Origin: Labilithrix sp.
GTDB lineage: Bacteria; Myxococcota_A; Polyangia; Polyangiales; Polyangiaceae
Length of the DNA stretch: 64,000 nucleotides
Assembly (NCBI GenBank): GCA_019637225.1
Contig: JAHBWC010000033.1
Location: 1 to 64,000, forward strand
Direction: 5' to 3'
Position 1 is the stretch's first letter. Each line of letters starts with the position of its first letter. Below the pieces are notes generated by a model. It worked only from the letters and a program-made list of their open reading frames with translations, had not been told where the DNA came from and searched no databases. The position numbers were made by a program, and so were the translations under genes. Shown here piece after piece: positions 1-64,000 of the stretch.

Positions 1-1
1 C

Positions 2-1924
2 GTCGTCGTCGAGAACATCACGCGACACCTTCGCGAAGGGGCCTCGCCGCGCGACGCCGCCGTCAAGGCGACGCGGCAGATCACCGTGAGCGTCCTCGGG
101 TGCACCGCGACCCTCGTCTTCGCGTTCCTCCCGCTGCTCGCGCTGCCGGGAGGGCCGGGACAGTTCATCCGCAGCATGCCGGTCGCGGTGGTGTTCACCA
201 TCGGCGCGTCGCTGCTCGTCTCGCTCACGATCGTTCCGTTCCTGTCGAGCCGCCTCCTGCGTCCCGAAGGCGAGCACGGCAACTTCTTCTACCGCGCGAT
301 GACGCGCGCCATCGAAGCGACCTACGCGCCCGTGCTCGAGCGGGCGGTGGCGTGGCCGAAGACGACGCTCGCGATCGCGGGCCTCTTGCTCGTCGCGAGC
401 GTCGCGCTCGTCCCCCGCATCGGCTTCAGTCTCTTCCCGAAGGCCGGCGTTCCGCAGTTCATGGTGAAGATCGAGGGCGCCGAGGGGGCCACTCTCGCAG
501 AGACGGACCGCGCGGCACGCTTCGTCGAGTCCGTGCTCGCGCGGCATCCCGACGTCGGCAAGGTCGCCGTCACGGTCGGCAAGGGCCACCCGCAGGTCTA
601 CTACAACATCTCGCCGCGGAACGAGCGGGCCAACGTCGCCGACGTCTACGCCGAAGTGGCCGGTCACGACACCGCGAAGACCGCCAGGTTGATGGAGTCG
701 CTTCGCGACGAGCTCCGCGAGTTCGCAGGTGCGCGCATCGAGCTCGTCGAGTTCGAGAACGGCCCACCGGTCGACGCGCCCATCGCGATGCGGCTGCTCG
801 GTGAGGATCCGGAGGCGCTCGAGGCGGCGGCCTCCGAGGTCGAGAAGGTGCTCCTCGCCACCACGGGGACGCGCGACGTGCGCAATCCCTCACGCGAGCG
901 ACGCAGCGACCTTCGCATCAAGGTCGACCGAGACAAGGCCGCCGTCCTCGGCATCTCCGTCCCCGACGTCGACCGCGCCGTGCGCCTCGCGCTCGGCGGC
1001 ATCAGCGCCGGAAAGTACCGCGCGCCGGGGAGCGACGAGGCCTACGACATCCGCGTGACGCTGCCGCGCCGGCAGCGCGCCGGCGCCGAGAGTGACGCTC
1101 CCAGCCTCTCGACGCTCGATCGCCTCTACGTCGCCACGTCGCGCGGCGCCCCCGTTCCGCTCGCGCAGATCGCCGAGCCCGTGCTCGAGCCGTCGCCGTC
1201 GAAGATCCGCCACTACTCGAAGGAGCGGAGCGTCACCGTGACGGCTCACGTTCGAGACGGCTTCAACACCGACCGGCTGACGAAGCAGGTGCTCTCCGTG
1301 CTCGCGAACAAGGAGCTGCCGGCGGGCGTCCGCATGATGCCGGCGGGCGAGCTCGAGAACCGGCAGGAGAGCTTCGGCGGCCTCGGTCTGGCGATCCTCG
1401 TCGCGATCTTCGGTGTGCTCGCCGTGCTCGTCCTCGAGTTCCGGACCTTCAAGAGCACGCTCATCGTCGCGTCGGTGATCCCGCTCGGCGTCATCGGCGG
1501 CCTTGTCGCGCTCTTCGTGAGCGGCAACACCCTCTCGTTCACGGCGAACGTCGGGTTCGTCGCGCTCATGGGCATCGAGGTGAAAAACTCGATCCTGCTC
1601 GTCGACCTCACCAACCAGCTCCGGGAGGAGGGCGTGCCGCTCGACGAGGCGACGCGCCAGGCGGGGCAGGCGCGCTTCGTGCCTATCCTCCTGACGACCC
1701 TCACGGCGATAGGCGGCCTCGTCCCGCTCGTCCTCGAGCGCTCGAGCCTCTACTCGCCGCTGGCGATCGTGATCCTCGGCGGGCTCGTGAGCTCGACGCT
1801 CCTCGCGCGCGTCGTCACCCCGGTGCTCTACAAGCTGCTCGCTCCGGCGATCGAGGTGAACGCGGCGACGGCACCGGCGTCCGCGGACGCGATCTCCACG
1901 GCGTCGCTCGCGACCGATCCGTGA
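2..1924 (+). CDS. RND-family efflux transporter, inner-membrane subunit (5' truncated by window edge)
   Basis: The reading frame is already open at base 2, so the window holds about the C-terminal 640 residues of a protein that is normally about 1,030 long. RND pumps are proton-driven exporters of the inner membrane that work with a periplasmic adaptor and an outer-membrane channel. The fragment begins inside the N-terminal membrane half (VVVENI at the start), continues through hydrophobic segments to a long periplasmic domain, and ends with the second membrane bundle, where GIEVKNSILLVD is typical of the family. The hydrophobic C-terminus is followed by a short Ala/Thr-rich tail. I cannot tell a drug pump from a metal pump without the N-terminal half. 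The partner genes would lie upstream of the window. Confidence 0.9.
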   Translation, partial: VVVENITRHLREGASPRDAAVKATRQITVSVLGCTATLVFAFLPLLALPGGPGQFIRSMPVAVVFTIGASLLVSLTIVPFLSSRLLRPEGEHGNFFYRAMTRAIEATYAPVLERAVAWPKTTLAIAGLLLVASVALVPRIGFSLFPKAGVPQFMVKIEGAEGATLAETDRAARFVESVLARHPDVGKVAVTVGKGHPQVYYNISPRNERANVADVYAEVAGHDTAKTARLMESLRDELREFAGARIELVEFENGPPVDAPIAMRLLGEDPEALEAAASEVEKVLLATTGTRDVRNPSRERRSDLRIKVDRDKAAVLGISVPDVDRAVRLALGGISAGKYRAPGSDEAYDIRVTLPRRQRAGAESDAPSLSTLDRLYVATSRGAPVPLAQIAEPVLEPSPSKIRHYSKERSVTVTAHVRDGFNTDRLTKQVLSVLANKELPAGVRMMPAGELENRQESFGGLGLAILVAIFGVLAVLVLEFRTFKSTLIVASVIPLGVIGGLVALFVSGNTLSFTANVGFVALMGIEVKNSILLVDLTNQLREEGVPLDEATRQAGQARFVPILLTTLTAIGGLVPLVLERSSLYSPLAIVILGGLVSSTLLARVVTPVLYKLLAPAIEVNAATAPASADAISTASLATDP

Positions 1925-1963
1925 TCCACGTCCGCGCCGATCGCGCGTCTCCCGCCGCGGCGC

Positions 1964-3727
1964 TCAGCGATCCGGCACGTCCGCCCACTCGCACTCGGGC
2001 GCCGCGCCGTTCTCCGCGCACGCCTTGATGTGAGCGACGGCCTTGCCGTACTTCGACTCCGCCCAGTTGTCGGCGTTGAGGCCCTCGAGGCGGAGCGGCA
2101 TCCAGTGGGAGTTCTCGAACTTCTGCGCCTGCGGCGAGTACCGCTGGAAGATGGGCCCCGACGTGCCCTGCGCGAAGCGATCGAGCCCCTCCTCTCCGGC
2201 CGCCCACATCGGGAAGCGCCGCATGCCGTCGCCGCCGCCGATGCGGTGGCACGTGAGGCACGCGTCGGCGCCCTCGCTGACGAGGTGCTTCGGCAGGTCC
2301 CAGCTCCCGCCGCCGACGCGCGCGTCCGCCTGCGCCTTGCGGTTGACGACGGAGAACGGCGACGAGTTCCAGCTGATCTCGAAGTCGGCGTGCTTGCCCA
2401 TCATCGGGACGATCGGCGTCCCGTCGCGGCGCTTGGCGCCGTCGATCCACGGGCTGTGGATGAACGCCTCCGCCGAGTGGCAGCGCATGCAGTAGCCCTT
2501 CGGGGCGTCCCAGACATGACGCGACTTCTCGAGGTCCGCCGGGTGCGGGACGTGCGCGCCGTCGGTGCCGTCGAAGATCTTGTTCTGGAAGAAGCAGGTC
2601 TTCCCGGTCTTCGGGTTGTGCCCGATCATCGCGATGTCGTTGAACACCTTCGTCTCGAGGAGCGACCGGGTGTCGTCGCTCGCGCCGCGCGCGCCGGTCG
2701 AGCGGCAGAGCAAGGTCCAGTGCGTGCCCTTGTCGTTCTTCGCGGTGGTGACCGTGGGGCCCGGCTCGCAGCTCTGGAAGAGCCACTCCGGCTTGTCGCA
2801 GGTCTTGAAGCAGTTGTACCGGCTCGAGCTCCGGTCGTCGCACTCGCGCGGCGTCGTGTCGGCGCCGTTCTCGTCGTGCTGCTCCTGCGGGATGAGCGCG
2901 CCCTCGACTCCGGCGATCTTGTCACCGTCGCCGCCGACGAAGTCGCGGCAGTCGAACGTGTCGTACTTGCCGGGGCCCTGCTTCTTGAAGAACGGGATGT
3001 CGCCGAGCTCGGCGACGCAGAGCTCCGCGTACTTCTCCATGCTCTGGATCGGACGGCCCGCGCGCGGCCGGCCCGCGCTCCCGCCGCCGGCGTCGCCCGC
3101 GTTGAACTGCAGCCCGTCCTCGAAGCTCAGACGATCGACGCCGGCGCTCCCGAGGTTCGGGTCCGACTCGTCCCACGCGTAGGCGACGCTCGTCTGCAGG
3201 CGCGCGCGGACGAGGTCGCCCTTCACGATGCACGCCTCGACGATCGAGTCGGCGCCCTCGCGCGCGAGCCTGTCGAGCATCTCGGGCGTGATGTTTCCCT
3301 GGATCCAGCGCTCGTCGTAGACGCTCACGAGCAGCGACGGATCGACCGCCGGTCCCTGGTAGACGACCTTCGCCGAAGCGCTCCCCGACTCGCTCGTGTC
3401 CTCGACGGGCGGCAGCGCAGGCGCCTCGGGCAGCTCGCGGCACGAGAGCTCGCGCTGCGACCCGCTCGAGAGCCTCCCGCGGCGAACGCGGAGGCGAAGC
3501 TGCTCGCCGGCGCGCAGCCGCTTCTTCACGGTCGCGCGCACGGTGCCCGACGGCTCGTCGTAGATGAGCCGGAGGCCCATGCGGTTGTTCGCGCCGTTGA
3601 TCTCCTCGTCGCTGAGCGCCTCGTCTCCGTCGTCGTCCGGAGCGGCGGCGCAGTTGGCGAGCGCCGCCGCCGAAGCGAGCGCACCCGTGAGAAGGAGGAG
3701 CGAAGCGGCCTTGGAGAAGAGACGCAT
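1964..3727 (-). CDS. large lipoprotein with two CxxCH haem-binding motifs
   Basis: The 587-residue product starts with a signal peptide and lipobox (LANC near residue 25) followed by an acidic D/E-rich linker, so it is probably an outer-membrane lipoprotein. Near residues 415 and 490 it carries CMRCH and CLTCH, the pattern for covalent c-type haem. The segment around them (YCMRCHSAEAF, CLTCHRIGGGDGMR) looks like cytochrome c. The rest matches no enzyme I recognise. It is divergent from two further CxxCH lipoproteins (3956-7174), which suggests a shared respiratory or surface redox role. This is inference from motifs only. No axial Met ligand was assigned. Confidence 0.75.
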   Translation of the reverse strand: MRLFSKAASLLLLTGALASAAALANCAAAPDDDGDEALSDEEINGANNRMGLRLIYDEPSGTVRATVKKRLRAGEQLRLRVRRGRLSSGSQRELSCRELPEAPALPPVEDTSESGSASAKVVYQGPAVDPSLLVSVYDERWIQGNITPEMLDRLAREGADSIVEACIVKGDLVRARLQTSVAYAWDESDPNLGSAGVDRLSFEDGLQFNAGDAGGGSAGRPRAGRPIQSMEKYAELCVAELGDIPFFKKQGPGKYDTFDCRDFVGGDGDKIAGVEGALIPQEQHDENGADTTPRECDDRSSSRYNCFKTCDKPEWLFQSCEPGPTVTTAKNDKGTHWTLLCRSTGARGASDDTRSLLETKVFNDIAMIGHNPKTGKTCFFQNKIFDGTDGAHVPHPADLEKSRHVWDAPKGYCMRCHSAEAFIHSPWIDGAKRRDGTPIVPMMGKHADFEISWNSSPFSVVNRKAQADARVGGGSWDLPKHLVSEGADACLTCHRIGGGDGMRRFPMWAAGEEGLDRFAQGTSGPIFQRYSPQAQKFENSHWMPLRLEGLNADNWAESKYGKAVAHIKACAENGAAPECEWADVPDR

Positions 3728-3955
3728 GGCGACTCGGGCTCAGCAGCTTCTGTGCCCAGGTAGTCAGAGGTGTGCTCGACGTGCTTCCCGAGGGTTAGGG
3801 GGTAGGTTGTACACCCACCTAGTGGTACATCGGAGCATCAGGTGAGTCCTGTTTGACTCCGGGCTCGGAGGACGGGCGGTAGTCCAAGTACCGGACATCT
3901 CTCATGAGGACATTGTCCCACATTGGGCACACTCGATGCTTCGCGGCGGAGCACC
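3728..3955. promoter_or_regulatory. divergent intergenic region between two CxxCH lipoprotein genes
   Basis: These 228 bases separate divergent genes and should hold promoters for both. The region is less GC-rich than the flanking coding sequence. Near 3915-3931 there is an imperfect palindrome (TGTCCCA-CAT-TGGGCACA) about 25 bases before the plus-strand start, a possible operator. Near 3805-3823 a short inverted repeat (TAGGT...ACCTA) flanks TGTACA. No convincing -35/-10 pair was found. Confidence 0.3.
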
Positions 3956-5749
3956 ATGCGTTTGTCCCTGCTGGTCGCTTCGCTCCCTCTCGCCGTCGCC
4001 GTCGCCGCGTGCTCCGTCTCCGACGATGCCTCGACCGACGAGTCGTTCCAGACCGAAGAGGAGCTCGCCACACGAGCGCTCCAGGTGCTCGGCGCGCAGC
4101 GGATCGAAGGCGCCCAGCAGCAGTGCAACAAGTGCCACGACATCAACCGAAAATCTTTGCGTGTCTGGGAGAGCCAGTACAAGGGCGCGCTCGCGAACCT
4201 GAACGATCCGAACAAGACGCCGCGAAAGAAGCTCGACGCGTTCCGGATCGATCCCGGCAACAACCGCACCCCGTACTCGCCGCAGCGCCTCGGCTTCCTC
4301 GCGGCCGGCATTCACCTCGCCGACCTCCCCGAGTCGAAGCAGATCGGTGATCTCTTCAAGCGATCGTACGGCGCGACGCGCGGCGCCGAGGAGTACAGGA
4401 AGCTCCGCGACGCGGCGCGGATGCCGATCTCGCCCGAGCACGACCGCCTCTCCAGGAGCGAGTTCTCGGTCGTCAAGACGTGGATCGACAAGGGCCTGCC
4501 CAAGCTCGACGAGCTCTTGCCCGAGTCGGTGCGACCGACGTCGTGCGAGACGCGGATCAGCCCCGCGCTCGAAGCGCACGTCCGCGCGATGAAGACGAAG
4601 GGCTGGGCGGCGCGCAACAAGGACCAGCAGGTCCCGATGTTCGCGTGCAGCACCACGAACGATCCCACGAAGTGCTTCGACCAGAAGGCCGACGACGGCA
4701 AAGACGTCTTCGCCGAGGTCGAGACCGTCGCGTACGCGCGCACCTGGAAGGCCGCGGGCAGCAAGATGCGCCTCCTCCACGAGATGGCGCACTCGACGAG
4801 CTTCTGGTCGCGCAACAGCGCCGACGGACGCTTCGTGTCGAGCGGCGGCGGCGAGGACGGCGCATTCGTCGTCGACTTCGCCAAGCAGCTCGAGACCCGA
4901 GGCAAGGAGCACCGCGAGATCGGCGTCAGCGCGAGCTACGACCCGAGCTTCATGCCCGACAACTCGGGCCTGCTCATCCAGGGCAGCGGCACGCACTTCT
5001 GCACGCAGGACCTCTTCACCAACGCCGCGACGACCAGCGTGAGCTTCGACGAGCCGCAGTGCTCGTCGCTGAACAACGTCGCGCTCTACCAGAGCGTCGG
5101 CCGGCGCCTCGCCGACAACGAGCTCAGCGACTACTTCATCGTCAACAACTCCTTCGAGAGCGACGACGGCTACGGCTCCGACCCCGAGCCGTCGTTCGGC
5201 GAGGACCAGAAGATCCAGATCAAGGTGATGGTCTCGCTCGGCACCGAGGGTGGCTACACCATCGGCCAGCAGGGCGAGGTCGACGCGCCGTGGGAGGGCG
5301 ACACGATGATGTCACCCTCCACGCAGCTCGTCGCGAGCCGCATCTCCGGCGAGGACAAGCAGGAGGGCTACTCGATCCGCCTCATCAAGTCGTCGATGGG
5401 CGACAGCGGCTACACGTTCCAGGCCGAGAACGTCGGCACGTTCTGCGTCCCCGGCGGCAAGGCGAACTTCTCGTTCGATGAGCGCTACATCGTCACGCAC
5501 CACTACCTGACGCGCGAGGACTTCGCGTCCGACGCAGAGTACGCGCCGTACAAGGGCAGCTCCGCGGCGGACATCTACGTCATCGATCTCCTGACGGGCG
5601 AGAACATCCGCGTGACCCGGATGGCGCCGGGGCAGCTCGCGCTCTTCCCGCACTTCCGATCCGACGGCTGGCTCTACTTCATCGTCCGCGACCGCAACAC
5701 TGACAAGGAGCTCTACGTCGCCTCCGACGTCGTGCTCGGGCGCGAGTGA
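3956..5749 (+). CDS. lipoprotein with one CxxCH motif and beta-propeller-like (PD40) C-terminal half
   Basis: I chose the ATG at 3956, not an upstream in-frame start at 3923, because it gives a clean lipoprotein signal (MRLSLLV...AVAAC) of normal length. The product is about 597 residues. A CNKCH motif sits near residue 50, suggesting one c-type haem in the N-terminal domain. The second half has repeated segments such as SYDPSFMPDNSGLLI, NFSFDERYIVTHHY and HFRSDGWLYFIVRDR, which resemble the S-x-D-G-xx-hhh strands of TolB/PD40 propellers. It is probably an exported haem protein with a propeller. Function unknown. It is nine bases upstream of another CxxCH lipoprotein gene, so they probably form an operon. 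Confidence 0.75.
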   Translation: MRLSLLVASLPLAVAVAACSVSDDASTDESFQTEEELATRALQVLGAQRIEGAQQQCNKCHDINRKSLRVWESQYKGALANLNDPNKTPRKKLDAFRIDPGNNRTPYSPQRLGFLAAGIHLADLPESKQIGDLFKRSYGATRGAEEYRKLRDAARMPISPEHDRLSRSEFSVVKTWIDKGLPKLDELLPESVRPTSCETRISPALEAHVRAMKTKGWAARNKDQQVPMFACSTTNDPTKCFDQKADDGKDVFAEVETVAYARTWKAAGSKMRLLHEMAHSTSFWSRNSADGRFVSSGGGEDGAFVVDFAKQLETRGKEHREIGVSASYDPSFMPDNSGLLIQGSGTHFCTQDLFTNAATTSVSFDEPQCSSLNNVALYQSVGRRLADNELSDYFIVNNSFESDDGYGSDPEPSFGEDQKIQIKVMVSLGTEGGYTIGQQGEVDAPWEGDTMMSPSTQLVASRISGEDKQEGYSIRLIKSSMGDSGYTFQAENVGTFCVPGGKANFSFDERYIVTHHYLTREDFASDAEYAPYKGSSAADIYVIDLLTGENIRVTRMAPGQLALFPHFRSDGWLYFIVRDRNTDKELYVASDVVLGRE

Positions 5750-5758
5750 GGCAAGGAG

Positions 5759-7174
5759 ATGATCTCGCGCCTCGGCACGATCATGGTCCTCGGGCTCGCC
5801 GCCGCGGCGGGATGCGCGGCCGCGTCGAGCGATGACGCGAGCGCCGAGGACGAGGTCCGCCCCGCCGAGCGCGTCATCATCGGACGCGCGAAGCCGTACT
5901 CGCCCGATCGCACGCTCGACGCCAAGAGCGAGCTGCTCGCGAGCTCGCAGAAGGCCCGGCGCGAGGTCGCGTGGAAGGCGCTCGCGAAGATCCTCGCCGA
6001 CACGCGCGTCGCCGAGGGCGAGGCGAAGGTCGACGACAAGCGCGTCAAGCTGCCCGCGTTTCGCACGTGGTACCAGAAGGACGACTTCGAGCGCATGTTC
6101 GCTCGCGCCTACGAGGGACACGGCGCCGCCGCGCGGAAGGCGCGAAAGCCCCTCGCCGCCGCGAAGATCGACGAGGCCTTCGACTGGAACGCGACCGACC
6201 GCGGATCGTGGTCGGAGGAGCAGTACTTCGAGCGCGTGAAGCAGGCCGACACGAGGACCGAGGCGCAGGGGCTCGGCGGCAACTCGCGCGTCTCCTACAG
6301 CACGGGCATGGTCCGCCACGTGATGAAGAACTGGGCCTCGCTTTCGAGGTGCGCGCGCGGCGAGGTCGCCGACGTCCCCGACCAGGAGCCCGCGAAGGCG
6401 TCGAACTTCTCCACGTGCCTCGACGACGAGTTCCCGAAGGACGCCGCCGTCGTGAAGGCGTCGTGGCTCCGCGCCGACTTCGGCCTGGGCGTGCCCGTTC
6501 GTCCGACGACGCCCGAAGCGCTGAAGGAGCGGCTCTCGGGCGCGAAGGACGACGGCGGTTGGGGCAAGGGCACGGGACAGGACGGCGTCGTCGACGCGAC
6601 GCCGAGCGCGGACGCCATCTACACCGTGAAGATGAGCGACGGCTCGTCGTTCCGGATGCCCGCGCTCCACCTCGTGACGAAGGAGCTCCGCGAGTGGCTC
6701 TGGATCTCGATCTGGTGGTCACCCGAGCCCGACACGGACTTCGGCGCCGACCGCCCCGAGGCGATCGCGAAGCTCGGCGGACCGTGGAAGAACTACAAGA
6801 TGTGCGTCGTCACCGCGTACGAGGAGAACGATCCCGATCCGACGGGCGGCTTCCCGACCGGACCGGGCTCGCTCGGCGACGCGCTCGCCGCGGTGCACGG
6901 CGGAGTGGGCGCGCCGAGCTGGTGCTCCAACCAGCACATCGAGCGCGGCGCGAAGAACGCGCAGACGAACTGCATCGGCTGCCACCAGCACGCCGGCACG
7001 GACCTGCGGAGCGAGACCGTCCTCGCCGATCCGGTGAGGTTCCCCGAGGCGGGCCGCACGAAGGTGCGGAAGAACTTCCCCGCCGACTACCTCTTCGCGG
7101 CCTCGGCGCCGCCGGAGAGCCTCGCGCAGACCATCCAGACGCAGGTCGCCCACTACGACTCGGTCGATCGCTGA
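5759..7174 (+). CDS. lipoprotein with a C-terminal CxxCH motif
   Basis: The 471-residue product has a short signal peptide with a lipobox-like AAGC near residue 18, then an acidic linker. A single CIGCHQHAG motif near residue 410 suggests one covalent haem. The middle part is rich in aromatic and charged residues and matches no family I know. The AAGGAG ribosome-binding sequence directly abuts the ATG, which is unusually close; the next in-frame ATG (5783) would place it too far away. The gene follows the propeller lipoprotein by nine bases. The two, with the divergent 1964-3727 gene, form a small redox-lipoprotein locus. Confidence 0.7.
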   Translation: MISRLGTIMVLGLAAAAGCAAASSDDASAEDEVRPAERVIIGRAKPYSPDRTLDAKSELLASSQKARREVAWKALAKILADTRVAEGEAKVDDKRVKLPAFRTWYQKDDFERMFARAYEGHGAAARKARKPLAAAKIDEAFDWNATDRGSWSEEQYFERVKQADTRTEAQGLGGNSRVSYSTGMVRHVMKNWASLSRCARGEVADVPDQEPAKASNFSTCLDDEFPKDAAVVKASWLRADFGLGVPVRPTTPEALKERLSGAKDDGGWGKGTGQDGVVDATPSADAIYTVKMSDGSSFRMPALHLVTKELREWLWISIWWSPEPDTDFGADRPEAIAKLGGPWKNYKMCVVTAYEENDPDPTGGFPTGPGSLGDALAAVHGGVGAPSWCSNQHIERGAKNAQTNCIGCHQHAGTDLRSETVLADPVRFPEAGRTKVRKNFPADYLFAASAPPESLAQTIQTQVAHYDSVDR

Positions 7175-7233
7175 AGGCCGGCGCCTACGCGCTCCCGCCT
7201 CTGCCGTTCCGGCCCTCCAGCGAGCGGCGCGCG

Positions 7234-8373
7234 CTACTTGGGTCCGGCGCCCTTGCAGCCGACGAGCGCCTCGATCTTCGTGCCCTGCGTGGAGTTCGCC
7301 GTGTCGCAGATCGCCTTGCAGAGGACGATCTTCGCCGGCTTCGCCGGGTCGTCGTAGTACCAGCCGGTCGGGTTCGCCTCGCACTTCGAGGCGTCGGTCA
7401 CCTGGACGAGCGTCTGCGCCGCCTTGCCCGTGGGCGTCATGCGAACCTGGACCTTCGTCGGATCGGCGGCGTCGGCCGTCGGGTAGCCGAGCTCGCACGC
7501 GAGGCGATCGACGATGCCCTTGCCGATGTTGTCGAGCACGCTCGAGTAGTCGGTCTTGCAGACCGACTCGATGAGGCCGCCGGTGAGGAGCGCGAGCCGC
7601 TGGTAGCCGACGCCCGGCCCGTCCGCGGTGTTGCACCTGGTCGTCGACGGCGCCGTCGTTCCCTCGGTCCACCCGCAGATCCCGTGGAACACGTAGTTGC
7701 GCTTGTCGACGGTGCCGAACTGCCCGGCGCCCTTCGCGATGAAGCTCGCGTCGAACGCGACCTCGCCCGTCTCGCTCCGCCCGTCGTCGGACAGACCGAT
7801 CACGACCTTGAAGGCGTCGTCGCGGAGATCCTTGCCCCACTCGAGGGTCGCGTTGTTGCTGTCGATCGTGGTGAGGATCGAGTTGAAGATGTCACTGCTC
7901 CCGACGCTCCGATCGATATGACGGAAGATCGGGGGATTGTCGGCGCAGCCCGGCTTGGCGAGCGGCTCGGGGACGCAGATCTTGTTGCCGCTGCCGCTCT
8001 TCCTGACGATGAGGATGACGTGGTAGTCGAGGCCGCTCCCGCCGAGCTTCTTGACGAAGTTGTTGATGTTCGTCTGAACGCCGGCCATCTCCTCGTTCAT
8101 GCTGCCGGAGTTGTCGATGACGAAGATGATGTCGACCTTCGGCTTCGTCGTCTGAGCGACGCTGCCCGCGCAGGTCGCGTTCTCGCCGTCGCCGTCGCCG
8201 TTGTTGCCGCTCGAGCCGAAGCCGCTCGACGAGCCCTTCCCGTCACCGTCGTCACCGCTCTTGACGTCATCCGGGAACGTCGTCGACGAGTCGCTTCCGC
8301 ACGCAGCGAGAAGGAGACAGCCCGAGACGGTGAGCGAGGCGAGGACACGTGCGACGACCATCATCGTCGACAT
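7234..8373 (-). CDS. von Willebrand factor type A (VWA) domain lipoprotein
   Basis: The 379-residue protein has a lipoprotein signal (LLLAACGS), an acidic and Gly/Ser-rich linker of about 45 residues, and then a VWA domain starting at KVDIIFVIDNSGSMN. DNSGS is an intact MIDAS motif for divalent-metal-dependent adhesion or protein binding. Several cysteine pairs in the second half suggest disulfides in an exported domain. Such surface VWA lipoproteins are common in myxobacteria and are thought to act in adhesion or complex assembly; the partner is unknown. It converges with the CxxCH lipoprotein gene ending at 7174. Confidence 0.85.
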   Translation of the reverse strand: MSTMMVVARVLASLTVSGCLLLAACGSDSSTTFPDDVKSGDDGDGKGSSSGFGSSGNNGDGDGENATCAGSVAQTTKPKVDIIFVIDNSGSMNEEMAGVQTNINNFVKKLGGSGLDYHVILIVRKSGSGNKICVPEPLAKPGCADNPPIFRHIDRSVGSSDIFNSILTTIDSNNATLEWGKDLRDDAFKVVIGLSDDGRSETGEVAFDASFIAKGAGQFGTVDKRNYVFHGICGWTEGTTAPSTTRCNTADGPGVGYQRLALLTGGLIESVCKTDYSSVLDNIGKGIVDRLACELGYPTADAADPTKVQVRMTPTGKAAQTLVQVTDASKCEANPTGWYYDDPAKPAKIVLCKAICDTANSTQGTKIEALVGCKGAGPK

Positions 8374-8554
8374 GATGACAAGAGCTCGACCGTCAGGACG
8401 GAAGAAAATTGCGTCTCACCTCAAACAGCTGCGCGGTTCTACGCAAGGAACCGACACCGCCCCTGAGCCGCGAAGACATCAGTTTCGTGCGTCGGGCGGA
8501 GCCGACACGAGCACGAACCACCGCGGGCCGCGCGCCGCGGGCCGCGCGCGCTGC

Positions 8555-10114
8555 TCAGACGTCCATGTCCTTCCACCGCTTGCTCACCTGCGAAAACACG
8601 ATGATGCCCACGAGCGAGCAGAGGCCGATGATCGCGAACGGGTACCAGACCTGGTACGGCCGGTACGTGTTCCAGAGGATCTCGTTCACCGCGTTCGGGT
8701 CCTGCCCGAGCTCCTTCACCAGCGTCGCGAAGGCGGCCTTGCGCTCGACGCCGGCCACCGCCTCGAGCGACGCGACGTCGCCGTTCCACGCGCGGCCGTG
8801 GGCGAACTCGGTCTTCTCGACGAGGTAGCGGAGCGAGAGCGTCGCCTTCTCGCCGTACGTGCCGTACTGCCAGGCGGCGATCTTGGCGCCGACGCTCTGC
8901 CCGATCGCGACGGGGATGTTCACGTAGCCGAGGTAGAGCGCCTTCTTGCCGGGCGGCGCGATGAGCGCGAAGTACTCCGTCTTCTTCGGCCCCGTGAGCA
9001 TCTCGCCGATGGAGAAGAGGACGATGCCGAGCGCGCAGATGTAGAGGCTCGGCGACGTCCCGTAGACGACCGTGCCGATCGTCGCGATGAGGACGCCGAT
9101 CGTGATCGACGTCATGACGCGGATGCGCGCCACGAGGAACGACATCGGGATCACGAACGCGACGATCATGAACGAGTTGAGATTGAGCGCGATCTCCTGC
9201 TTCAGCGTCCGGCCGCGGAGGTCGACTGCGTTGACCCAGTTCGACGGGAGCCACTCGTTCGACCGCACGAACGCGAGCGAGTCGACCCAGTCCGTGTAGA
9301 AGTTCGGCATCAGATCCCACAGCTGGTAGAGCATCATCCAGAAGCCGCTGAAGAGCACGACGACCAGCATCAGCTTGGGGCTGCCGAAGAAGTTGCCGAC
9401 GGTGTCGATGACGACGCGCCCGATCGGCTTGCTCTTGTCCGCGCCCGAGTCCACCTCCTTGTAGGTGAGGAGCATCGGGAGGTTGAACGAGATGACGAGG
9501 GCCGATCCGAAGAAGACGTACGGCCAGCCCTTGCCGCGCATGAACGCCGCGTAGAACGGGCCGATCATCGCGCCGACGTTGACGAGCCAGTAGAAGAAGC
9601 CCCAGCCGACGCTGGAGTTCTTCTTCGACATCGACTGCGCGAGCGTGCCCTGGATGCCCGGCTTGAAGATCGCGGTGCCGAACGCCAGGACGAGGCAGCC
9701 GGCCATGAAGCCGCCGAAGCTGTGCTGCGTCCCCATCAGCGTGTAGCCGGTCATCGTGAAGAGGACCGACGCGATGATCGTCTTCTTGTAGCCGTAGCGG
9801 TCGGTGATGCCGCCGCTCACCATCGGGACGAGCGACTGGAGGAGCGCCCACCAGAAGAAGATCGTCCCCTTCTGCGCCTGCGTGAAATGGAGGCCGTGCG
9901 GGTCGTCCGCCTGCGCGATGTAGAGGCCGACGACCTGGCGCACGCCGTAGTACGCGAGCCGCTCCCACATCTCGATCCCGCATCCCATCCAGAAGGAGCG
10001 GGGGAACGTCTTCATGGTCTCGAAGAAGCCGAGCTTCGGCTCCGTGCCGTCGGGCGGCGGAGGCGCGGCAGAGGTGCTCTTCGACTCGAGGTCCGAGGGT
10101 GCGGCGGAGGCCAT
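8555..10114 (-). CDS. POT/PTR-family proton-dependent oligopeptide transporter (MFS)
   Basis: The 519-residue membrane protein has the POT signature near the N-terminus: GIEMWERLAYYGVRQVVGLY corresponds to the family's E-R-x-x-Y-Y-G motif in the first helix. Further MFS features are GGITDRYGYKKTI between helices 2 and 3 and many hydrophobic segments, roughly 12 to 14. POT carriers import di- and tripeptides with protons across the inner membrane. A hydrophilic loop near residues 325-360 breaks the pattern and may be a periplasmic insertion. The gene stands alone. The upstream region to 10145 is short and shared with the divergent L,D-transpeptidase gene. Confidence 0.85.
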   Translation of the reverse strand: MASAAPSDLESKSTSAAPPPPDGTEPKLGFFETMKTFPRSFWMGCGIEMWERLAYYGVRQVVGLYIAQADDPHGLHFTQAQKGTIFFWWALLQSLVPMVSGGITDRYGYKKTIIASVLFTMTGYTLMGTQHSFGGFMAGCLVLAFGTAIFKPGIQGTLAQSMSKKNSSVGWGFFYWLVNVGAMIGPFYAAFMRGKGWPYVFFGSALVISFNLPMLLTYKEVDSGADKSKPIGRVVIDTVGNFFGSPKLMLVVVLFSGFWMMLYQLWDLMPNFYTDWVDSLAFVRSNEWLPSNWVNAVDLRGRTLKQEIALNLNSFMIVAFVIPMSFLVARIRVMTSITIGVLIATIGTVVYGTSPSLYICALGIVLFSIGEMLTGPKKTEYFALIAPPGKKALYLGYVNIPVAIGQSVGAKIAAWQYGTYGEKATLSLRYLVEKTEFAHGRAWNGDVASLEAVAGVERKAAFATLVKELGQDPNAVNEILWNTYRPYQVWYPFAIIGLCSLVGIIVFSQVSKRWKDMDV

Positions 10115-10220
10115 GGGGGCCGCGGTCTAGCATCGCGCTCGGCGGGTGACGAGCGCGGACGCGCACGGCCGCTATCCCCACTTTTTTGGCCCTTTTCGCC
10201 CGGTCGTGCACGTTCCCGGC

Positions 10221-11894
10221 ATGCGGTACAGCGGTCTCTGCCTCCTCGTGGCTCTCGGCGCTCTCGCAGGAGCGTCGGGGTGCAAGAAAGGCGACGATCC
10301 GCCCGCCGCGGCGATGATCGCGTCGGCGACGCTCCCGGGCGAGGCGCCCGCCGTCACGATCTCGAAGAAGGCGAAGATCGCGGCCATCGGCATGCACACG
10401 GGCGTCTACGCCCAGCCGAACACGACGAAGAAGATCGGCTACCTCCGGCTCGGCTCGATCGTCCCGCGCTCGGACGCTCCGGTGGGCACCGACGGCTGCC
10501 CCGGCGGCTGGTACGGGGTGGCGCCGCAAGGCTTCGTCTGCAACGGCAAGTACGCGACGCTCGAGCTCGACGCGCCGATCGTCCGCGCGGCCGACGTGCG
10601 GCCCGACACGAGCAAGCCGCTCCCCTACGCGTACGGCTTCATGCGCTCGGTCTCGCCGCTCTACTTGCGCGTCCCGTCGCGCGCGGAGCAGGAGCGCCAG
10701 GAGTACAAGCTCGCGAACCACTTCCGCTGGTTCGAAAACCACATCGACGAGCAGAAGGTCGACAAGGGCGCGAACGACTTCGCGCGGGAGCTCATCCCCG
10801 ACGCCGCGGCGGTCCCTCCGTCGGACCAGACGCCCGACGGCGTCCTCCTCGGCGGCAAGACGAACAACGACGCGCCGCCGTTCTGGATCGAGAACGGCAA
10901 CCGCTCGATCCCGAACGTCACCGGCTTCGAGATCCAGCCGCAGTCGTTCTTCGCCAACCGCATCAAGCGCCACACCGGCGTCGCGTTCATCGGCGCGTTC
11001 GACGCGGGGCCGAGCCTCGACAACCGGCGCTTCGCCGTCACCGTCGACATGCGGCTCTTGCCGATCGACAAGGTGAAGCCCGAGGTCGCCTCGGCCTTCC
11101 ACGGCGTCGAGCTCACCGACGACATGAAGCTCCCGGTCGCCTTCGCGCGGCCGTGCGATCCGAAGAAGCGCGGCGCCGCGCTCACGGACTGCCGCCCGGT
11201 CTTCCACCTCGACGGCGGCCGGATGCGCCGCGACGACAACGTGCTGCCGTCGCGCGCGTTCCTCCAGCTGACGGGCGTGCGCAGGGTGTTCAACGACGTC
11301 CCCTACTTCGAGACGAAGCCCGGCTACTGGGTGCGCGTGAAGGACGTCGGCGTCGCGATCACGCCGCACCGCTGGCCGGGCGCGGCCGAGCGCGGCGAGA
11401 AGTGGATCGACGTCTCGATCGAGGACGAGACGCTGACGCTCTGGGAGGGCAAGAAGCCCGTGTTCGTCACGCTCGTGTCCGCGGGCCAGGACGGGCTCAA
11501 GGATCCGAAGACGACGAAGGCCACCGTGCGCGGGTTCTTCCGGCTGAAGAGCAAGCACATCACGGCGACGATGGACTCGAGCGAGCGCTCGAGCCAGTCG
11601 GGAGGCGCCGCGCCGAACCCGTCGGCGGGCGAGTCGCAGGACGCAGACGACAAGAACGACTCGTCGTTCGAGCTCCGCGACGTCCCGTACGTGCAGTACT
11701 TCCACGAGGGCTACGCCATCCACGCCGCGTACTGGCACGACCGCTTCGGCATCCCGCGCAGCCACGGCTGCATCAACCTCGCGCCGATCGACGCGATGCG
11801 CGTGTTCCGCTTCAGCGATCCGCCCGTGCCGGAGGGCTGGCACGGGATCCAGATCGAGCCGAACAAGGGCACCGTCGTCATCGTGCATCAGTAG
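10221..11894 (+). CDS. L,D-transpeptidase (YkuD-type) lipoprotein
   Basis: I start at the ATG at 10221, which gives a signal peptide ending at ALAGASGC and a 557-residue product. The C-terminal domain has the YkuD active site: an upstream histidine in GYAIHAAYWHDRFG and SHGCINL with the nucleophile at Cys517. L,D-transpeptidases form 3-3 peptidoglycan cross-links or attach lipoproteins to peptidoglycan in the periplasm. The long N-terminal part (about residues 40-380) includes an SH3-like stretch near residues 60-120 and no other recognisable domain. The residue after the lipid cysteine is Lys, a position that affects lipoprotein sorting. Confidence 0.87.
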   Translation: MRYSGLCLLVALGALAGASGCKKGDDPPAAAMIASATLPGEAPAVTISKKAKIAAIGMHTGVYAQPNTTKKIGYLRLGSIVPRSDAPVGTDGCPGGWYGVAPQGFVCNGKYATLELDAPIVRAADVRPDTSKPLPYAYGFMRSVSPLYLRVPSRAEQERQEYKLANHFRWFENHIDEQKVDKGANDFARELIPDAAAVPPSDQTPDGVLLGGKTNNDAPPFWIENGNRSIPNVTGFEIQPQSFFANRIKRHTGVAFIGAFDAGPSLDNRRFAVTVDMRLLPIDKVKPEVASAFHGVELTDDMKLPVAFARPCDPKKRGAALTDCRPVFHLDGGRMRRDDNVLPSRAFLQLTGVRRVFNDVPYFETKPGYWVRVKDVGVAITPHRWPGAAERGEKWIDVSIEDETLTLWEGKKPVFVTLVSAGQDGLKDPKTTKATVRGFFRLKSKHITATMDSSERSSQSGGAAPNPSAGESQDADDKNDSSFELRDVPYVQYFHEGYAIHAAYWHDRFGIPRSHGCINLAPIDAMRVFRFSDPPVPEGWHGIQIEPNKGTVVIVHQ

Positions 11895-12116
11895 AGGCCG
11901 CGGCCGGCCGCGCGCCCGGCGCCGCGACGGCGCTGTCCGGGGTTGCCTTGCACGCAACCGGATCCTGCGAGGCCCAAGGCGTCGCGCCGATCGCGCCGGG
12001 CCTCTCGCGCGACCCGCGCGGATTTCCCGGCAAATTGGGCAGACGCAGCCTCGCGGCGGGATCGACGGCGATCCAGATCGAGCGCGGCGCGCAGCTTGCA
12101 CCGAGAGTCCGTCGTC

Positions 12117-12635
12117 ATGAGCTTCACGAGCGACTACGGCCGTGACCGGACCTCGGATGCCCCCATCTCGATGGACCTGTCCGACGGCATGAGCCTGCCG
12201 CAGCCGCAGCCCGCGGGCTTCGCCGGCCTCGCCAACCTCGCCGCGAGGCTCGGGATCCCGCAGTCGTGGGTCGGGATGAGCGGCTACCTCGTCGCCGGCA
12301 TCTTCCTCGGGCTCGTGCTCATCCTCGCGCTCAGCATCGGTCGCGGCGGTGAGGCTGCGGCGGCGACCGGGCCGAACGCGGTGGTCGACAACGTCGTGCG
12401 CCTCCACGCGCAGGAGATCGGCTCGTCGTGCTGGCAGGGCTACGACAAGCTCGGTCCGGCGCGGCTCACGGTCGCCCTCGAGGTCGGCATCGACGGGAAG
12501 ATCCGCTACGCGGCGGCCTCCGGCGAGACGCCGGCGATGCGCAGCTGCGTCGAGCAGCACGTCAACGCGTGGGAGTTCCTCCCGCAGCAGCAGGCGCAGA
12601 CGATGGCGCTGCCGTTCGAGATCGATCGCCGCTGA
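12117..12635 (+). CDS. membrane-anchored AgmX/PglI C-terminal-like protein
   Basis: The 172-residue product from the ATG at 12117 has a Pro-rich N-terminus, one transmembrane helix near residues 58-80 (GYLVAGIFLGLVLILALSIG) and a periplasmic domain. That domain has the pattern LTVALEVGIDGKIRYAAASG followed by a Cys pair and WEFLP, as in the TonB-like C-terminal domain of myxobacterial AgmX/PglI proteins of gliding motility. The same domain type recurs at 41332-41886. Earlier in-frame starts exist back to 11943 but add Arg-rich sequence typical of non-coding GC-rich DNA. Confidence 0.65.
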   Translation: MSFTSDYGRDRTSDAPISMDLSDGMSLPQPQPAGFAGLANLAARLGIPQSWVGMSGYLVAGIFLGLVLILALSIGRGGEAAAATGPNAVVDNVVRLHAQEIGSSCWQGYDKLGPARLTVALEVGIDGKIRYAAASGETPAMRSCVEQHVNAWEFLPQQQAQTMALPFEIDRR

Positions 12636-12667
12636 ACGACGTCGACGAGCGGCGTCGCGAAGCGTGT

Positions 12668-12690
12668 GCGCGCCCTTCGAGCGGGCGCGC
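12668..12690 (+). terminator. GC-rich hairpin after the AgmX-like gene
   Basis: A perfect 8-bp stem (GCGCGCCC / GGGCGCGC) with a 7-base loop lies 33 bases after the stop codon. There is no T-tract, so it may act in Rho-dependent termination or mRNA 3'-end protection. Confidence 0.4.
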
Positions 12691-12730
12691 GAATGCTGCA
12701 CGCCCATGCGAGTTATGACACGCTGAGGAG

Positions 12731-13573
12731 ATGCCCCTCCGGCGCCTGGTCGTCGCCACGAGCATCGCGCTCACGGGGGCGTGCAGCCTCCTGATCGACA
12801 CCGACGATCTCGACGCCGGGGCCACGACGATCGCGCCGATCGACGACGCCGGCGACACCGGCGCGGACGCGTCGCGCACGGACGCGGCCTCCATCCCCGA
12901 CGGCGGCTCGCCGGCGGATGCCGACGCGGGACAGAGCTCCCCGTGCACCCAGCCACACGCGTTCTGCGACGACTTCGACGACGGCAACGACGATCTCGCG
13001 ACGCGCTGGGACAGCCTGACGACCGAGTCCGGACCGTTGAGCTTCGCCACCGACCTCTGGATCTCGGCTCCGCGCTCGCTCCGCGCCTCGGTGGGTCCGC
13101 ACGACGGCATCCGCCGCACCGGACTGCGGAAGGCGCTCCCGATCCCGAACGGCAAGGTGCGCGTCGAGGTGGACGTCCACGCCGCGGCGACGGCGGGAAC
13201 GTACGGCGAGGTCGACCCCGTCGAGATCATCCTCCGACCGGGGCCGCCTGGGCGCGAATACCACTCGCTCTACCTCATCATTCAACCGAACCAGCGGCTC
13301 CTCGAGTACTACCTCCCGAAGCTCGAGGGCGGCGCCGACAACATCTCGCAGCCGGTGACGTTCACGAACGACGCCTGGCACCACCTCGTCTTCACGTTCG
13401 AGAGCTCGCCGGCGCGGGCCGCGCTCGCGATCGACGGCGTGACGATCGCACTCACCGCCTTCGCCGGGCCGGCGGTGACGTCGCTCGAGCTGGGCGTCGG
13501 CGCGGCCTACACCGAGGGCGTCACCAACGACTGGAAGCTCACGCTCGACAACGTGGTCGTCGACACGCCGTGA
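12731..13573 (+). CDS. lipoprotein with concanavalin-like (LamG-type) domain
   Basis: The 280-residue protein starts with a signal peptide ending LTGACSLLIDTDD, a lipoprotein start seen repeatedly in myxobacteria, followed by an Asp/Ala/Gly-rich linker to about residue 75. From FCDDFDDGNDDLATRWD onward it resembles a beta-sandwich of the LamG/concanavalin type (HSLYLIIQ, WHHLVFTFESS, LELGVGAAY), which usually binds carbohydrate. No catalytic residues were identified. A GAGGAG sequence abuts the ATG, which is closer than usual. Confidence 0.65.
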   Translation: MPLRRLVVATSIALTGACSLLIDTDDLDAGATTIAPIDDAGDTGADASRTDAASIPDGGSPADADAGQSSPCTQPHAFCDDFDDGNDDLATRWDSLTTESGPLSFATDLWISAPRSLRASVGPHDGIRRTGLRKALPIPNGKVRVEVDVHAAATAGTYGEVDPVEIILRPGPPGREYHSLYLIIQPNQRLLEYYLPKLEGGADNISQPVTFTNDAWHHLVFTFESSPARAALAIDGVTIALTAFAGPAVTSLELGVGAAYTEGVTNDWKLTLDNVVVDTP

Positions 13574-13633
13574 GCGGGCCGGGCCGCCCGTGGCCCTTCC
13601 CATCGCCCGCCTGCTTGGGTAGCTTCCCCGCCC

Positions 13634-14152
13634 ATGCCGAACCCCACTGCGCTCCTCGAGACGTCGCTCGGTAACATCACGATCGAGCTCTTCTCCGACA
13701 AGATGCCGATCACCGCGGGCAACTTCGTGAAGCTCGCGAAGAGCGGCTTCTACGACGGCCTCCACTTCCACCGCGTCATCAACGGCTTCATGCTCCAGTT
13801 CGGCTGTCCGCACAGCAAGGACCCGAGCAGCCGCCGCGCGGGCACGGGCGACAGCCCCGACGGTCCCCTCAAGGACGAGCACCCGCCGGACGCGAAGCTC
13901 TCCAACGAGCCCGGCACCCTCTCGATGGCGAACACCGGCCAGCCGAACAGCGGCTCGTGCCAGTTCTTCATCAACACGGTGCACAACTCCTACCTCGACT
14001 GGTTCACGCCCGGAAACTCGAAGCACCCGGTCTTCGGGAAGGTCATCGAGGGCATGGACGTCGTGCACAAGATCGAGAAGACGAAGACCGATCCGGGCGA
14101 TCGCCCGGTCACGCCGGTCCGCATGAACAAGGTCACCGTCACCGAGGCGTGA
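13634..14152 (+). CDS. cyclophilin-type peptidyl-prolyl cis-trans isomerase (cytoplasmic)
   Basis: The 172-residue product has no signal peptide and covers one cyclophilin domain: [14 protein letters not shown] contains the catalytic arginine, and SCQFFIN and [12 protein letters not shown] are conserved. Compared with the shortest bacterial forms it has an insertion after FGCPHSKDP (Arg/Gly/Asp-rich) that is common in many bacteria. It catalyses proline isomerisation during protein folding. It lies just upstream of the Ro60-like gene but is separated from it by a strong hairpin and 289 bases, so I treat it as a separate unit. Confidence 0.92.
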
Positions 14153-14202
14153 CCGCGTCGCGCGCGGCCGGTGGCGCACCCGCGTCGCCGAGCCGCTCGA
14201 TC

Positions 14203-14264
14203 GAACGAGGCCGACCGCCGATCCCGCCGCCAGCGGCGCGATCGGGGTCGGCCTTTCCTCGTTT
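14203..14264 (+). terminator. long perfect hairpin downstream of the cyclophilin gene; terminator or small structured RNA
   Basis: Nested inverted repeats form a near-continuous stem: AACGAG (14204) with CTCGTT (14258), GGCCGACC (14209-14216) with GGTCGGCC (14246-14253), CCGATC with GATCGG, and CGCCG with CGGCG around a 4-base loop. The main stem is followed by TTT. The simplest reading is an intrinsic terminator for the cyclophilin. Its position 178 bases before a Ro60-like gene also makes it a candidate part of a Y-RNA-like transcript. Confidence 0.5.
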
Positions 14265-14332
14265 GTCGTCGCCGCGCGCCCGAAGCCTGGACAAGACGAG
14301 TCGGAGAACCCATCTTGCGCTCGCATCGTGAC

Positions 14333-14394
14333 CGGGTCGGGAGCCTGCGTGACGAGCCCTCGATGAGCGCGCCGGTGTCGGCGCCGTCGACCCG
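14333..14394 (+). other. second predicted RNA fold in the leader of the Ro60-like gene
   Basis: CGGGTCG (14333-14339) can pair with CGACCCG (14388-14394), enclosing a smaller perfect hairpin, GCGCCG-GTGT-CGGCGC (14369-14384). The element ends 47 bases before the chosen start codon of the Ro60-like gene. It may be a 5'-leader structure or part of a separate small RNA. By-eye folding only. Confidence 0.3.
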
Positions 14395-14441
14395 CCGAGA
14401 GGCAAGGTCGCGTGAGGGCGATCGCGACGAGGGACACTCCG

Positions 14442-16220
14442 ATGACCAACACCACGAACACCACCACGGCTCTCCTCGCCGAGGCACAGAAGGGACCGGC
14501 CGAGAAGCTGCTCGACCTGGTCCTCGGCTCGTCGGCGCACCTCTGGCACAACCGGCCCGGCGTCGACGTCGGCGGAACCTGGCACGCGAAGCGCGGCGCC
14601 AAGAAGGGCGCCGTCTCGCGCGGGACGCCCGTGAAGCCCGGACTCTTCGTCCCGGCCGCGGAGCGCCTCTACGCGCAGCTGCTCGACATCTACGAGCTGA
14701 ACGCGGAGCTCATGGCGCGGTTCGCGAGCTACGCGCTCGCGGAGACCGAGTGGCGCGACCTCAAGGTCGCGTGCGCGGCGCTGATGCTCGTGCAGCCGCA
14801 CGCGGGTCAGCCGATCAAGGACGAGGGCGGAGACGTCGCCTTCCACGACGACGACTACCGCGCCGTCGGCGAGGCGATGGCGCTCTTCTACGAGAAGAAG
14901 AGCACCAAGATGCTCACGCCGAAGGCGGTCCTCCGCATCGCGGAGCTGCTCGAGACCCCCGCGGTCGCCGAGCTGAACCGCGTCGCGGGCTTCTCGGACC
15001 CCGGCTCGAAGAAGCCGCAGCTCGGCCGCTGGAAGCGCGCCGCGACGCGGTGGCTCGCGCTGCGGGAGAAGAACCTGCCCATGCTCCAGGGCCTCGTGAA
15101 GGCGGGGTACAAGGAGACGATCAAGAACATCGCGCGCAAGGCCGGCTACAAGCCGGAGAGCGCGGCGTTCTTCGAGATCCTCGGCTGGAAGCAGAAGCAG
15201 GCCGAGGGCGGCCACCGTCAGGTCGGTCTGTCGAACCTCGTGCTCCAGAAGCGCGAGCGCTTCGACGACCTGTCCGAGGCGGAGATCTGCGAGGCGATCG
15301 TCACGCAGAAGCTGTCGCACAAGGACGTCGTCGGTCGACTGCCGAAGGACGTCGGGCTCACGCCGGCCATCATGGTGGCGCTGCTCCCGTCGCTCTCCGA
15401 CCGTGACCTCCGCATGCTGACGCCCACGCTCGAGGAGCTGGGGCTCATGACCGAGCCCGAGATCCGCCAGCGCTGGGAGAAGGCGATCGCCGAGGCGACC
15501 GACCAGCGCGCGCTCAACATCGCGAAGAACGTCCGGAGCAAGGAGCTCCGGACCAAGCTCGAAGAGGCGAGCGACAACGCTGCGAAGAAGGCCGTCGCGG
15601 AAGCGGCAGCCGAGCAGCCCGTCGACGTCATGTTCCTCATCGACAAGTCCGGCTCGATGGAAGGCGCGATCGACAAGTCGAAGGAAGCGCTGGCGCGCAT
15701 CCTCGCGGGCTTCCCCGAGGAGCACGTCCACATCGCGAGCTTCGACACGACCGGGACGGTCCTCAAGCCCAAGGCGCCCACCCGCGCGGCCGTGCAGCAC
15801 ATGCTCGGCAGCATCAAGGCGGGAGGCGGGACCGTTCACGCCGCGGCGCTCCGCGTCCTCCACCAGGCGGGCGTGCGCGTCCCGGCGACGCACAAGCTCA
15901 TCGTCATCGTCGTCGGCGACGAAGCCGGCGAGGACGGCGCCGAGCTCGCTCGGGCGTTCAAGGCCTACGGCTACGACGTCGCGGCGATCGCGATGCTCGT
16001 CAACGTCTCGACCACGCGCGGAACGACCGTCCAGTCGTGCGCGCGTGCGATGGGCGTGCCGTACAGCGAAGTGCAGATCGACCAGTTCGAGGACCCGTAC
16101 CAGGTGCCTCGTGTGCTCCGCGCGCTGCTCGAAGCCCCGAAGCTGGGGCCCGGCATCGCCGCGCAGTCTGGCTGGCTCGAGCGCGTCCTCGCGACGCCGA
16201 TCCTCGCTCTGCCTTCGTAG
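14442..16220 (+). CDS. Ro60-like protein: helical (TROVE-like) domain plus C-terminal VWA domain
   Basis: I start at the ATG at 14442 (GAGGGA about 8 bases upstream) and not the in-frame GTG at 14412, giving 592 residues. Residues 1 to about 385 are almost entirely amphipathic helix, including IKNIARKAGYKPESAAFFEI and LPKDVGLTPAIMVALLPSL, consistent with HEAT-like repeats. From residue 394 there is a VWA domain with an intact MIDAS (D401, S403, S405 in FLIDKSGSM) and a later VVGDEAGED. This order matches Ro60/Rsr proteins, whose ring binds misfolded RNA and Y RNAs. The VWA call is firm; TROVE membership is inferred from architecture. It is 38 bases upstream of the next gene and near beta-grasp and E1-like genes. 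No signal peptide, so cytoplasmic. Confidence 0.7.
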   Translation: MTNTTNTTTALLAEAQKGPAEKLLDLVLGSSAHLWHNRPGVDVGGTWHAKRGAKKGAVSRGTPVKPGLFVPAAERLYAQLLDIYELNAELMARFASYALAETEWRDLKVACAALMLVQPHAGQPIKDEGGDVAFHDDDYRAVGEAMALFYEKKSTKMLTPKAVLRIAELLETPAVAELNRVAGFSDPGSKKPQLGRWKRAATRWLALREKNLPMLQGLVKAGYKETIKNIARKAGYKPESAAFFEILGWKQKQAEGGHRQVGLSNLVLQKRERFDDLSEAEICEAIVTQKLSHKDVVGRLPKDVGLTPAIMVALLPSLSDRDLRMLTPTLEELGLMTEPEIRQRWEKAIAEATDQRALNIAKNVRSKELRTKLEEASDNAAKKAVAEAAAEQPVDVMFLIDKSGSMEGAIDKSKEALARILAGFPEEHVHIASFDTTGTVLKPKAPTRAAVQHMLGSIKAGGGTVHAAALRVLHQAGVRVPATHKLIVIVVGDEAGEDGAELARAFKAYGYDVAAIAMLVNVSTTRGTTVQSCARAMGVPYSEVQIDQFEDPYQVPRVLRALLEAPKLGPGIAAQSGWLERVLATPILALPS

Positions 16221-16258
16221 ACCACCACCCCAACCCCGAGGACTTCGGGGTCCACCTC

Positions 16259-17245
16259 ATGGACTACACGAAGTTTCTCGGGAAGAAGGAAGAGGCCGTC
16301 CTCGCGTACCTCGGAGGTCCCTTTGCCCACGGCAAGGACCGCCGGGTCCGTGTGGACGCGCCTCGGCCTTCGCTCGGCTTCCATCGGTTCGCGATCGAGG
16401 GCCGCGTCGCCCGCGCGCTCGCGCCCGAGGAGTCGCCCGATCTGGCGGACCTGCCGCGCGTGCGTGGACACCACGTGCGCGGGTGGGTCACGCGCTCGTC
16501 GCTCCGCGATCGGCGCGAGCACGTGCAGGACCTCGAGCCCGTTCGCGTCCTGCCGGCCGAGGAGCCCGCGCCGCTCTCCATCGTCCGCGCGCGTCGCTGG
16601 CACTCGGGCGATCTCGTCTTCGAGTCCCTCGACTTCGACGGCGACGTCGAAGAGACCGCGCGCCTCCGCCTCGAGAAGCTCGAGCCGCTCGGAGAGATGA
16701 AGGGCGTCCCCGCTTCGCTCCGCCTCGCGTACGGCGTCGCGCTGACGCTGGCGGTCGCCGACAAGCTCGCGATCCCGCTCTCGGTGCGCGAAGCCGCCGC
16801 CGCGGGACCGCGCATCGCCGACGACGGCGAGGCCGCCGCTCGCGCGTTCGTCACCGCCGTCGAGACGCGTCGCGTCGAGGCGTCGGAGCGCGCGCGCATC
16901 CGCGCGATCGTCGAAGGACGCCGTCCGCGCGAGCCCGTCGTCGCGCGCCCGGTTCGTCATCGCGACGCCCCTACCCTGGACAACGCGCACCTTCGTGCCG
17001 AGATTGCGCTCGACGTCGCGCACGCCCGGATGCTCTCGTCGCGTAACCTCGGGAACGGAAACCTCGAGGTCGCCTTCGAGTTCATGGGCGAGCGCTTCAC
17101 GAGCGTGGTCGACGCACTCTCGCTCCACGTCTACGACTCCGGCGTCTGCCTCGCAGGCGCCGACGAGCTCGTCACCCTCGAGAGCCTCCCCGGCGTGATC
17201 CGCGAGGCCATCGAGACCGACGCGCTCGTCATCACGCGCCGCTGA
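16259..17245 (+). CDS. unknown protein in Ro60/Ubl/E1 cluster; single-Cys C-terminal domain, possible E2-like
   Basis: The 328-residue cytoplasmic product matches no family I can name. Residues 1 to about 215 have mixed content with a conserved-looking start (MDYTKFLGKKEEAVLAYLGG). The C-terminal third runs helix, two strands (NLEVAFEFMG, RFTSVVDALSL), the loop HVYDSGVCLAG and a helix (ESLPGVIREAIE). C297 in that loop is the only cysteine in the protein. The H-x-Y-x-S-G-x-C-L arrangement recalls the active-site loop of E2 conjugating enzymes, which fits an E1-like gene 430 bases downstream. The E2 idea is weak inference, because the domain appears shorter than a full E2 fold. It lies 38 bases after the Ro60-like gene, so probably co-transcribed. 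Confidence 0.6.
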   Translation: MDYTKFLGKKEEAVLAYLGGPFAHGKDRRVRVDAPRPSLGFHRFAIEGRVARALAPEESPDLADLPRVRGHHVRGWVTRSSLRDRREHVQDLEPVRVLPAEEPAPLSIVRARRWHSGDLVFESLDFDGDVEETARLRLEKLEPLGEMKGVPASLRLAYGVALTLAVADKLAIPLSVREAAAAGPRIADDGEAAARAFVTAVETRRVEASERARIRAIVEGRRPREPVVARPVRHRDAPTLDNAHLRAEIALDVAHARMLSSRNLGNGNLEVAFEFMGERFTSVVDALSLHVYDSGVCLAGADELVTLESLPGVIREAIETDALVITRR

Positions 17246-17259
17246 CGTCCAGCGCGCGG

Positions 17260-17339
17260 CGCGACGCGCCTCAGAACACGGGCGCGTCGCGACGAGACAG
17301 AACCCGAGCTCGCTCGCGACGTGGCGGCGCCGAGCGAGC
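17260..17339 (+). promoter_or_regulatory. two tandem perfect hairpins upstream of the beta-grasp gene
   Basis: Between the stop at 17245 and the start at 17356 two separate perfect stems occur: GCGACGCGCC / GGCGCGTCGC (17261-17290, extendable by one pair to 17260-17291) with a 10-base loop, and GCTCGCTCG / CGAGCGAGC (17308-17339) with a 14-base loop. Neither has a T-tract, so simple intrinsic termination is unlikely. They may mark RNA processing, a small structured RNA, or translation control of the downstream gene, whose AAGGA lies just after the second stem. Confidence 0.45.
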
Positions 17340-17355
17340 CCGCAACGAAGGAACA

Positions 17356-17604
17356 ATGACCATGGCTGTCCTGAACATCACCTACGGCGGTCTCTCCGCC
17401 GACTACCCGCTCGACGTCGACTACCCGCTGACCGATCGCGACGTCCGGCGCATCGCCGTCGAGGTCGTCCGCTCGGGCGGCGTCCGCGGCCTTCCGGTCG
17501 CGAGCCTCGGCGAGCGCGCGTTCGACGACTACGTGGTCGACCGCTTCGACACGGTCCACGGCGGACGTCGGATCTACCTGCGGCCGAAGGTCCCCTTCGG
17601 CTGA
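17356..17604 (+). CDS. small probable ubiquitin-like (beta-grasp) protein
   Basis: The 82-residue product reads as two strands (VLNITYGG, LSADYPLDVDYPL), one helix (TDRDVRRIAVEVVRSGG), a loop, and further strands (FDDYVVDRF, RRIYLRPKVPFG). That is the order of a beta-grasp fold, and the chain ends in a glycine as activated ubiquitin-like and sulfur-carrier proteins do, though with one Gly and not two. It is followed 72 bases later by a ThiF/E1-like gene, the enzyme class that adenylates such C-termini. A good AAGGA precedes the ATG-ACC-ATG start. The fold is inferred from pattern and context, not from a match to a named family. Confidence 0.6.
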   Translation: MTMAVLNITYGGLSADYPLDVDYPLTDRDVRRIAVEVVRSGGVRGLPVASLGERAFDDYVVDRFDTVHGGRRIYLRPKVPFG

Positions 17605-17617
17605 GCGCGAACCGCGA

Positions 17618-17639
17618 AGGGCGGGCTCGCGTCCGCCCT
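17618..17639 (+). terminator. hairpin plus pyrimidine tract between the beta-grasp and E1-like genes
   Basis: AGGGCGG / CCGCCCT form a 7-bp stem with an 8-base loop, followed by a C/T-only tract (CTCCCTCTCCTCTCTCC). It could attenuate transcription so that the beta-grasp protein is made in excess over the E1-like enzyme. Confidence 0.4.
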
Positions 17640-17676
17640 CTCCCTCTCCTCTCTCCACCACTCGTGAGGTGCCGCG

Positions 17677-18258
17677 ATGAAGCGTGTCGTCTTCTGTGGC
17701 GTCGGCGCGCTCGGATCGAACGCTGTCGTCGCATGCCGTAACCTCGAGGCACGGCTCGTCCTCGTCGACTTCGACCGCGTCGAGTCGAAGAACTGCCTCT
17801 CGCAGGCGTTCGTGAAGCCGTCGATCGGGAAGAACAAGGCCGACGCCCTGAAGCTCCAGCTCTCGAGCTTCTGGGGCGTCAAGGCGGAGTCGTTCGGCGT
17901 TCGCGTCGACGAGGGCAACGTCGCGACGCTCTGCGGCTCGGCGGATCTCGTGGTCGACGCGTTCGACAACGCGAAGAGCCGCCGCGTGCTCTCGGCCTGG
18001 GCGAAGAGCGCCGGCAAGCCGCTCGTCCACGCCGCGGTCTCCGCGGACGGGACGTTCGGCCTTGTCCGCTGGGACGGGCGCTTCGCCGCGGACGAGGAGC
18101 CCTCGGCCGGCGCGGCGACGTGCGAGGGCGGCGAGCACCTGCCGCTCATCGCGCTCGTCGCCTCGACGCTCGCGCGCGCCGTGCAGGACTACGTCGAGCG
18201 CGGCGCGCGGCGCGACTCCATGGTGGCGCTCTCGGGCGTGACCACCACGTCGGAGTAG
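17677..18258 (+). CDS. minimal ThiF/MoeB/E1-like adenylating enzyme
   Basis: The 193-residue protein has the E1-like core in order: nucleotide loop GVGALGS at residues 8-14, D31-x-D33 with N39 and Q43 in LVDFDRVESKNCLSQ, K52/K54 in IGKNKADAL, and DAFDN (D94, D97). Cys149 in AATCEGGEHLPLIALVAS aligns by pattern with the conserved cysteine of ThiF/MoeB. These enzymes adenylate the C-terminal Gly of beta-grasp proteins using ATP-Mg and may then form a thioester. It lacks the Zn-binding CxxC pairs and accessory domains of larger E1s. A GAGGT lies 8 bases before the ATG. Adjacent to a probable beta-grasp gene. Confidence 0.85.
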   Translation: MKRVVFCGVGALGSNAVVACRNLEARLVLVDFDRVESKNCLSQAFVKPSIGKNKADALKLQLSSFWGVKAESFGVRVDEGNVATLCGSADLVVDAFDNAKSRRVLSAWAKSAGKPLVHAAVSADGTFGLVRWDGRFAADEEPSAGAATCEGGEHLPLIALVASTLARAVQDYVERGARRDSMVALSGVTTTSE

Positions 18259-18285
18259 CGCGCCGACCCGCGGATCGAGCCCGCG

Positions 18286-18981
18286 CTACTTGGCCAGCTC
18301 TGCCTTGATCGCGTCGTCGATCGTCGGATCGACGGCGGGATCCGGGTTCATCGTGTAGGCGAAGCGCTTCACCGCCTTGCCGTCACGCGAGATCAGGAAC
18401 TTCTCGAAGTTCCACGGGACCGGCGCCTCCATCCCCGGCTGCTGCCTCAGCCACTGGTACACGGGCTGCGCCTTCTCGCCGGTCGCGTCGTTGTCGACGA
18501 CGGGCGCGATCGTGAAGAGCGGGAACGTGATCTTGTACTTGTCCGTGCAGAAGTCGCTGACCTCGGCGTCGGTGTCCTTCTCCTGGTTGAAGGACTTCGA
18601 GGGGAACGCGAGCACCTCGAACTTCTGATCCTTGTACTTCGCATACAGCGCCTGGAGCGGCTCGTACTGAACCGTGTAGCCGCAGTGCGAGGCCCCGTTG
18701 ACGATGAGGAGGACGCTCCCCTTCTTGGTGCAGAGCTTCACCTCGTCGGACAGCGCGAGCTTGGTGACGGAGAGCGCGTAGAGCTCGCCCGCGGCCCCTG
18801 TGCACGCCGCCGGGGCGGGCTCCTCGTCGTCCACGTCGGCCGGCCCCGTGTCGGGCGGCTTCGGCTTGCCCGACGAGGGCGCGTCGCTTCCGGTGCCCGC
18901 GGGAGCGGGCGACTCCGACGGCGTGCAGGCGAAGGCGGCCAGACAGACGGCGAGGAGGGGTACGAGACGTGCTCGGCGCAT
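18286..18981 (-). CDS. glutathione peroxidase-like lipoprotein (Cys type)
   Basis: Residues VLLIVNGASHCGYTVQYEPL, FPSKSFNQE and WNFEKFLISRDG correspond to the three conserved blocks of glutathione peroxidases: peroxidatic Cys (in place of selenocysteine), the Gln, and Trp-Asn. The family reduces peroxides, in bacteria usually with thioredoxin. Unusually, it begins with a lipoprotein signal (LLAVCLAAFAC) and a Pro/Ser/Asp-rich linker of about 45 residues, so it should sit in the envelope and not the cytoplasm. I start at the ATG at 18981 (231 residues); a GTG at 19005 preceded by GAGGT is an equally possible start. It converges with the E1-like gene. Confidence 0.83.
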   Translation of the reverse strand: MRRARLVPLLAVCLAAFACTPSESPAPAGTGSDAPSSGKPKPPDTGPADVDDEEPAPAACTGAAGELYALSVTKLALSDEVKLCTKKGSVLLIVNGASHCGYTVQYEPLQALYAKYKDQKFEVLAFPSKSFNQEKDTDAEVSDFCTDKYKITFPLFTIAPVVDNDATGEKAQPVYQWLRQQPGMEAPVPWNFEKFLISRDGKAVKRFAYTMNPDPAVDPTIDDAIKAELAK

Positions 18982-19200
18982 GTTTTCCAGTCTGGCACGG
19001 TCCACTCGAACCTCAAGCGGTCAGCGGTCCGGGGTTATCCCCAGGCTTACGACCGACAGGGCCACTCGGTTTCATCGGCGGGGCGGGACGCGGGCCGCGC
19101 CGCGGCCTCCGCTCTCGGAGGGGCCGATGAAGCATGAAAACGTGTTCGGTATCCCGCGCATCCTTGACCGTGTCGTGAAACCTCGGCACCCTAAGAAGCT

Positions 19201-20148
19201 ATGGCGAGTGATCCCCCTGTCCGGGCGCGGCCGAGCATCCCGGCCGACGAAGGGGAAGCCACACGTATCACGAGCCTGTCGAGCCTCGAGTCCGAGCTCC
19301 GCGCCCGGCGCCAGCAGGTCGCCGCCTACCTGGTCGTCCTCCAGGGGACGAACGTGGGCGAGATGCACAAAATCGAGGGCCCCGAGGTCGTCATCGGCCG
19401 AGCCGTCAGCGCGACGGTCCGCCTGAACGACGACGGCATCTCGCGCCGGCACTGCCGCGTGCTCTCGATCGGCGGCCAGGTCATCATCGAGGACCTCGGC
19501 AGCGCCAACGGGACGCTCGTCAACGGCGAGATGGTGCAGCACCACGCGCTCAAGGAAGGCGACAAAATCCGCCTGGGCGCGACGACGACGCTCAAGTTCA
19601 CCTACCAGGACAAGCTCGACGAGAGCTTCCAGCAGCAGATGATCGACGCCGCCCTTCGGGACGGCCTGACCCGCACGTACAACAAGAAGTTCTTCCAGGA
19701 CCGGCTGGAGACCGAGTTCGCGTACGCGCGGCGTCACAAGACGATGCTCTCGCTCGTCATGTTCGACGTCGACTACTTCAAGCGCGTCAACGACACCTAC
19801 GGTCACCTCGCGGGCGACGCCGTGCTGGTCCACCTCGCGCGCATCACGCAGGCGACGATCCGCACCGAGGACGTCCTCGCGCGGTACGGCGGCGAGGAGT
19901 TCGCCGTCATCTGCCGCGGCATCGCGCTGCTCAACGCGGGCGTGCTCGGCGAGCGCCTCCGCGCGCGCGTCGAGCAGGAGAACTTCGACTACCAGGGCAC
20001 GCGGCTCCCGGTAACGATCAGCGTCGGCGTGGCCGCGCTCCCGGAGGCGAACGTGGCGACGCCGTCCGAGCTCGTGCGCGACGCCGACAGCGCGCTCTAC
20101 GAGGCGAAGCGCTCCGGCCGAAACCGCGTCTGCCTCAACGGCCTCTGA
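19201..20148 (+). CDS. FHA-GGDEF diguanylate cyclase
   Basis: The 315-residue soluble protein joins an FHA domain (about residues 40-130; IGRAVSATVRLNDDGISRRH and GSANGT are hallmark motifs for phosphothreonine binding) to a GGDEF domain (about 145-315). The active site is RYGGEEF, and RTED five residues before it fits the inhibitory I-site RxxD. It should make cyclic di-GMP from two GTP, with input from a phosphorylated partner, plausibly a Ser/Thr kinase such as those in this window. An EAL phosphodiesterase gene converges on it 80 bases away. The upstream region (18982-19200) has no clear promoter. Confidence 0.93.
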   Translation: MASDPPVRARPSIPADEGEATRITSLSSLESELRARRQQVAAYLVVLQGTNVGEMHKIEGPEVVIGRAVSATVRLNDDGISRRHCRVLSIGGQVIIEDLGSANGTLVNGEMVQHHALKEGDKIRLGATTTLKFTYQDKLDESFQQQMIDAALRDGLTRTYNKKFFQDRLETEFAYARRHKTMLSLVMFDVDYFKRVNDTYGHLAGDAVLVHLARITQATIRTEDVLARYGGEEFAVICRGIALLNAGVLGERLRARVEQENFDYQGTRLPVTISVGVAALPEANVATPSELVRDADSALYEAKRSGRNRVCLNGL

Positions 20149-20227
20149 CACCGCGCGCTCGTCGGGCGCGAAGCCGACATCGACCGCGCGCCGGCGTCGA
20201 GCGCGAAGCCAGCGCCGAGCGCGAAGC

Positions 20228-21088
20228 TCAGCGCCGACCGCGGACCGACGGCGGATCCTTCGGCGCGCCCCGGAGCGTGACCCGCTCGGCCTTGCGGCCG
20301 GCGCTGGTCGGCCACGAGACGGGCGGCGGCGGAAACGCCGGACGTGCGAGCAAGTAGCCCTGCCCGAAGCGCGCGCCCGCCTCCTGGACCGCCTCGAGCT
20401 CCTCGGCCGTCTCGATGCCCTCGGCGACGACCATCGCGTCGAGCTCGCGGCAGAGGACGACGATCGCCGAGACCAGCTTGAACATCCGCGTGCCCTTGCG
20501 AAGCCCCGCGACGAGATCGCGATCGAGCTTCACGATGCGCGGGTGGAGATCGGCGATGTAGCGGAGGTTCGAGTAGCCCGCGCCGAGGTCGTCGACGACG
20601 AGGTAGACGCCGCGCCCGCGCACCTCGCTGAGGATGCTCTGGCAGAGACGGAAGTGCGAGAGCGGGACGCCCTCGGTGATCTCGAGGTAGACGTCCTCGG
20701 AGTGCTGGAAGATCGGATCGTCGGGCTGCACGACGAACTTGTCGTTCAGCTCGGCGGGGTGGATGTTCAGAAAGAGCGGGTGCGTCGGACACCCGGCGAT
20801 CGCGAGCTCGCGGATGATGCGCCCGAGCTCGCCCGTGCAGGAGTGCTGGACCGCGGCGGCGAAGAGGCTCATCGGGCTCTCGAAGTCGGGCGACTTCGAG
20901 CGGACGAGCGCTTCGTAGGCGAAGACCTTCTTCGTCTTGAGATCGACGACCGGCTGGTACACGACCTTGATGTCGCGCATGTCGAGGAGCCGACGTATCG
21001 CCACCGTCGTTCGACGTGGCTCGGCGGCGGCGGTGACGCGACTCAAGATCGAACCATCATAGAGGAGCGCGCGCCGGCGTCGACACAT
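20228..21088 (-). CDS. EAL-domain cyclic di-GMP phosphodiesterase
   Basis: One EAL domain makes up nearly all of the 286 residues: YEALVRS, LFLNIHP, YLEITEG, VVDDLGAGYSNL, VKLDRDLV, VAEGIET and GQGYLLARP give the metal-binding and catalytic residues expected of an active enzyme that opens c-di-GMP to pGpG. No input domain or membrane segment is visible. The start is uncertain: the first about 35 residues are Arg-rich and the Met at 20983 is a possible shorter start. It converges with the FHA-GGDEF cyclase, giving opposing activities at one locus. Confidence 0.9.
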   Translation of the reverse strand: MCRRRRALLYDGSILSRVTAAAEPRRTTVAIRRLLDMRDIKVVYQPVVDLKTKKVFAYEALVRSKSPDFESPMSLFAAAVQHSCTGELGRIIRELAIAGCPTHPLFLNIHPAELNDKFVVQPDDPIFQHSEDVYLEITEGVPLSHFRLCQSILSEVRGRGVYLVVDDLGAGYSNLRYIADLHPRIVKLDRDLVAGLRKGTRMFKLVSAIVVLCRELDAMVVAEGIETAEELEAVQEAGARFGQGYLLARPAFPPPPVSWPTSAGRKAERVTLRGAPKDPPSVRGRR

Positions 21089-21170
21089 CGTTGCGGTCGA
21101 CGCCTCGTCGGGGCGCCGGCCCGGCCCGTCGACGCGGGCCGCCAGCCCGTCGGGCCGTCGGAGGGCCGGA

Positions 21171-21953
21171 TCACGCGGGCAGCGTCTCGGCCAGCCGTCC
21201 TCGGCGAAACACCCACATCTGACCCGGTCGGCCGATGGTCCAGTCCTCGTCGCGCGTGAGCGGCGCCGTCGCGATGACGGCGACCCGGTCGCGCGGCGTG
21301 GTCACGGTCGCGAAGTCGACCTCGAGATCGTCGTCGGCCAGCGTCGCCTTCGCGAAGGGTGCCTTGCGAATGATGTAACAAAGCTTGGTCGCGCAGCGGG
21401 CGAACAGCTGGGAGCCGTCGGCGAGGAGGAAGTTGAACGTGCCGCGCTCGCCGATCTCGCGGCCGGCTCGCGCGACCGCGCGCGCGAGCGCCGAGGGCTC
21501 CGGGTAGCCCTTCGGGAACGCGCGCTCGAGCCGGTTCATCAGCGCGCAGAACGCGTACTCGCTGTCGGTGGTGCCGATCGGCCGGAAGCGCCCAGGCTCG
21601 AACCGCTGCTTGATCCCCCGCACGGTGCCGTTGTGCGCGAACGTGAAATGCCTTCCCCAGAGCTCACGCACGAACGGGTGCGTGTTGGCGAGGTTCACCG
21701 GACCGCGCGTCCGCTTGCGCACGTGCGCGATCGCGAGCAGCGTCTTGATCGGGTTCGCACGAATGTACGCGGCGAGGTGGGAGTTCGCGGCGGCGGCGGG
21801 CTCGAGGAACGTCCGCACCGCGCGACCTTCGTAAAGCGCGAGGCCCCAGCCGTCGGCGTGCGGGCCACGCGCTCCCCCTCGGAGCGCCAGGCCCGAGAAC
21901 GAGAAGACGATGTCCGTCGGTACATTGCACTCCATACCGAGGAGCTCGCACAT
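21171..21953 (-). CDS. class II glutamine amidotransferase (YafJ/GATase_4-like)
   Basis: The 260-residue product begins MCELLGM; after Met removal Cys2 is the N-terminal nucleophile of class II (Ntn) amidotransferases. HADGWGLALYEG, AHVRKRTRGPVNLANTHPF and FTFAHNGTVRGI are the conserved glutamine-binding blocks. It lacks a fused synthase domain, as in stand-alone YafJ-type proteins, whose acceptor substrate is unknown. It is 37 bases downstream of the esterase gene on the same strand and is probably co-transcribed with it. Confidence 0.88.
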   Translation of the reverse strand: MCELLGMECNVPTDIVFSFSGLALRGGARGPHADGWGLALYEGRAVRTFLEPAAAANSHLAAYIRANPIKTLLAIAHVRKRTRGPVNLANTHPFVRELWGRHFTFAHNGTVRGIKQRFEPGRFRPIGTTDSEYAFCALMNRLERAFPKGYPEPSALARAVARAGREIGERGTFNFLLADGSQLFARCATKLCYIIRKAPFAKATLADDDLEVDFATVTTPRDRVAVIATAPLTRDEDWTIGRPGQMWVFRRGRLAETLPA

Positions 21954-21990
21954 GGATGACGAACGAACGTAGACGGGCTTTCGGCCGCAA

Positions 21991-22767
21991 TCAAGCTCGC
22001 GCCCTGAGCCACGCGCTCAGAGCCTGCATCGTGCGCGGCGGGATCGTGTGAGGCCCGGCGAACGGATCGAACGTCACGTCGAACCCCGCGCCCGAGAGCG
22101 AGTCGCGAAGCCGCTCGGCGGCGGCGAACGGCAAGATCGCGTCGCTCCGGCCGTGGCTCTGGAAGACCGGCGTGCGCCGAGCGCCGTCCGCTCCCTGGTG
22201 CGCGCCCATGAGCGGCGTCCACTCACGCTCGGCGAGCAGCGTCCCCGAGAGGATCACGAGGCCGTCGATCTTCCGCTCGGGCTGCCGGAGCGCGACGTCG
22301 ACGGCGAGCATCGATCCCTGAGAGAAGCCGCCGAGCACGAGCCGCGCCGCGGGCTCTTCCTTCGCGAGCGCGTCGAGCATCTCGCTGAACGCGGCGCGAG
22401 CTTCGGCGAGCCCCTCGGGCACCTCGCCCGAGAGATCGCGCGCCTGCCCCGACGCGAGAGCGAGCTCGAGGCGCGCGAAATCGATCATCCACCACGCGCG
22501 CGCGTCGCCGAACCCGGCCTGTCCGGTGAGCTCGCGGAGGCCATGGAGGGCCTCCGGGAACACCATGACAGTCCCCGGCGGTGCGTCGATCGCGCTCGCG
22601 AGCCCGACGAGGTCGTCGCCCGGAGCCCCGAACCCGTGCGCGAGGACGAGGACCATCGGGGCCTCGTCGCGCGCGGCCGCCGCCGGTTTGTCGCCTTCTT
22701 TTTCACTAGTTAGACCGGGCTTCACCACCCGACGAACCCGAAGCGGACCGAGCCGTTCTGCCTGCAT
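21991..22767 (-). CDS. carboxylesterase/phospholipase-type alpha/beta hydrolase
   Basis: The 258-residue protein has the alpha/beta-hydrolase blocks of the cytosolic carboxylesterase group: LAHGFGAPGDD near residue 45 (oxyanion hole), GGFSQGSML with the nucleophile serine, and a C-terminal QSHGRSDAILPF (Asp) and AGPHTIPPR (His). These enzymes cleave short ester bonds. No signal peptide, so cytoplasmic. Upstream of the amidotransferase gene in a likely two-gene unit; the divergent intergenic region separates it from the Ser/Thr kinase operon. Confidence 0.83.
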   Translation of the reverse strand: MQAERLGPLRVRRVVKPGLTSEKEGDKPAAAARDEAPMVLVLAHGFGAPGDDLVGLASAIDAPPGTVMVFPEALHGLRELTGQAGFGDARAWWMIDFARLELALASGQARDLSGEVPEGLAEARAAFSEMLDALAKEEPAARLVLGGFSQGSMLAVDVALRQPERKIDGLVILSGTLLAEREWTPLMGAHQGADGARRTPVFQSHGRSDAILPFAAAERLRDSLSGAGFDVTFDPFAGPHTIPPRTMQALSAWLRARA

Positions 22768-22916
22768 GGAGACGGCATCCTACTCCGCGTCCGGCGGACG
22801 GGAGGTCCATGACACGGGAGCCATGGTGGATCGCGCGTCCATCTATTTGAAAACTTACATGTTTCGGTTGCTCGCGCGTCCAGCCTCAGCGTACACTTGT
22901 TCCAAGGTCACTTCTC

Positions 22917-24404
22917 ATGTCCTCGACTCCCTCCGTCAACCCCGGCGACATCCTCGCGGGGAAGTACCGCGTCGAGCGCGTGCTCGGAGCGGGAGGCATG
23001 GGTTACGTCGTCGCCGCGCGCCACCTGCAGCTCGATCAGCTGGTCGCGATGAAGTTCCTCCGCAAGGGCGCGGTCGAGAACCCCGAGGCCGGCGCGCGCT
23101 TCCTTCGCGAGGCGAAGGCCGTCGTGAAGCTTCGCAACGAGCACGTCGCGAAGGTCTACGACGTCGGCACGCTCGAAGGCGGCGAGCCGTACATCGTGAT
23201 GGAGCACCTCGAGGGCTGCGACCTCGCCGCGCTCGCGAAGCAGCGCCACGCGATCCCCGCCAGCGAGGCCGCCGAGTACGTGATGCAGGCCTGCGAGGCG
23301 CTCGCCGAGGCGCACGCGCTCAACATCGTCCACCGCGACATCAAGCTCGCGAACCTCTTCATCACGCGCGGGCCCACCGGCGGGCCGCTCGTGAAGGTGC
23401 TCGACTTCGGCATCTCGAAGACGAACCCCTTCGGCGAGTCGGAGCACGAGATGACGCGCACGGCGTCGATGCTCGGCAGCCCGCGCTTCATGTCGCCCGA
23501 GCAGATGCGCGACCCGCGCGCCGTCGACGGCCGCACGGACATCTGGTCGCTCGGCGTCGTCCTCTACCGCCTCGTCGCCGGTCGCCCGCCGTTCGAGGCC
23601 GACACGCTCGGCCGCCTGCTCACGATGGTGATGCACGAGCAGGAGCCGCCGCTCTCGTCGGTGCGCAAGGACCTCCCGCCCGGCTTCGAGCAGGTCGTCG
23701 CGCGCTGCCTCTCGAAGGATCCCGCGACGCGCTTCTCGAGCGTCGCCGAGCTCGCGTACGCGCTCGTCCCCTATGCGATGGACCCGGCGCGCGCGCGCTC
23801 GGCGGCCGACCGCATCGCGACCGTGCAGAGCATGCCGGTGCTCCCGCCGATCACCGCCGACAACTCGGGCCCGCTGCCGATCGCCTCCGGGCGCGCGAGC
23901 GCGCCGCCGCACGCGAGCGACACCGGGACCGCGTCGCCGTGGACGGGAACGCACGGCGGAGCACGACCGAAGAGCTCCGCCACGACCGTCGCGCTGGGCG
24001 TGGCGCTCGCCGCGATCCTCGTCGGCACGGGGATCTTCGCGAAGGTGCGCTACGACACGCAGCAGGAGGCGGCCGCGAGCGCGCGGGCGTCCGCCGCTGC
24101 TCCCCTGACGACGACCGCGGCACCGGGGCCGCTCACGCCTCAGCCCGTCGCGACGTTCGCGCAGGCGCCGCTCGGCGCGCCGAGCTACGCGCAGACCGAG
24201 CCCGCCGCCGTGGCGACCGTCCTCGGCGCGTCGCCCATGACTCCGCCGCCGCCGGCGACCGGCGTACCGCGCGTCGAGCCCGCGCCGGCCGCGCGCCGAG
24301 CCGCCGCCGCGCCGACGGTCCGGTCGAAGGCGACGACGACGCGACCCGCGAGCCCGCCGGCGACGCCGAAGAACGAGAGCGGCATCCCGGACACGCGCGA
24401 TTGA
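22917..24404 (+). CDS. transmembrane Hanks-type serine/threonine protein kinase
   Basis: Kinase motifs run in order over residues 15-280: GAGGMGYVV (glycine loop), VAMKFLRK (Lys), HRDIKLANLF (catalytic loop), DFGISK, SPEQM and RTDIWSLGV. A disordered Pro/Ala/Ser linker and one transmembrane helix follow near residue 358 (TTVALGVALAAILVGTGIFA), with an Ala/Pro/Thr-rich outer tail. All catalytic residues are present, so it should be active, with the kinase in the cytoplasm. It heads an operon with a TPR-like protein 13 bases downstream and an RCC1-repeat lipoprotein overlapping that gene. A relatively AT-rich stretch (22840-22900) upstream probably contains the promoter. Confidence 0.92.
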   Translation: MSSTPSVNPGDILAGKYRVERVLGAGGMGYVVAARHLQLDQLVAMKFLRKGAVENPEAGARFLREAKAVVKLRNEHVAKVYDVGTLEGGEPYIVMEHLEGCDLAALAKQRHAIPASEAAEYVMQACEALAEAHALNIVHRDIKLANLFITRGPTGGPLVKVLDFGISKTNPFGESEHEMTRTASMLGSPRFMSPEQMRDPRAVDGRTDIWSLGVVLYRLVAGRPPFEADTLGRLLTMVMHEQEPPLSSVRKDLPPGFEQVVARCLSKDPATRFSSVAELAYALVPYAMDPARARSAADRIATVQSMPVLPPITADNSGPLPIASGRASAPPHASDTGTASPWTGTHGGARPKSSATTVALGVALAAILVGTGIFAKVRYDTQQEAAASARASAAAPLTTTAAPGPLTPQPVATFAQAPLGAPSYAQTEPAAVATVLGASPMTPPPPATGVPRVEPAPAARRAAAAPTVRSKATTTRPASPPATPKNESGIPDTRD

Positions 24405-24417
24405 ACGAGGGTGAGGG

Positions 24418-25416
24418 ATGCTCAGAGCCACCATCGTCGCGTCGTCGCTATGCGCCGTGCTGATGGTCGCGCCGCACGTCCGTGCGGCCGGTGACTCCGA
24501 GGGCGGCGCGGCGGCGGCGGAGTCGCTGTTCCAGGAAGCGCGCAAGCTCATGGACACCAAGCGCTACGGCGAGGCGTGTCCGAAGTTCGCCGCCAGCCAG
24601 AGGCTCGCGCCCGCCATCGGCACCCTGCTGAACCTCGCCGACTGCTACGAGAAGAACAACCAGCTCGCGAGCGCGTGGGCGCGTTTCCACGAGGCCATCG
24701 CGCTCGCGCAGCGGCTCGGCCGCGCGAACCGCGAGCAGACCGCGCGCGAACGCGCAGAGAAGCTCGAGCCGCGCCTCATCAAGCTGTCGATCTTGTCGCG
24801 CTCGTCGTCGGTCGAGGTGAAGCTCGACGGCAACCCCATCGATCCCGCCGCCCTCGGGACGCCGATCCCGGTCGACCCCGGCAAGCACACGCTCGAGGCC
24901 TCCGCGAAGGGCAAGAAGTCGTTCTCGACGACCTTCGAGGTCAGCGAGAAGTCGAAGACGCCGTCGGTCGAGATCCCCGCGCTCGAGGACGAGCCGAAGG
25001 AGAAGCCCGTCGCCGGCGACGACAAGCGCCCCGACGACAAGAAGACGAAGGCGCCGCCGAAGGAAGAGAGCGGCTGGTCGACGCAGAAGACCATCGGCGT
25101 CATCGCCATGGGCGCCGGCGCCGTCGGCCTCGGCGTGGGCGGCTACTTCGGGCTGAAGACGTCGAGCACGTGGAAAGAAGCGCAGACGTACTGCTCGGGC
25201 CTCGAGTGCGAGCAAACCGGCGTCGACCTCGCTTCGGAGGCGAAGAGCACCGGGAACATCGCCACGATCGGCGTCATCGCCGGCGGCGCGCTCTTGCTCG
25301 GCGGCGCGGTCCTGTTCTTCACCGCGCCGAGCGACGGCGAGAAGACCGGCGCGGCACCGCGCGCGGTTCGCGTGGGCGTCGGCCCTGGGTCGGTGGTCCT
25401 CGGGGGCTCGTTCTGA
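24418..25416 (+). CDS. exported TPR/PEGA-like membrane protein of the kinase operon
   Basis: The 332-residue product has a signal peptide (cleavage near VRAAG), TPR-like helices (SLFQEARKLMDTKRYGEACP, LNLADCYEKNNQLASAWARF) over residues 30-115, a beta-rich segment resembling PEGA (VEVKLDGNPI, VDPGKHTLEASAKGKK) near 135-175, a Lys/Asp/Pro linker, and two C-terminal transmembrane helices near 225 and 285. Proteins of this layout often follow kinase genes in myxobacteria. It may link the kinase to the periplasm; no enzyme activity is apparent. Its TGA overlaps the next ATG. Confidence 0.75.
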   Translation: MLRATIVASSLCAVLMVAPHVRAAGDSEGGAAAAESLFQEARKLMDTKRYGEACPKFAASQRLAPAIGTLLNLADCYEKNNQLASAWARFHEAIALAQRLGRANREQTARERAEKLEPRLIKLSILSRSSSVEVKLDGNPIDPAALGTPIPVDPGKHTLEASAKGKKSFSTTFEVSEKSKTPSVEIPALEDEPKEKPVAGDDKRPDDKKTKAPPKEESGWSTQKTIGVIAMGAGAVGLGVGGYFGLKTSSTWKEAQTYCSGLECEQTGVDLASEAKSTGNIATIGVIAGGALLLGGAVLFFTAPSDGEKTGAAPRAVRVGVGPGSVVLGGSF

Positions 25417-26705
25417 TGAAGCGGGGCGCCGGCGCGAGGCGGCTCGGCGTCGCGGGCGTCGGCGTCGGTCTCCTGCTCTCGTCGGTCGTGGCGTGCAACG
25501 CGATCCTCGGCGTGGAGGACGTTCGGCTGAAACGCAGCCGCGACGCCGCAGAGCCAGACGAGGACGGGTTCGTCGAGCCCGATCCCGAGAACGACGACGC
25601 CGAGCCACCGAGCCGCCCGAACGTCTTCCAGACGGCGCTCGGCGAGCAGCACTCCTGCGCGCGAAAGCCGGACGGCACGGTGCGCTGCTGGGGCGACGAT
25701 CTCCAGGGACAGACCGGCTCGGGCGGGCCCGCGGACGGCGGCGTCGTCCTCGCGCCGCGCGACGTCGACGGCGTCACCGACGCGACCGACATCGCCTCGG
25801 GCAGGAACCACACGTGCGTCGTGCGTCGAGGCGGCAAGGTCGCGTGCTGGGGCTACAACCTCGACGGACAGCTCGGCAACGGCGAGTCGGCCAACCGCAA
25901 GTCGACGCCCGTCGACGTCGCGGGGATCACGAACGCCTTCGCCGTGGCCGCGGGCGGCAACTTCTCGTGCGCGCTCCGCGGCAGCGGATCGGTCGCGTGC
26001 TGGGGCGGCAACGGGAGCGGACAGCTCGGCAAGGGCGACCAGGCGCCGAGCACCACGCCGGTCGCGGTGCCCGGCCTCGCCGGAATCGTCGCGATCGCCG
26101 CCGGCCAAGCCCACGCCTGCGCGGTCGCGAGCTCCGGCTCCGTCTCGTGCTGGGGCGACGGCGCGAACGGCCAACTCGGGTCCGGCCAGGCGACGAGCAG
26201 CTCGAAGCCCGTCACGGTCGACAACCTCCCTGACGCGGTGATGGTCGCGGCCGCCGAGCGCTCGACGTGCGCGCTCACGCGAAGCGGATCGGTCCTCTGC
26301 TGGGGCGCCAACGAGCTCGGCCAGCTCGGGACGGGAGCCGCCAACGCGAACCCGAACCCGGCGCCGATCGTCGTGACGAACCTCTCCGACGCCGCGTCGA
26401 TCTGGACGGGGCGCAACCACGCCTGCGCGGTGCGCAAGACCGGCGCGGTGGTGTGCTGGGGCGCCGGCTCGCGCGGGCAGCTCGGTGACGGCCAGCCTCG
26501 ACCCGACGGCGGCGGCGCGCAGGCGTCGTTCGTCCCCGTGTCCGGCATCCAGACCGCGATCGGCATCGGCGCGGGCGGCGATCACTCGTGCGCCCCGACG
26601 AAGAACAACGCGATCGTCTGCTGGGGCGCCAACGACCGCGGGCAGCTCGGCAACGCGACGACGACGAGCGAGCTCTCGCCGGTCAGCGTGAAGAGCTATC
26701 CCTGA
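25416..26705 (+). CDS. RCC1-repeat beta-propeller lipoprotein
   Basis: The start is the ATG at 25416, overlapping the previous stop (TGATG), giving 429 residues with a lipoprotein signal (LLSSVVACN). After a D/E/P-rich linker there are seven repeats of the RCC1 kind, each with a Cys about 10 residues before a CWG (for example HTCVVRRGGKVACWG), ending in GQLGxG. Seven blades form a propeller. The regular Cys pair in every blade probably makes one disulfide per repeat, suited to an exported protein. It is a likely surface binding protein, translationally coupled to the kinase operon. Confidence 0.87.
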   Translation: MKRGAGARRLGVAGVGVGLLLSSVVACNAILGVEDVRLKRSRDAAEPDEDGFVEPDPENDDAEPPSRPNVFQTALGEQHSCARKPDGTVRCWGDDLQGQTGSGGPADGGVVLAPRDVDGVTDATDIASGRNHTCVVRRGGKVACWGYNLDGQLGNGESANRKSTPVDVAGITNAFAVAAGGNFSCALRGSGSVACWGGNGSGQLGKGDQAPSTTPVAVPGLAGIVAIAAGQAHACAVASSGSVSCWGDGANGQLGSGQATSSSKPVTVDNLPDAVMVAAAERSTCALTRSGSVLCWGANELGQLGTGAANANPNPAPIVVTNLSDAASIWTGRNHACAVRKTGAVVCWGAGSRGQLGDGQPRPDGGGAQASFVPVSGIQTAIGIGAGGDHSCAPTKNNAIVCWGANDRGQLGNATTTSELSPVSVKSYP

Positions 26706-26714
26706 GAGCCGCGG

Positions 26715-28427
26715 CTACGGCCGCAGCTGGAAGACCGCGTAGCCGTTGGCCGGGAGCTTCACGGTGACGACCTCGCCGACCGCGAGCGAGCCCGCGCCGA
26801 GCACGACCCGCCCGCTCCCGGTGAGCGCCGACGGCGCCGTGCCTTCGCGCGGCTCGCTCGCGAGGTTCACCGCGACGAGGTAGCTCTCCTCGTCGTCCTC
26901 GCGGACGAACGCGACGATCCCGCGATCGTCGATCGGGACGAAGCGCGACGCGCCGGTCGCCCAGACGGGGTGCCCCCGGCGGAACGCGAGCAAAGACCGG
27001 TAGAACGACAGCATCGAGTCGGGATCGGCGTCCTCGGCCTCGACGCTCGTCTCGGCGGGCGCCTCGCCGAACGGGAGCCACGGCGTCGCGGTGGTGAAGC
27101 CGTGACCCGCGCCGTCGCGTGTCCACGTCATCGGCGTGCGCGCGGTGTCGCGGACGTCGATCGGCGTCGCGGCGCCGGGGCGGAGCGCGACCTCCTCGCC
27201 GTAGTAGATGAACGGGGTGCCTCGCATCGTCATCTGGAGGAGCGCCGCGCCGCGGTAGCGCTCCGGGTCCGTACCGGCGCTCTGCCACGCGCGGAGGACG
27301 TCGTGCGAGCCGATCACCAGAGCGCCCTGGGCGCCCTCGGGGAACGCGCTCGCCGTGTTCATCGCGTCCTCGATGATCCGCCGATCGCCCGAGGCGAACG
27401 CGATGCCCCAGAAGTAGCCGTAGGCGAAGTCGAAGGCCATGTGGAACATGTCCTTCCCGCCTCCGAAGTACGGCGTGGAGTTCGTCAGCTCGACCGGCTC
27501 GGCGACGATGGCGCGATCGGGGTAGGTGTCGACGATCTGGCGGATCGACTTGATGTAGTCGACGGTCTCGGGGACGAGCGAGCACGACGTCGCGGTCTCG
27601 TAGAGGAGGCCGACGACGTCGCAGCGGAAGCCGTCGACGCCCTTGTCGAGCCAGAAGCGCGTCGTGTCGAGCATCTCCTTCGCGACCGCGGGCTCGCGGT
27701 AGTTGAGGTCGGGCTGTCCGGGGTAGAAGCGATGGAAGTAGTACTGCTCGCGCGCAGGCTCGAGCTCCCACGCGCTGTCGCCGAAGGTCGAGCCGTTGGT
27801 CCCGCAGCCGATGTCCGCGCGGCTCGGCGTGTCGGACCACACGTACCAGTTCGCCTTCGGGTTGGTCTTGTCCTTCCGCGACTCCTGGAACCACGGGTGC
27901 GCGTCCGACGTGTGGTTCAGGACCAGATCGATGAGGACGCGCATCCCGCGCGCCTTCGCCTCGCCGAGGAGGCGCTCGAAGTCGGCCATCGTCCCGTACG
28001 CCGGATCGATCGCGCGGTAGTCGGCGACGTCGTAACCGGAGTCGGCGAAGGGCGACGGCATGATCGGCATGAGCCACAGCGCGTCGACCCCGAGGCCCTT
28101 CAGGTAGTCGAGGCGCGAGACGAGACCGTTCAGATCGCCGATGCCGTCGCCGTTCGAGTCCTGGAACGAGCGGACGTTGACCTCGTAGAAGACCGCGTGG
28201 CGATACCAGTCCGGACCGGTGAGCAGCGCGGAGGCGCGCGCCTCTTGCTCGGCCGTCGGGCGCGGCGGCGGACGGACGGGTCCGGCCGGAGCCGCCTCGC
28301 CCGCGTCGGAGTCGGAGCCGCCGCACGCGGGCGCGCTCGCGAGCGCGGTCAGGAGGGCGAAGGCCGCGGTACGAGCGTAGGTGCGATGCACGCTCGCCAG
28401 CGTACCAGCCTCGATGCCGCGCGGCAT
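26715..28427 (-). CDS. exported GH13 alpha-amylase-family glycoside hydrolase
   Basis: The (beta/alpha)8 signature blocks of family GH13 are present: DLVLNHTSD, GFRCDVVGL with the nucleophile Asp, AEPVE with the acid/base Glu, and GSHDVLRAW with the third Asp. A C-terminal beta domain follows. The family hydrolyses or transfers alpha-glucosidic bonds in starch-like or short maltodextrin substrates; specificity is not readable. The N-terminus has a signal peptide (ALASAPACGG) with a poor lipobox match. I use the ATG at 28427 because GAGGGAGG precedes it; a GTG at 28391 would give a shorter signal peptide. It converges with the RCC1 gene 9 bases away. Confidence 0.87.
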   Translation of the reverse strand: MPRGIEAGTLASVHRTYARTAAFALLTALASAPACGGSDSDAGEAAPAGPVRPPPRPTAEQEARASALLTGPDWYRHAVFYEVNVRSFQDSNGDGIGDLNGLVSRLDYLKGLGVDALWLMPIMPSPFADSGYDVADYRAIDPAYGTMADFERLLGEAKARGMRVLIDLVLNHTSDAHPWFQESRKDKTNPKANWYVWSDTPSRADIGCGTNGSTFGDSAWELEPAREQYYFHRFYPGQPDLNYREPAVAKEMLDTTRFWLDKGVDGFRCDVVGLLYETATSCSLVPETVDYIKSIRQIVDTYPDRAIVAEPVELTNSTPYFGGGKDMFHMAFDFAYGYFWGIAFASGDRRIIEDAMNTASAFPEGAQGALVIGSHDVLRAWQSAGTDPERYRGAALLQMTMRGTPFIYYGEEVALRPGAATPIDVRDTARTPMTWTRDGAGHGFTTATPWLPFGEAPAETSVEAEDADPDSMLSFYRSLLAFRRGHPVWATGASRFVPIDDRGIVAFVREDDEESYLVAVNLASEPREGTAPSALTGSGRVVLGAGSLAVGEVVTVKLPANGYAVFQLRP

Positions 28428-28531
28428 GCCTCCCTCGCGTGGCTCGCGATCGCTCGCTCTTCGCGCGAGCACGATCGCTCGCGCTCACCTTGTTCACGCC
28501 CTGCGTCGTACTTATTGACCTCGTCACACCG

Positions 28532-30007
28532 ATGCGATGGTCGTTGATCCTCTCCGCGGCGTGCGTCGTCGGCGCGTGCTCGTCGGAGAAGAAGGGGATA
28601 CCGAACCAGGCCACCCGCGAAGGCGGCGAGACCGTGCGCGACGGCGGAGTCAGCGCGCTCGACTCTCTGCCGGCGGCGGACGAGCGCGTCGAGCGCGGGA
28701 CCACGCCGACCGCGCCGCGCCCGTACAAGCACTACGACGTCAACCACGTGCTCTCGACGGGCCAATCGGACAGCGTCGCCAACGGCGCGTCGCCGTTCCT
28801 CACCTCCGTCCAACCCTTCGGGAACATGTCCTTCGACGTCGGCGTCATGACGAGCAAGGACTGCGACGGCGACGGATGCCTTGGGTACGAGACGCCCTCG
28901 GACTTCGTGCCGCTCGTCGAGGGCGACCACTTCTTCGGCTATCAGGTCGAAACGATGTCCGCCGGCATGGCGAACCAGGCGTCCGTCTTCGCCGCGGACT
29001 GGTTCGCGGCCAACGGACCACAGCCGAGGCACGACATCCTCGTCAGCCTGCACGGGCGGAGCGGCAACACGTACTGGTGCCTCCGCAAGGGATCGTGCAA
29101 CTACGTGCCCGGCTATCTCTCGGCGTTCGCCGAGGGCCTCATGCAGGTCGAGAGCGCGAAGAAGATCGCTGCGGCGAAGGGCAAGACGTACGTCGTGCGC
29201 GCCGTCACCACGATCCACGGCGGCTCCGACCACGAGAACCGGCAGAACGAGCTGTCGTTCATCGAGCGGACGGACGGCACCGGCGTCGTCGGCAACTACG
29301 CCGAGGCGCTGATGGAGTGGCAGCGGGACTACGAGACCGAGGTGCGCGCGATCACCGGTCAGACCGAGCCGGTGCCGCTCTTCGTCTCGCAGTTCGGGAG
29401 CTTCACGGACACGGCGGAGAGCAACATCCCGGTCCGTCAGATCGAGGCGCACGTCAAGGCGCCGGGCAAGGTGATCGTCGTGACGCCGAACTACCCGTTC
29501 GAGCACTTCACCGACTGCCTGCACTATTCGAACTACTCGCAGCGCCGCATGGGCGCGTACTTCGCGAAGGCCTATCAGAGGACCGTGATCGAAGGCGGGA
29601 CGTTCGAGCCGCTCCGCCCGCTCTCGGTGACGCGCGCGGCGAACGTGCTCACCGTGAAGTTTTTCGTCCCCGTTCCGCCGATGGTGATCGACACGACGCG
29701 CGTCGTCGACCCCGGCAACTACGGCTTCACCTTCGCGGACAGCACGTCGTCGGCGACGATCGCGAGCGTGGCGCTCGCCGGCCCCGACACGGTCACGGTC
29801 ACGCTCTCGGGCGCGCCCACCGGCGCGGCGCGGAAGCTTCGCTACGCGCTCAACGCGCCGAGCCCGCACGCCTGTCCGGGTCCGACCGCCGGCGCGCGCG
29901 GCAACCTGCGCGACTCCGACGCGACGGCCGGCTACCACGCGAACGCCGCCGGCCAGCCGTACGATCTGCACAACTGGGCCGTGCACTTCGAGCTCGACGT
30001 GCCCTAG
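28532..30007 (+). CDS. SGNH/GDSL-type esterase lipoprotein (sialate O-acetylesterase-like)
   Basis: The 491-residue product has a lipoprotein signal (SAACVVGACSS). After a linker comes VLSTGQSDSVANG, with Ser79 as likely nucleophile, and near the end of the catalytic domain FTDCLHYSN with Asp328 and His331 as the D-x-x-H of block V. This combination fits SGNH esterases such as carbohydrate O-acetylesterases. Several cysteines (CDGDGC, YWCLRKGSCNYV) suggest disulfides. After residue 360 a beta-sandwich-like domain follows. The ATG at 28532 is preferred over an upstream GTG at 28439 because it gives a normal signal peptide. Confidence 0.72.
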   Translation: MRWSLILSAACVVGACSSEKKGIPNQATREGGETVRDGGVSALDSLPAADERVERGTTPTAPRPYKHYDVNHVLSTGQSDSVANGASPFLTSVQPFGNMSFDVGVMTSKDCDGDGCLGYETPSDFVPLVEGDHFFGYQVETMSAGMANQASVFAADWFAANGPQPRHDILVSLHGRSGNTYWCLRKGSCNYVPGYLSAFAEGLMQVESAKKIAAAKGKTYVVRAVTTIHGGSDHENRQNELSFIERTDGTGVVGNYAEALMEWQRDYETEVRAITGQTEPVPLFVSQFGSFTDTAESNIPVRQIEAHVKAPGKVIVVTPNYPFEHFTDCLHYSNYSQRRMGAYFAKAYQRTVIEGGTFEPLRPLSVTRAANVLTVKFFVPVPPMVIDTTRVVDPGNYGFTFADSTSSATIASVALAGPDTVTVTLSGAPTGAARKLRYALNAPSPHACPGPTAGARGNLRDSDATAGYHANAAGQPYDLHNWAVHFELDVP

Positions 30008-30043
30008 TGCCCGGACGGGCTCGCCCTACGTGGGGTGGGCCCC

Positions 30044-30071
30044 GATCGCGCCAGGTGGCTGGTGCGCGATC
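30044..30071 (+). terminator. hairpin downstream of the SGNH esterase gene
   Basis: GATCGCGC / GCGCGATC form a perfect 8-bp stem with an internal CCAG/CTGG extension. It lies 37 bases after the stop and has no T-tract. A G-rich run just before it could alternatively pair with the CCACCC that follows, which would compete with the next structure. Confidence 0.35.
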
Positions 30072-30073
30072 CA

Positions 30074-30140
30074 CCCACATAGCCGGAAGCCCAATGGTTT
30101 CCATGGGCCACGCCGGGCACGGCGTGTGCGCCCATGTGGG
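30074..30140 (+). promoter_or_regulatory. predicted three-way-junction leader abutting the M1 peptidase start codon
   Basis: CCCACAT (30074-30080) pairs with ATGTGGG (30134-30140), enclosing two hairpins: GCCCAATGG / CCATGGGC with a TTT loop and one bulged A (30089-30108), and CACGCC / GGCGTG (30109-30126). The closing stem ends one base before the ATG at 30142, and no free ribosome-binding site is seen, so the fold could limit translation initiation. Confidence 0.35.
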
Positions 30141-30141
30141 C

Positions 30142-31932
30142 ATGGCCCGCGCGCTCTCGTCGTCGTTCCTGCTGCTCGCGGCCGGCTCGCTGGCGGCCTG
30201 CTTCGCGGGGGCAGGCCCCGAAGGCGGCGACGCCGAGGAGAGCGAGGACGAGCTCCGCTTCCGCGCAGGCGTGGTCGACACGACGCTGCCGGAGGTCGAC
30301 GCGGTCGGCTACGACATCGAGCTCGCCGTCACCGACGCGCCCGGCCGCGAGACGTTCCGGGCGGCGGTGAAGGGGTCTTACGTCGCGACCGAGGACCTCA
30401 CCGAGCTCTCGCTCGACTTCGCGGGCAACACGATCGACGACGTCACGGTGAGCGGCCGCCGGGCCGAGCACCGCCGCGAGGGCGATCGGCTCGTCGTTAA
30501 GCTTCCGCAGCGCGTCGCCAAGGGCCGCCGGTTCACGACGCGCGTGGCCTACCACGGTCAGGTCACGCAGGCCGACGGCGCCGACCCGAACGACTTCGCC
30601 GCCTTCGGCGGCTTCATGGTCAAGCAGAAGAACAGCGAGAACAAGCGCATCTACACGTCGCTGAGCTGGCCGAGCAAGGCGCGCCGGTGGCTGCCGCTCC
30701 GCGATCACCCGCGCGACGTCGCCGAGGTCGCGTTCACCGTGACGTGGCCGAAGTCGTTCACCGTGCTCGCGAACGGCAAGCGCGTCGGCACGACGGACAA
30801 CCCCGACGGCTCGAAGACCTGGCGCTACGAGGCGCTCACGCCGATGCCGACCTACGATTTTCACGTGTCGGCGTACGAGAGCTGGAAGCAGGGCGAGTCG
30901 CGCTCGGAGTCGAACGTCCCGATCGCGACGTACGCGTACGCGCGCACCGCGTCGCGCGCGAGCAGCGTCTACGGCGATGTCCCGAAGGTGCTCGACTTCT
31001 ACGAGGCGAAGTTCGGTAAATACCGGTGGGGCTCTCTGGCGTTCATCGAGGAGCCGATCTTCGGCGGTGGAATGGAGCACGCGTCGGTCGTCAGCATGGA
31101 CGAGACGCTCTTCCCCGATCCGCGCGAGGCGCGGTCGACCGCGTTCCACGAGCTCGCTCACCACTGGAGCGGCAACCTCGTGCACGTGAGGACGTGGAAC
31201 GACTTCTGGCTCAGCGAGGGCTTCACCGAGTACCTGACCGCCCGCGCGATCGCCCACGTCGACGGCCCGGCGGCCGGCAAGCGCGTCTACCGCGAGTACC
31301 TCACGAGCACGCTCGCCGCGGACCGCGCGAACCCGCACGCGCTCGCGCCCGCGGGCGCCGAGATCGACGTCCTCTCGATCTTCGACGCCATCCCCTACCA
31401 GAAGGGCGCGCTCACGGTTCGCATGCTCGAGCGCATCGTCGGCGAGCCGGAGATGACGGCCTTCATCAAGGGCTGGTTCGATCGCCACGGCTTCGGCAAA
31501 GGGGTGACCACCGACGATCTCCAGCGCGAGCTCGAGGAGGCGAGCGGCAAGGACCTCTCCGGCTTCTTCGCGACCTTCGTGCGCGGCGGCTACCACCCGG
31601 AGCTCCGCGTCACGTTCGCGCCGGCGGGCGGTGAGACCGAGCTCCGCGTCGAGCAGCTCCAGAGCCAAGGGCCGGCGGGGGGGTTCCTCTTCCCGCTCGA
31701 TCTCGACCTCGTCGACGACGCCGGCCGCGCCGAGCGCGTCACGGTCGAGCTCACCGGCAAGACGACGACGAAGCGCGTGCGGACGGCGCGCGCGCCGAGG
31801 TCGGTGGTCGTCGATCCCGACGAGTACGCGATCGCCGTCACGGCGTGCGGGCAGTCGGGCGGCGGCGAGTGCAAGGCGGACTATCGCTGCGCGCCGCAGC
31901 GGGCCGGCGTCTCGGCCTGCGTTCCCCGCTGA
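30142..31932 (+). CDS. M1-family zinc aminopeptidase lipoprotein
   Basis: The 596-residue product from the ATG at 30142 has a lipoprotein signal (LLLAAGSLAACFAG). The M1 catalytic site is complete: H336-E337-x-x-H340 in HELAHHWSGN and E359 in WLSEGFTEY bind zinc, and GGGMEHAS takes the place of the GAMEN exopeptidase motif. The N-terminal beta domain (about residues 45-220) precedes it, and the C-terminal part after about 470 is a short beta domain rather than the long helical one of large M1 enzymes. A Cys-rich end (ECKADYRC, VSACVPR) is unusual. It trims N-terminal residues from peptides, here probably at the cell surface. A structured leader abuts the start. Confidence 0.9.
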   Translation: MARALSSSFLLLAAGSLAACFAGAGPEGGDAEESEDELRFRAGVVDTTLPEVDAVGYDIELAVTDAPGRETFRAAVKGSYVATEDLTELSLDFAGNTIDDVTVSGRRAEHRREGDRLVVKLPQRVAKGRRFTTRVAYHGQVTQADGADPNDFAAFGGFMVKQKNSENKRIYTSLSWPSKARRWLPLRDHPRDVAEVAFTVTWPKSFTVLANGKRVGTTDNPDGSKTWRYEALTPMPTYDFHVSAYESWKQGESRSESNVPIATYAYARTASRASSVYGDVPKVLDFYEAKFGKYRWGSLAFIEEPIFGGGMEHASVVSMDETLFPDPREARSTAFHELAHHWSGNLVHVRTWNDFWLSEGFTEYLTARAIAHVDGPAAGKRVYREYLTSTLAADRANPHALAPAGAEIDVLSIFDAIPYQKGALTVRMLERIVGEPEMTAFIKGWFDRHGFGKGVTTDDLQRELEEASGKDLSGFFATFVRGGYHPELRVTFAPAGGETELRVEQLQSQGPAGGFLFPLDLDLVDDAGRAERVTVELTGKTTTKRVRTARAPRSVVVDPDEYAIAVTACGQSGGGECKADYRCAPQRAGVSACVPR

Positions 31933-32005
31933 CCTCGCGCGGAGCCTCGAGGCCGGCATCGGCGGCACGATGCCAACCGCGCCGATCTGAGCGATACTCG
32001 GCGCG

Positions 32006-32989
32006 ATGGCCGGCGAGACGGGAGCGAAGGGCGCGCACGAGGGGACGAGCCACATCATCCAGTCGCTCGTCGTGAACCTCGTCATCGCGTTGGTGAAGGC
32101 AGTCGCCGCGTTCTTCACCAAATCGGGATCGATGCTCGCCGAGGCGCTGCACTCGTTCTCCGACTGCGGCAACCAGCTCTTGTTGCTCATCGGCGTGAGG
32201 CAGGCGAAAAAGCCCGCCGACGAGGCGCACCCGTTCGGCTACGGACGCGCGGTCTACTTCTGGTCGTTCATGGTGGCGCTGATGCTCTTCCTCGGCGGAG
32301 GGGCGTTCTCGATCTACGAAGGCGTCCACAAGATCCGCGAGCCCGAGCCCGTCGAGCACGTGTGGCTCGGGATCGGCATCCTCGTGGTGTCGCTCGTCCT
32401 CGAGGGCGGCGCGACGCTCTCGAACATCCGCGAGCTCAACAGGCGGCGCGGCAAGAAGGGCTTCTACCGGTACCTGAAGGACACGACCGACTCGGACCTC
32501 GTCGTCGTGTTCGGTGAGAACTCCGCGGCCGTGCTCGGCCTCGTCTTCGCGATCGCCGCGCTCGGGCTGGCAGCCTCCACCGGCGACGGCCGCTGGGACG
32601 GAGTCGGCAGCTGCGCGATCGGCGTCGTGCTCGTCGGCGTCGCGGTGTTCCTGGCGATCGAGGTCAGCTCGCTCCTGCTCGGCGAGGCGGCCGCCCCGGA
32701 GATCACCGACGCGGCGCTGGCGACCGCGAAGGAGTTCCCCGAGCTCGAGAAGGTGCTCAACGTCGTGACGATGCAGCAGGGGCCGGGCGAGGTGCTCGTC
32801 CACGTGAAGATCGCGTTCACGCCCACGCTCACGGTCGAGGAGGCGTGCGGCGTCATCAACGCGTACGAGGCCGCGCTCCGCGCCGCGCGGCCGGAGGTGC
32901 GCTGGGTCTTCGTCGAGCCCGACATCCCGCGGACCGGCCCTGCGCGCGGCGCGCGCGGGGCGGGGGGAGCGCGCGCGGCGGAGGGCTGA
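32006..32989 (+). CDS. cation diffusion facilitator (CDF, SLC30A9-like) metal transporter
   Basis: The 327-residue protein has about six transmembrane segments. HSFSDCGNQLLLL (H-x-x-x-D) and GENSAAVLGL are the helix 2 and helix 5 metal-site regions; the second has Glu-Asn where typical CDFs have H-x-x-x-D, as in the SLC30A9-like branch. HPFGYGRAVYFWSF is also typical of that branch. A cytoplasmic C-terminal domain (about residues 220-305) follows. CDFs export Zn, Mn or Co with proton exchange. The chain ends in Gly/Ala/Arg-rich sequence at a TGA, after which the same frame stays open for 68 codons of Ser-Glu repeats (separate entry). Confidence 0.87.
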   Translation: MAGETGAKGAHEGTSHIIQSLVVNLVIALVKAVAAFFTKSGSMLAEALHSFSDCGNQLLLLIGVRQAKKPADEAHPFGYGRAVYFWSFMVALMLFLGGGAFSIYEGVHKIREPEPVEHVWLGIGILVVSLVLEGGATLSNIRELNRRRGKKGFYRYLKDTTDSDLVVVFGENSAAVLGLVFAIAALGLAASTGDGRWDGVGSCAIGVVLVGVAVFLAIEVSSLLLGEAAAPEITDAALATAKEFPELEKVLNVVTMQQGPGEVLVHVKIAFTPTLTVEEACGVINAYEAALRAARPEVRWVFVEPDIPRTGPARGARGAGGARAAEG

Positions 32990-33196
32990 GCGGCCGGGAC
33001 GGCGGAGGCCGCATCGGAATCGGAATCCGAGCCCGAGCCCGAGCCCGAGCCCGAATCCGAATCCGAGTCCGAGTCCGAGTCCGAGTCCGAATCGGAATCC
33101 GAGTCCGAGTCCGAATCCGAGTCCGTGTCCGTGTCCGAGTCCGAATCGGAATCCGAGTCCGAGTCCGTGTCCGTGTCCGTGTCCGCGTCCGAGTAG
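32990..33196 (+). other. in-frame Ser-Glu-rich extension after the CDF stop codon
   Basis: Directly after the TGA at 32987-32989 the same frame continues open for 68 codons to a TAG at 33194-33196. It reads AAGTAEAA followed by alternating Ser with Glu, Pro-Glu and Val. The Ala/Gly/Glu-rich composition is continuous across the TGA. The tail could be reached by stop-codon readthrough, could be a C-terminal tail lost by a recent nonsense mutation, or could be chance, since a 6-base repeat keeps any one frame open. Acidic tails can bind metal ions, which would fit a metal transporter. Confidence 0.4.
33014..33193. repeat. hexanucleotide tandem repeat (about 30 units)
   Basis: Units of six bases of the form TCNGAR/TCCGAG, with variants CCCGAG, TCCGAA and TCCGTG, run for about 180 bases without interruption of the 6-base register. 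Variants cluster (CCCGAG early, TCCGTG late), as expected from slippage and local duplication. It is the lowest-complexity DNA in the window and likely to vary in copy number between strains. Confidence 0.95.
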
Positions 33197-33213
33197 TCGG
33201 AGCTGGAGGCGTC

Positions 33214-33361
33214 GCGGGGATTCGGGTTTTCTTGCCTGCCCAGCGCGAAAGAACCGCGCCAGCGCCGCGGGGGCGGACGGCGAGACTGGCGGCGTCGAGG
33301 CGAGCGGCGCTGTCACGGTTCTTTCGCTTCGAGGGGCATGCAAGAAAACCCGAATCCCCGC
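33214..33361. repeat. 148-base inverted repeat (cruciform/hairpin) with nested perfect arms
   Basis: The outer arms are 22 bases long and perfectly complementary (33214-33235 with 33340-33361; the left arm begins GCGGGGATTCGGG). Inside are GCGAAAGAACCG (33245-33256) with CGGTTCTTTCGC (33316-33327), and AGCGCCGC (33261-33268) with GCGGCGCT (33304-33311). The ATG of the four-helix-bundle gene lies at the edge of the right arm. It could be a mobile-element remnant, a strong RNA hairpin covering the start codon, or a terminator for the transporter. Confidence 0.9.
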
Positions 33362-33688
33362 TTTCAGGTCCTTGAGCTCTCGATTCTCGCGATTGAGAAG
33401 CTTCGGGCGGTCGTGGCGCGTATCCGGCAACACGACCGCGACCTCGGCGAGCAGATTCGAAGCGCGCTGAGCTCGGTGGCACTCAACATCGGCGAAGGCA
33501 GTCGCAGCCAGGGCGGGCATCGCATCGCTCGATTTTCCACCGCGGCAGGCTCTAGCGGGGAGGTGCGTACCGCGCTACGGGTCGCCGTCGCCTGGAGATA
33601 CGTCGAGACCTCCGACATCGAGGCTGGGGACGTCGTGCTCGATCGCATCGGAGCGATGCTCTATCGACTCGGCGCGCGGCATCGATGA
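33338..33688 (+). CDS. four-helix-bundle protein (23S rRNA intervening-sequence protein family)
   Basis: The 116-residue product is all helical: VLELSILAIEKLRAVVARI, LGEQIRSALSSVALNIGEG, FSTAAGSSGEVRTALRVAVA and VVLDRIGAMLYRLG. ALSSVALNIGEGSR fits the signature of the small family first seen as ORFs inside 23S rRNA intervening sequences (S23 type). Its function is unknown. Here it is not in an rRNA gene, but its start codon sits in the right arm of a large inverted repeat, which recalls the stem-bounded layout of those sequences. Moderately less GC-biased than its neighbours. Confidence 0.8.
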   Translation: MQENPNPRFQVLELSILAIEKLRAVVARIRQHDRDLGEQIRSALSSVALNIGEGSRSQGGHRIARFSTAAGSSGEVRTALRVAVAWRYVETSDIEAGDVVLDRIGAMLYRLGARHR

Positions 33689-33693
33689 CGGAC

Positions 33694-33720
33694 GGGCGTG
33701 CGCCCCGCGTTGACACGCCC
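33694..33720 (+). terminator. hairpin just after the four-helix-bundle gene
   Basis: GGGCGTG (33694-33700) pairs with CACGCCC (33714-33720) across a 13-base loop, beginning 6 bases after the stop codon. No T-tract follows. Weak evidence for termination. Confidence 0.3.
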
Positions 33721-33744
33721 CCCGGCACCTGGTGCGATCCGGGG

Positions 33745-34761
33745 ATGGCGTCGCGCATCTTTCGATTCGGAATCCTGATGCCTGCGCTTCTGGGCGTCGC
33801 CGCGTGCCTCGGCGAGGATCCCGAAACGATCGCCGGCGGCCCCGCGCCCGGCGACGACGGCGGCGCGTCTCTCTCCGACGGCGCCGCGGCTGCGGACGAC
33901 GCGTCGAGCGTCACGGACGGCGGCGGCGACGGCGGCGACGGCGGCGTTGCGGGCCCCTGCAATCTCGCCAAGCCGTTCGGCGCTCCGAAGAAGCTCACGA
34001 GCTTGGGCGGCCCGAGCGACACCCAGACGCCCCGCCTCTCGTGGGACGGCCAGGAGCTCTACGTGTCGCGCGAGGTGACGGTCAAGGGAGCCCCGGCCGC
34101 CGGCATCGTCCGTTACGTCGCGGCGGACGGCGGCTGGGACTCACCTTCGGCGCTCGCGGTGAACGACATCGGCGACGGCGGCCTGATGCACTCGAGCGCG
34201 CTCTCGCTCACCGCCGACGACAAGAGCGCCTTCTTCGAGCGCACCGACAGGTTCAATCTCAATCGCGGGATCTCGAAGCTCACGCGCACGGCGCCCGCCG
34301 GGACGTGGTCGTCACCGCTCGGCGTCACTGTCACGGACCCGGCGGGGCAGCCGGCCGCGCCGACGGGTCCTTGGATCAACGCCGACGGATCGCGGCTCTA
34401 CTTCGCGCAGGCCAACGGGACGGTGTACCAGGCCGCGTTCAACGGCACGGGGTACGGCCCCGCCAAGGCGCTCGGCTTCGGCGCGAACGACATGAACCCG
34501 GTCCTGTCCCGCGACGAGAAGCGCATCTACTTCGCGTCGTCGAGACCGCATCCGGCCCCGCATTCCGGCGTGCTCGTCTACACGTCGACCCGCGCGAGCG
34601 TCGAGGGCGACTTCGCGCCTCCGGAGTTCGTCGCCGAGCTCAACGAGGGCTTCAACGACCTGCGGCCGAGCTGGGTCTCGGTGGACGGCTGCACCCTGGT
34701 GCTCTCCGGGCGCACGGCCATGCCCGGCGTCGACGTCTACGTCGCCTCGAAGCCGAAGTGA
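33745..34761 (+). CDS. beta-propeller (PD40/TolB-like) lipoprotein
   Basis: The ATG at 33745 gives a lipoprotein signal (LMPALLGVAACLGED), then a Gly/Asp/Ala linker to about residue 75. The rest has repeated strands of the PD40 type: DTQTPRLSWDGQELYVSRE, INADGSRLYFAQANG, MNPVLSRDEKRIYFASSRP and RPSWVSVDGCTLVLSGR. It is probably a five- to six-bladed surface propeller that binds an unknown partner. Its last 25 bases overlap the end of the convergent P450 gene. Confidence 0.75.
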   Translation: MASRIFRFGILMPALLGVAACLGEDPETIAGGPAPGDDGGASLSDGAAAADDASSVTDGGGDGGDGGVAGPCNLAKPFGAPKKLTSLGGPSDTQTPRLSWDGQELYVSREVTVKGAPAAGIVRYVAADGGWDSPSALAVNDIGDGGLMHSSALSLTADDKSAFFERTDRFNLNRGISKLTRTAPAGTWSSPLGVTVTDPAGQPAAPTGPWINADGSRLYFAQANGTVYQAAFNGTGYGPAKALGFGANDMNPVLSRDEKRIYFASSRPHPAPHSGVLVYTSTRASVEGDFAPPEFVAELNEGFNDLRPSWVSVDGCTLVLSGRTAMPGVDVYVASKPK

Positions 34762-36191
34762 CCCCCGGTCGGGCCGGCAGGGCGGCGCGTCACGCGGACG
34801 CCGTGCTTCGGACGGAGCGTGATGAGCGGGTCGAGCTCGACGCGGTGACCCGGCGCGAGCGCCAGCCGCTCCTGGCGCACGATCATCGCGAGGATGATCT
34901 GCGCCTCCATCATGGCGAAGTGGTTCCCGATGCACGTCCGCGCGCCGCCGCCGAAGGGGAGATACGCGTAGCGCGGGCGCCCCTCCGCGCGCTCCGGGCG
35001 GAAGCGCTCGGGATCGAACGCGTCGGGTCGGTCCCAGTAGCGCGGGTGCCGATGGATCACGTACGGGCACACGCCGACGATGCTGCCCGCCTTCACGGAA
35101 TAGCCGCCGAGCGTGTCGGCCTCGACGCTCTGGCGCTCGAACATCCACGCCGGCGGGTAGAGCCGTAGCGCCTCTTCGATCACGAGCTTCGTGTACTCGA
35201 GCGCGCGAACGTCCTCGAGGACCGGGTCGCGATCGCCGAGCACGCGGGTCGCCTCGTCGCGGACGCGCGCCTCGATCTCCGGATGCTCGGCGAGCAGCGA
35301 GAACGTCCACGAGAGCAGGTTCGCCGTCGTCTCGTGGCCGGCGAGGACCATCGTGATGATCTCGTCGCGGAGCTGACGGTCGGTCATCCCCTTCCCTGCG
35401 CCGCTCGCGCCGTCGCCCTCCTCCACGACGGCCATCAGCATCCCGAGCAGATCGCTGCCGAAGCCCGCGTTCGCCGCCGCCTGCGCCCGCCGATCGGCGA
35501 TGAGGCGGTAGACGATGCCGTCGAGCGTCTTCATCGCGCGCTTGAACCGGATGTTCGACGGCGTCGGGACGTAGGGCGGGATCCGGACGAGCGACTCGGC
35601 GTAGTCGTTGGCCCAGCGGAGCGCCGTGTCGAGCGCGCGGCCGACATCGCGCGCGTCGCCGTCGACGTCGGCGGAGAAGAGCGTGAGCCCCACGATGCGG
35701 AACGTGAGCCGCATCATCTCCTCGTGGACGCAGAACGCGCGCGACGCGCCGACGTCCTCGGCGCGCCAGCGATCGAGCATGGCGCGCGTCGCGCGTGACA
35801 TCTGGTCGGCGAAACCGGCGAGATGCGAGCGGTGGAACGCCGGCTGCGCGAGCTTCCGCTGCCGGCGCCACTGCTCGCCCTCGCTGGTGAGGAGACCTTC
35901 GCCGAGGACGATCTTGAGCCCGAGGTAGTTGCGACTCTTCGTGTACGCCTTGGCGTTGTCGACGAGGACGTGACGCACGACGTCGGGATCGGTCACGAGG
36001 TAGTAGTCGAACGGACCGAACTTGAAGCGGACGACGTCGCCGTAGGTCTCGCGCGACGTCGTCATGAGGGCGAGCGGATCGCGCCACGCCGGGAGCACGC
36101 TCCCGAAGAACGGGAGCCCCTTCGGTCCCGGAGCGAGGTTCGACGAAGGTCTGGGGCGCGCGATCTCGCTGACGTGGCTCGTCTGATTCAT
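34737..36191 (-). CDS. cytochrome P450
   Basis: From the ATG at 36191 (GGAGGG upstream) the product is 484 residues without a membrane anchor. Hallmarks are the I-helix MVLAGHETTANL, the K-helix EEALRLYPP (E-x-x-R) and the haem loop FGGGARTCIG with the ligand Cys420. P450s use two electrons and O2 to hydroxylate small hydrophobic substrates, often in secondary or lipid metabolism. The Pro-rich start (GPKGLPFFGS) is typical. No redox partner gene is nearby. The gene is divergent from a TetR regulator, with two matching palindromes between them, so it is probably repressed by that regulator. Its end overlaps the convergent lipoprotein gene by 25 bases. Confidence 0.95.
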   Translation of the reverse strand: MNQTSHVSEIARPRPSSNLAPGPKGLPFFGSVLPAWRDPLALMTTSRETYGDVVRFKFGPFDYYLVTDPDVVRHVLVDNAKAYTKSRNYLGLKIVLGEGLLTSEGEQWRRQRKLAQPAFHRSHLAGFADQMSRATRAMLDRWRAEDVGASRAFCVHEEMMRLTFRIVGLTLFSADVDGDARDVGRALDTALRWANDYAESLVRIPPYVPTPSNIRFKRAMKTLDGIVYRLIADRRAQAAANAGFGSDLLGMLMAVVEEGDGASGAGKGMTDRQLRDEIITMVLAGHETTANLLSWTFSLLAEHPEIEARVRDEATRVLGDRDPVLEDVRALEYTKLVIEEALRLYPPAWMFERQSVEADTLGGYSVKAGSIVGVCPYVIHRHPRYWDRPDAFDPERFRPERAEGRPRYAYLPFGGGARTCIGNHFAMMEAQIILAMIVRQERLALAPGHRVELDPLITLRPKHGVRVTRRPAGPTGGHFGFEAT

Positions 36192-36247
36192 GGCTTCCCT
36201 CCGGTAACGAAAGCGCGCTGGGCGCGCCTCGCACTCCCAACACGGAC

Positions 36248-36273
36248 CGAACGTGAGATAATCCTCACGTTCG
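36248..36273. promoter_or_regulatory. palindromic operator 1 in the P450-tetR intergenic region
   Basis: CGAACGTGAG and CTCACGTTCG form a perfect 10-base inverted repeat around ATAATC. It shares the core GTGAG-N6-CTCA with a second site 38 bases away. This is the expected form of a TetR dimer site, and it lies 57 bases upstream of the P450 start. Confidence 0.75.
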
Positions 36274-36290
36274 CGACGCCCGCCTCGAAT

Positions 36291-36306
36291 GTGAGGCATT
36301 CCTCAT
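36291..36306. promoter_or_regulatory. palindromic operator 2 overlapping the tetR start codon
   Basis: GTGAG-GCATTC-CTCAT repeats the GTGAG-N6-CTCA core of operator 1 in the same register, four helical turns away or slightly less (38 bases). It covers the first bases of the tetR ATG (36305), which suggests autoregulation. Confidence 0.65.
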
Positions 36307-37021
36307 GTTTGTCAATAGGAAGCCCCGAAGATCGAAGAAGAGTGGCTCCGCGCCGCCGCCGGAGCCCCCGGTCGGACGCCGCGTCCCGACGCAGGAGCGA
36401 AGCCGCCAGCGCGTCGAGCGGATCCTCGACGCCGCCGCGCAGGTCTTCGCTTCGGAGGGTCACGAGGCCGCCACGATGGAGGCGATCGCGGCGCGCGCCG
36501 AGACGTCGATCGGCTCGATTTACCAGTTCTTTCCGAACAAGGCGGCCGTCTTCGACGCGCTCGTCCGCCGCTACCACGACGGGATCCGCACGTTCTTCGA
36601 CGCGCTCTTGGCGGGGCCTCTGCTCGAGGGTCCGTGGGAGACGATCCTCGACGCGGGGATCGACGCCATCGCGACGCTCCACGAGACCGACGCCGGCTTC
36701 CGCGCGGTCTGGGGCGGGCTGCACTTCACGAAGAAGATGCTCGACGAGGGCGACGCGCTAAACCGGGAGATCGCCGATCGGATCGCCGTCGTCTTCGGGC
36801 AGAAGCTCCCCGGCGTTCCCCCGCGGCGGCGCGCGTTCCTCGCGATGATGGTGGTCGAGCTCGTCGGCGCGATGCTCCTCCTCGCGGCACGGCGCCCCGA
36901 GCAGGGCAGGGCCGTGATGACCGAGACCAAGGCCGTCGTGCGCCTGTACCTGGCCCCGTACGCACAAGGCGCCGCGGAGCTCTCCGGAAGAGGCCCGTCC
37001 AAGCTAGGATCGCGCTCATGA
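36305..37021 (+). CDS. TetR-family transcriptional regulator
   Basis: The 238-residue protein has an N-terminal TetR helix-turn-helix at about residues 35-85 (RILDAAAQVFASEGHEAATM, AARAETSIGSIYQFFPNKAA) and a helical ligand-binding C-terminal domain. An unusual Lys/Arg/Pro-rich extension of about 25 residues precedes the DNA-binding domain. It is divergent from the P450 gene and its own start lies inside one of two GTGAG-N6-CTCA palindromes, so it probably represses both genes until a ligand, perhaps the P450 substrate, binds. The ATG inside the operator leaves little room for a ribosome-binding site; a downstream start is possible. Confidence 0.9.
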   Translation: MFVNRKPRRSKKSGSAPPPEPPVGRRVPTQERSRQRVERILDAAAQVFASEGHEAATMEAIAARAETSIGSIYQFFPNKAAVFDALVRRYHDGIRTFFDALLAGPLLEGPWETILDAGIDAIATLHETDAGFRAVWGGLHFTKKMLDEGDALNREIADRIAVVFGQKLPGVPPRRRAFLAMMVVELVGAMLLLAARRPEQGRAVMTETKAVVRLYLAPYAQGAAELSGRGPSKLGSRS

Positions 37022-37045
37022 GCCGACTCGCGGCTCGTTCGTGCC

Positions 37046-38578
37046 ATGAGTGACATCAAGGGCAAGAGACCGCGGATCCTCGGGCCCCGCGTCGCCGGGC
37101 TCCGACTGACGCCGGAGGAGCGCATCCTCATGGCGCGGATCGACGGCGAGCGCTCCGTGTCCGATCTCGTGAGGGTCACGGGGCTCGAGGCGGGCCGCGT
37201 CGAGCAGATCGTCTCGAAGCTCGCGTTCGAGGGCGCCGTCGACTTCGGCGAGCCGAAGGCGCCTCCGGCGCTCGCCGCGATCGCGGGCCTCGGGGCGATC
37301 GACGACGGCGGGACGACGTCGATGGCCGAGCTCGCCGCCGCGCTCGGGATGGATCCGAGCGCGTTCGCGGCCCCAGAAGCGCCTCCCGCGCCGGCCCCGG
37401 CGCGCCCACGTCCGCGCGTCCAGCTCCGCCGCCGCGAGCCGGCCGCGCCGATCGTGCCTCCGCCGGAGCGCGAGCCCGCCGCGGAGCTCGAAGAGGTCCA
37501 CGACCTCGAGCCCGCCCCGGAGCTCGAAGAGGTCCACGACCTCGAGCCCGCACCCGAGCTCGAAGAGGTCCACGACCTCGAGCCCGCACCCGCGCTCGAG
37601 TCGGGGCTCGAGCTCGGCTCCTCCCCGGACCTCGAGGCCGTCGCGAGCCTCGTCGAGCGGATGCCCGCACGGCGCACGAGCGATCCCGAGCTGCCGGAGA
37701 TGCACGTCGCGCTCGACGCCGCCGCGCTCGAAGCGTTCGGCGAGGCGCCCGACGAGAGCCCCGCCGAGCTCGAGGAGGTCCACGAGACCGACGCCGCGCC
37801 CGATGACGCCGCCGACGCCTCGCAGGACCCCGCCGCGCCCGTCGACGACGAAGCCGCCGAGGTCGCGCGCGCCGTCGCCGAGCGCAACTACCGCGAGGTC
37901 TACGAGAAGCGCTGGCACGAGCTCACCGTCGATCAGCGCGTCGCCGGCGCGCGCGTCGCCAAGGGCGCCGACCTCCTCGCGCTCTGCTTCGACGCCGATC
38001 CGCGCGTCATCGGCGCCATCCTCGAGAACGCGGGGTGCGGGCTCGATCACGTGCGCCTCATCGCGTTCCATCACCGCACGGGCACCGGCCTCGAGGTGAT
38101 GGCGCGCCGCCAGGACTGGCTCCGCGACCTCCTCGTGGAGCGCCGCCTCCTCCGCAACCCGATGATCGGCGAGGTCGTCCTCGGCCGGGTCATGGGCCCG
38201 AAGCGCCTCTTCCCGACCTACAAGATCGCGATAGACCGCGACATCCCCGAGCTGTCGCGCATCAAGTGCCGCGGGTTCATCCGGCAGAAGTGGCAGACCG
38301 CGCCGTCGGAGGAGCGCGCCGATCTCGTCCTCCGCACCGAGGGACGCTGCCTCATCATCATGAGCGGCTGCACCTTCGACGCGAAGACGACCGCGATCAT
38401 GTGCGGGCGGCCGATCAACTCGGTCATGTTCGTGCAGTCGATCGCGAAGTTCGGCTCCTCGCCCCCCTCGCTGCTGGCGCACCTGATGAAGCAGCCGTTC
38501 GTGCGCAAGAGCCCGCCGCTCAAGAAGATGCTCCTCGCGCACCCGAACATGCCGGGCGACGTGAAGCGCTCGGTCTGA
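37046..38578 (+). CDS. unknown cytoplasmic protein with internal 12-residue repeats
   Basis: The 510-residue product begins with a domain that looks like a winged helix (LTPEERILMARIDGERSVSD, VTGLEAGRVEQIVSKL; residues 20-70), as in several myxobacterial response proteins. A low-complexity Pro/Glu/Ala middle contains three exact copies of ELEEVHDLEPAP plus degenerate ones. The C-terminal part (about 290-510) is compact and helical, with FHHRTGTGLEVMARRQDWL and KCRGFIRQKWQ. No catalytic motif recognised. It starts 24 bases after the TetR gene on the same strand and may be co-transcribed with it. Confidence 0.75.
   Translation: MSDIKGKRPRILGPRVAGLRLTPEERILMARIDGERSVSDLVRVTGLEAGRVEQIVSKLAFEGAVDFGEPKAPPALAAIAGLGAIDDGGTTSMAELAAALGMDPSAFAAPEAPPAPAPARPRPRVQLRRREPAAPIVPPPEREPAAELEEVHDLEPAPELEEVHDLEPAPELEEVHDLEPAPALESGLELGSSPDLEAVASLVERMPARRTSDPELPEMHVALDAAALEAFGEAPDESPAELEEVHETDAAPDDAADASQDPAAPVDDEAAEVARAVAERNYREVYEKRWHELTVDQRVAGARVAKGADLLALCFDADPRVIGAILENAGCGLDHVRLIAFHHRTGTGLEVMARRQDWLRDLLVERRLLRNPMIGEVVLGRVMGPKRLFPTYKIAIDRDIPELSRIKCRGFIRQKWQTAPSEERADLVLRTEGRCLIIMSGCTFDAKTTAIMCGRPINSVMFVQSIAKFGSSPPSLLAHLMKQPFVRKSPPLKKMLLAHPNMPGDVKRSV
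37484..37591 (+). repeat. three tandem 36-base coding repeats
   Basis: Three almost identical 36-base units, each encoding ELEEVHDLEPAP, lie in register in the disordered middle of the 37046-38578 gene. Differences are limited to third positions near the unit end, indicating recent duplication. Confidence 0.9.
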
Positions 38579-38586
38579 CGCGCGCG

Positions 38587-39648
38587 CTACGGCTTCGTGA
38601 TGGTGTGCGTGAACTCGGTCTTGCCGTTCTCGTCGACGAACTCGGCCGTGAGCTTCTTGCCCTCGATGACGATGTAGAGAAAGCCGAGCTCGAGCGACTC
38701 GAAGAGCGAGGCGTTCTTTCCGCCGAGCTCCGTCGCCTTGGCGCCCGCGCCCGACACGGCGAGCTCTGTCCCCTTGCAGCTCTCGTTCAGCCACTGGCGG
38801 CTGTGGTCGTGGCCGCTCAAGTAGAGGTCGACCTTTCCGCAGATCGTGTCCTCGAGGTAGCTCTTGACGGTCTTGCCGTCGACGGTCGGCAGCGAGACGC
38901 CGAGCTTCGCGTCGTACTTGCCGGCGTTGCCGTGCGGGCCGTTCGACTTGTACGGGTGGTGGCCGACGGCGATCTTCCACTCGGACTTCGACGCGGCGAT
39001 CCAGGCGGCGACGTCCTTCTGCTGCGCGGCGTGGCGCCCGAACATCGCCATGTTCGTGTCGAGGCCGAAGATCTCGACGGCGCCGTCGCCCGACGGCGGG
39101 ACGTGGTGCCAGTAGGCCGACGGCAGCTTCCATTTCGCCGACTTCGCGGAGTAGGCGATCTCGTTCTGACCTTTCGGGAAGTCCGTACCGGCGCCGCCGT
39201 GCCCGTAGTCGTGGTTGCCGAGCACCACCCAGAAGTCGAGGTCGATCGCCGCGTACGGCGTCTCGAAGTGCGTCTGCCAGATCGGATCGTCGACGGACGA
39301 CGCGCCGCTGTCGTAGAGGTTGTCGCCGAGGAGCTGGACGTAGTCGCACCCGCGCGCCTTGCAGAGCGCGGCGATCGTGTTGCCGACCTTCAGCTGGGCG
39401 TTCGAGCCCGTGCCGGTGTCGCCCATCGCGACGAAGCGCACGGTCTTCGGAGCGGCCGGCGTCTCACCCGAGGAGCCGGGCTCGCCGTCCCCCACGCCGT
39501 CGCCGCCGGGGCTCGAGGCGCCGCTCGACGTACCGCCGGAGGAGGACGACTCGTCGGGCGGACCGCCCGCGCTGCTCGACGCGCCCTCGCTCCCGCCGCA
39601 CGCGGCGACGACGACGGCGAGTGAGACGAGGCCTGAAAGACGCTGCAT
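38587..39648 (-). CDS. calcineurin-like metallophosphoesterase lipoprotein (purple acid phosphatase type)
   Basis: After a lipoprotein signal (SLAVVVAACGG) and a Ser/Gly linker, the 353-residue product has all metal-binding blocks: AMGDTGTG, LLGDNLYDSG, VLGNHDYG, VGHHPY and SGHDHSRQW. The Tyr in GDNLY is typical of single-domain purple acid phosphatases (tartrate-resistant type). These use a two-metal centre to hydrolyse phosphate esters. As a lipoprotein it would act outside the inner membrane, for example in phosphate scavenging. It converges with the 37046-38578 gene. Confidence 0.9.
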   Translation of the reverse strand: MQRLSGLVSLAVVVAACGGSEGASSSAGGPPDESSSSGGTSSGASSPGGDGVGDGEPGSSGETPAAPKTVRFVAMGDTGTGSNAQLKVGNTIAALCKARGCDYVQLLGDNLYDSGASSVDDPIWQTHFETPYAAIDLDFWVVLGNHDYGHGGAGTDFPKGQNEIAYSAKSAKWKLPSAYWHHVPPSGDGAVEIFGLDTNMAMFGRHAAQQKDVAAWIAASKSEWKIAVGHHPYKSNGPHGNAGKYDAKLGVSLPTVDGKTVKSYLEDTICGKVDLYLSGHDHSRQWLNESCKGTELAVSGAGAKATELGGKNASLFESLELGFLYIVIEGKKLTAEFVDENGKTEFTHTITKP

Positions 39649-39848
39649 GGTTCGATTCTCCCCGGAAGGCGGTCGAGGTGGCGACGCGGCGTGGAGGCAC
39701 GACGCGAGGGCACGACCCCACTACGAAGGCCGTACGCTCCACGCCGGGGGCTGTCCAATCACGACAGCGTCTCCCGCGCCCAAGTGCGCGGAATCGAGCG
39801 CCTCGTCGGGCGCGATCCGGCCGGGGTCGAGCGCGCCGCCGCGCGGCG

Positions 39849-40274
39849 TCACTTCTTCGGCGCCGAGCCCGCCTGCGCCGCGAGCAGATCGCGGATCTCC
39901 GTGAGCAGCTTCTCCTGAGCGCCGGGCGCGGGAGGCGGCGCCGCGGTGCGGAAGTGGTTGTAGGCGCGCACGATGAGGAAGACGACGCTCGCGACCATCA
40001 GGAGCTCGATGAACGACTGGATCGCCGCGCCGTAGTTGATGGCGACCTCCTTGACGAGCTCCTTGCCGTCCGGCCCCATCTGCGCCGGCTGCAGCGTGAT
40101 GCGGAGCTCGTTGAAGTTCACCTTGCCGGTCGCGAGGCCGACGGGTGGCATGATGACCTTCTCGACGAGCGCGTTGACGACCTTGCCCGAGGCGGCGCCG
40201 ATGATGACGCCGACGGCGAGGTCGATGAAGTTTCCCTTGATCGCGAACTCGCGAAACTCCTTGAGGATGCCCAT
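39849..40274 (-). CDS. mscL: large-conductance mechanosensitive channel MscL
   Basis: The 141-residue protein has the standard MscL layout: an N-terminal amphipathic helix, TM1 (GNFIDLAVGVIIGAASGKVV), a periplasmic loop, TM2 (FIELLMVASVVFLIV) and a C-terminal helix (KLLTEIRDLL). It forms a pentameric emergency pore in the inner membrane that opens under osmotic down-shock. It lies 35 bases downstream of the DUF481 outer-membrane protein gene on the same strand. Confidence 0.97.
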   Translation of the reverse strand: MGILKEFREFAIKGNFIDLAVGVIIGAASGKVVNALVEKVIMPPVGLATGKVNFNELRITLQPAQMGPDGKELVKEVAINYGAAIQSFIELLMVASVVFLIVRAYNHFRTAAPPPAPGAQEKLLTEIRDLLAAQAGSAPKK

Positions 40275-40309
40275 GACGCTCTCTCCCTACTCTCCCCGCG
40301 AGCGCGGAC

Positions 40310-41242
40310 TCAGAAGAACGAATAGACGAGGTTGACCGAGGCGATCGAGTCGAGGCTCGCCACCGTCGGCAGAGGCTTGTTCTCGTAACGCGCCGTGTAC
40401 GTGGTCGCGAGCGCGAGCTGATCGGCCACGTTCGACTTGAGACCGATGTCGGCGATGAAACGGTAGGTCCCGACGTCGGCGAAGTTCTGCAGGTACTCGA
40501 CGCTGGCGATCAGCGCGACCTCCTTGCGGAGCTTGTTCTCGTAACCGAGGAAGAGACGCGCGTTGTGGAGCGTCTTCGTCTTGTCGAGCGGCGGCGGCAG
40601 CGGCGTTCCGGGCTCCGCGTCCTCCGGCAGGACCTGCGCGCGCGACGCGTCCCGGCGGACGTCGTGCTGGAGGTCGTAGCCGCCTTCGACCTGGAGCCGG
40701 TGCGTCTTCGTGTTGATGAAGTAGTACGCGACGCCGGGGTCGACGTTGAGACGCAGGTCGAGCCCCTGGAAGCGGTCGCGGCGACCCGTCGACTGGAGGA
40801 AGAGCGAGACCTGGTTCGTGAGGTAGTAGTCGTAGCGAAGGAGGCCCTGGTAGTTCTCGACCGTCGTGTCGATCGTCTCGCCGCGCTTTCCGGCGCGCGC
40901 GAAGTTGGCGGTCGCGGCCACGCTGAGCTGATGCTCTTCACGGCGGAAGCGCGCTCGCCCGAGCGTCGTCAGCGCGACGGTGCGCGCGTTGCCGGCGGAG
41001 AAGAGGCCACCGAGGCCGACGCTCACGTCGTTGACGTACGTCGGGTCCTCCTCGTCGGGAGCCACCGACGTGACGAAGCCCCCCTTCGCGATGTCGGTCT
41101 TTCCGGAGGTCGCCGTCTGCGCCTTCACCGTCTCCGCCGGATCGGCGGGCGCGGCCGGAGTGCCTTGAGCGAAGGCCGGCGCGGCCCACGCCGAGGAGAG
41201 AGCGACGGTAGCGACGGCGGTGCGAAGGACGGATGAGCGCAT
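40310..41242 (-). CDS. DUF481-family outer-membrane beta-barrel protein
   Basis: The 310-residue protein has a cleavable signal peptide (SSAWAAPAFAQ) and then alternating beta strands in DUF481 style: VSVGLGGLFSAGNARTVAL, YQGLLRYDYYLTNQVSLFLQ, LDLRLNVDPGVAYYF, and a terminal aromatic SVNLVYSFF. The final Phe is the usual outer-membrane assembly signal. DUF481 proteins are barrels of unknown function, some salt-induced. Its position directly before mscL on the same strand hints at a shared osmotic-stress role. That link is inference. Confidence 0.85.
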   Translation of the reverse strand: MRSSVLRTAVATVALSSAWAAPAFAQGTPAAPADPAETVKAQTATSGKTDIAKGGFVTSVAPDEEDPTYVNDVSVGLGGLFSAGNARTVALTTLGRARFRREEHQLSVAATANFARAGKRGETIDTTVENYQGLLRYDYYLTNQVSLFLQSTGRRDRFQGLDLRLNVDPGVAYYFINTKTHRLQVEGGYDLQHDVRRDASRAQVLPEDAEPGTPLPPPLDKTKTLHNARLFLGYENKLRKEVALIASVEYLQNFADVGTYRFIADIGLKSNVADQLALATTYTARYENKPLPTVASLDSIASVNLVYSFF

Positions 41243-41331
41243 GACGCCGCTCTCTATCCGAGAAGAGAGGGCCGGTCACGTCCGATGTGAGAGCGCACCG
41301 GCCGAGCGACGACCCGCCGCCGCGGCCGCCG

Positions 41332-41886
41332 TCACTTCGGGGTCGGGAACGTGACGGGGATGGTCAGCGTCGAGTCCCAGCACTTCTCGACCTCCGGGAA
41401 CGGGGTCGCCTTGATCGCCTTGAGCATGCAGTCCGCGACGGGGTCGGGCAGCGTCTTCTCGATGACCTTCGTGCTCTTGATCTTGCCCTTCACGTCCACC
41501 GTGATCTTGATCTTCACGGTGCCCTCGAGGGTCGGGCTCTTCTTCTTTCCCTCGGCGTAGCATTCCTTCAACTTCGGACGGGCGCGCTTCTCGAAGTCGA
41601 CGCCGACCGGCGTGCACTCGTCCTTCGTCTCGCCGATGCTGACGGGCGCCGCGGCGGGGGGCTCGGCGCTCGTGGCCGCCGCGGGCGGCGTCTCCCCGGA
41701 CGGGGGCGCGGACGCCGTCGGCGCGGGCTCGGCCGTCGCCGGCGGGCTCGTCGCGGCTCCCACGGCGGACGGCTCGGGCGGGGCCGGCGTCGCCGCTGCC
41801 GGCTCGGGTGGGCTGCCACCGCACGCGAGCGCGAGCGCGAGCGGCAGGGTCGTGACCAGGAGCGAGACCGCCTTCACCTTCGTCAT
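41332..41886 (-). CDS. lipoprotein with AgmX/PglI-type C-terminal domain
   Basis: I start at the ATG at 41886, giving a lipoprotein signal (LPLALALACGG). A long Ala/Pro/Ser/Glu linker (about residues 25-85) precedes a C-terminal domain with TVKIKITVDVKGKIKSTKVI, DCMLKAIKATPFP and LTIPVTFPTPK. That pattern is the TonB-like domain of AgmX/PglI proteins, also seen at 12117-12635. The linker could span the periplasm. Eleven bases downstream of the ceramidase-like gene. Confidence 0.7.
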   Translation of the reverse strand: MTKVKAVSLLVTTLPLALALACGGSPPEPAAATPAPPEPSAVGAATSPPATAEPAPTASAPPSGETPPAAATSAEPPAAAPVSIGETKDECTPVGVDFEKRARPKLKECYAEGKKKSPTLEGTVKIKITVDVKGKIKSTKVIEKTLPDPVADCMLKAIKATPFPEVEKCWDSTLTIPVTFPTPK

Positions 41887-41896
41887 GAGCCACAGT

Positions 41897-42748
41897 CTAT
41901 GCCGCATCGTCCTCGGCGTGGGCCGCCAAGGCCTCGGCGAGCGGGAGCGGCGCCCTCCCCCGCTTCTTCAGCATGTCGAGGACGAACCAGATGGCGAGCG
42001 CGGCGGCCACGTGTTTCAGGGCGTGACCGCCGACGTTGTGCGAAGTCGCCTCCCAGATCCGGTCGTCGAAGTGCTCGAGCGCCTTGGCTCCGGCGTACAC
42101 GAGCACGACGACGAAGAGCTCGGCGCCACGCGAGTAGCGAGGCGCGAAGAGCAGCATCAAGAGCGGCAGCGCGATCATCGGAAAGAGCTGCACGAACAGG
42201 TAGAAGCGGAGGTCCCCTGCGCCGCCCTCCTCCGAGAGGCGCCACATGACGACGCTCGTGACGCCCGCGAACACGAACGGGAGGAGGAGCATCCGCGACC
42301 AGTAGACGCTGATCCGCTCCGCGATCATGGCCGCGAAGAGCGCGGTGAACGCGATCGCCATCGGCAGCCGATCCCAGAACAGGCGCTTGGTCGACGGCGC
42401 GAGGTGGTACCAGCTCGAGCCGAACGCGGTGAGGAGCACGCCGGCGAAGAAGATGACGTAGGCGGGTCGCTCCCGCAGCGACTCGAACGCCGTGTGGGCG
42501 CCCGGCCGAAACGGACCGTCCGGATCGCGCGTCGGACCGCGCCGGAGAAACGACAGGCCCGCCCATCCGACGAGGAGAAACGGGATGTTCGACAGCACGT
42601 TGAGCGCGTTCGGGATCCCGTAGAGCGTCCGCGTGTCGGCGAACCGGTGGTAGCCCTCGGGCTGCGCGATCGGTCCGTGGCGCCACAAGAGGCCGGCCGC
42701 CACCACGGCGACGATCACGAGGAAGATGACGCGGATCCCCTTACCCAT
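41897..42748 (-). CDS. ceramidase-like integral membrane hydrolase (CREST superfamily)
   Basis: The ATG at 42748 gives a 283-residue protein with about seven transmembrane helices. SSWYHLAPSTKRLFWDRLPM carries the Ser, His and Asp of the alkaline-ceramidase motif, and HNVGGHALKHVAAAL near the C-terminus provides the paired zinc-binding histidines. Such enzymes hydrolyse amide bonds in ceramide-like lipids. Bacterial members are uncharacterised, but myxobacteria make sphingolipids, which gives a plausible substrate. An upstream in-frame extension to 42877 lacks membrane character and is not used. Confidence 0.8.
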   Translation of the reverse strand: MGKGIRVIFLVIVAVVAAGLLWRHGPIAQPEGYHRFADTRTLYGIPNALNVLSNIPFLLVGWAGLSFLRRGPTRDPDGPFRPGAHTAFESLRERPAYVIFFAGVLLTAFGSSWYHLAPSTKRLFWDRLPMAIAFTALFAAMIAERISVYWSRMLLLPFVFAGVTSVVMWRLSEEGGAGDLRFYLFVQLFPMIALPLLMLLFAPRYSRGAELFVVVLVYAGAKALEHFDDRIWEATSHNVGGHALKHVAAALAIWFVLDMLKKRGRAPLPLAEALAAHAEDDAA

Positions 42749-42930
42749 CGGCCGACCTATCCAAGCGCCTTTGAGGTGCGGATGACAAGTATGCAGCTCG
42801 CCTGCACCCGTCCACCCGGTCGCCTCCGCCACGTATACACCGCGTATCCTCCGCGGGTCGTTGAACGGCTCGTGCATATCTGCGAAGGTGCAGCGTTGGT
42901 TTCGCTGGACGACGCAGAGCTGGAGGTCGC

Positions 42931-43491
42931 GTGGCTCGCCATGTGAAAGGCATCCTCTTCGCGGACTACGTCCGCATGATTCGCGGCCAGAAGAGCGTCG
43001 ACTGGAAGCGACACCTCGAGGAGGAAGACCTCGTCCACCTCGTCGCGCGCGTCGAGCCCGGCGCCTGGTATCCCATGGCCACGTTCGAGCGGATGGGCAA
43101 CGCCATCCTGAAGGAGATCGCCGCGGGCGACGTCGAGGCCGCGCGCATGTGGGGACGCGTCTCGGTCGATCAGCTTCGGCTCGCGACGCCCTCGCTGGTG
43201 GCCGACAAGGATCCGCTCGAGACCTTGATGCGCTTCAAGGTGCTCCGCTCGACGTTCTTCGACTTCGAGGCTGTCGAGGTCACGACGGCGGCGTCCGACC
43301 ACGCCACGATCGTCCTCCACTACCACATGGGGGCGATGGCGGAGGAGGCCGCGTCGTTCCAGACCATGGGCTTCTTCGAGCGCTTGCTCGTGGTGGCCGA
43401 GGCGGAGGCCATCGAGGCGCGGTTCACCAAGCGGACGTGGGCGGGCGACGGGCGAACCGTGCTCGAGCTCCACTGGGAACCGCCGCCCTAG
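42931..43491 (+). CDS. unknown protein, possibly of the myxobacterial DUF2378 (TIGR02265) paralogous family
   Basis: The 186-residue cytoplasmic protein has the length and layout of the DUF2378 group abundant in myxobacteria: an early WYPMATFERMGNAILKEI segment, a middle with FFDFEAVEV, and a C-terminal GFFERLLVVAEAEAIEARF. The match is from memory and weak. No catalytic residues are apparent. It stands between a divergent membrane-protein gene and the hybrid histidine kinase, 87 bases upstream of the latter; it could feed into that kinase. Confidence 0.5.
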   Translation: MARHVKGILFADYVRMIRGQKSVDWKRHLEEEDLVHLVARVEPGAWYPMATFERMGNAILKEIAAGDVEAARMWGRVSVDQLRLATPSLVADKDPLETLMRFKVLRSTFFDFEAVEVTTAASDHATIVLHYHMGAMAEEAASFQTMGFFERLLVVAEAEAIEARFTKRTWAGDGRTVLELHWEPPP

Positions 43492-43578
43492 AACGCGTTT
43501 CATCGCGTCGCTGCGCGGTCGCCGGATCGGCGCGCGGACACGGCGGCGCGCGCGGTCATCCACCGCACGTGCCACGAG

Positions 43579-47250
<3,672 letters not shown>

Positions 47251-47266
47251 GCGATCTGCGGCTCGC

Positions 47267-48568
47267 TCAGTCGCCTGCGATGCGACTGTGATCGCGCGTG
47301 TCGCGCATGCGGACGTAGACGACGAGCGACGCGGCGATCGCGACGGTCACGTACCAGTAGAAGCCTCGCTCGATCCCGCGCGACTTGAACCACAGGGCGG
47401 CGTACTCGGCCGTGCCGCCGAAGAGCGTGTTGGCGATCGCGTAGGGCAGCGCGACGCCGAGCGCGCGGATCTCGGCGGGGAAGAGCTCCGCCTTCACCAC
47501 GGCGTTGATCGCCGTGTAGCCGGAGACGATCACCAGCGCGGCGACCACGAGCGCGAACGCGACGAGCGGATCGGTCACCGACGCGAGCTGGGTCATGATC
47601 GGGACGGTGAGGAGCGTGCCGAGCACGCCGAACCCGATCATGAGCGGCCTCCGGCCGATCCGATCGGAGAGCGCGCCGATGGCGGGCTGGAGCAGCATGA
47701 AGACGACGAGCGCGGCCGCTGTGATGCGTGTCGCGGTCTCCTTCCCGAAGCCCGACGTCACGACGAGGAACTTCTGCATGTACGTCGTGTAGGCGTAGAA
47801 CGCGAGCGTCCCTCCGGCGGTGAGCCCGACGACGACAGCTGCCTCCCGCGGATGCTCGCGAACGAGCCGGAGCGCGCTCGAACGCCGCGTGAGACCGTCG
47901 TTCTTCACCGACTCGAACGAGCTCGTCTCGATCAGCCCGCGGCGCAACCAGAAGACGCCGATCGAGAGCGCGCCGCCGACGGCGAACGGGATGCGCCAGC
48001 CCCACGACGCGAGCTCCGCGGGCTCGAGCACCACCTGGAGCACGAGGAGCACCGAGAGCGCGACGAGCTGGCCGGCGATGAGCGTGACGTACTGCAGGCT
48101 CGACCACAAGCCGCGCCGGCGCCGGCCCGCGAGCTCCGACAGGTACGTCGCGCTCGCCCCGTACTCGCCGCCGACGCTGAGCCCCTGGACGAGGCGCGCG
48201 ACGACGAGCGCGACGGGCGCGGCGACCCCCGCCGTCGCGTGACCGGGCGCGCACGCGATGATCGTCGAGCCGGCGCACATCAGGGACACCGAGAGGGTCA
48301 GCCCCGCTTTTCGCCCGTGCCGATCGGCGTAGATGCCCATCAGCCACGCGCCGAGCGGGCGCATGACGAAGCCGACCGCGAACACCGCGGCGGCGGAGAG
48401 GAGCTCGGACGTGCGATCTCCGGAGGGGAAGAAGATCGGCGCGAAGTAGAGAGAGAACGCCGAGTAGACGTACCAGTCGTACCACTCGACGAGGTTGCCG
48501 GCCGAGCCGGCGAGCATCGAGCGGACGCGGCCCGCGCGGCGCGTCTCCGTCGTCGCCGCGTCCTTCAC
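47267..48568 (-). CDS. MFS transporter of the metabolite:H+ symporter (MHS) family
   Basis: The 433-residue membrane protein has about 12 helices. AGNLVEWYDWYVYSAFSLYF in the first helix, MRPLGAWLMGIYADRHGRK and RLVQGLSVGGEYGAS are typical of the MHS family (KgtP, ProP and relatives), which import organic acids or osmolytes with protons. LFPAEIRALGVALPYAIANT in the second half is also conserved. The exact substrate cannot be read; a dicarboxylate such as 2-oxoglutarate is one possibility. It lies 25 bases after another minus-strand gene and may end that operon. Confidence 0.88.
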   Translation of the reverse strand: MKDAATTETRRAGRVRSMLAGSAGNLVEWYDWYVYSAFSLYFAPIFFPSGDRTSELLSAAAVFAVGFVMRPLGAWLMGIYADRHGRKAGLTLSVSLMCAGSTIIACAPGHATAGVAAPVALVVARLVQGLSVGGEYGASATYLSELAGRRRRGLWSSLQYVTLIAGQLVALSVLLVLQVVLEPAELASWGWRIPFAVGGALSIGVFWLRRGLIETSSFESVKNDGLTRRSSALRLVREHPREAAVVVGLTAGGTLAFYAYTTYMQKFLVVTSGFGKETATRITAAALVVFMLLQPAIGALSDRIGRRPLMIGFGVLGTLLTVPIMTQLASVTDPLVAFALVVAALVIVSGYTAINAVVKAELFPAEIRALGVALPYAIANTLFGGTAEYAALWFKSRGIERGFYWYVTVAIAASLVVYVRMRDTRDHSRIAGD

Positions 48569-48593
48569 GTCACCACGCGGCGGGCCTCCCGCC

Positions 48594-49928
48594 TTAGAGC
48601 TTGCGCGTCGAGGTGGGCGCGGCGGGCACGGGCGGAACCGCCGGATGCGTCACCGGAGCGACCTCCGGGGCGGCGCTCGAGCGCGGCGGCTCGGCGACGG
48701 CCACGATGGGCGGCGGCGCCGCCGTCATGCTCGGCACCCACGAGTCGAGCCCGAGCGGCGCGAAGACCTCGCGGCCCTTCGCCGGGAGCGGCTGGAGGGT
48801 GCTCACGAGCGCCTCCTTGCGGAGATAGAGCTCCTCGCGGCGACCGCCCTCCGCTTCCGTCTTGAGCGTGAGCTCGAACTCGTTCGGGCTCCGCTTCGCG
48901 ATCTCGCGCACGGTCGGAGCGAACATCGACACGAGACGAACGACGAACGGCACGGCGAGCCCGTTCTCGAAGACCGGCTGCGCGTCGAGCGAGACGTTGA
49001 TGAGCTGCTCCTTCTGATCGACGACCTCGCGCGTGGCCGCCTTGAGCGCGACCCAGATGCGCTCGATCTGCGCGACGTCCGGCCCGCCCAGGTTGCCCGG
49101 GAGGGCCTCGGCGCCGGCCGCGCCCGGATGCTCGACGGTGCCGCCGACCGCGCCCGCCTCGTTCCGGCGGATGCGGAAGACGAGCATCTCCTTCTCGGTC
49201 AGCTTGCGGCGGAGGGTGAGCTCGAAGACCTCGTCGCTCAGGTCCACCTGCATGATGGTCCAGTCGTCGACGACGAGCTCCTTGGCGGTGACGGTGCCGC
49301 GGAGCCAGCTCTTCTCGACGCCGACGCGCAGCGCGACGCCCTGGACGAAGTCGGAGACCTTGCGCGGCGCCGTCCACGCGGCCGTGCGATGCGGCGCGAT
49401 GGTGAACGACGTCGCGATGCCGTCGGGGTGATCGAGCGCGGCGGTGCCGGAGTGGCGCGCGTCCTTTCCGTCGAGGTTCAGACGGATGGCGAGCTTCGTC
49501 TTGAGGACCGGGAATCGCGCCGCCTTGAGGAACGCCTCGAGCTGCGCCCGCATCTCGGACGAGCGGCGATCGCTGTCGCCACGGAGCTGGAGCGACTCAC
49601 GCTCGTTCGACCCGAGCGTGCTCTTCCGGTGCTCGTCGATGTAGTGCGTCGCGTACTCGGCGATCGCGCGGGCGTACTCGAGCGCGTGCTGGTGCTGGAC
49701 CTTCTTCGCGGTGTCCTGCACGGCGCGCATGACGACGTTGTGGAACTGCTCGAGCGCCTCGAGCCCCTTCACGCGGTTCTGCGCGACGTCGTCGCGCTGC
49801 TTGGCGAGGAGCGCGCCCTCGACGTCGAGCTGCACGATGCGTGTCGAGGCGGCCATGAACGCCTCGAGGGTCGTGAGGAAATTGTACCCGAGCGGAAACG
49901 GCGTCGAGTCTCCGTAGAGGTAGCGCAT
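48594..49928 (-). CDS. conserved protein of unknown function
   Basis: From the ATG at 49928 the product is 444 residues. It starts MRYLYGDSTPFPLGYNFL, lacks a signal peptide, and has long helices (residues 20-140), a central alpha/beta part with many Arg/Lys/Glu residues (VFELTLRRKLTEKEMLVFRI), and a disordered Pro/Ala C-terminus. No motif recognised. The start was chosen because sequence further upstream in that frame is Arg-rich and overlaps the cytochrome gene. It is 92 bases downstream of the octaheme cytochrome gene on the same strand. Confidence 0.7.
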   Translation of the reverse strand: MRYLYGDSTPFPLGYNFLTTLEAFMAASTRIVQLDVEGALLAKQRDDVAQNRVKGLEALEQFHNVVMRAVQDTAKKVQHQHALEYARAIAEYATHYIDEHRKSTLGSNERESLQLRGDSDRRSSEMRAQLEAFLKAARFPVLKTKLAIRLNLDGKDARHSGTAALDHPDGIATSFTIAPHRTAAWTAPRKVSDFVQGVALRVGVEKSWLRGTVTAKELVVDDWTIMQVDLSDEVFELTLRRKLTEKEMLVFRIRRNEAGAVGGTVEHPGAAGAEALPGNLGGPDVAQIERIWVALKAATREVVDQKEQLINVSLDAQPVFENGLAVPFVVRLVSMFAPTVREIAKRSPNEFELTLKTEAEGGRREELYLRKEALVSTLQPLPAKGREVFAPLGLDSWVPSMTAAPPPIVAVAEPPRSSAAPEVAPVTHPAVPPVPAAPTSTRKL

Positions 49929-50020
49929 CGCAGGCGAAGGATACCGACATTCACCCTGTGAGTCACAAAGAGTCGCTGAACGAGCCGCCGGCGCCCGCCC
50001 CTGACCGCACGGCAGGCGCG

Positions 50021-51874
50021 TCAGGGCAGACGCTTTGCCTGCTCCTCGATGACCTCGTCGGCCGCGTCGATGTCGATCGGGACGGGCGCGCCCTTGATCT
50101 CGTCGAGGGCGCGCTTCGCGTAGCCCCGGACGATCGGGTACGGGTGCGTGAGCTGGCCCGCGAGCACCGGAACGGCCGCGCTCACGCGCGCGTCGCCGAG
50201 GATCTGGAACGCGACCGCTTGCTCGTGGGGCTTGCCGCGCTCGGCGGTCGCGAGGAGGACGTTGGCGTCGAGCGCCCCGTAGAGCTTCTCGAGGGCGCCG
50301 CGCTCGTAGCTCTTCTTCCACCACTTCTCCATCGTGCGGACGAGCGCGCCGACCTCCTTGTCGGCGTGGCAGAGCGCGCACTCGACCGGCCGGTCGAGGA
50401 GCACCTTCGCCATGTCGGTCGGCGAGCCGATGCGGTGGTAGCGCGACAGCTTGCCGTCGAGCGACATGTTCTTGCGCGGCATGTGACACGCGAGGCAGCG
50501 CGCGCCCTCGCCCGCCGGATCGTGGTGGGAGTGGGCGCGGAGCGCGTCGGCCGACGCGTAGCTGTCGTGACAGCGCGTGCAGAGCGCATCGGCTCGCGCG
50601 GGCTCGAGCTTCTGGAGCGACGCGGTGCCGTCGTGGGCGTGCGGGTCGTGGCAGTCGACGCACGCGAGCTTCGAGGCGCACGCGCCGAGCATCATGTCGC
50701 GCGCCTCGCCGGAGTTGATGTGGCTGCCGCCGGGTGACCGCTTGCGCGAGCCGCCCTCCCACGTCGGGTCGTACCCGGAGAAGAGGACCTGATGGCAGCG
50801 CGCGCAGGCGCGGTTGAGCGTCTCGGCGCGCGTCCCGTTCGCCGCGAGGCGCGGGCTCCGCGGCGGAGCGAGGCGCACCGCGAACGCGTCGCTAACCGGC
50901 TCGAACGACGGCAGGCGCGTCGGGTCCTTCACGTGCTCGGCGGCGCCGAGGTGGCAGGACTCGCAGCCGATCCCGACCTCGACGAGGTGGTTCGCGCGGA
51001 ACCGCGAGCGCGTCGTCGCGAGGGCGCCGTCGAGGGTCGGCTTCTGCCCAGGCGCTCCGAGCCGGGCGAGCTCGCGCTCGAGCAGCGACGTCATCGCCCG
51101 CTCGTCCGTCACCACGTAGCTCGCGCGGAGCGACGCCGGAAGCAGCGGATCGAGCACCTGGCCCTGGTAGACGCCGCTCCCCGCGAGGGCGCCGAGGACC
51201 GTCGAGGCGTAGGGCACGGTGTTGTGACAGAAGATGCAGGTCTGGTTCCAGACCGCGCCGATCTTGAGGCCATCGCGGGCCTTCACCATGACCGAGTAGC
51301 CCTTGTAGCGAAGCGATCGCGTCGCGAGCATGAAGCTCACGGGGAGCACCCGCTCTTCCGACGGATCTCCGAGCGCGGGCGCGCCCTCGCGCACGGCGGC
51401 GACCGAGACGCCGGCGTAGTCCTCGCGATGGTGGCCGCCGATGACGCGCGTGAGCCGGTAGACGCCGCGCCCGTAGCGCTTCGACGTGAGCGTGACGAAG
51501 CGATCGGCGCCGGCCGACTCGAGTCGAGCGACGTCGTCGTGGAAGCGGAACTCGGTGCCGTCGAACGGCCCCTTCACGTCGGCGGTCCGCGCGTCGCGGG
51601 TCATGTTGTGCATGGGCGACCGGCGCCACGAGTCGACGTACGCGGCGTGGCAGCGCGCGCAGGCCTCGCTCCCTGCGTAGTCGTCGAAGCGAACGTTGCT
51701 CGTCACGGAGCCCGGTCCCGCGGCGGCGCTCGGCCCGCGCGCGACGGCGGGCGATCGAGCCGACGGCCCGCCGCAGGCGGCGACCACCGCCGCGACGACG
51801 ACCGCCAGAGGGACCGCGAGCGCGCGCAGCCGAGAGAGCGGAGCGCCGGTGAGCGAGCCGGTCAGGTGAGCCAT
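50021..51874 (-). CDS. octaheme c-type cytochrome lipoprotein
   Basis: The 617-residue product has a lipoprotein signal (AVVVAAVVAACGG) and eight CxxCH motifs in order: CARCH, CIFCH, CESCH, CARCH, CVDCH, CTRCH, CLACH and CALCH. Eight haems place it with multihaem cytochromes of the c554/octahaem group, which carry out periplasmic redox reactions or electron transfer. After the last haem a helical stretch (AVAFQILGDARVSAAVPVLA) looks like HEAT repeats, so a protein-binding tail is likely. Its start overlaps the end of the upstream kinase gene by 13 bases, so translation may be coupled. Electron donor and acceptor are unknown. Confidence 0.9.
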   Translation of the reverse strand: MAHLTGSLTGAPLSRLRALAVPLAVVVAAVVAACGGPSARSPAVARGPSAAAGPGSVTSNVRFDDYAGSEACARCHAAYVDSWRRSPMHNMTRDARTADVKGPFDGTEFRFHDDVARLESAGADRFVTLTSKRYGRGVYRLTRVIGGHHREDYAGVSVAAVREGAPALGDPSEERVLPVSFMLATRSLRYKGYSVMVKARDGLKIGAVWNQTCIFCHNTVPYASTVLGALAGSGVYQGQVLDPLLPASLRASYVVTDERAMTSLLERELARLGAPGQKPTLDGALATTRSRFRANHLVEVGIGCESCHLGAAEHVKDPTRLPSFEPVSDAFAVRLAPPRSPRLAANGTRAETLNRACARCHQVLFSGYDPTWEGGSRKRSPGGSHINSGEARDMMLGACASKLACVDCHDPHAHDGTASLQKLEPARADALCTRCHDSYASADALRAHSHHDPAGEGARCLACHMPRKNMSLDGKLSRYHRIGSPTDMAKVLLDRPVECALCHADKEVGALVRTMEKWWKKSYERGALEKLYGALDANVLLATAERGKPHEQAVAFQILGDARVSAAVPVLAGQLTHPYPIVRGYAKRALDEIKGAPVPIDIDAADEVIEEQAKRLP

Positions 51875-54800
51875 TCGCCCGCGCGCGCGAGCGTGCGCAT
51901 GTGCTCGCGGACGACGCCGAGGAACGCCCGCTTGTGCTCCGGGTTCTTGATCTTCGACGCCCGCGTGAGGAGCCGATCGCGCGCAGCGGCGATCGCCTTT
52001 TTCGCGCCGTCGGCGTCGCCGCGTGCGTGGAGCGCCTCCGCGTAGGCCACGCGGATCAGCGCCTCGCCCTCGGCGACGCCGCCGACCTGCTCGAGGAGCC
52101 GCATCGCCTCCGAGGCAGCGGCGAACGTCTCGTCGGGCGACGCGCCCTTGTGGAGGAGCGTGAGCGTCATGAAGGCCAGCAACGCCGCGCGGTAGGGCGG
52201 CGCGTGCTCGAGCAGCGGGAGCGCCCGCAGCTCCTCTGCCTCGGCGGCCTCGTTCTCGTTGGCGAAGTAGTGCACGCCGGCGAGGTAGGCGCGCGCGCGC
52301 CCTTCACCGACGCGATCGCGCTGCGCCGCGTACGACGCGATGACCTCCTCGGTGGTGCGCACGGCCTCCTCGGGCCGGTTGGTCCGCACGTAGAGATGAC
52401 CGAGCCGGAGCTTCGCGTCGTTGGCGACGGCGGCGAGGCCGAGGCGCTCCGCGGAGTCGCGCGCTTCGCCGAGGACCGCCTCGGCGGTCGCATAGGCGCC
52501 GAGCTCCGCGAGCGCCCAGCCGGCGCTCTGCCGCTGCCGCGCCGCGTTCCGCGCGTCGCCGAGCAGCTCGAAGCACAGGGCGGCGTCCTGCGCGAGGACG
52601 GCGGCCCGCTCGAGATCGCCCTCCCACGAAGCGCGCGCGACGTTCGCCGAGAGGAGGAACGCGCGCGCCGTCGGCTCCCTCGCGATGAAGGCCTCGTCGC
52701 GATCGATCGGCGCGAGGAGCGCGCCGGCGACGTCGTAGAGCCCGGCGACGCCGAGGGCGGTCGCGATACGCGAGGTCGCGATCACGCGCGCGGCGGTCAT
52801 CGGGACGCCCGACGACGGCCCGTCGGCGCTCGCGCCCATGACCTCGGTGCGCCCCGCGCTCGGCCCGCCGCGGACGCCGCTCGCGAGCTGGAGGAGGCGG
52901 TCGGCCACGCCGCGCGCCTCCTCCACGTGCCCGAGCGTCATGGCCGACTCGGTCGCCTCCGCGGCCGCGGCGTACCAGTCGCCTCCGTCGGGCGGGAGAT
53001 CGCGCATCGCCGCGTGCGAGTGCTCGCGCGCGGCGGCGTGCTCGCCCGACCAGCGCGATGCCTCGGCGAGCACGAGCTGGAGCTTGCCGTGCGTCACGCC
53101 GGTCGCGCCCGCCTCGATGGCGCGGTCCGCGCGGAGCTTCGCGGCCACGAGGTCGTTGCCCTCGAGCGCCTGGAACGCGGCGCGCCCGTAGAACACGAGC
53201 GCGCGTTCGCGCGCACCGCCGCGCTCGAAGTGCTCGCCAAGGAGCATCGGCTCGTGCTCGCCCGCGCGCTCGAGCCACTCGCCCGCGAGCCGATGACCGA
53301 GCGCCTGATCGTCGGCCGTGAGCATCTGATACGCGGCGTCGCGGACGATCGCGTGACGGAACGCGTACTCCTGATCGGTCGGGAAGCGCGAGACGTCGCG
53401 ACGCTGGACGATCTCGCGCCGCGTGAGCTCACGCAGCCACTCGTCGACCTCGCTCACCTCGAAGCGGCCGCCCGTGAGCGCGACGACGCCGCCGCGCCAG
53501 AAGCGCTCGCCAAAGATGCTCGCGGCTCGGAGCACGCGCCGCGCCATCGGATCGAGGCGCTGGAGACGCGCCTCCACCATCGCGAGCACCGTGGTCGGCA
53601 GCGCCCACGGTTCGGCGCTCGCCGCCGACGAGGTCGGCGGCGGCGGGATCGTGCCGGCCGGGAGCGTCCCCGGACGCGTCTGGACGCGGCCCGTGCCCTC
53701 CGCGTACGCGCGGATCAGCTCCTCGAGGTAGAAGACGTTCCCCGCCGCGCGATCGAGCAGGCGCGCCACCTCCGACGCGCTCAGGTCCTCGCCGAGGACG
53801 TCGCGCACGAGGCGCTCGCCCGCGCGACGGACGAGCGGTCCGAGGCGCACCTCCTGGAGGCTCCGCTGCGCCCAGAGCTGCGGAAAAGCGTCGTGGACGT
53901 CGCCGCGCGCCACCGCGAGCACCATGAAGCTCCGGTCGGTCGCGACGCGGAGCGCGGCGTCGAGGAGGTTCACGCTGGGGAGGTCGCCCCAGTGGAGGTC
54001 CTCGAGCACGATGACGAACGGCGACGCGCTGCTCTCCGCCACGACGAAATCGCAGAACGCGCGGCGCATCTGGTCGCCCATCAGGATCGCGTCCTGTCGC
54101 GCGGCTCGGAGCTGCACGCTGTCGGCGTCGGAGAACGCGATGCTCGCGATCTCGCCGAGGAACTCGGCGACGCGCGCGACGTCCGGCTCGGCGACGTTCC
54201 GGGCGACGCGCGCGCGGAGCTTCTGCTGGCGCACGACGAGCGGCTCACCCCCGCTGATGCCCGCGCTGCGCCGGAGGAGCCGCGCGATCAGCGCGAACGG
54301 CGAGCCTTCGCTCATCGCGTCGCCGCGCGCGAGCAGGATCTCGACGCCGCCGAGCTCGCGGAGCTGCCGGAGGAACTCCGCGACGAGACGCGACTTCCCC
54401 GCGCCGGGGAAGCCCGTGACCAGCACCGCCCGCGCGACGGGCTCCCCCACGCACTCGTCGTGGAGCGCGAGCAGCGACGAGAGCTCGCGATCGCGGCCGA
54501 CGAACGGCGTCGGCTTGCCGAGGAGCGTGCGCGCCTTCGTGTCGCGCTCGCGGAGGCCGCGGATGAAGAGCCCGCGATCGTCGCCGCCCACGTCGAAGCG
54601 CATGTCGAGGAGGCCGGCGGTCGTCTCGTCGAGGAAGACCGGGCTCTGGCCGTGCCGCGTCTCCTCGCTGATGCCCACGCGGCGTGTGCGCGCCGACGCG
54701 AGGATCGACGCGGCGCGCTCGATCACCTCGCCGACGGCGCTCCGGCCCGTCACCGTCGCGAGGCCGGTCGCGAGCACGACGTGGGCCTCGACGAGGTGGG

Positions 54801-55932
54801 AGCGGAGCGCGAGCGCGCAGCGCGCGGCGTGGGCGGCCTGGTCGCTCGCGCCGCCCTTTCCCGTGAGCGTCACGACGATCGAACCGTCCGCGAGCATCTC
54901 GGCCTCGGCGCCGAAGCTCGCGACGATGGTGCGCGGATCGAACGACGCCGCGATGGTCTCCACCGCGCTCACCGGGGTGGCCATGACGGCGCCCTCGTCG
55001 CCGCCGGCGGCGTCGTCTTGCGGGAAGGCGGCCATCACGACGCACACGAGGCGGCGCTCCCCCGCGGTCAGCGCGCGGATCGCCTGGGCGCTCGCGCGCT
55101 GCGCGGGGGCGTCGCGCACCGCGGCGAACGGCTCGAGCTCGCGAAGGACCGCGCTCCCGTTTCCCGGCCGGGAGGCCGCGTGCTTCGAGAGCATTCGCGA
55201 GAGCAGCTCGTCGAGCGCCGGCGGCACGTCGATCCCGACCTCACGGAGGCTCGGCGGGCTCTCGAGGAGGATCTTCGCGAGGAGCGCCGCCATGTTCTCT
55301 CCGGCGAACGCCGGCCGGCCCGCGAGGCACTCGTAGAGGAGGCAGCCCAGCGAGAAGACGTCGGCGCGCGCGTCGACCTCGCGCGCCCCTCGCGCTTGCT
55401 CCGGCGCCATGTAGCCGGGCGTGCCGACCATGACGCCGCTGCGGGTCGACGGGCGGGAGGCCCGCATGAGGCGCGCGACGCCGAGATCGAGGATCTTCAC
55501 CTGATCGACGGAGTTGCCCGGCAAGAACACGTTCGACGGCTTGATGTCGCGATGGACGATGCCCTTGGCGTGGAGCGCCGCCAGCGCCTCGGACGTACGG
55601 CGCGCGACGGCGAGCGTCTCGTGGAGCGTGAGCCCGCTCCGCTCGAGGCGGTCGGCGAGGTCCTCGCCGTCGAGCCACTCCATCGCGAGGTACGGGCGAC
55701 CGCCCTCCATGACGCCGTGCGCGACGTACCTGACGATGCGCGGGTGGGTGATCTCGGCGAGGAGCTGCGCCTCGCGCTTGAAGCGCTCGGCTTCGCGGGC
55801 GAGCGAGCCGTAGAGGACCTTGATCGCGACGAGGCCGCCGGTGAGGCGGTCCTTCGCGCGGAAGACCTCCCCCATGCCGCCGGACCCGACGAGCCGCTCG
55901 AGCACGAACCGATCGGCGACGATCCGCTCCAC
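51862..55932 (-). CDS. Ser/Thr protein kinase fused to cyclase-like, AAA ATPase and TPR domains
   Basis: I start at the GTG at 55932 (V-E-R-I-V-A-D-R-F), giving about 1,356 residues. Residues 5-265 are a Hanks kinase: LVGSGGMGEVF, VAIKVL, HRDIKPSNVF, DLGVAR in place of DFG, and GTPGYMAPEQ. About 285-440 is a degenerate nucleotide-cyclase-like region (ERRLVCVVMAAFP). An AAA/STAND ATPase follows near 460-700 with LVTGFPGAGKS (Walker A) and VIVLEDLHWGDL (Walker B). The last about 550 residues are TPR-like helices. Such giants are signalling hubs whose ATPase/TPR part senses partners. The DLG substitution is common and still allows metal binding. Eleven bases after a hydrolase gene and overlapping the cytochrome gene. 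Confidence 0.9.
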   Translation of the reverse strand: MERIVADRFVLERLVGSGGMGEVFRAKDRLTGGLVAIKVLYGSLAREAERFKREAQLLAEITHPRIVRYVAHGVMEGGRPYLAMEWLDGEDLADRLERSGLTLHETLAVARRTSEALAALHAKGIVHRDIKPSNVFLPGNSVDQVKILDLGVARLMRASRPSTRSGVMVGTPGYMAPEQARGAREVDARADVFSLGCLLYECLAGRPAFAGENMAALLAKILLESPPSLREVGIDVPPALDELLSRMLSKHAASRPGNGSAVLRELEPFAAVRDAPAQRASAQAIRALTAGERRLVCVVMAAFPQDDAAGGDEGAVMATPVSAVETIAASFDPRTIVASFGAEAEMLADGSIVVTLTGKGGASDQAAHAARCALALRSHLVEAHVVLATGLATVTGRSAVGEVIERAASILASARTRRVGISEETRHGQSPVFLDETTAGLLDMRFDVGGDDRGLFIRGLRERDTKARTLLGKPTPFVGRDRELSSLLALHDECVGEPVARAVLVTGFPGAGKSRLVAEFLRQLRELGGVEILLARGDAMSEGSPFALIARLLRRSAGISGGEPLVVRQQKLRARVARNVAEPDVARVAEFLGEIASIAFSDADSVQLRAARQDAILMGDQMRRAFCDFVVAESSASPFVIVLEDLHWGDLPSVNLLDAALRVATDRSFMVLAVARGDVHDAFPQLWAQRSLQEVRLGPLVRRAGERLVRDVLGEDLSASEVARLLDRAAGNVFYLEELIRAYAEGTGRVQTRPGTLPAGTIPPPPTSSAASAEPWALPTTVLAMVEARLQRLDPMARRVLRAASIFGERFWRGGVVALTGGRFEVSEVDEWLRELTRREIVQRRDVSRFPTDQEYAFRHAIVRDAAYQMLTADDQALGHRLAGEWLERAGEHEPMLLGEHFERGGARERALVFYGRAAFQALEGNDLVAAKLRADRAIEAGATGVTHGKLQLVLAEASRWSGEHAAAREHSHAAMRDLPPDGGDWYAAAAEATESAMTLGHVEEARGVADRLLQLASGVRGGPSAGRTEVMGASADGPSSGVPMTAARVIATSRIATALGVAGLYDVAGALLAPIDRDEAFIAREPTARAFLLSANVARASWEGDLERAAVLAQDAALCFELLGDARNAARQRQSAGWALAELGAYATAEAVLGEARDSAERLGLAAVANDAKLRLGHLYVRTNRPEEAVRTTEEVIASYAAQRDRVGEGRARAYLAGVHYFANENEAAEAEELRALPLLEHAPPYRAALLAFMTLTLLHKGASPDETFAAASEAMRLLEQVGGVAEGEALIRVAYAEALHARGDADGAKKAIAAARDRLLTRASKIKNPEHKRAFLGVVREHMRTLARAGEWLT

Positions 55933-55943
55933 GGCTCGTGAGA

Positions 55944-56810
55944 CTACCCGACTTTCAGGCGCCGAACACCGGCGCCCTCGGAGGCCTTCTCCCGTCCGCT
56001 CAGGCGCTGCTCGAGCCGCACGACCAGACGGCAGACGAGATCGCGATCGTCCGCGAAGAGGGCGTGACCGGTGTCCGGGATGACCTCGAGCTCGGCCTGC
56101 GGGAGCCGGCGCGCGAGGACCTCGGCGTTCCGCTTGGGGATGAGGCGATCGTCGGCGCCGGCGGCGACGACCACCGGGCAGTCGATGCGCGCGAGTCGAG
56201 GAGCGACGTAGTGCGTCGACGCGGCGAAGAGGTGCGCGGCGAACGTCGCTGGAGGGGTCGGATCGTGCCGCATCGCCTCGGGCCAGTCGCGGAAGATCTC
56301 GCGCGCGCGGCTCCATTTCGACGGAGGCAAGAGGAGGTGCGCCATGTTGGCCGTGGGATCGCCCCCGGCGAACGGGACCGAGAGCAGCCGGCGGAGCGCA
56401 GAGAGCTCGGGGAGCGCCCCGGCGAGGAAGCCGGGCGTCGTGGCGAGCAGCACGAGCCCGCGTACGCGCGCGCGATGGCGGAGCGCGACGTGCTGCGCGA
56501 TCATCCCACCCATCGAGATTCCCACGACGATCGCGTCGTCCACCCCGGCGTGGTCGAGGACGGCAGCCACGTCGTCGGCCATCGTGCCCATCGTCCAGGG
56601 CGGACGCGGTCGCCCGCTCTTTCCGGTGCCGCGGTTGTCGACGGCGATCACCCAGCGGGGCTCCGTGTCGTCTTTCGTGAGCCTCTCGGGGACGTCGAAC
56701 CAGAAGCGCGAAGAGAGCCCGAGCCCCTGGAGGAGCACGACCGCGGGCGCGCCCTTCGCCCCGTGGGTCACGTAGTGGATGCTGGCGCCCGGACGGGTCA
56801 CGAAGGGCAT
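55944..56810 (-). CDS. alpha/beta-fold hydrolase
   Basis: The 288-residue protein has the full catalytic pattern: oxyanion region LLQGLGLSSRFW, DNRGTGKSG, nucleophile Ser in VVGISMGGMIAQ, Asp in GADDRLIP and His in PDTGHALF. It resembles the group containing 3-oxoadipate enol-lactonase, esterases and epoxide hydrolases, which cannot be separated by motif alone. No signal peptide. First gene of a probable minus-strand operon, with the kinase start 11 bases after its stop. Confidence 0.87.
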   Translation of the reverse strand: MPFVTRPGASIHYVTHGAKGAPAVVLLQGLGLSSRFWFDVPERLTKDDTEPRWVIAVDNRGTGKSGRPRPPWTMGTMADDVAAVLDHAGVDDAIVVGISMGGMIAQHVALRHRARVRGLVLLATTPGFLAGALPELSALRRLLSVPFAGGDPTANMAHLLLPPSKWSRAREIFRDWPEAMRHDPTPPATFAAHLFAASTHYVAPRLARIDCPVVVAAGADDRLIPKRNAEVLARRLPQAELEVIPDTGHALFADDRDLVCRLVVRLEQRLSGREKASEGAGVRRLKVG

Positions 56811-56845
56811 GGTGGTCCGCCCAATCTATCGCCTACGTTTGTCTC

Positions 56846-57895
56846 ATGGCAGGTCGCGGAGCATCGAAGAAGCCGGCCGTGAAAGAAGGGGCGCGCGCGG
56901 AGGCGAAGACGGCCGCGTCGAAGCGAGCGGCCGCCACGGCGAAGAAGAAAGCCGCCGAATCGACCACGACATCCAAGAAGAAGACCGCGTCGAAGAAGAA
57001 GGCCGCGTCGACCGCGGCCTCCAAGAAGAAGACCGCGACGAAGAAGGCCGCATCGACCGCAACCTCCAAGAAGAAGACCGCGACGAAGAAGGCCGCATCG
57101 ACCGCAACCTCCAAGAAGAAGCCCGCTTCGACGGCGATCTCCAAGAAAGCCGCGACCGCGACCTCCAAGACCGCGACCTCCAAGAAGACCGCCGCCGCGA
57201 CCGCGACCTCCAAGAAGACCGCCGCCGCGACCGCGACCTCCAAGAAGACCGCTGCCCCGACCGCGACCTCCAAGAAGACCGCTGCCCCGACCGCGACCTC
57301 CAAGAAGAAGCCCGCGAAGACGAAGGCGACCGCCGTCGCGAAGAGCCGCGCGCGCGCCCCCACGCGTCGTCGCGCGACATCGCCGCCCACGGAGCGCTCG
57401 CCCACGAGCCTGTCCGCGGCTCCCTCGCCGTCCGAGGCGGACCTCGCGACGGACGCCGAGCTCCCGGCCGAACGCTCGCTCACCGACGAGGAGCGTGAAG
57501 CGATGGCCCGCGTCTCGGAGACCGCGCGGAGCTTCGTCGGCGCCGGCGGCGCGCCGCGCGACATCGTCGACCACATCGCGGCCTTCATCGAGGACGTGCG
57601 CGTCGGACGGCGGGAAGAGCCGAGGAGCCAGGACGTACGCCTCGGCCTCGGCGTCTTGTGGGGCGAGCAGCTCCGCGCTCAGGTCGGCTGGCGCTGGGTC
57701 CACCTCACGTACCCCGACGGCTTCGCGTCGTACGCGCTCGTCCCCGACGATCGCGCGTACGCGTGCTTCCCGCTGAACCGCGTGCCGGAGGCCCTTCACG
57801 ATGGCGGCGAGAACACCTCGAGGCACGTCTTCGAATCGATCCGAGCCGGAAGCCTCCCGGCGCGCAGCGCCAACGCGTACCTCGTCATCGGCTAG
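56846..57895 (+). CDS. histone H1-like Lys/Ala-rich protein fused to a globular C-terminal domain
   Basis: Residues 1-185 are Lys/Ala/Thr/Ser with many TSKKKT, SKKAA and TSKKTAA units, like eukaryotic H1 tails and bacterial H1-like proteins that bind and compact DNA. Unlike the short bacterial forms, this 349-residue protein continues with an acidic linker and a folded domain (about 215-349: FVGAGGAPRDIVDHIAAFIE, LGVLWGEQLRAQVGWRWVHL, YACFPLNR). That C-terminal domain is not one I recognise. It might target the DNA-binding tail to a membrane or protein partner. The repeat DNA below suggests its length varies. Confidence 0.8.
   Translation: MAGRGASKKPAVKEGARAEAKTAASKRAAATAKKKAAESTTTSKKKTASKKKAASTAASKKKTATKKAASTATSKKKTATKKAASTATSKKKPASTAISKKAATATSKTATSKKTAAATATSKKTAAATATSKKTAAPTATSKKTAAPTATSKKKPAKTKATAVAKSRARAPTRRRATSPPTERSPTSLSAAPSPSEADLATDAELPAERSLTDEEREAMARVSETARSFVGAGGAPRDIVDHIAAFIEDVRVGRREEPRSQDVRLGLGVLWGEQLRAQVGWRWVHLTYPDGFASYALVPDDRAYACFPLNRVPEALHDGGENTSRHVFESIRAGSLPARSANAYLVIG
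57021..57300 (+). repeat. coding tandem repeats in the H1-like gene (2 x 45 bases, 4 x 30 bases)
   Basis: 57021-57065 and 57066-57110 are identical 45-base units. 57181-57300 holds four 30-base units starting CAAGAAGACCGC, as two identical pairs that differ from each other at two positions (GCCGCCGCG against GCTGCCCCG). The arrangement indicates stepwise recent duplication. Confidence 0.92.
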
Positions 57896-58112
57896 CGGCA
57901 CGACGGAAGCGCACGCGAGCTCGGGCGCGGCCCTTCGTCGAAACAGGCACGGATGCTTCGGCGCGATCTACGGCAGCGATTGGGCTGAACGCGTCCATTG
58001 GACCTTCGTTCCTCGTGCGTACGAAACATATGACCATGGCCTCGCTCTTCGTGGGTGCTAGCCCGAGCGCAACTCGTGACGCTCTGTCGCGTCTCGAGAG
58101 GAGGATCGTGTC

Positions 58113-60191
58113 ATGCGTCGAGCTGCAGCTTTGGCGACCGGGGTGGCGGGGATTGGACTGACGTTGAGCGGGTGGGGATGCTCGACCAGCAGCGACAAGG
58201 GCGGCGCCACGACGGACGAGGCGCTCGGTCACGTGGAGGGCGCCATCACGATCGCGGACCTGCTCAGGCTGCCCTCTTGCACGATCCTGAATCGCGGCGT
58301 CGTCTACTACGTGAAAGCCGAAAAGGAGCTCCTGTACTGCGACGGCGCGACGTTCCGGCCCGTCGACACCACTGGGCTCTCTGGCAAGGACGGCGTGAGC
58401 TGGCTCGTGACGGCGACGGCAGCGACGGCAGCGGAGTGTCCCACGGGGGGCGTCATCCTCGCGATCGGCCCTGATGCGAACCGCGATGGCGTGCTCGACT
58501 CCACCGTCACGAGCACCAGGATCTGCAACGGCGCGAACGGCGCCGACGGCAAGGACGGCGCCCAGGGCCCCGCCGGCAAGGACGGCGCGAGCGGCGCCGA
58601 CGGAGCCAACGGTCACGACTCGCTCATCACCCTCGATGACGAAGCGCCCGGTGACAACTGCGCCGCTGGTGGCGTGCGGATCTCCGTCGGCCTCGACACG
58701 AACCGCAACGGCGTGCTCGATCCGTCGGAGATCACGCAGACACGCTTCGTCTGCAGCAAGGCTCCGTCCACGACGGACGCTGGCGCCGGCTGCACGCCGG
58801 GCGGGAGTGATCTGCCTGATCCGCAAGGGATCGACAGCGACTGCGACGGCATCGACGGCACGAAGGCGAGCGCCGTATTCGTCGCGCCGACCGGGACCGC
58901 GAACGGTGAGGGGACGATGGATGCTCCGCTGTCGTCCATCACCGCGGCGATCGCGCGAGCGACCGAGATCGGCGCGACGCAAGTGCTGGTCGCGGCCGGG
59001 ACTTATCCCGAGCGCGTGACGCTCGCCGGCGGGATCGGCGTGTACGGGGGCTATCGCCTCCCCGGGTGGACGCGCGACCTCACCGCCGTGAGCGAGATCG
59101 CGCCCGCGGCGACGATGGCCGTCGTGGCCGAGAACCTCACCCAACCAACGACGATTCAGGGGTTCACCATCAAGAGCGCGCCTGGCGCGACGTACGGCGT
59201 CAGCTCGTACGGTCTCTACGCACGTGGGATCGCGCCGTCGCTCCTGACGATCGAGAACGACATCATCGTCGCCGCGCGTGGTACGGACGGTCAGAACGGC
59301 GGCGCGGGCCTCGAGGGCGCTTCGGCCTCTCACGGCGCGAGCGGAGCTCAGGGCTGCGCGGGGACGGCCTGCACCAGCGTTGCCGGAGCAACGCCCGGGA
59401 CCGGATGCAACCTGGGCGGCACCGGTGGCGTCGGCGGAACCGGCGCCGTCGCGGGCGGCGCGGGCGCTCGAGGAGGCGGCAACGGAGGAGCGGGCGGGGC
59501 TGGCGGTGGCTACAGCAGCGGAGTCTGCAACCTGACATGCTCGTTCGCGTCCTCGCCGGCAACATGGCCGGGCGACGTAGGGGTCGACGGACCGTCGGGG
59601 ATGAACGGATTCGGTGGAACCGGCTTCGGATCTGTCGTGTCGATGATGTGGCTCGGCTCCAGCGGCCAAAGCGGTGGCGCGGGCGGCGCGGGCGGCGCGG
59701 GCGGCGGCGGAGGTGGTGGCGGAGGCTCGAGCTGTTGCGGGACCGAGCGCGGCGGCGGGGGCGGCGCGGGCGGCGGCGGGGGATGTGGCGGCGGCCAGGG
59801 CTCGGGCGGCGGGGGTGGTGGTGGTTCGTTCGGCGTCTTCCTCGTGGCTGCGTCACCGACCATTCGAAACACGATCATCCAAACCGTGGGAGGCGGCACC
59901 GGCGGAGCCGGCGGAGCCGGTGGCAAGGGAGGCCTCGGCGGCAAAGGCGGCGCACGAGGTGCCGCGCCTAGCTCCACCGCCGGAGCCGGCAGCGCGGGCG
60001 GCGACGGCGGTAACGGCGGCAACGGCGGCCCCGGCGGAGGTGGTGGTGGCGGCGTCTCGTACGGCGTCTATCGCGCTTCAGGCTCCACACCCGATCTCTC
60101 GAACAACACGTTCACGATCGGTCTGCCCGGCCAGGGCGGAACGAGCAGCGGGAGCCAAGGTCAGCGCGGCGCCTTCGGCGACGTCTTCTGA
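58113..60191 (+). CDS. PGRS/collagen-like glycine-rich surface lipoprotein
   Basis: The 692-residue product has a signal peptide (LTLSGWGCSTS) and a good AGGAGG ribosome site. Two copies of a calcium-loop-like domain (IGPDANRDGVLD near 125 and VGLDTNRNGVLD near 195; DUF7151-like) flank a short collagen-like GADGKDGAQGPAGKDG stretch. Residues about 250-400 read as a parallel beta-helix (YGGYR, GFTIKSAPGATYGVSSYGLY). From about 400 to the end there are long Gly-Gly-Ala/Gly-Gly-Xaa runs like PE_PGRS proteins, interrupted by Cys-containing islands and a second beta-helix segment. Probably a large surface-exposed adhesin or coat protein. Confidence 0.8.
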   Translation: MRRAAALATGVAGIGLTLSGWGCSTSSDKGGATTDEALGHVEGAITIADLLRLPSCTILNRGVVYYVKAEKELLYCDGATFRPVDTTGLSGKDGVSWLVTATAATAAECPTGGVILAIGPDANRDGVLDSTVTSTRICNGANGADGKDGAQGPAGKDGASGADGANGHDSLITLDDEAPGDNCAAGGVRISVGLDTNRNGVLDPSEITQTRFVCSKAPSTTDAGAGCTPGGSDLPDPQGIDSDCDGIDGTKASAVFVAPTGTANGEGTMDAPLSSITAAIARATEIGATQVLVAAGTYPERVTLAGGIGVYGGYRLPGWTRDLTAVSEIAPAATMAVVAENLTQPTTIQGFTIKSAPGATYGVSSYGLYARGIAPSLLTIENDIIVAARGTDGQNGGAGLEGASASHGASGAQGCAGTACTSVAGATPGTGCNLGGTGGVGGTGAVAGGAGARGGGNGGAGGAGGGYSSGVCNLTCSFASSPATWPGDVGVDGPSGMNGFGGTGFGSVVSMMWLGSSGQSGGAGGAGGAGGGGGGGGGSSCCGTERGGGGGAGGGGGCGGGQGSGGGGGGGSFGVFLVAASPTIRNTIIQTVGGGTGGAGGAGGKGGLGGKGGARGAAPSSTAGAGSAGGDGGNGGNGGPGGGGGGGVSYGVYRASGSTPDLSNNTFTIGLPGQGGTSSGSQGQRGAFGDVF

Positions 60192-60234
60192 GCTCCGCTC
60201 AGCTCACACCCCGCGCTCGTCGCGCCGGCCACGC

Positions 60235-60810
60235 TCAGGGCGCGTACACCTTGTTCTGCTTGCCGGGCACGTGGCAGTTGGCCGAGTCGCAGCTCGCGGC
60301 GACGCCCGCGCCGAGCGCGCCGCCCATGCTCTCGGTGCCGGCGGCGCTCCGCACGTGCGTCTTCGCGCCTTGGGGCACGGGCCCGCCGAGGAGCCAGAAG
60401 AACCCCTGAGCGTCGCTCTTCACCGGGCCGAGCCGCTCGTTCCCGTCGGCGCTGACGACGATGACGTCCACGGCGCCGGCCGGCGCGCCGCCGCGGACGA
60501 CGCGCCCGCCGAACGAGAACGCCTTGTCCGCCGCCACGCCGCCGCTGGCGTGACAGGACAAGCAGTCGATGTTGTCCGCCGCCGCCTGCGGACCCGAGGT
60601 GCCCTGATGCGCCGTGAGCATCGTCCCGTCCGCCGGGTTCGCGGTCGCGCTGTACTCCGAGCCGAAGGGGCCGCCGCCCGGGCCACCCGCCGCAGACTCT
60701 CGTGGGAGCGGCTTGCCGAGGATGACGCCCGCCGCCCCGAACTGAGGTTCGTCCGGGCCACATGACCCGAGGGCTGCTGCCAGCAGCACCGTCACGGGGA
60801 GCCGTCGCAT
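60235..60810 (-). CDS. small redox-type lipoprotein with CxxCH and CX4CH motifs
   Basis: From the ATG at 60810 the 191-residue product has a lipoprotein signal (VLLAAALGSCG). It contains CLSCHASGG (CxxCH) and near the C-terminus CDSANCHVPG, a C-x4-C-H spacing known in a few cytochromes c. Between them is a beta-sandwich-like segment (FSFGGRVVRGGAPAGAVDVI) resembling carboxypeptidase-regulatory folds. It is clearly related to the product of 63044-63640 (same CxxCH...F.I.G.V order). Probably a surface haem lipoprotein of unknown partner. Confidence 0.7.
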   Translation of the reverse strand: MRRLPVTVLLAAALGSCGPDEPQFGAAGVILGKPLPRESAAGGPGGGPFGSEYSATANPADGTMLTAHQGTSGPQAAADNIDCLSCHASGGVAADKAFSFGGRVVRGGAPAGAVDVIVVSADGNERLGPVKSDAQGFFWLLGGPVPQGAKTHVRSAAGTESMGGALGAGVAASCDSANCHVPGKQNKVYAP

Positions 60811-61136
60811 CGATGGAAAGAGAGCACGCCGCGTGCCTCGACGCGAGGGGGCACACGCCGAACGGCCGAGCGCGCGCCCGCGCGATCTTTCGCGAGAGTC
60901 CCATTTGAGCGTCATCGGTGCCCCAAACCCCTTGTAGTGTAGGGACCGTATGACTGGCGCGCGGATCCACCAGCCGCAAGCCCCCGTCGTGGGTCAGCGA
61001 CCCCCGCGCGCGACGATCCGTCGCGCAGCGCGTCGTCTGAACGTCGCGCGTCGCGCCGACGGGCGAGCCGGGCCACGTGGACCGCTCCGTGCTTGCGCGG
61101 AGGAGTCTCGCGCTCGGGGATCTCGCAAGGAGTGGA
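60811..61136. other. divergent intergenic region without a supported gene
   Basis: These 326 bases lie between divergent genes. A small hairpin (CGCGA-TCTT-TCGCG, near 60882) and a relatively AT-rich patch (60900-60950) are the only features seen. A short open frame from about 60950 has Arg/Pro-rich composition and no convincing start, so I do not call a gene. Confidence 0.4.
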
Positions 61137-63041
61137 ATGGCATCGGCTGAAGCGGCACGGCTCCCGGCGACGGTAGCCGGAGCCCGCGCGCGAAAAAGAC
61201 GGGCGCTCGCCCTCCTCGTCGTCGCGATCGTCGCGTGGCTCGTCCCCGTCCATGCGTACGCCGCCCCTCACGTCGCTCAGCGAGGCCGGCCGGCTCCGGC
61301 GCCCGCCCCCGCCCCCGAGCGTCCGTCGCGCGGGTGGTCGAACCCGAAGGCGCTCGAGCTCGCCAAGGAGGGCATCGAAGCGAAGAAGAACGGTGACCTC
61401 GCGCTCTGCATCCAGAAGGACCAGGCCTCCCTCGTCCTCGAGGACCATCCGTACGTGAGGCTCCACATCTCGAGCTGCCTCGCGGGCCAGGGACGCTTCA
61501 AGGACGGGCTCATCGCCGCGCGCGACGCGCTCGCCGCCGGCATCCGCAACGACGATCCCGACCTCAAGCGCGCGGCCCTCACGCGCGTGCAAGAGCTCCT
61601 GCCGAAGCTCGCGAAGCTGAAGCTCGCGATCCCGAACAAGACCCAGGGCCTCAAGATCACGCTCACCCCCTCGGTCGGCGCGGGGACCTCGATCCGACCG
61701 AGCCAGCTGAAGGGGCCGATCTCCGTCGACCCGGGCGAGTACACGATCGAGGCCGTCCGCGAGGACAAGGGCGATCGGTACTACTTCCGCGACAAGATCA
61801 CGCTCGACGAAGGCGAGGAGCGCGAGGTCGAGATCCTGCCGAAGAAGGATCACCTCCCCGACGAGGTCGAGGAGTGCCTCCGGAACGCGAAGGCGTACAA
61901 GGAGCGCCTCAAGTGCATCGAGGAATCGACGACCCACCCGAACGTCCACGTCGGGATCGACGTGAGCGCGTACACGGACTCGACCGCGGTCCACGTGCTC
62001 ACGCCGGCGATCAATGCGTCCGTCGTCTCGCCGACGGGCGGCTGGAACGTGGGCGGCTCGTACCTGCTCGACATGGTGACCGCCGCGTCGCCCGACCTCG
62101 TGTCGACGGCGTCGCGCTCGTTCCACGAGGAGCGCCACGCGGCGTCGCTCAACGGCGGCTACAAGTTCTCGTTCGCCCAGGTCGGCCTCAACGGGAACGT
62201 GTCGAGCGAGCCCGACTACCTCTCGCGCACCCTCGGCGGCTCGGTGAGCACGGAGCTCAACGACAAGCTCATCACGCCGCGCCTCGGCTACAACTACTCG
62301 TGGGACAGGATCGGCTACCGCAACACGCCGTTCGATCAGTTCAGCCGCGCGTTGACCACGCACGCGATCGAGGCCGGCGTGACGTTCGTCATGTCGCCGA
62401 CGACGCTGCTCGTCACGGGCATCTCGATGAGCTTCGAGCGGGGTGAGAACTCGAAGCTCTACCGCTTCATCCCGATGTTCCCCGCCGACATCGCGTCGCG
62501 CATCCCGGCCGGCGCGACGATCGCCCTCGTCAACGAGGAGCGCCTGAGCTTCCGTCCGCGCGAGTTCGTTCCGCAGCAGCGCGACCGCGTCGCGGTCGGC
62601 GCCCGCGTGAACCACCGCTTCAGCAGCGGGACGCTGCGCGTCGAGGAGCGCCTCTACACCGACAACTGGGGCATCAAGGCGTCGACGACGGACGGCCGCT
62701 ACCTCCACGACCTCGGCGAGAGCCTGCGCGTGTGGCCGCACCTGCGCCTGCACGCGCAGTCGGGCGCGAGCTTCTACCAGCTCGCGTACACCGGCGTCGT
62801 CGACGGGCAAGGCACCCCGGTCGAGATCCCGCGCTACCGCACCACCGACCGCGAGGCCTCGCCGATGGTGGCGGTCACCGCGGGCGGCGGCGCGCGCATC
62901 GCGCTCACGAGCGAGAAGGCGCCGACCCAGTACGCGATCGTCGTCGGCGGAGACGTGATGTACAATCGTTACTTCGAATCTCTCTTCATCCTCAGCCGCA
63001 CCGCCGTGTGGGGCACCATCGGCTTCGACGCGGAGTTCTGA
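61137..63041 (+). CDS. TPR-like N-terminus fused to outer-membrane beta-barrel (DUF3570-like)
   Basis: The ATG at 61137 with AAGGAG four bases upstream gives 634 residues. A signal peptide-like helix (ALLVVAIVAWLVPVHAYAAP) is followed by a Pro/Ala linker, TPR-like helices (about 65-155: ALELAKEGIEAKKNGDLALC) and a beta-rich segment. From about residue 275 to the end there are alternating strands (NVHVGIDVSAYTDSTAVHVL, GYNYSWDRIGYRN, TLRVEERLYTDNWG) ending in TIGFDAEF, the usual C-terminal Phe of a barrel. The layout recalls DUF3570-type barrels. Three bases upstream of a CxxCH lipoprotein gene, so a barrel plus redox-lipoprotein complex is plausible. Confidence 0.75.
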   Translation: MASAEAARLPATVAGARARKRRALALLVVAIVAWLVPVHAYAAPHVAQRGRPAPAPAPAPERPSRGWSNPKALELAKEGIEAKKNGDLALCIQKDQASLVLEDHPYVRLHISSCLAGQGRFKDGLIAARDALAAGIRNDDPDLKRAALTRVQELLPKLAKLKLAIPNKTQGLKITLTPSVGAGTSIRPSQLKGPISVDPGEYTIEAVREDKGDRYYFRDKITLDEGEEREVEILPKKDHLPDEVEECLRNAKAYKERLKCIEESTTHPNVHVGIDVSAYTDSTAVHVLTPAINASVVSPTGGWNVGGSYLLDMVTAASPDLVSTASRSFHEERHAASLNGGYKFSFAQVGLNGNVSSEPDYLSRTLGGSVSTELNDKLITPRLGYNYSWDRIGYRNTPFDQFSRALTTHAIEAGVTFVMSPTTLLVTGISMSFERGENSKLYRFIPMFPADIASRIPAGATIALVNEERLSFRPREFVPQQRDRVAVGARVNHRFSSGTLRVEERLYTDNWGIKASTTDGRYLHDLGESLRVWPHLRLHAQSGASFYQLAYTGVVDGQGTPVEIPRYRTTDREASPMVAVTAGGGARIALTSEKAPTQYAIVVGGDVMYNRYFESLFILSRTAVWGTIGFDAEF

Positions 63042-63043
63042 GC

Positions 63044-63640
63044 ATGAGGATCGGACGGCGACCCGGCAGGAGTGGACGACGAGGCGCGGCGGCGCTCGTC
63101 TTCGCCGGCGCCGTGCTCTCGGCGATCGCGGCGGCGATGCTCGGGGGCTGCACCGATCCCGTGCGCGACGCGGAGATCGAGGCGCTCGGCCCGGAGGAGC
63201 CGGGCGTATCGCCGAACCCCGAACATCGTCCGGGACAGCCGTGCCTGCACTGCCACTCCCAGGGAGGGCCCGCGGAGAACAAGCCGTTTGCGATCGCGGG
63301 CACGGTGTTCGAGACCGACCAGCCGGGGTCCAAGGGCGCCGACGCGATCTACGTGCAGTTCGTCGACTCCGCCGGCGGCGGTCCCCGCGAGATCCCGCAG
63401 ACCGGCCCGTCCGGCAACTTCTACATCCCCCTGCAGGACTGGCCCGACCTCAAGTACCCGGTGCGCGTCGGGCTGTACCAGGACCTCAACGCGCCACCGA
63501 CGGTGATCATGAAGAGCCTCATCAACCGCGAAGGCTCGTGCAACTTCTGCCACCGGCCGAATCTCGCGGATCCGACCGACTTCGAGATCGACGACAGCCG
63601 CAGCTCGGCGGGACAGATCTACATGAGGTCGGGATCGTGA
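63044..63640 (+). CDS. small lipoprotein with two CxxCH motifs
   Basis: The ATG at 63044, directly after the barrel stop, gives a 198-residue lipoprotein (AAAMLGGCTD). CLHCHSQGG and CNFCHRPN suggest two covalent haems. Between them is a beta-sandwich-like part (FAIAGTVFETDQPG, GNFYIPLQDWP). It is a paralogue of 60235-60810. Its stop overlaps the next start (GTGA). Confidence 0.75.
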   Translation: MRIGRRPGRSGRRGAAALVFAGAVLSAIAAAMLGGCTDPVRDAEIEALGPEEPGVSPNPEHRPGQPCLHCHSQGGPAENKPFAIAGTVFETDQPGSKGADAIYVQFVDSAGGGPREIPQTGPSGNFYIPLQDWPDLKYPVRVGLYQDLNAPPTVIMKSLINREGSCNFCHRPNLADPTDFEIDDSRSSAGQIYMRSGS

Positions 63641-64000
63641 GCGCGCGGCCCGTCGCCGGCTCGGCACGCGCCGCGGAGCGGAGTCACGCCGCGCGCGCGC
63701 GGCGCCGGTCGCTCGTCGTCGCGCTCGTCGCTTCGCTCGTCGCGGCCGCGTCCGCGTCGTGCAGCCTCCGGACCGAGTCGGGCGAGTTCGGTGAGCTCCC
63801 GGACAAGGCGTCCTTCATCGACAACAAGGTGTCGCTGTTCATGGAGGTCCGCTGCGGCGGCCTCGACTGCCACGGGCAGGTCGGACGGCCGCTGCGGATC
63901 TACGGCCAGACCGGCCTGCGGCTGAAGGCTCGCGAGGACGGGCTCCGCGACAACTCGCCCACCACCGACGACGAGCGCACCGAGAACTATCGCTCGGTCG
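63637..64000 (+). CDS. lipoprotein with CX4CH motif (3' truncated by window edge)
   Basis: The GTG at 63637 overlaps the previous stop (GTGA), so translation is probably coupled. The visible 121 residues start with an Arg-rich n-region, a hydrophobic stretch (SLVVALVASLVAAASASC) and then MEVRCGGLDCHGQVG, a C-x4-C-H motif like the one in 60235-60810. The reading frame runs off the window. Third gene of the barrel/redox operon. Confidence 0.65.
   Translation, partial: MSARPVAGSARAAERSHAARARRRSLVVALVASLVAAASASCSLRTESGEFGELPDKASFIDNKVSLFMEVRCGGLDCHGQVGRPLRIYGQTGLRLKAREDGLRDNSPTTDDERTENYRSV

Follow-up and report, generated by a model that had tools for sequence, protein, structure and literature searches.

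Do four consecutive genes in the genome of Labilithrix sp. encode a pathway in which the state of RNA controls the conjugation of a small protein? The question was raised by a first-pass annotation of a 64,000-nucleotide stretch of DNA (the window), which grouped a Ro60-like protein, a single-cysteine protein, a small beta-grasp candidate and a ThiF/E1-like enzyme (A to D, Table 1) into a putative RNA-linked ubiquitin-like system. The open reading frames confirm the layout that it described, with all four genes on the forward strand and spacings of 38, 110 and 72 bases; the cluster is flanked by a cyclophilin gene on one side and, on the other, by a glutathione-peroxidase-like gene on the opposite strand. 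The genome to which the window belongs (G000) measures 8.2 Mb and is 83% complete. The window carries a five-gene module, A-B-X-C-D, in a form that lacks JAMM; in large phages and Myxococcota this module frequently accompanies tRNA-gene arrays. A somewhat better than even case can be made for reading this module as an RNA-surveillance-linked ubiquitin-like system, in which A would provide an RNA ring, C the modifier, D its activator, B a transfer subunit and X, a JAMM/JAB protease, the maturation step.

Table 1. Coordinates and assignments of the module's genes in the window
Feature	Position	Strand	Description
A	14442-16220	+	ORF, 592 aa; predicted Ro60-like, helical repeats ~19-388, VWA domain 394-563, intact MIDAS
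B	16259-17245	+	ORF, 328 aa; candidate transfer or adaptor subunit; G-x-C-L cysteine C297 invariant
gap B-C	17246-17355	+	place of X (JAMM/JAB protease gene) in relatives; deleted in window
C	17356-17604	+	ORF, 82 aa; candidate ubiquitin-like protein, C-terminal RPKVPFG
D	17677-18258	+	ORF, 193 aa; short ThiF/E1-like adenylyltransferase with Cys149

Gene order in Myxococcota and large viruses

Two observations argue that the clustering of A-D is not due to chance, namely that A is 67-93% identical among 14 close homologues and that the same gene order recurs in viral loci; the gene order is conserved outside the window in other genomes as well as in viral loci. With G000 counted, C is present in 11 of 96 relatives, and a profile search recovers it from 17 of 377 Myxococcota genomes, one of these 17 (L074) being a doubtful match that was dropped. 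The order A-B-X-C-D reaches distant Myxococcota families, where C is found with E-values of 1.6e-10 to 3e-13, and X is absent from loci L080, L082 and L084. A also occurs in the phage Rctr197k (35% identity, E 4e-102), which carries head-morphogenesis and terminase-like genes, and in 25 IMG/VR loci; the records that hold these loci are 71-619 kb long, and their viral status rests on that collection's classing. The IMG/VR loci with A, together with L115 (a C match) and Rctr197k and after removal of duplicates, make up 24 distinct viral loci; 14 of these lie on records of more than 200 kb and the remainder may be fragments. All 24 contain A, B, X and C, and 20 contain D as well, always on a single strand and in the order A-B-X-C-D (20 loci) or A-B-X-C (the other four).

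It might be argued that these genes are mere neighbours on mobile tRNA arrays, with A acting as a lone RNA chaperone and B-X-C-D serving an unrelated function, as A-B-X is separable from C-D and varied genes are described as collecting in tRNA arrays (PMC5966550). This is rather improbable in view of the identical gene order across viral loci that range in GC content from 42 to 65% and distant Myxococcota, and of the presence of C beside A in every distinct viral locus, most of which were found through A.

Predicted properties of the four proteins

A is predicted to be a Ro60-like protein composed of helical repeats and a VWA domain, on the strength of a structural model. The top PDB matches of its AlphaFold model are TROVE/Ro60 structures, which it resembles over most of the chain; the predicted fold spans residues 8-566 and places the helical repeats before the VWA domain as in Ro60, and the pTM of the model is 0.49, so that closure of the ring is not certain. 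The VWA domain is matched by Pfam VWA_2 (1.9e-10), and the MIDAS residues D401, S403 and S405 do not vary across 24 homologues from bacteria and 24 from viral loci. The helical part aligns to a Ro60/TROVE profile with an E-value of 0.006 and beats 40 of 40 column shuffles, but with an hhalign probability of about 6%. The initial description of A as a helical-plus-VWA Ro60-like protein holds for the predicted fold, the VWA domain and the MIDAS residues, and finds no counterpart in Pfam, whose TROVE model PF05731 does not match A at E-values of 10 or less. A TROVE family search across G000 gave no match, and a profile search of PDB sequences with A returned no Ro60. Compared to human Ro60 and Deinococcus radiodurans Rsr, A is alike in the order of its domains, its MIDAS residues and its predicted fold, whereas it differs in lacking the Pfam match, in its low identity (12-14% to the Ro60 chains among the PDB matches listed), in being embedded among Ubl-type genes and in that no Y RNA was found: Rfam gives no credible match within the window and, in three viral loci, nothing credible beyond tRNA and an intron.

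D is an E1-like adenylating enzyme by its ThiF family membership and conserved residues, as judged from sequence comparison. It matches Pfam ThiF at 2e-20 and the MoeB structure 1jw9 at 7.9e-7, and the residues highlighted at the outset (D31, D33, N39, Q43, K54, D97 and C149) are unchanged in all 52 homologues, which upholds the original identification with one exception: in the proposed K52/K54 pair, K54 is universal and K52 is kept in only 41 of the 52. Position 42 is never Arg among the homologues, and C149 aligns to a Cys of MoeB. The best NCBIfam matches of D, the ThiF and MoeB equivalogs, stay below their cut-offs (best 74.9 versus 159 bits), and PADLOC E1-E2 models match solely the ThiF part of D. 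The PRTRC system likewise contains a ThiF-family protein, but D reaches only 29.7 bits against the PRTRC model TIGR03736, far under its cut-off of 144.75.

B does contain a single Cys, as initially noted. This residue, C297, lies in a G-x-C-L motif and is invariant in 47 of 47 homologues (23 bacterial and 24 viral). The AlphaFold model of B (pLDDT 79.6, with residues 296-328 under 50) predicts a beta domain at 10-124, a helical middle and a C-terminal part of alpha structure plus four strands. A scan of Pfam and NCBIfam gives no family over its cut-off, and B, which is not recognisably an E2, is a candidate transfer or adaptor subunit.

The 82-residue protein C does end in Gly as described, with the C terminus RPKVPFG. 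Its start is more likely at 17362, the second Met, as most relatives begin at the matching position. Residues R74, P75, P78 and F79 are invariant in 28 members, and the PFG end is conserved in Myxococcota and more variable in viral copies. Family searches with C return no known family, Pfam ThiS has no match in 22 members, and a profile comparison with ThiS/MoaD is negative (hhalign score 10.9, where 100 shuffles reach up to 18.8). We infer that C is a beta-grasp modifier; the ubiquitin-like reading is strengthened by the presence of a JAMM protease in the gene set and by the fact that in bacteria the loss of this protease accompanies a ready-made C terminus of C.

The deleted protease gene and the tail of C

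In relatives, X is a gene of about 120-160 codons located between B and C. All 13 members of the X alignment match Prok-JAB (best 1.4e-7), and one viral X scores 17.3, the cut-off being 25. All 45 sequences share H53, H55, S63 and D66, E8 is present in all 42 that are ungapped there, and in the distant bacterial clade one extra residue lies between the H and S positions. In the window X has been deleted, as the match to locus L031 breaks off right after B and picks up again within the 3' end of the JAMM ORF: window positions 17121-17247 align to L031 9301-9427 (92%) and positions 17306-17420 to L031 10036-10150 (83%), the L031 JAMM ORF occupying 9640-10089. Compared to L028, similarity after B resumes only at C. 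Neither a one-sequence search (E up to 1) nor a profile search detects a JAMM gene in G000, at the completeness of 83% given above.

The relation between X and the end of C was scored in 32 bacterial genomes, leaving out two orphan copies, one doubtful match and two duplicates. X is undeleted in 27 of these genomes (cut by a contig end in two) as it is in all distinct viral loci. Bacterial C either ends at PFG or bears a tail of 1-16 residues. All 24 genomes with a tailed C have a JAMM gene, 19 of them at the locus (the two truncated by contig ends included) and 5 at another place in the genome. C is tail-less in the remaining eight: a genome-wide profile search detects no JAMM in four (G000, G363, G315 and G319, the last 65% complete), one has an internally deleted JAMM (G020) and three retain it (G400, G344 and G252). 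Fisher's test of this association in bacteria gives p 2.8e-4 (not tree-corrected, with the five cases of JAMM loss falling in three families). Viral C has a tail in 18 of 24 loci and none in six, JAMM being present throughout, and the combined bacterial and viral set gives p 5.2e-4 (not tree-corrected). A tail without JAMM never occurs in this sample and JAMM without a tail does, the pattern to be expected of an X that uncovers the C-terminal Gly and may also serve another purpose, for instance deconjugation.

Bil, Bub and CBASS type II conjugation systems also combine a tailed modifier matured by a JAMM protease with an E1-like enzyme; the module is alike in these parts and differs in having a Ro60-like gene. 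D could alternatively be an MccB-like peptide-adenylating enzyme, with C giving rise to a small molecule that is secreted, as the weaker sequence matches of D include MccB and ThiF-like enzymes make such peptides (PMC12250964). We regard this as highly improbable: C, at about 80 residues, is a conserved protein whose end is conserved too and whose tails are short and variable, and is not a variable core peptide, and neither a JAMM protease nor a Ro60-like ring fits such a pathway.

tRNA arrays, related systems and a possible mechanism

At least one tRNA gene is found in 23 of the 24 viral loci and at least five in 19. The 20 kb around the module in Rctr197k contain 41 tRNA genes (ARAGORN), which equals the RF00005 count for the whole 197 kb, and in five IMG/VR records the tRNA counts for locus and whole record, which come from two different programs, are 15/30, 19/49, 31/44, 16/55 and 24/40. 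Among bacterial loci, 15 of 32 have at least one ARAGORN call and 8 have at least three, with the highest numbers in the Hyalangium locus L019 (25), L024 (24), L076 (17) and L077 (12). The 31 bacterial loci besides the window hold 109 calls in 463 kb, including one in L031 that overlaps D and is probably false, and whole-genome matches in six genomes number only 46-67 each (E up to 1e-5). There are no tRNA genes in the 64-kb window or in loci L015, L027 and L028. An HNH endonuclease family is common to five viral loci and to L019, L076 and L077.

The link to tRNA arrays would also suit a sulfur carrier pair, the main rival to the conjugation reading. Urm1/Uba4 and TtuB/TtuC are pairs of this type that serve tRNAs, and some JAMM proteases mature sulfur carriers. 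D would then adenylate C on the way to a thiocarboxylate, sulfur would pass to the array tRNAs presented by A, and B would be a transferase or acceptor. The ThiF and MoeB equivalogs as best, though sub-cut-off, NCBIfam matches of D and the alignment of C149 to a MoeB Cys speak for this pair, which is nevertheless unlikely: no PP-loop tRNA sulfurtransferase occurs in the four recurrent neighbour families scanned, the ThiS/MoaD signal is absent from C, and no VWA-bearing RNA ring is known in thiolation pathways.

Ubl-E1-JAB operons were described in 2006 by Iyer, Burroughs and Aravind, and those of type 6d encode Ub-like, JAB, E1-like and E2-like proteins and an alpha-helical protein (PMC1779556). 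The module shares with them separate genes for a JAB protease, an E1-like enzyme and a small candidate modifier as well as a helical protein, but this protein is Ro60-like with a VWA domain and B is not recognisable as an E2; the terms 'vWA' and 'von Willebrand' are absent from the main text of that paper. Conflict systems that combine VWA proteins and a Ubl-conjugation set were described in 2020, among them the FtsH-type vWA-MoxR ternary systems of bacteria with complex development, which also couple a VWA protein to JAB, E1 and Ubl and differ in their MoxR and FtsH ATPases, RING-type E3 and Ubl-E2 fusion (PMC7159879); the sole 'trove' in that text belongs to a reference title and not to the domain. 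TROVE proteins are known from jumbo phages (PMC7824862) and from Borgs (PMC11208441), large extrachromosomal elements with tRNAs which, separately, carry JAMM de-SAMPylases, proteases of a Ubl pathway (PMC12660748); unlike in the module, the two are not placed in one gene set in the parts of these sources covered (PMC11208441, PMC12660748). The tRNA array units of mycobacteria, plasmids and phages resemble the module's setting in their dense tRNAs, frequent HNH endonuclease neighbours and mobile elements (PMC5966550, PMC12803027), and are regarded as putative anti-defence (PMC12803027); neither source mentions TROVE, Ro60, ubiquitin or ThiF, and the terms TROVE, Ro60 and ThiF are likewise absent from PMC6409571, PMC12660748 and PMC13282480. 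Titles and abstract openings of the full-text literature matches listed, with subscription literature outside this scope, contain no case of Ro60 joined to a Ubl system in prokaryotes, and no paper describing the set A-B-X-C-D is among those matches.

Of the RNA-controlled conjugation pathway proposed by the first-pass annotation, the Ro60-like prediction and the gene order stand; we infer the conjugation of the 82-mer and its control by RNA. In the ubiquitin-like reading, the Ro60-like ring of A would most likely hold a small RNA that is structured or damaged, probably a tRNA. X would cut tailed C to expose the C-terminal Gly of PFG, a step for which the bacterial tail/JAMM relation speaks, and the window's C would be made ready for use with no tail to remove. 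D would adenylate C, judging by its family and residues, and B would most likely accept activated C via Cys297 and pass it to a protein target at the RNA ring. The state of RNA would thereby be converted into protein tagging when tRNA is damaged, which, given the tRNA-array setting, could help translation to withstand attacks on tRNAs. It is possible, though we advance this only tentatively, that Ubl conjugation switched by an RNA-holding Ro60-like ring is carried in the tRNA arrays of huge phages, where it would sustain translation while host defences target tRNA, and has been captured by myxobacteria, the window being a domesticated copy that has lost the protease and makes its modifier ready-made.

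If real, the module would offer a small system for asking how RNA damage becomes protein modification, and it would give one more role to large-phage tRNA arrays, the purpose of which is under debate. In several lineages of bacteria JAMM has been lost along with the tail of C, a natural experiment that makes the maturation step directly testable.

Copies and variants of the candidate ubiquitin-like protein

Homologues of C, the candidate ubiquitin-like protein ending in PFG, also occur outside the usual A-B-X-C-D module. An orphan homologue with 50% identity is encoded on a 177 kb viral contig from IMG/VR, where none of A, B, X and D was found beside it in 20 kb of the contig. A second paralogue, from a genome which also carries the full cluster, has the C-terminal end PFAGPRSA in place of PFG. 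In two viral copies of C the reading frame continues past the conserved Gly, by 61 residues at locus L088 and 48 at L103, and these extensions are far longer than those of bacterial C.

Coordinates of features at the module and related loci
Feature	Location	Positions
Cyclophilin gene	window	13634-14152
Orphan C homologue	L026	10001-10207
Second C paralogue	L037 (G057:C231)	2135-2389
Extended viral C	L088	6847-7356
Extended viral C	L103	19717-20592
Group I intron	L112	5451-5911
tmRNA gene	L104	3264-3639
Lactamase_B_2 protein	L102	18888-19838
HNH endonuclease	L109	9096-9650

Upstream flank of the Ro60-like gene and a second VWA protein family

The cyclophilin gene lies upstream of A, the Ro60-like protein, as it does in four relatives (L015, L027, L028, L031). 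TROVE-like VWA proteins with weak Pfam TROVE scores in relatives (L045, L046, L048-L054) form a family separate from A, and the two are found together in some genomes (G003, G006, G009).

Neighbours of the module

A group I intron is located close to the module on one viral contig, and a different tRNA array contains a tmRNA gene. A Lactamase_B_2 protein of the metallo-beta-lactamase fold is encoded nearby in five viral loci. One HNH endonuclease family is common to viral and myxobacterial loci (the latter L019, L076 and L077), which is a sign of mobility.
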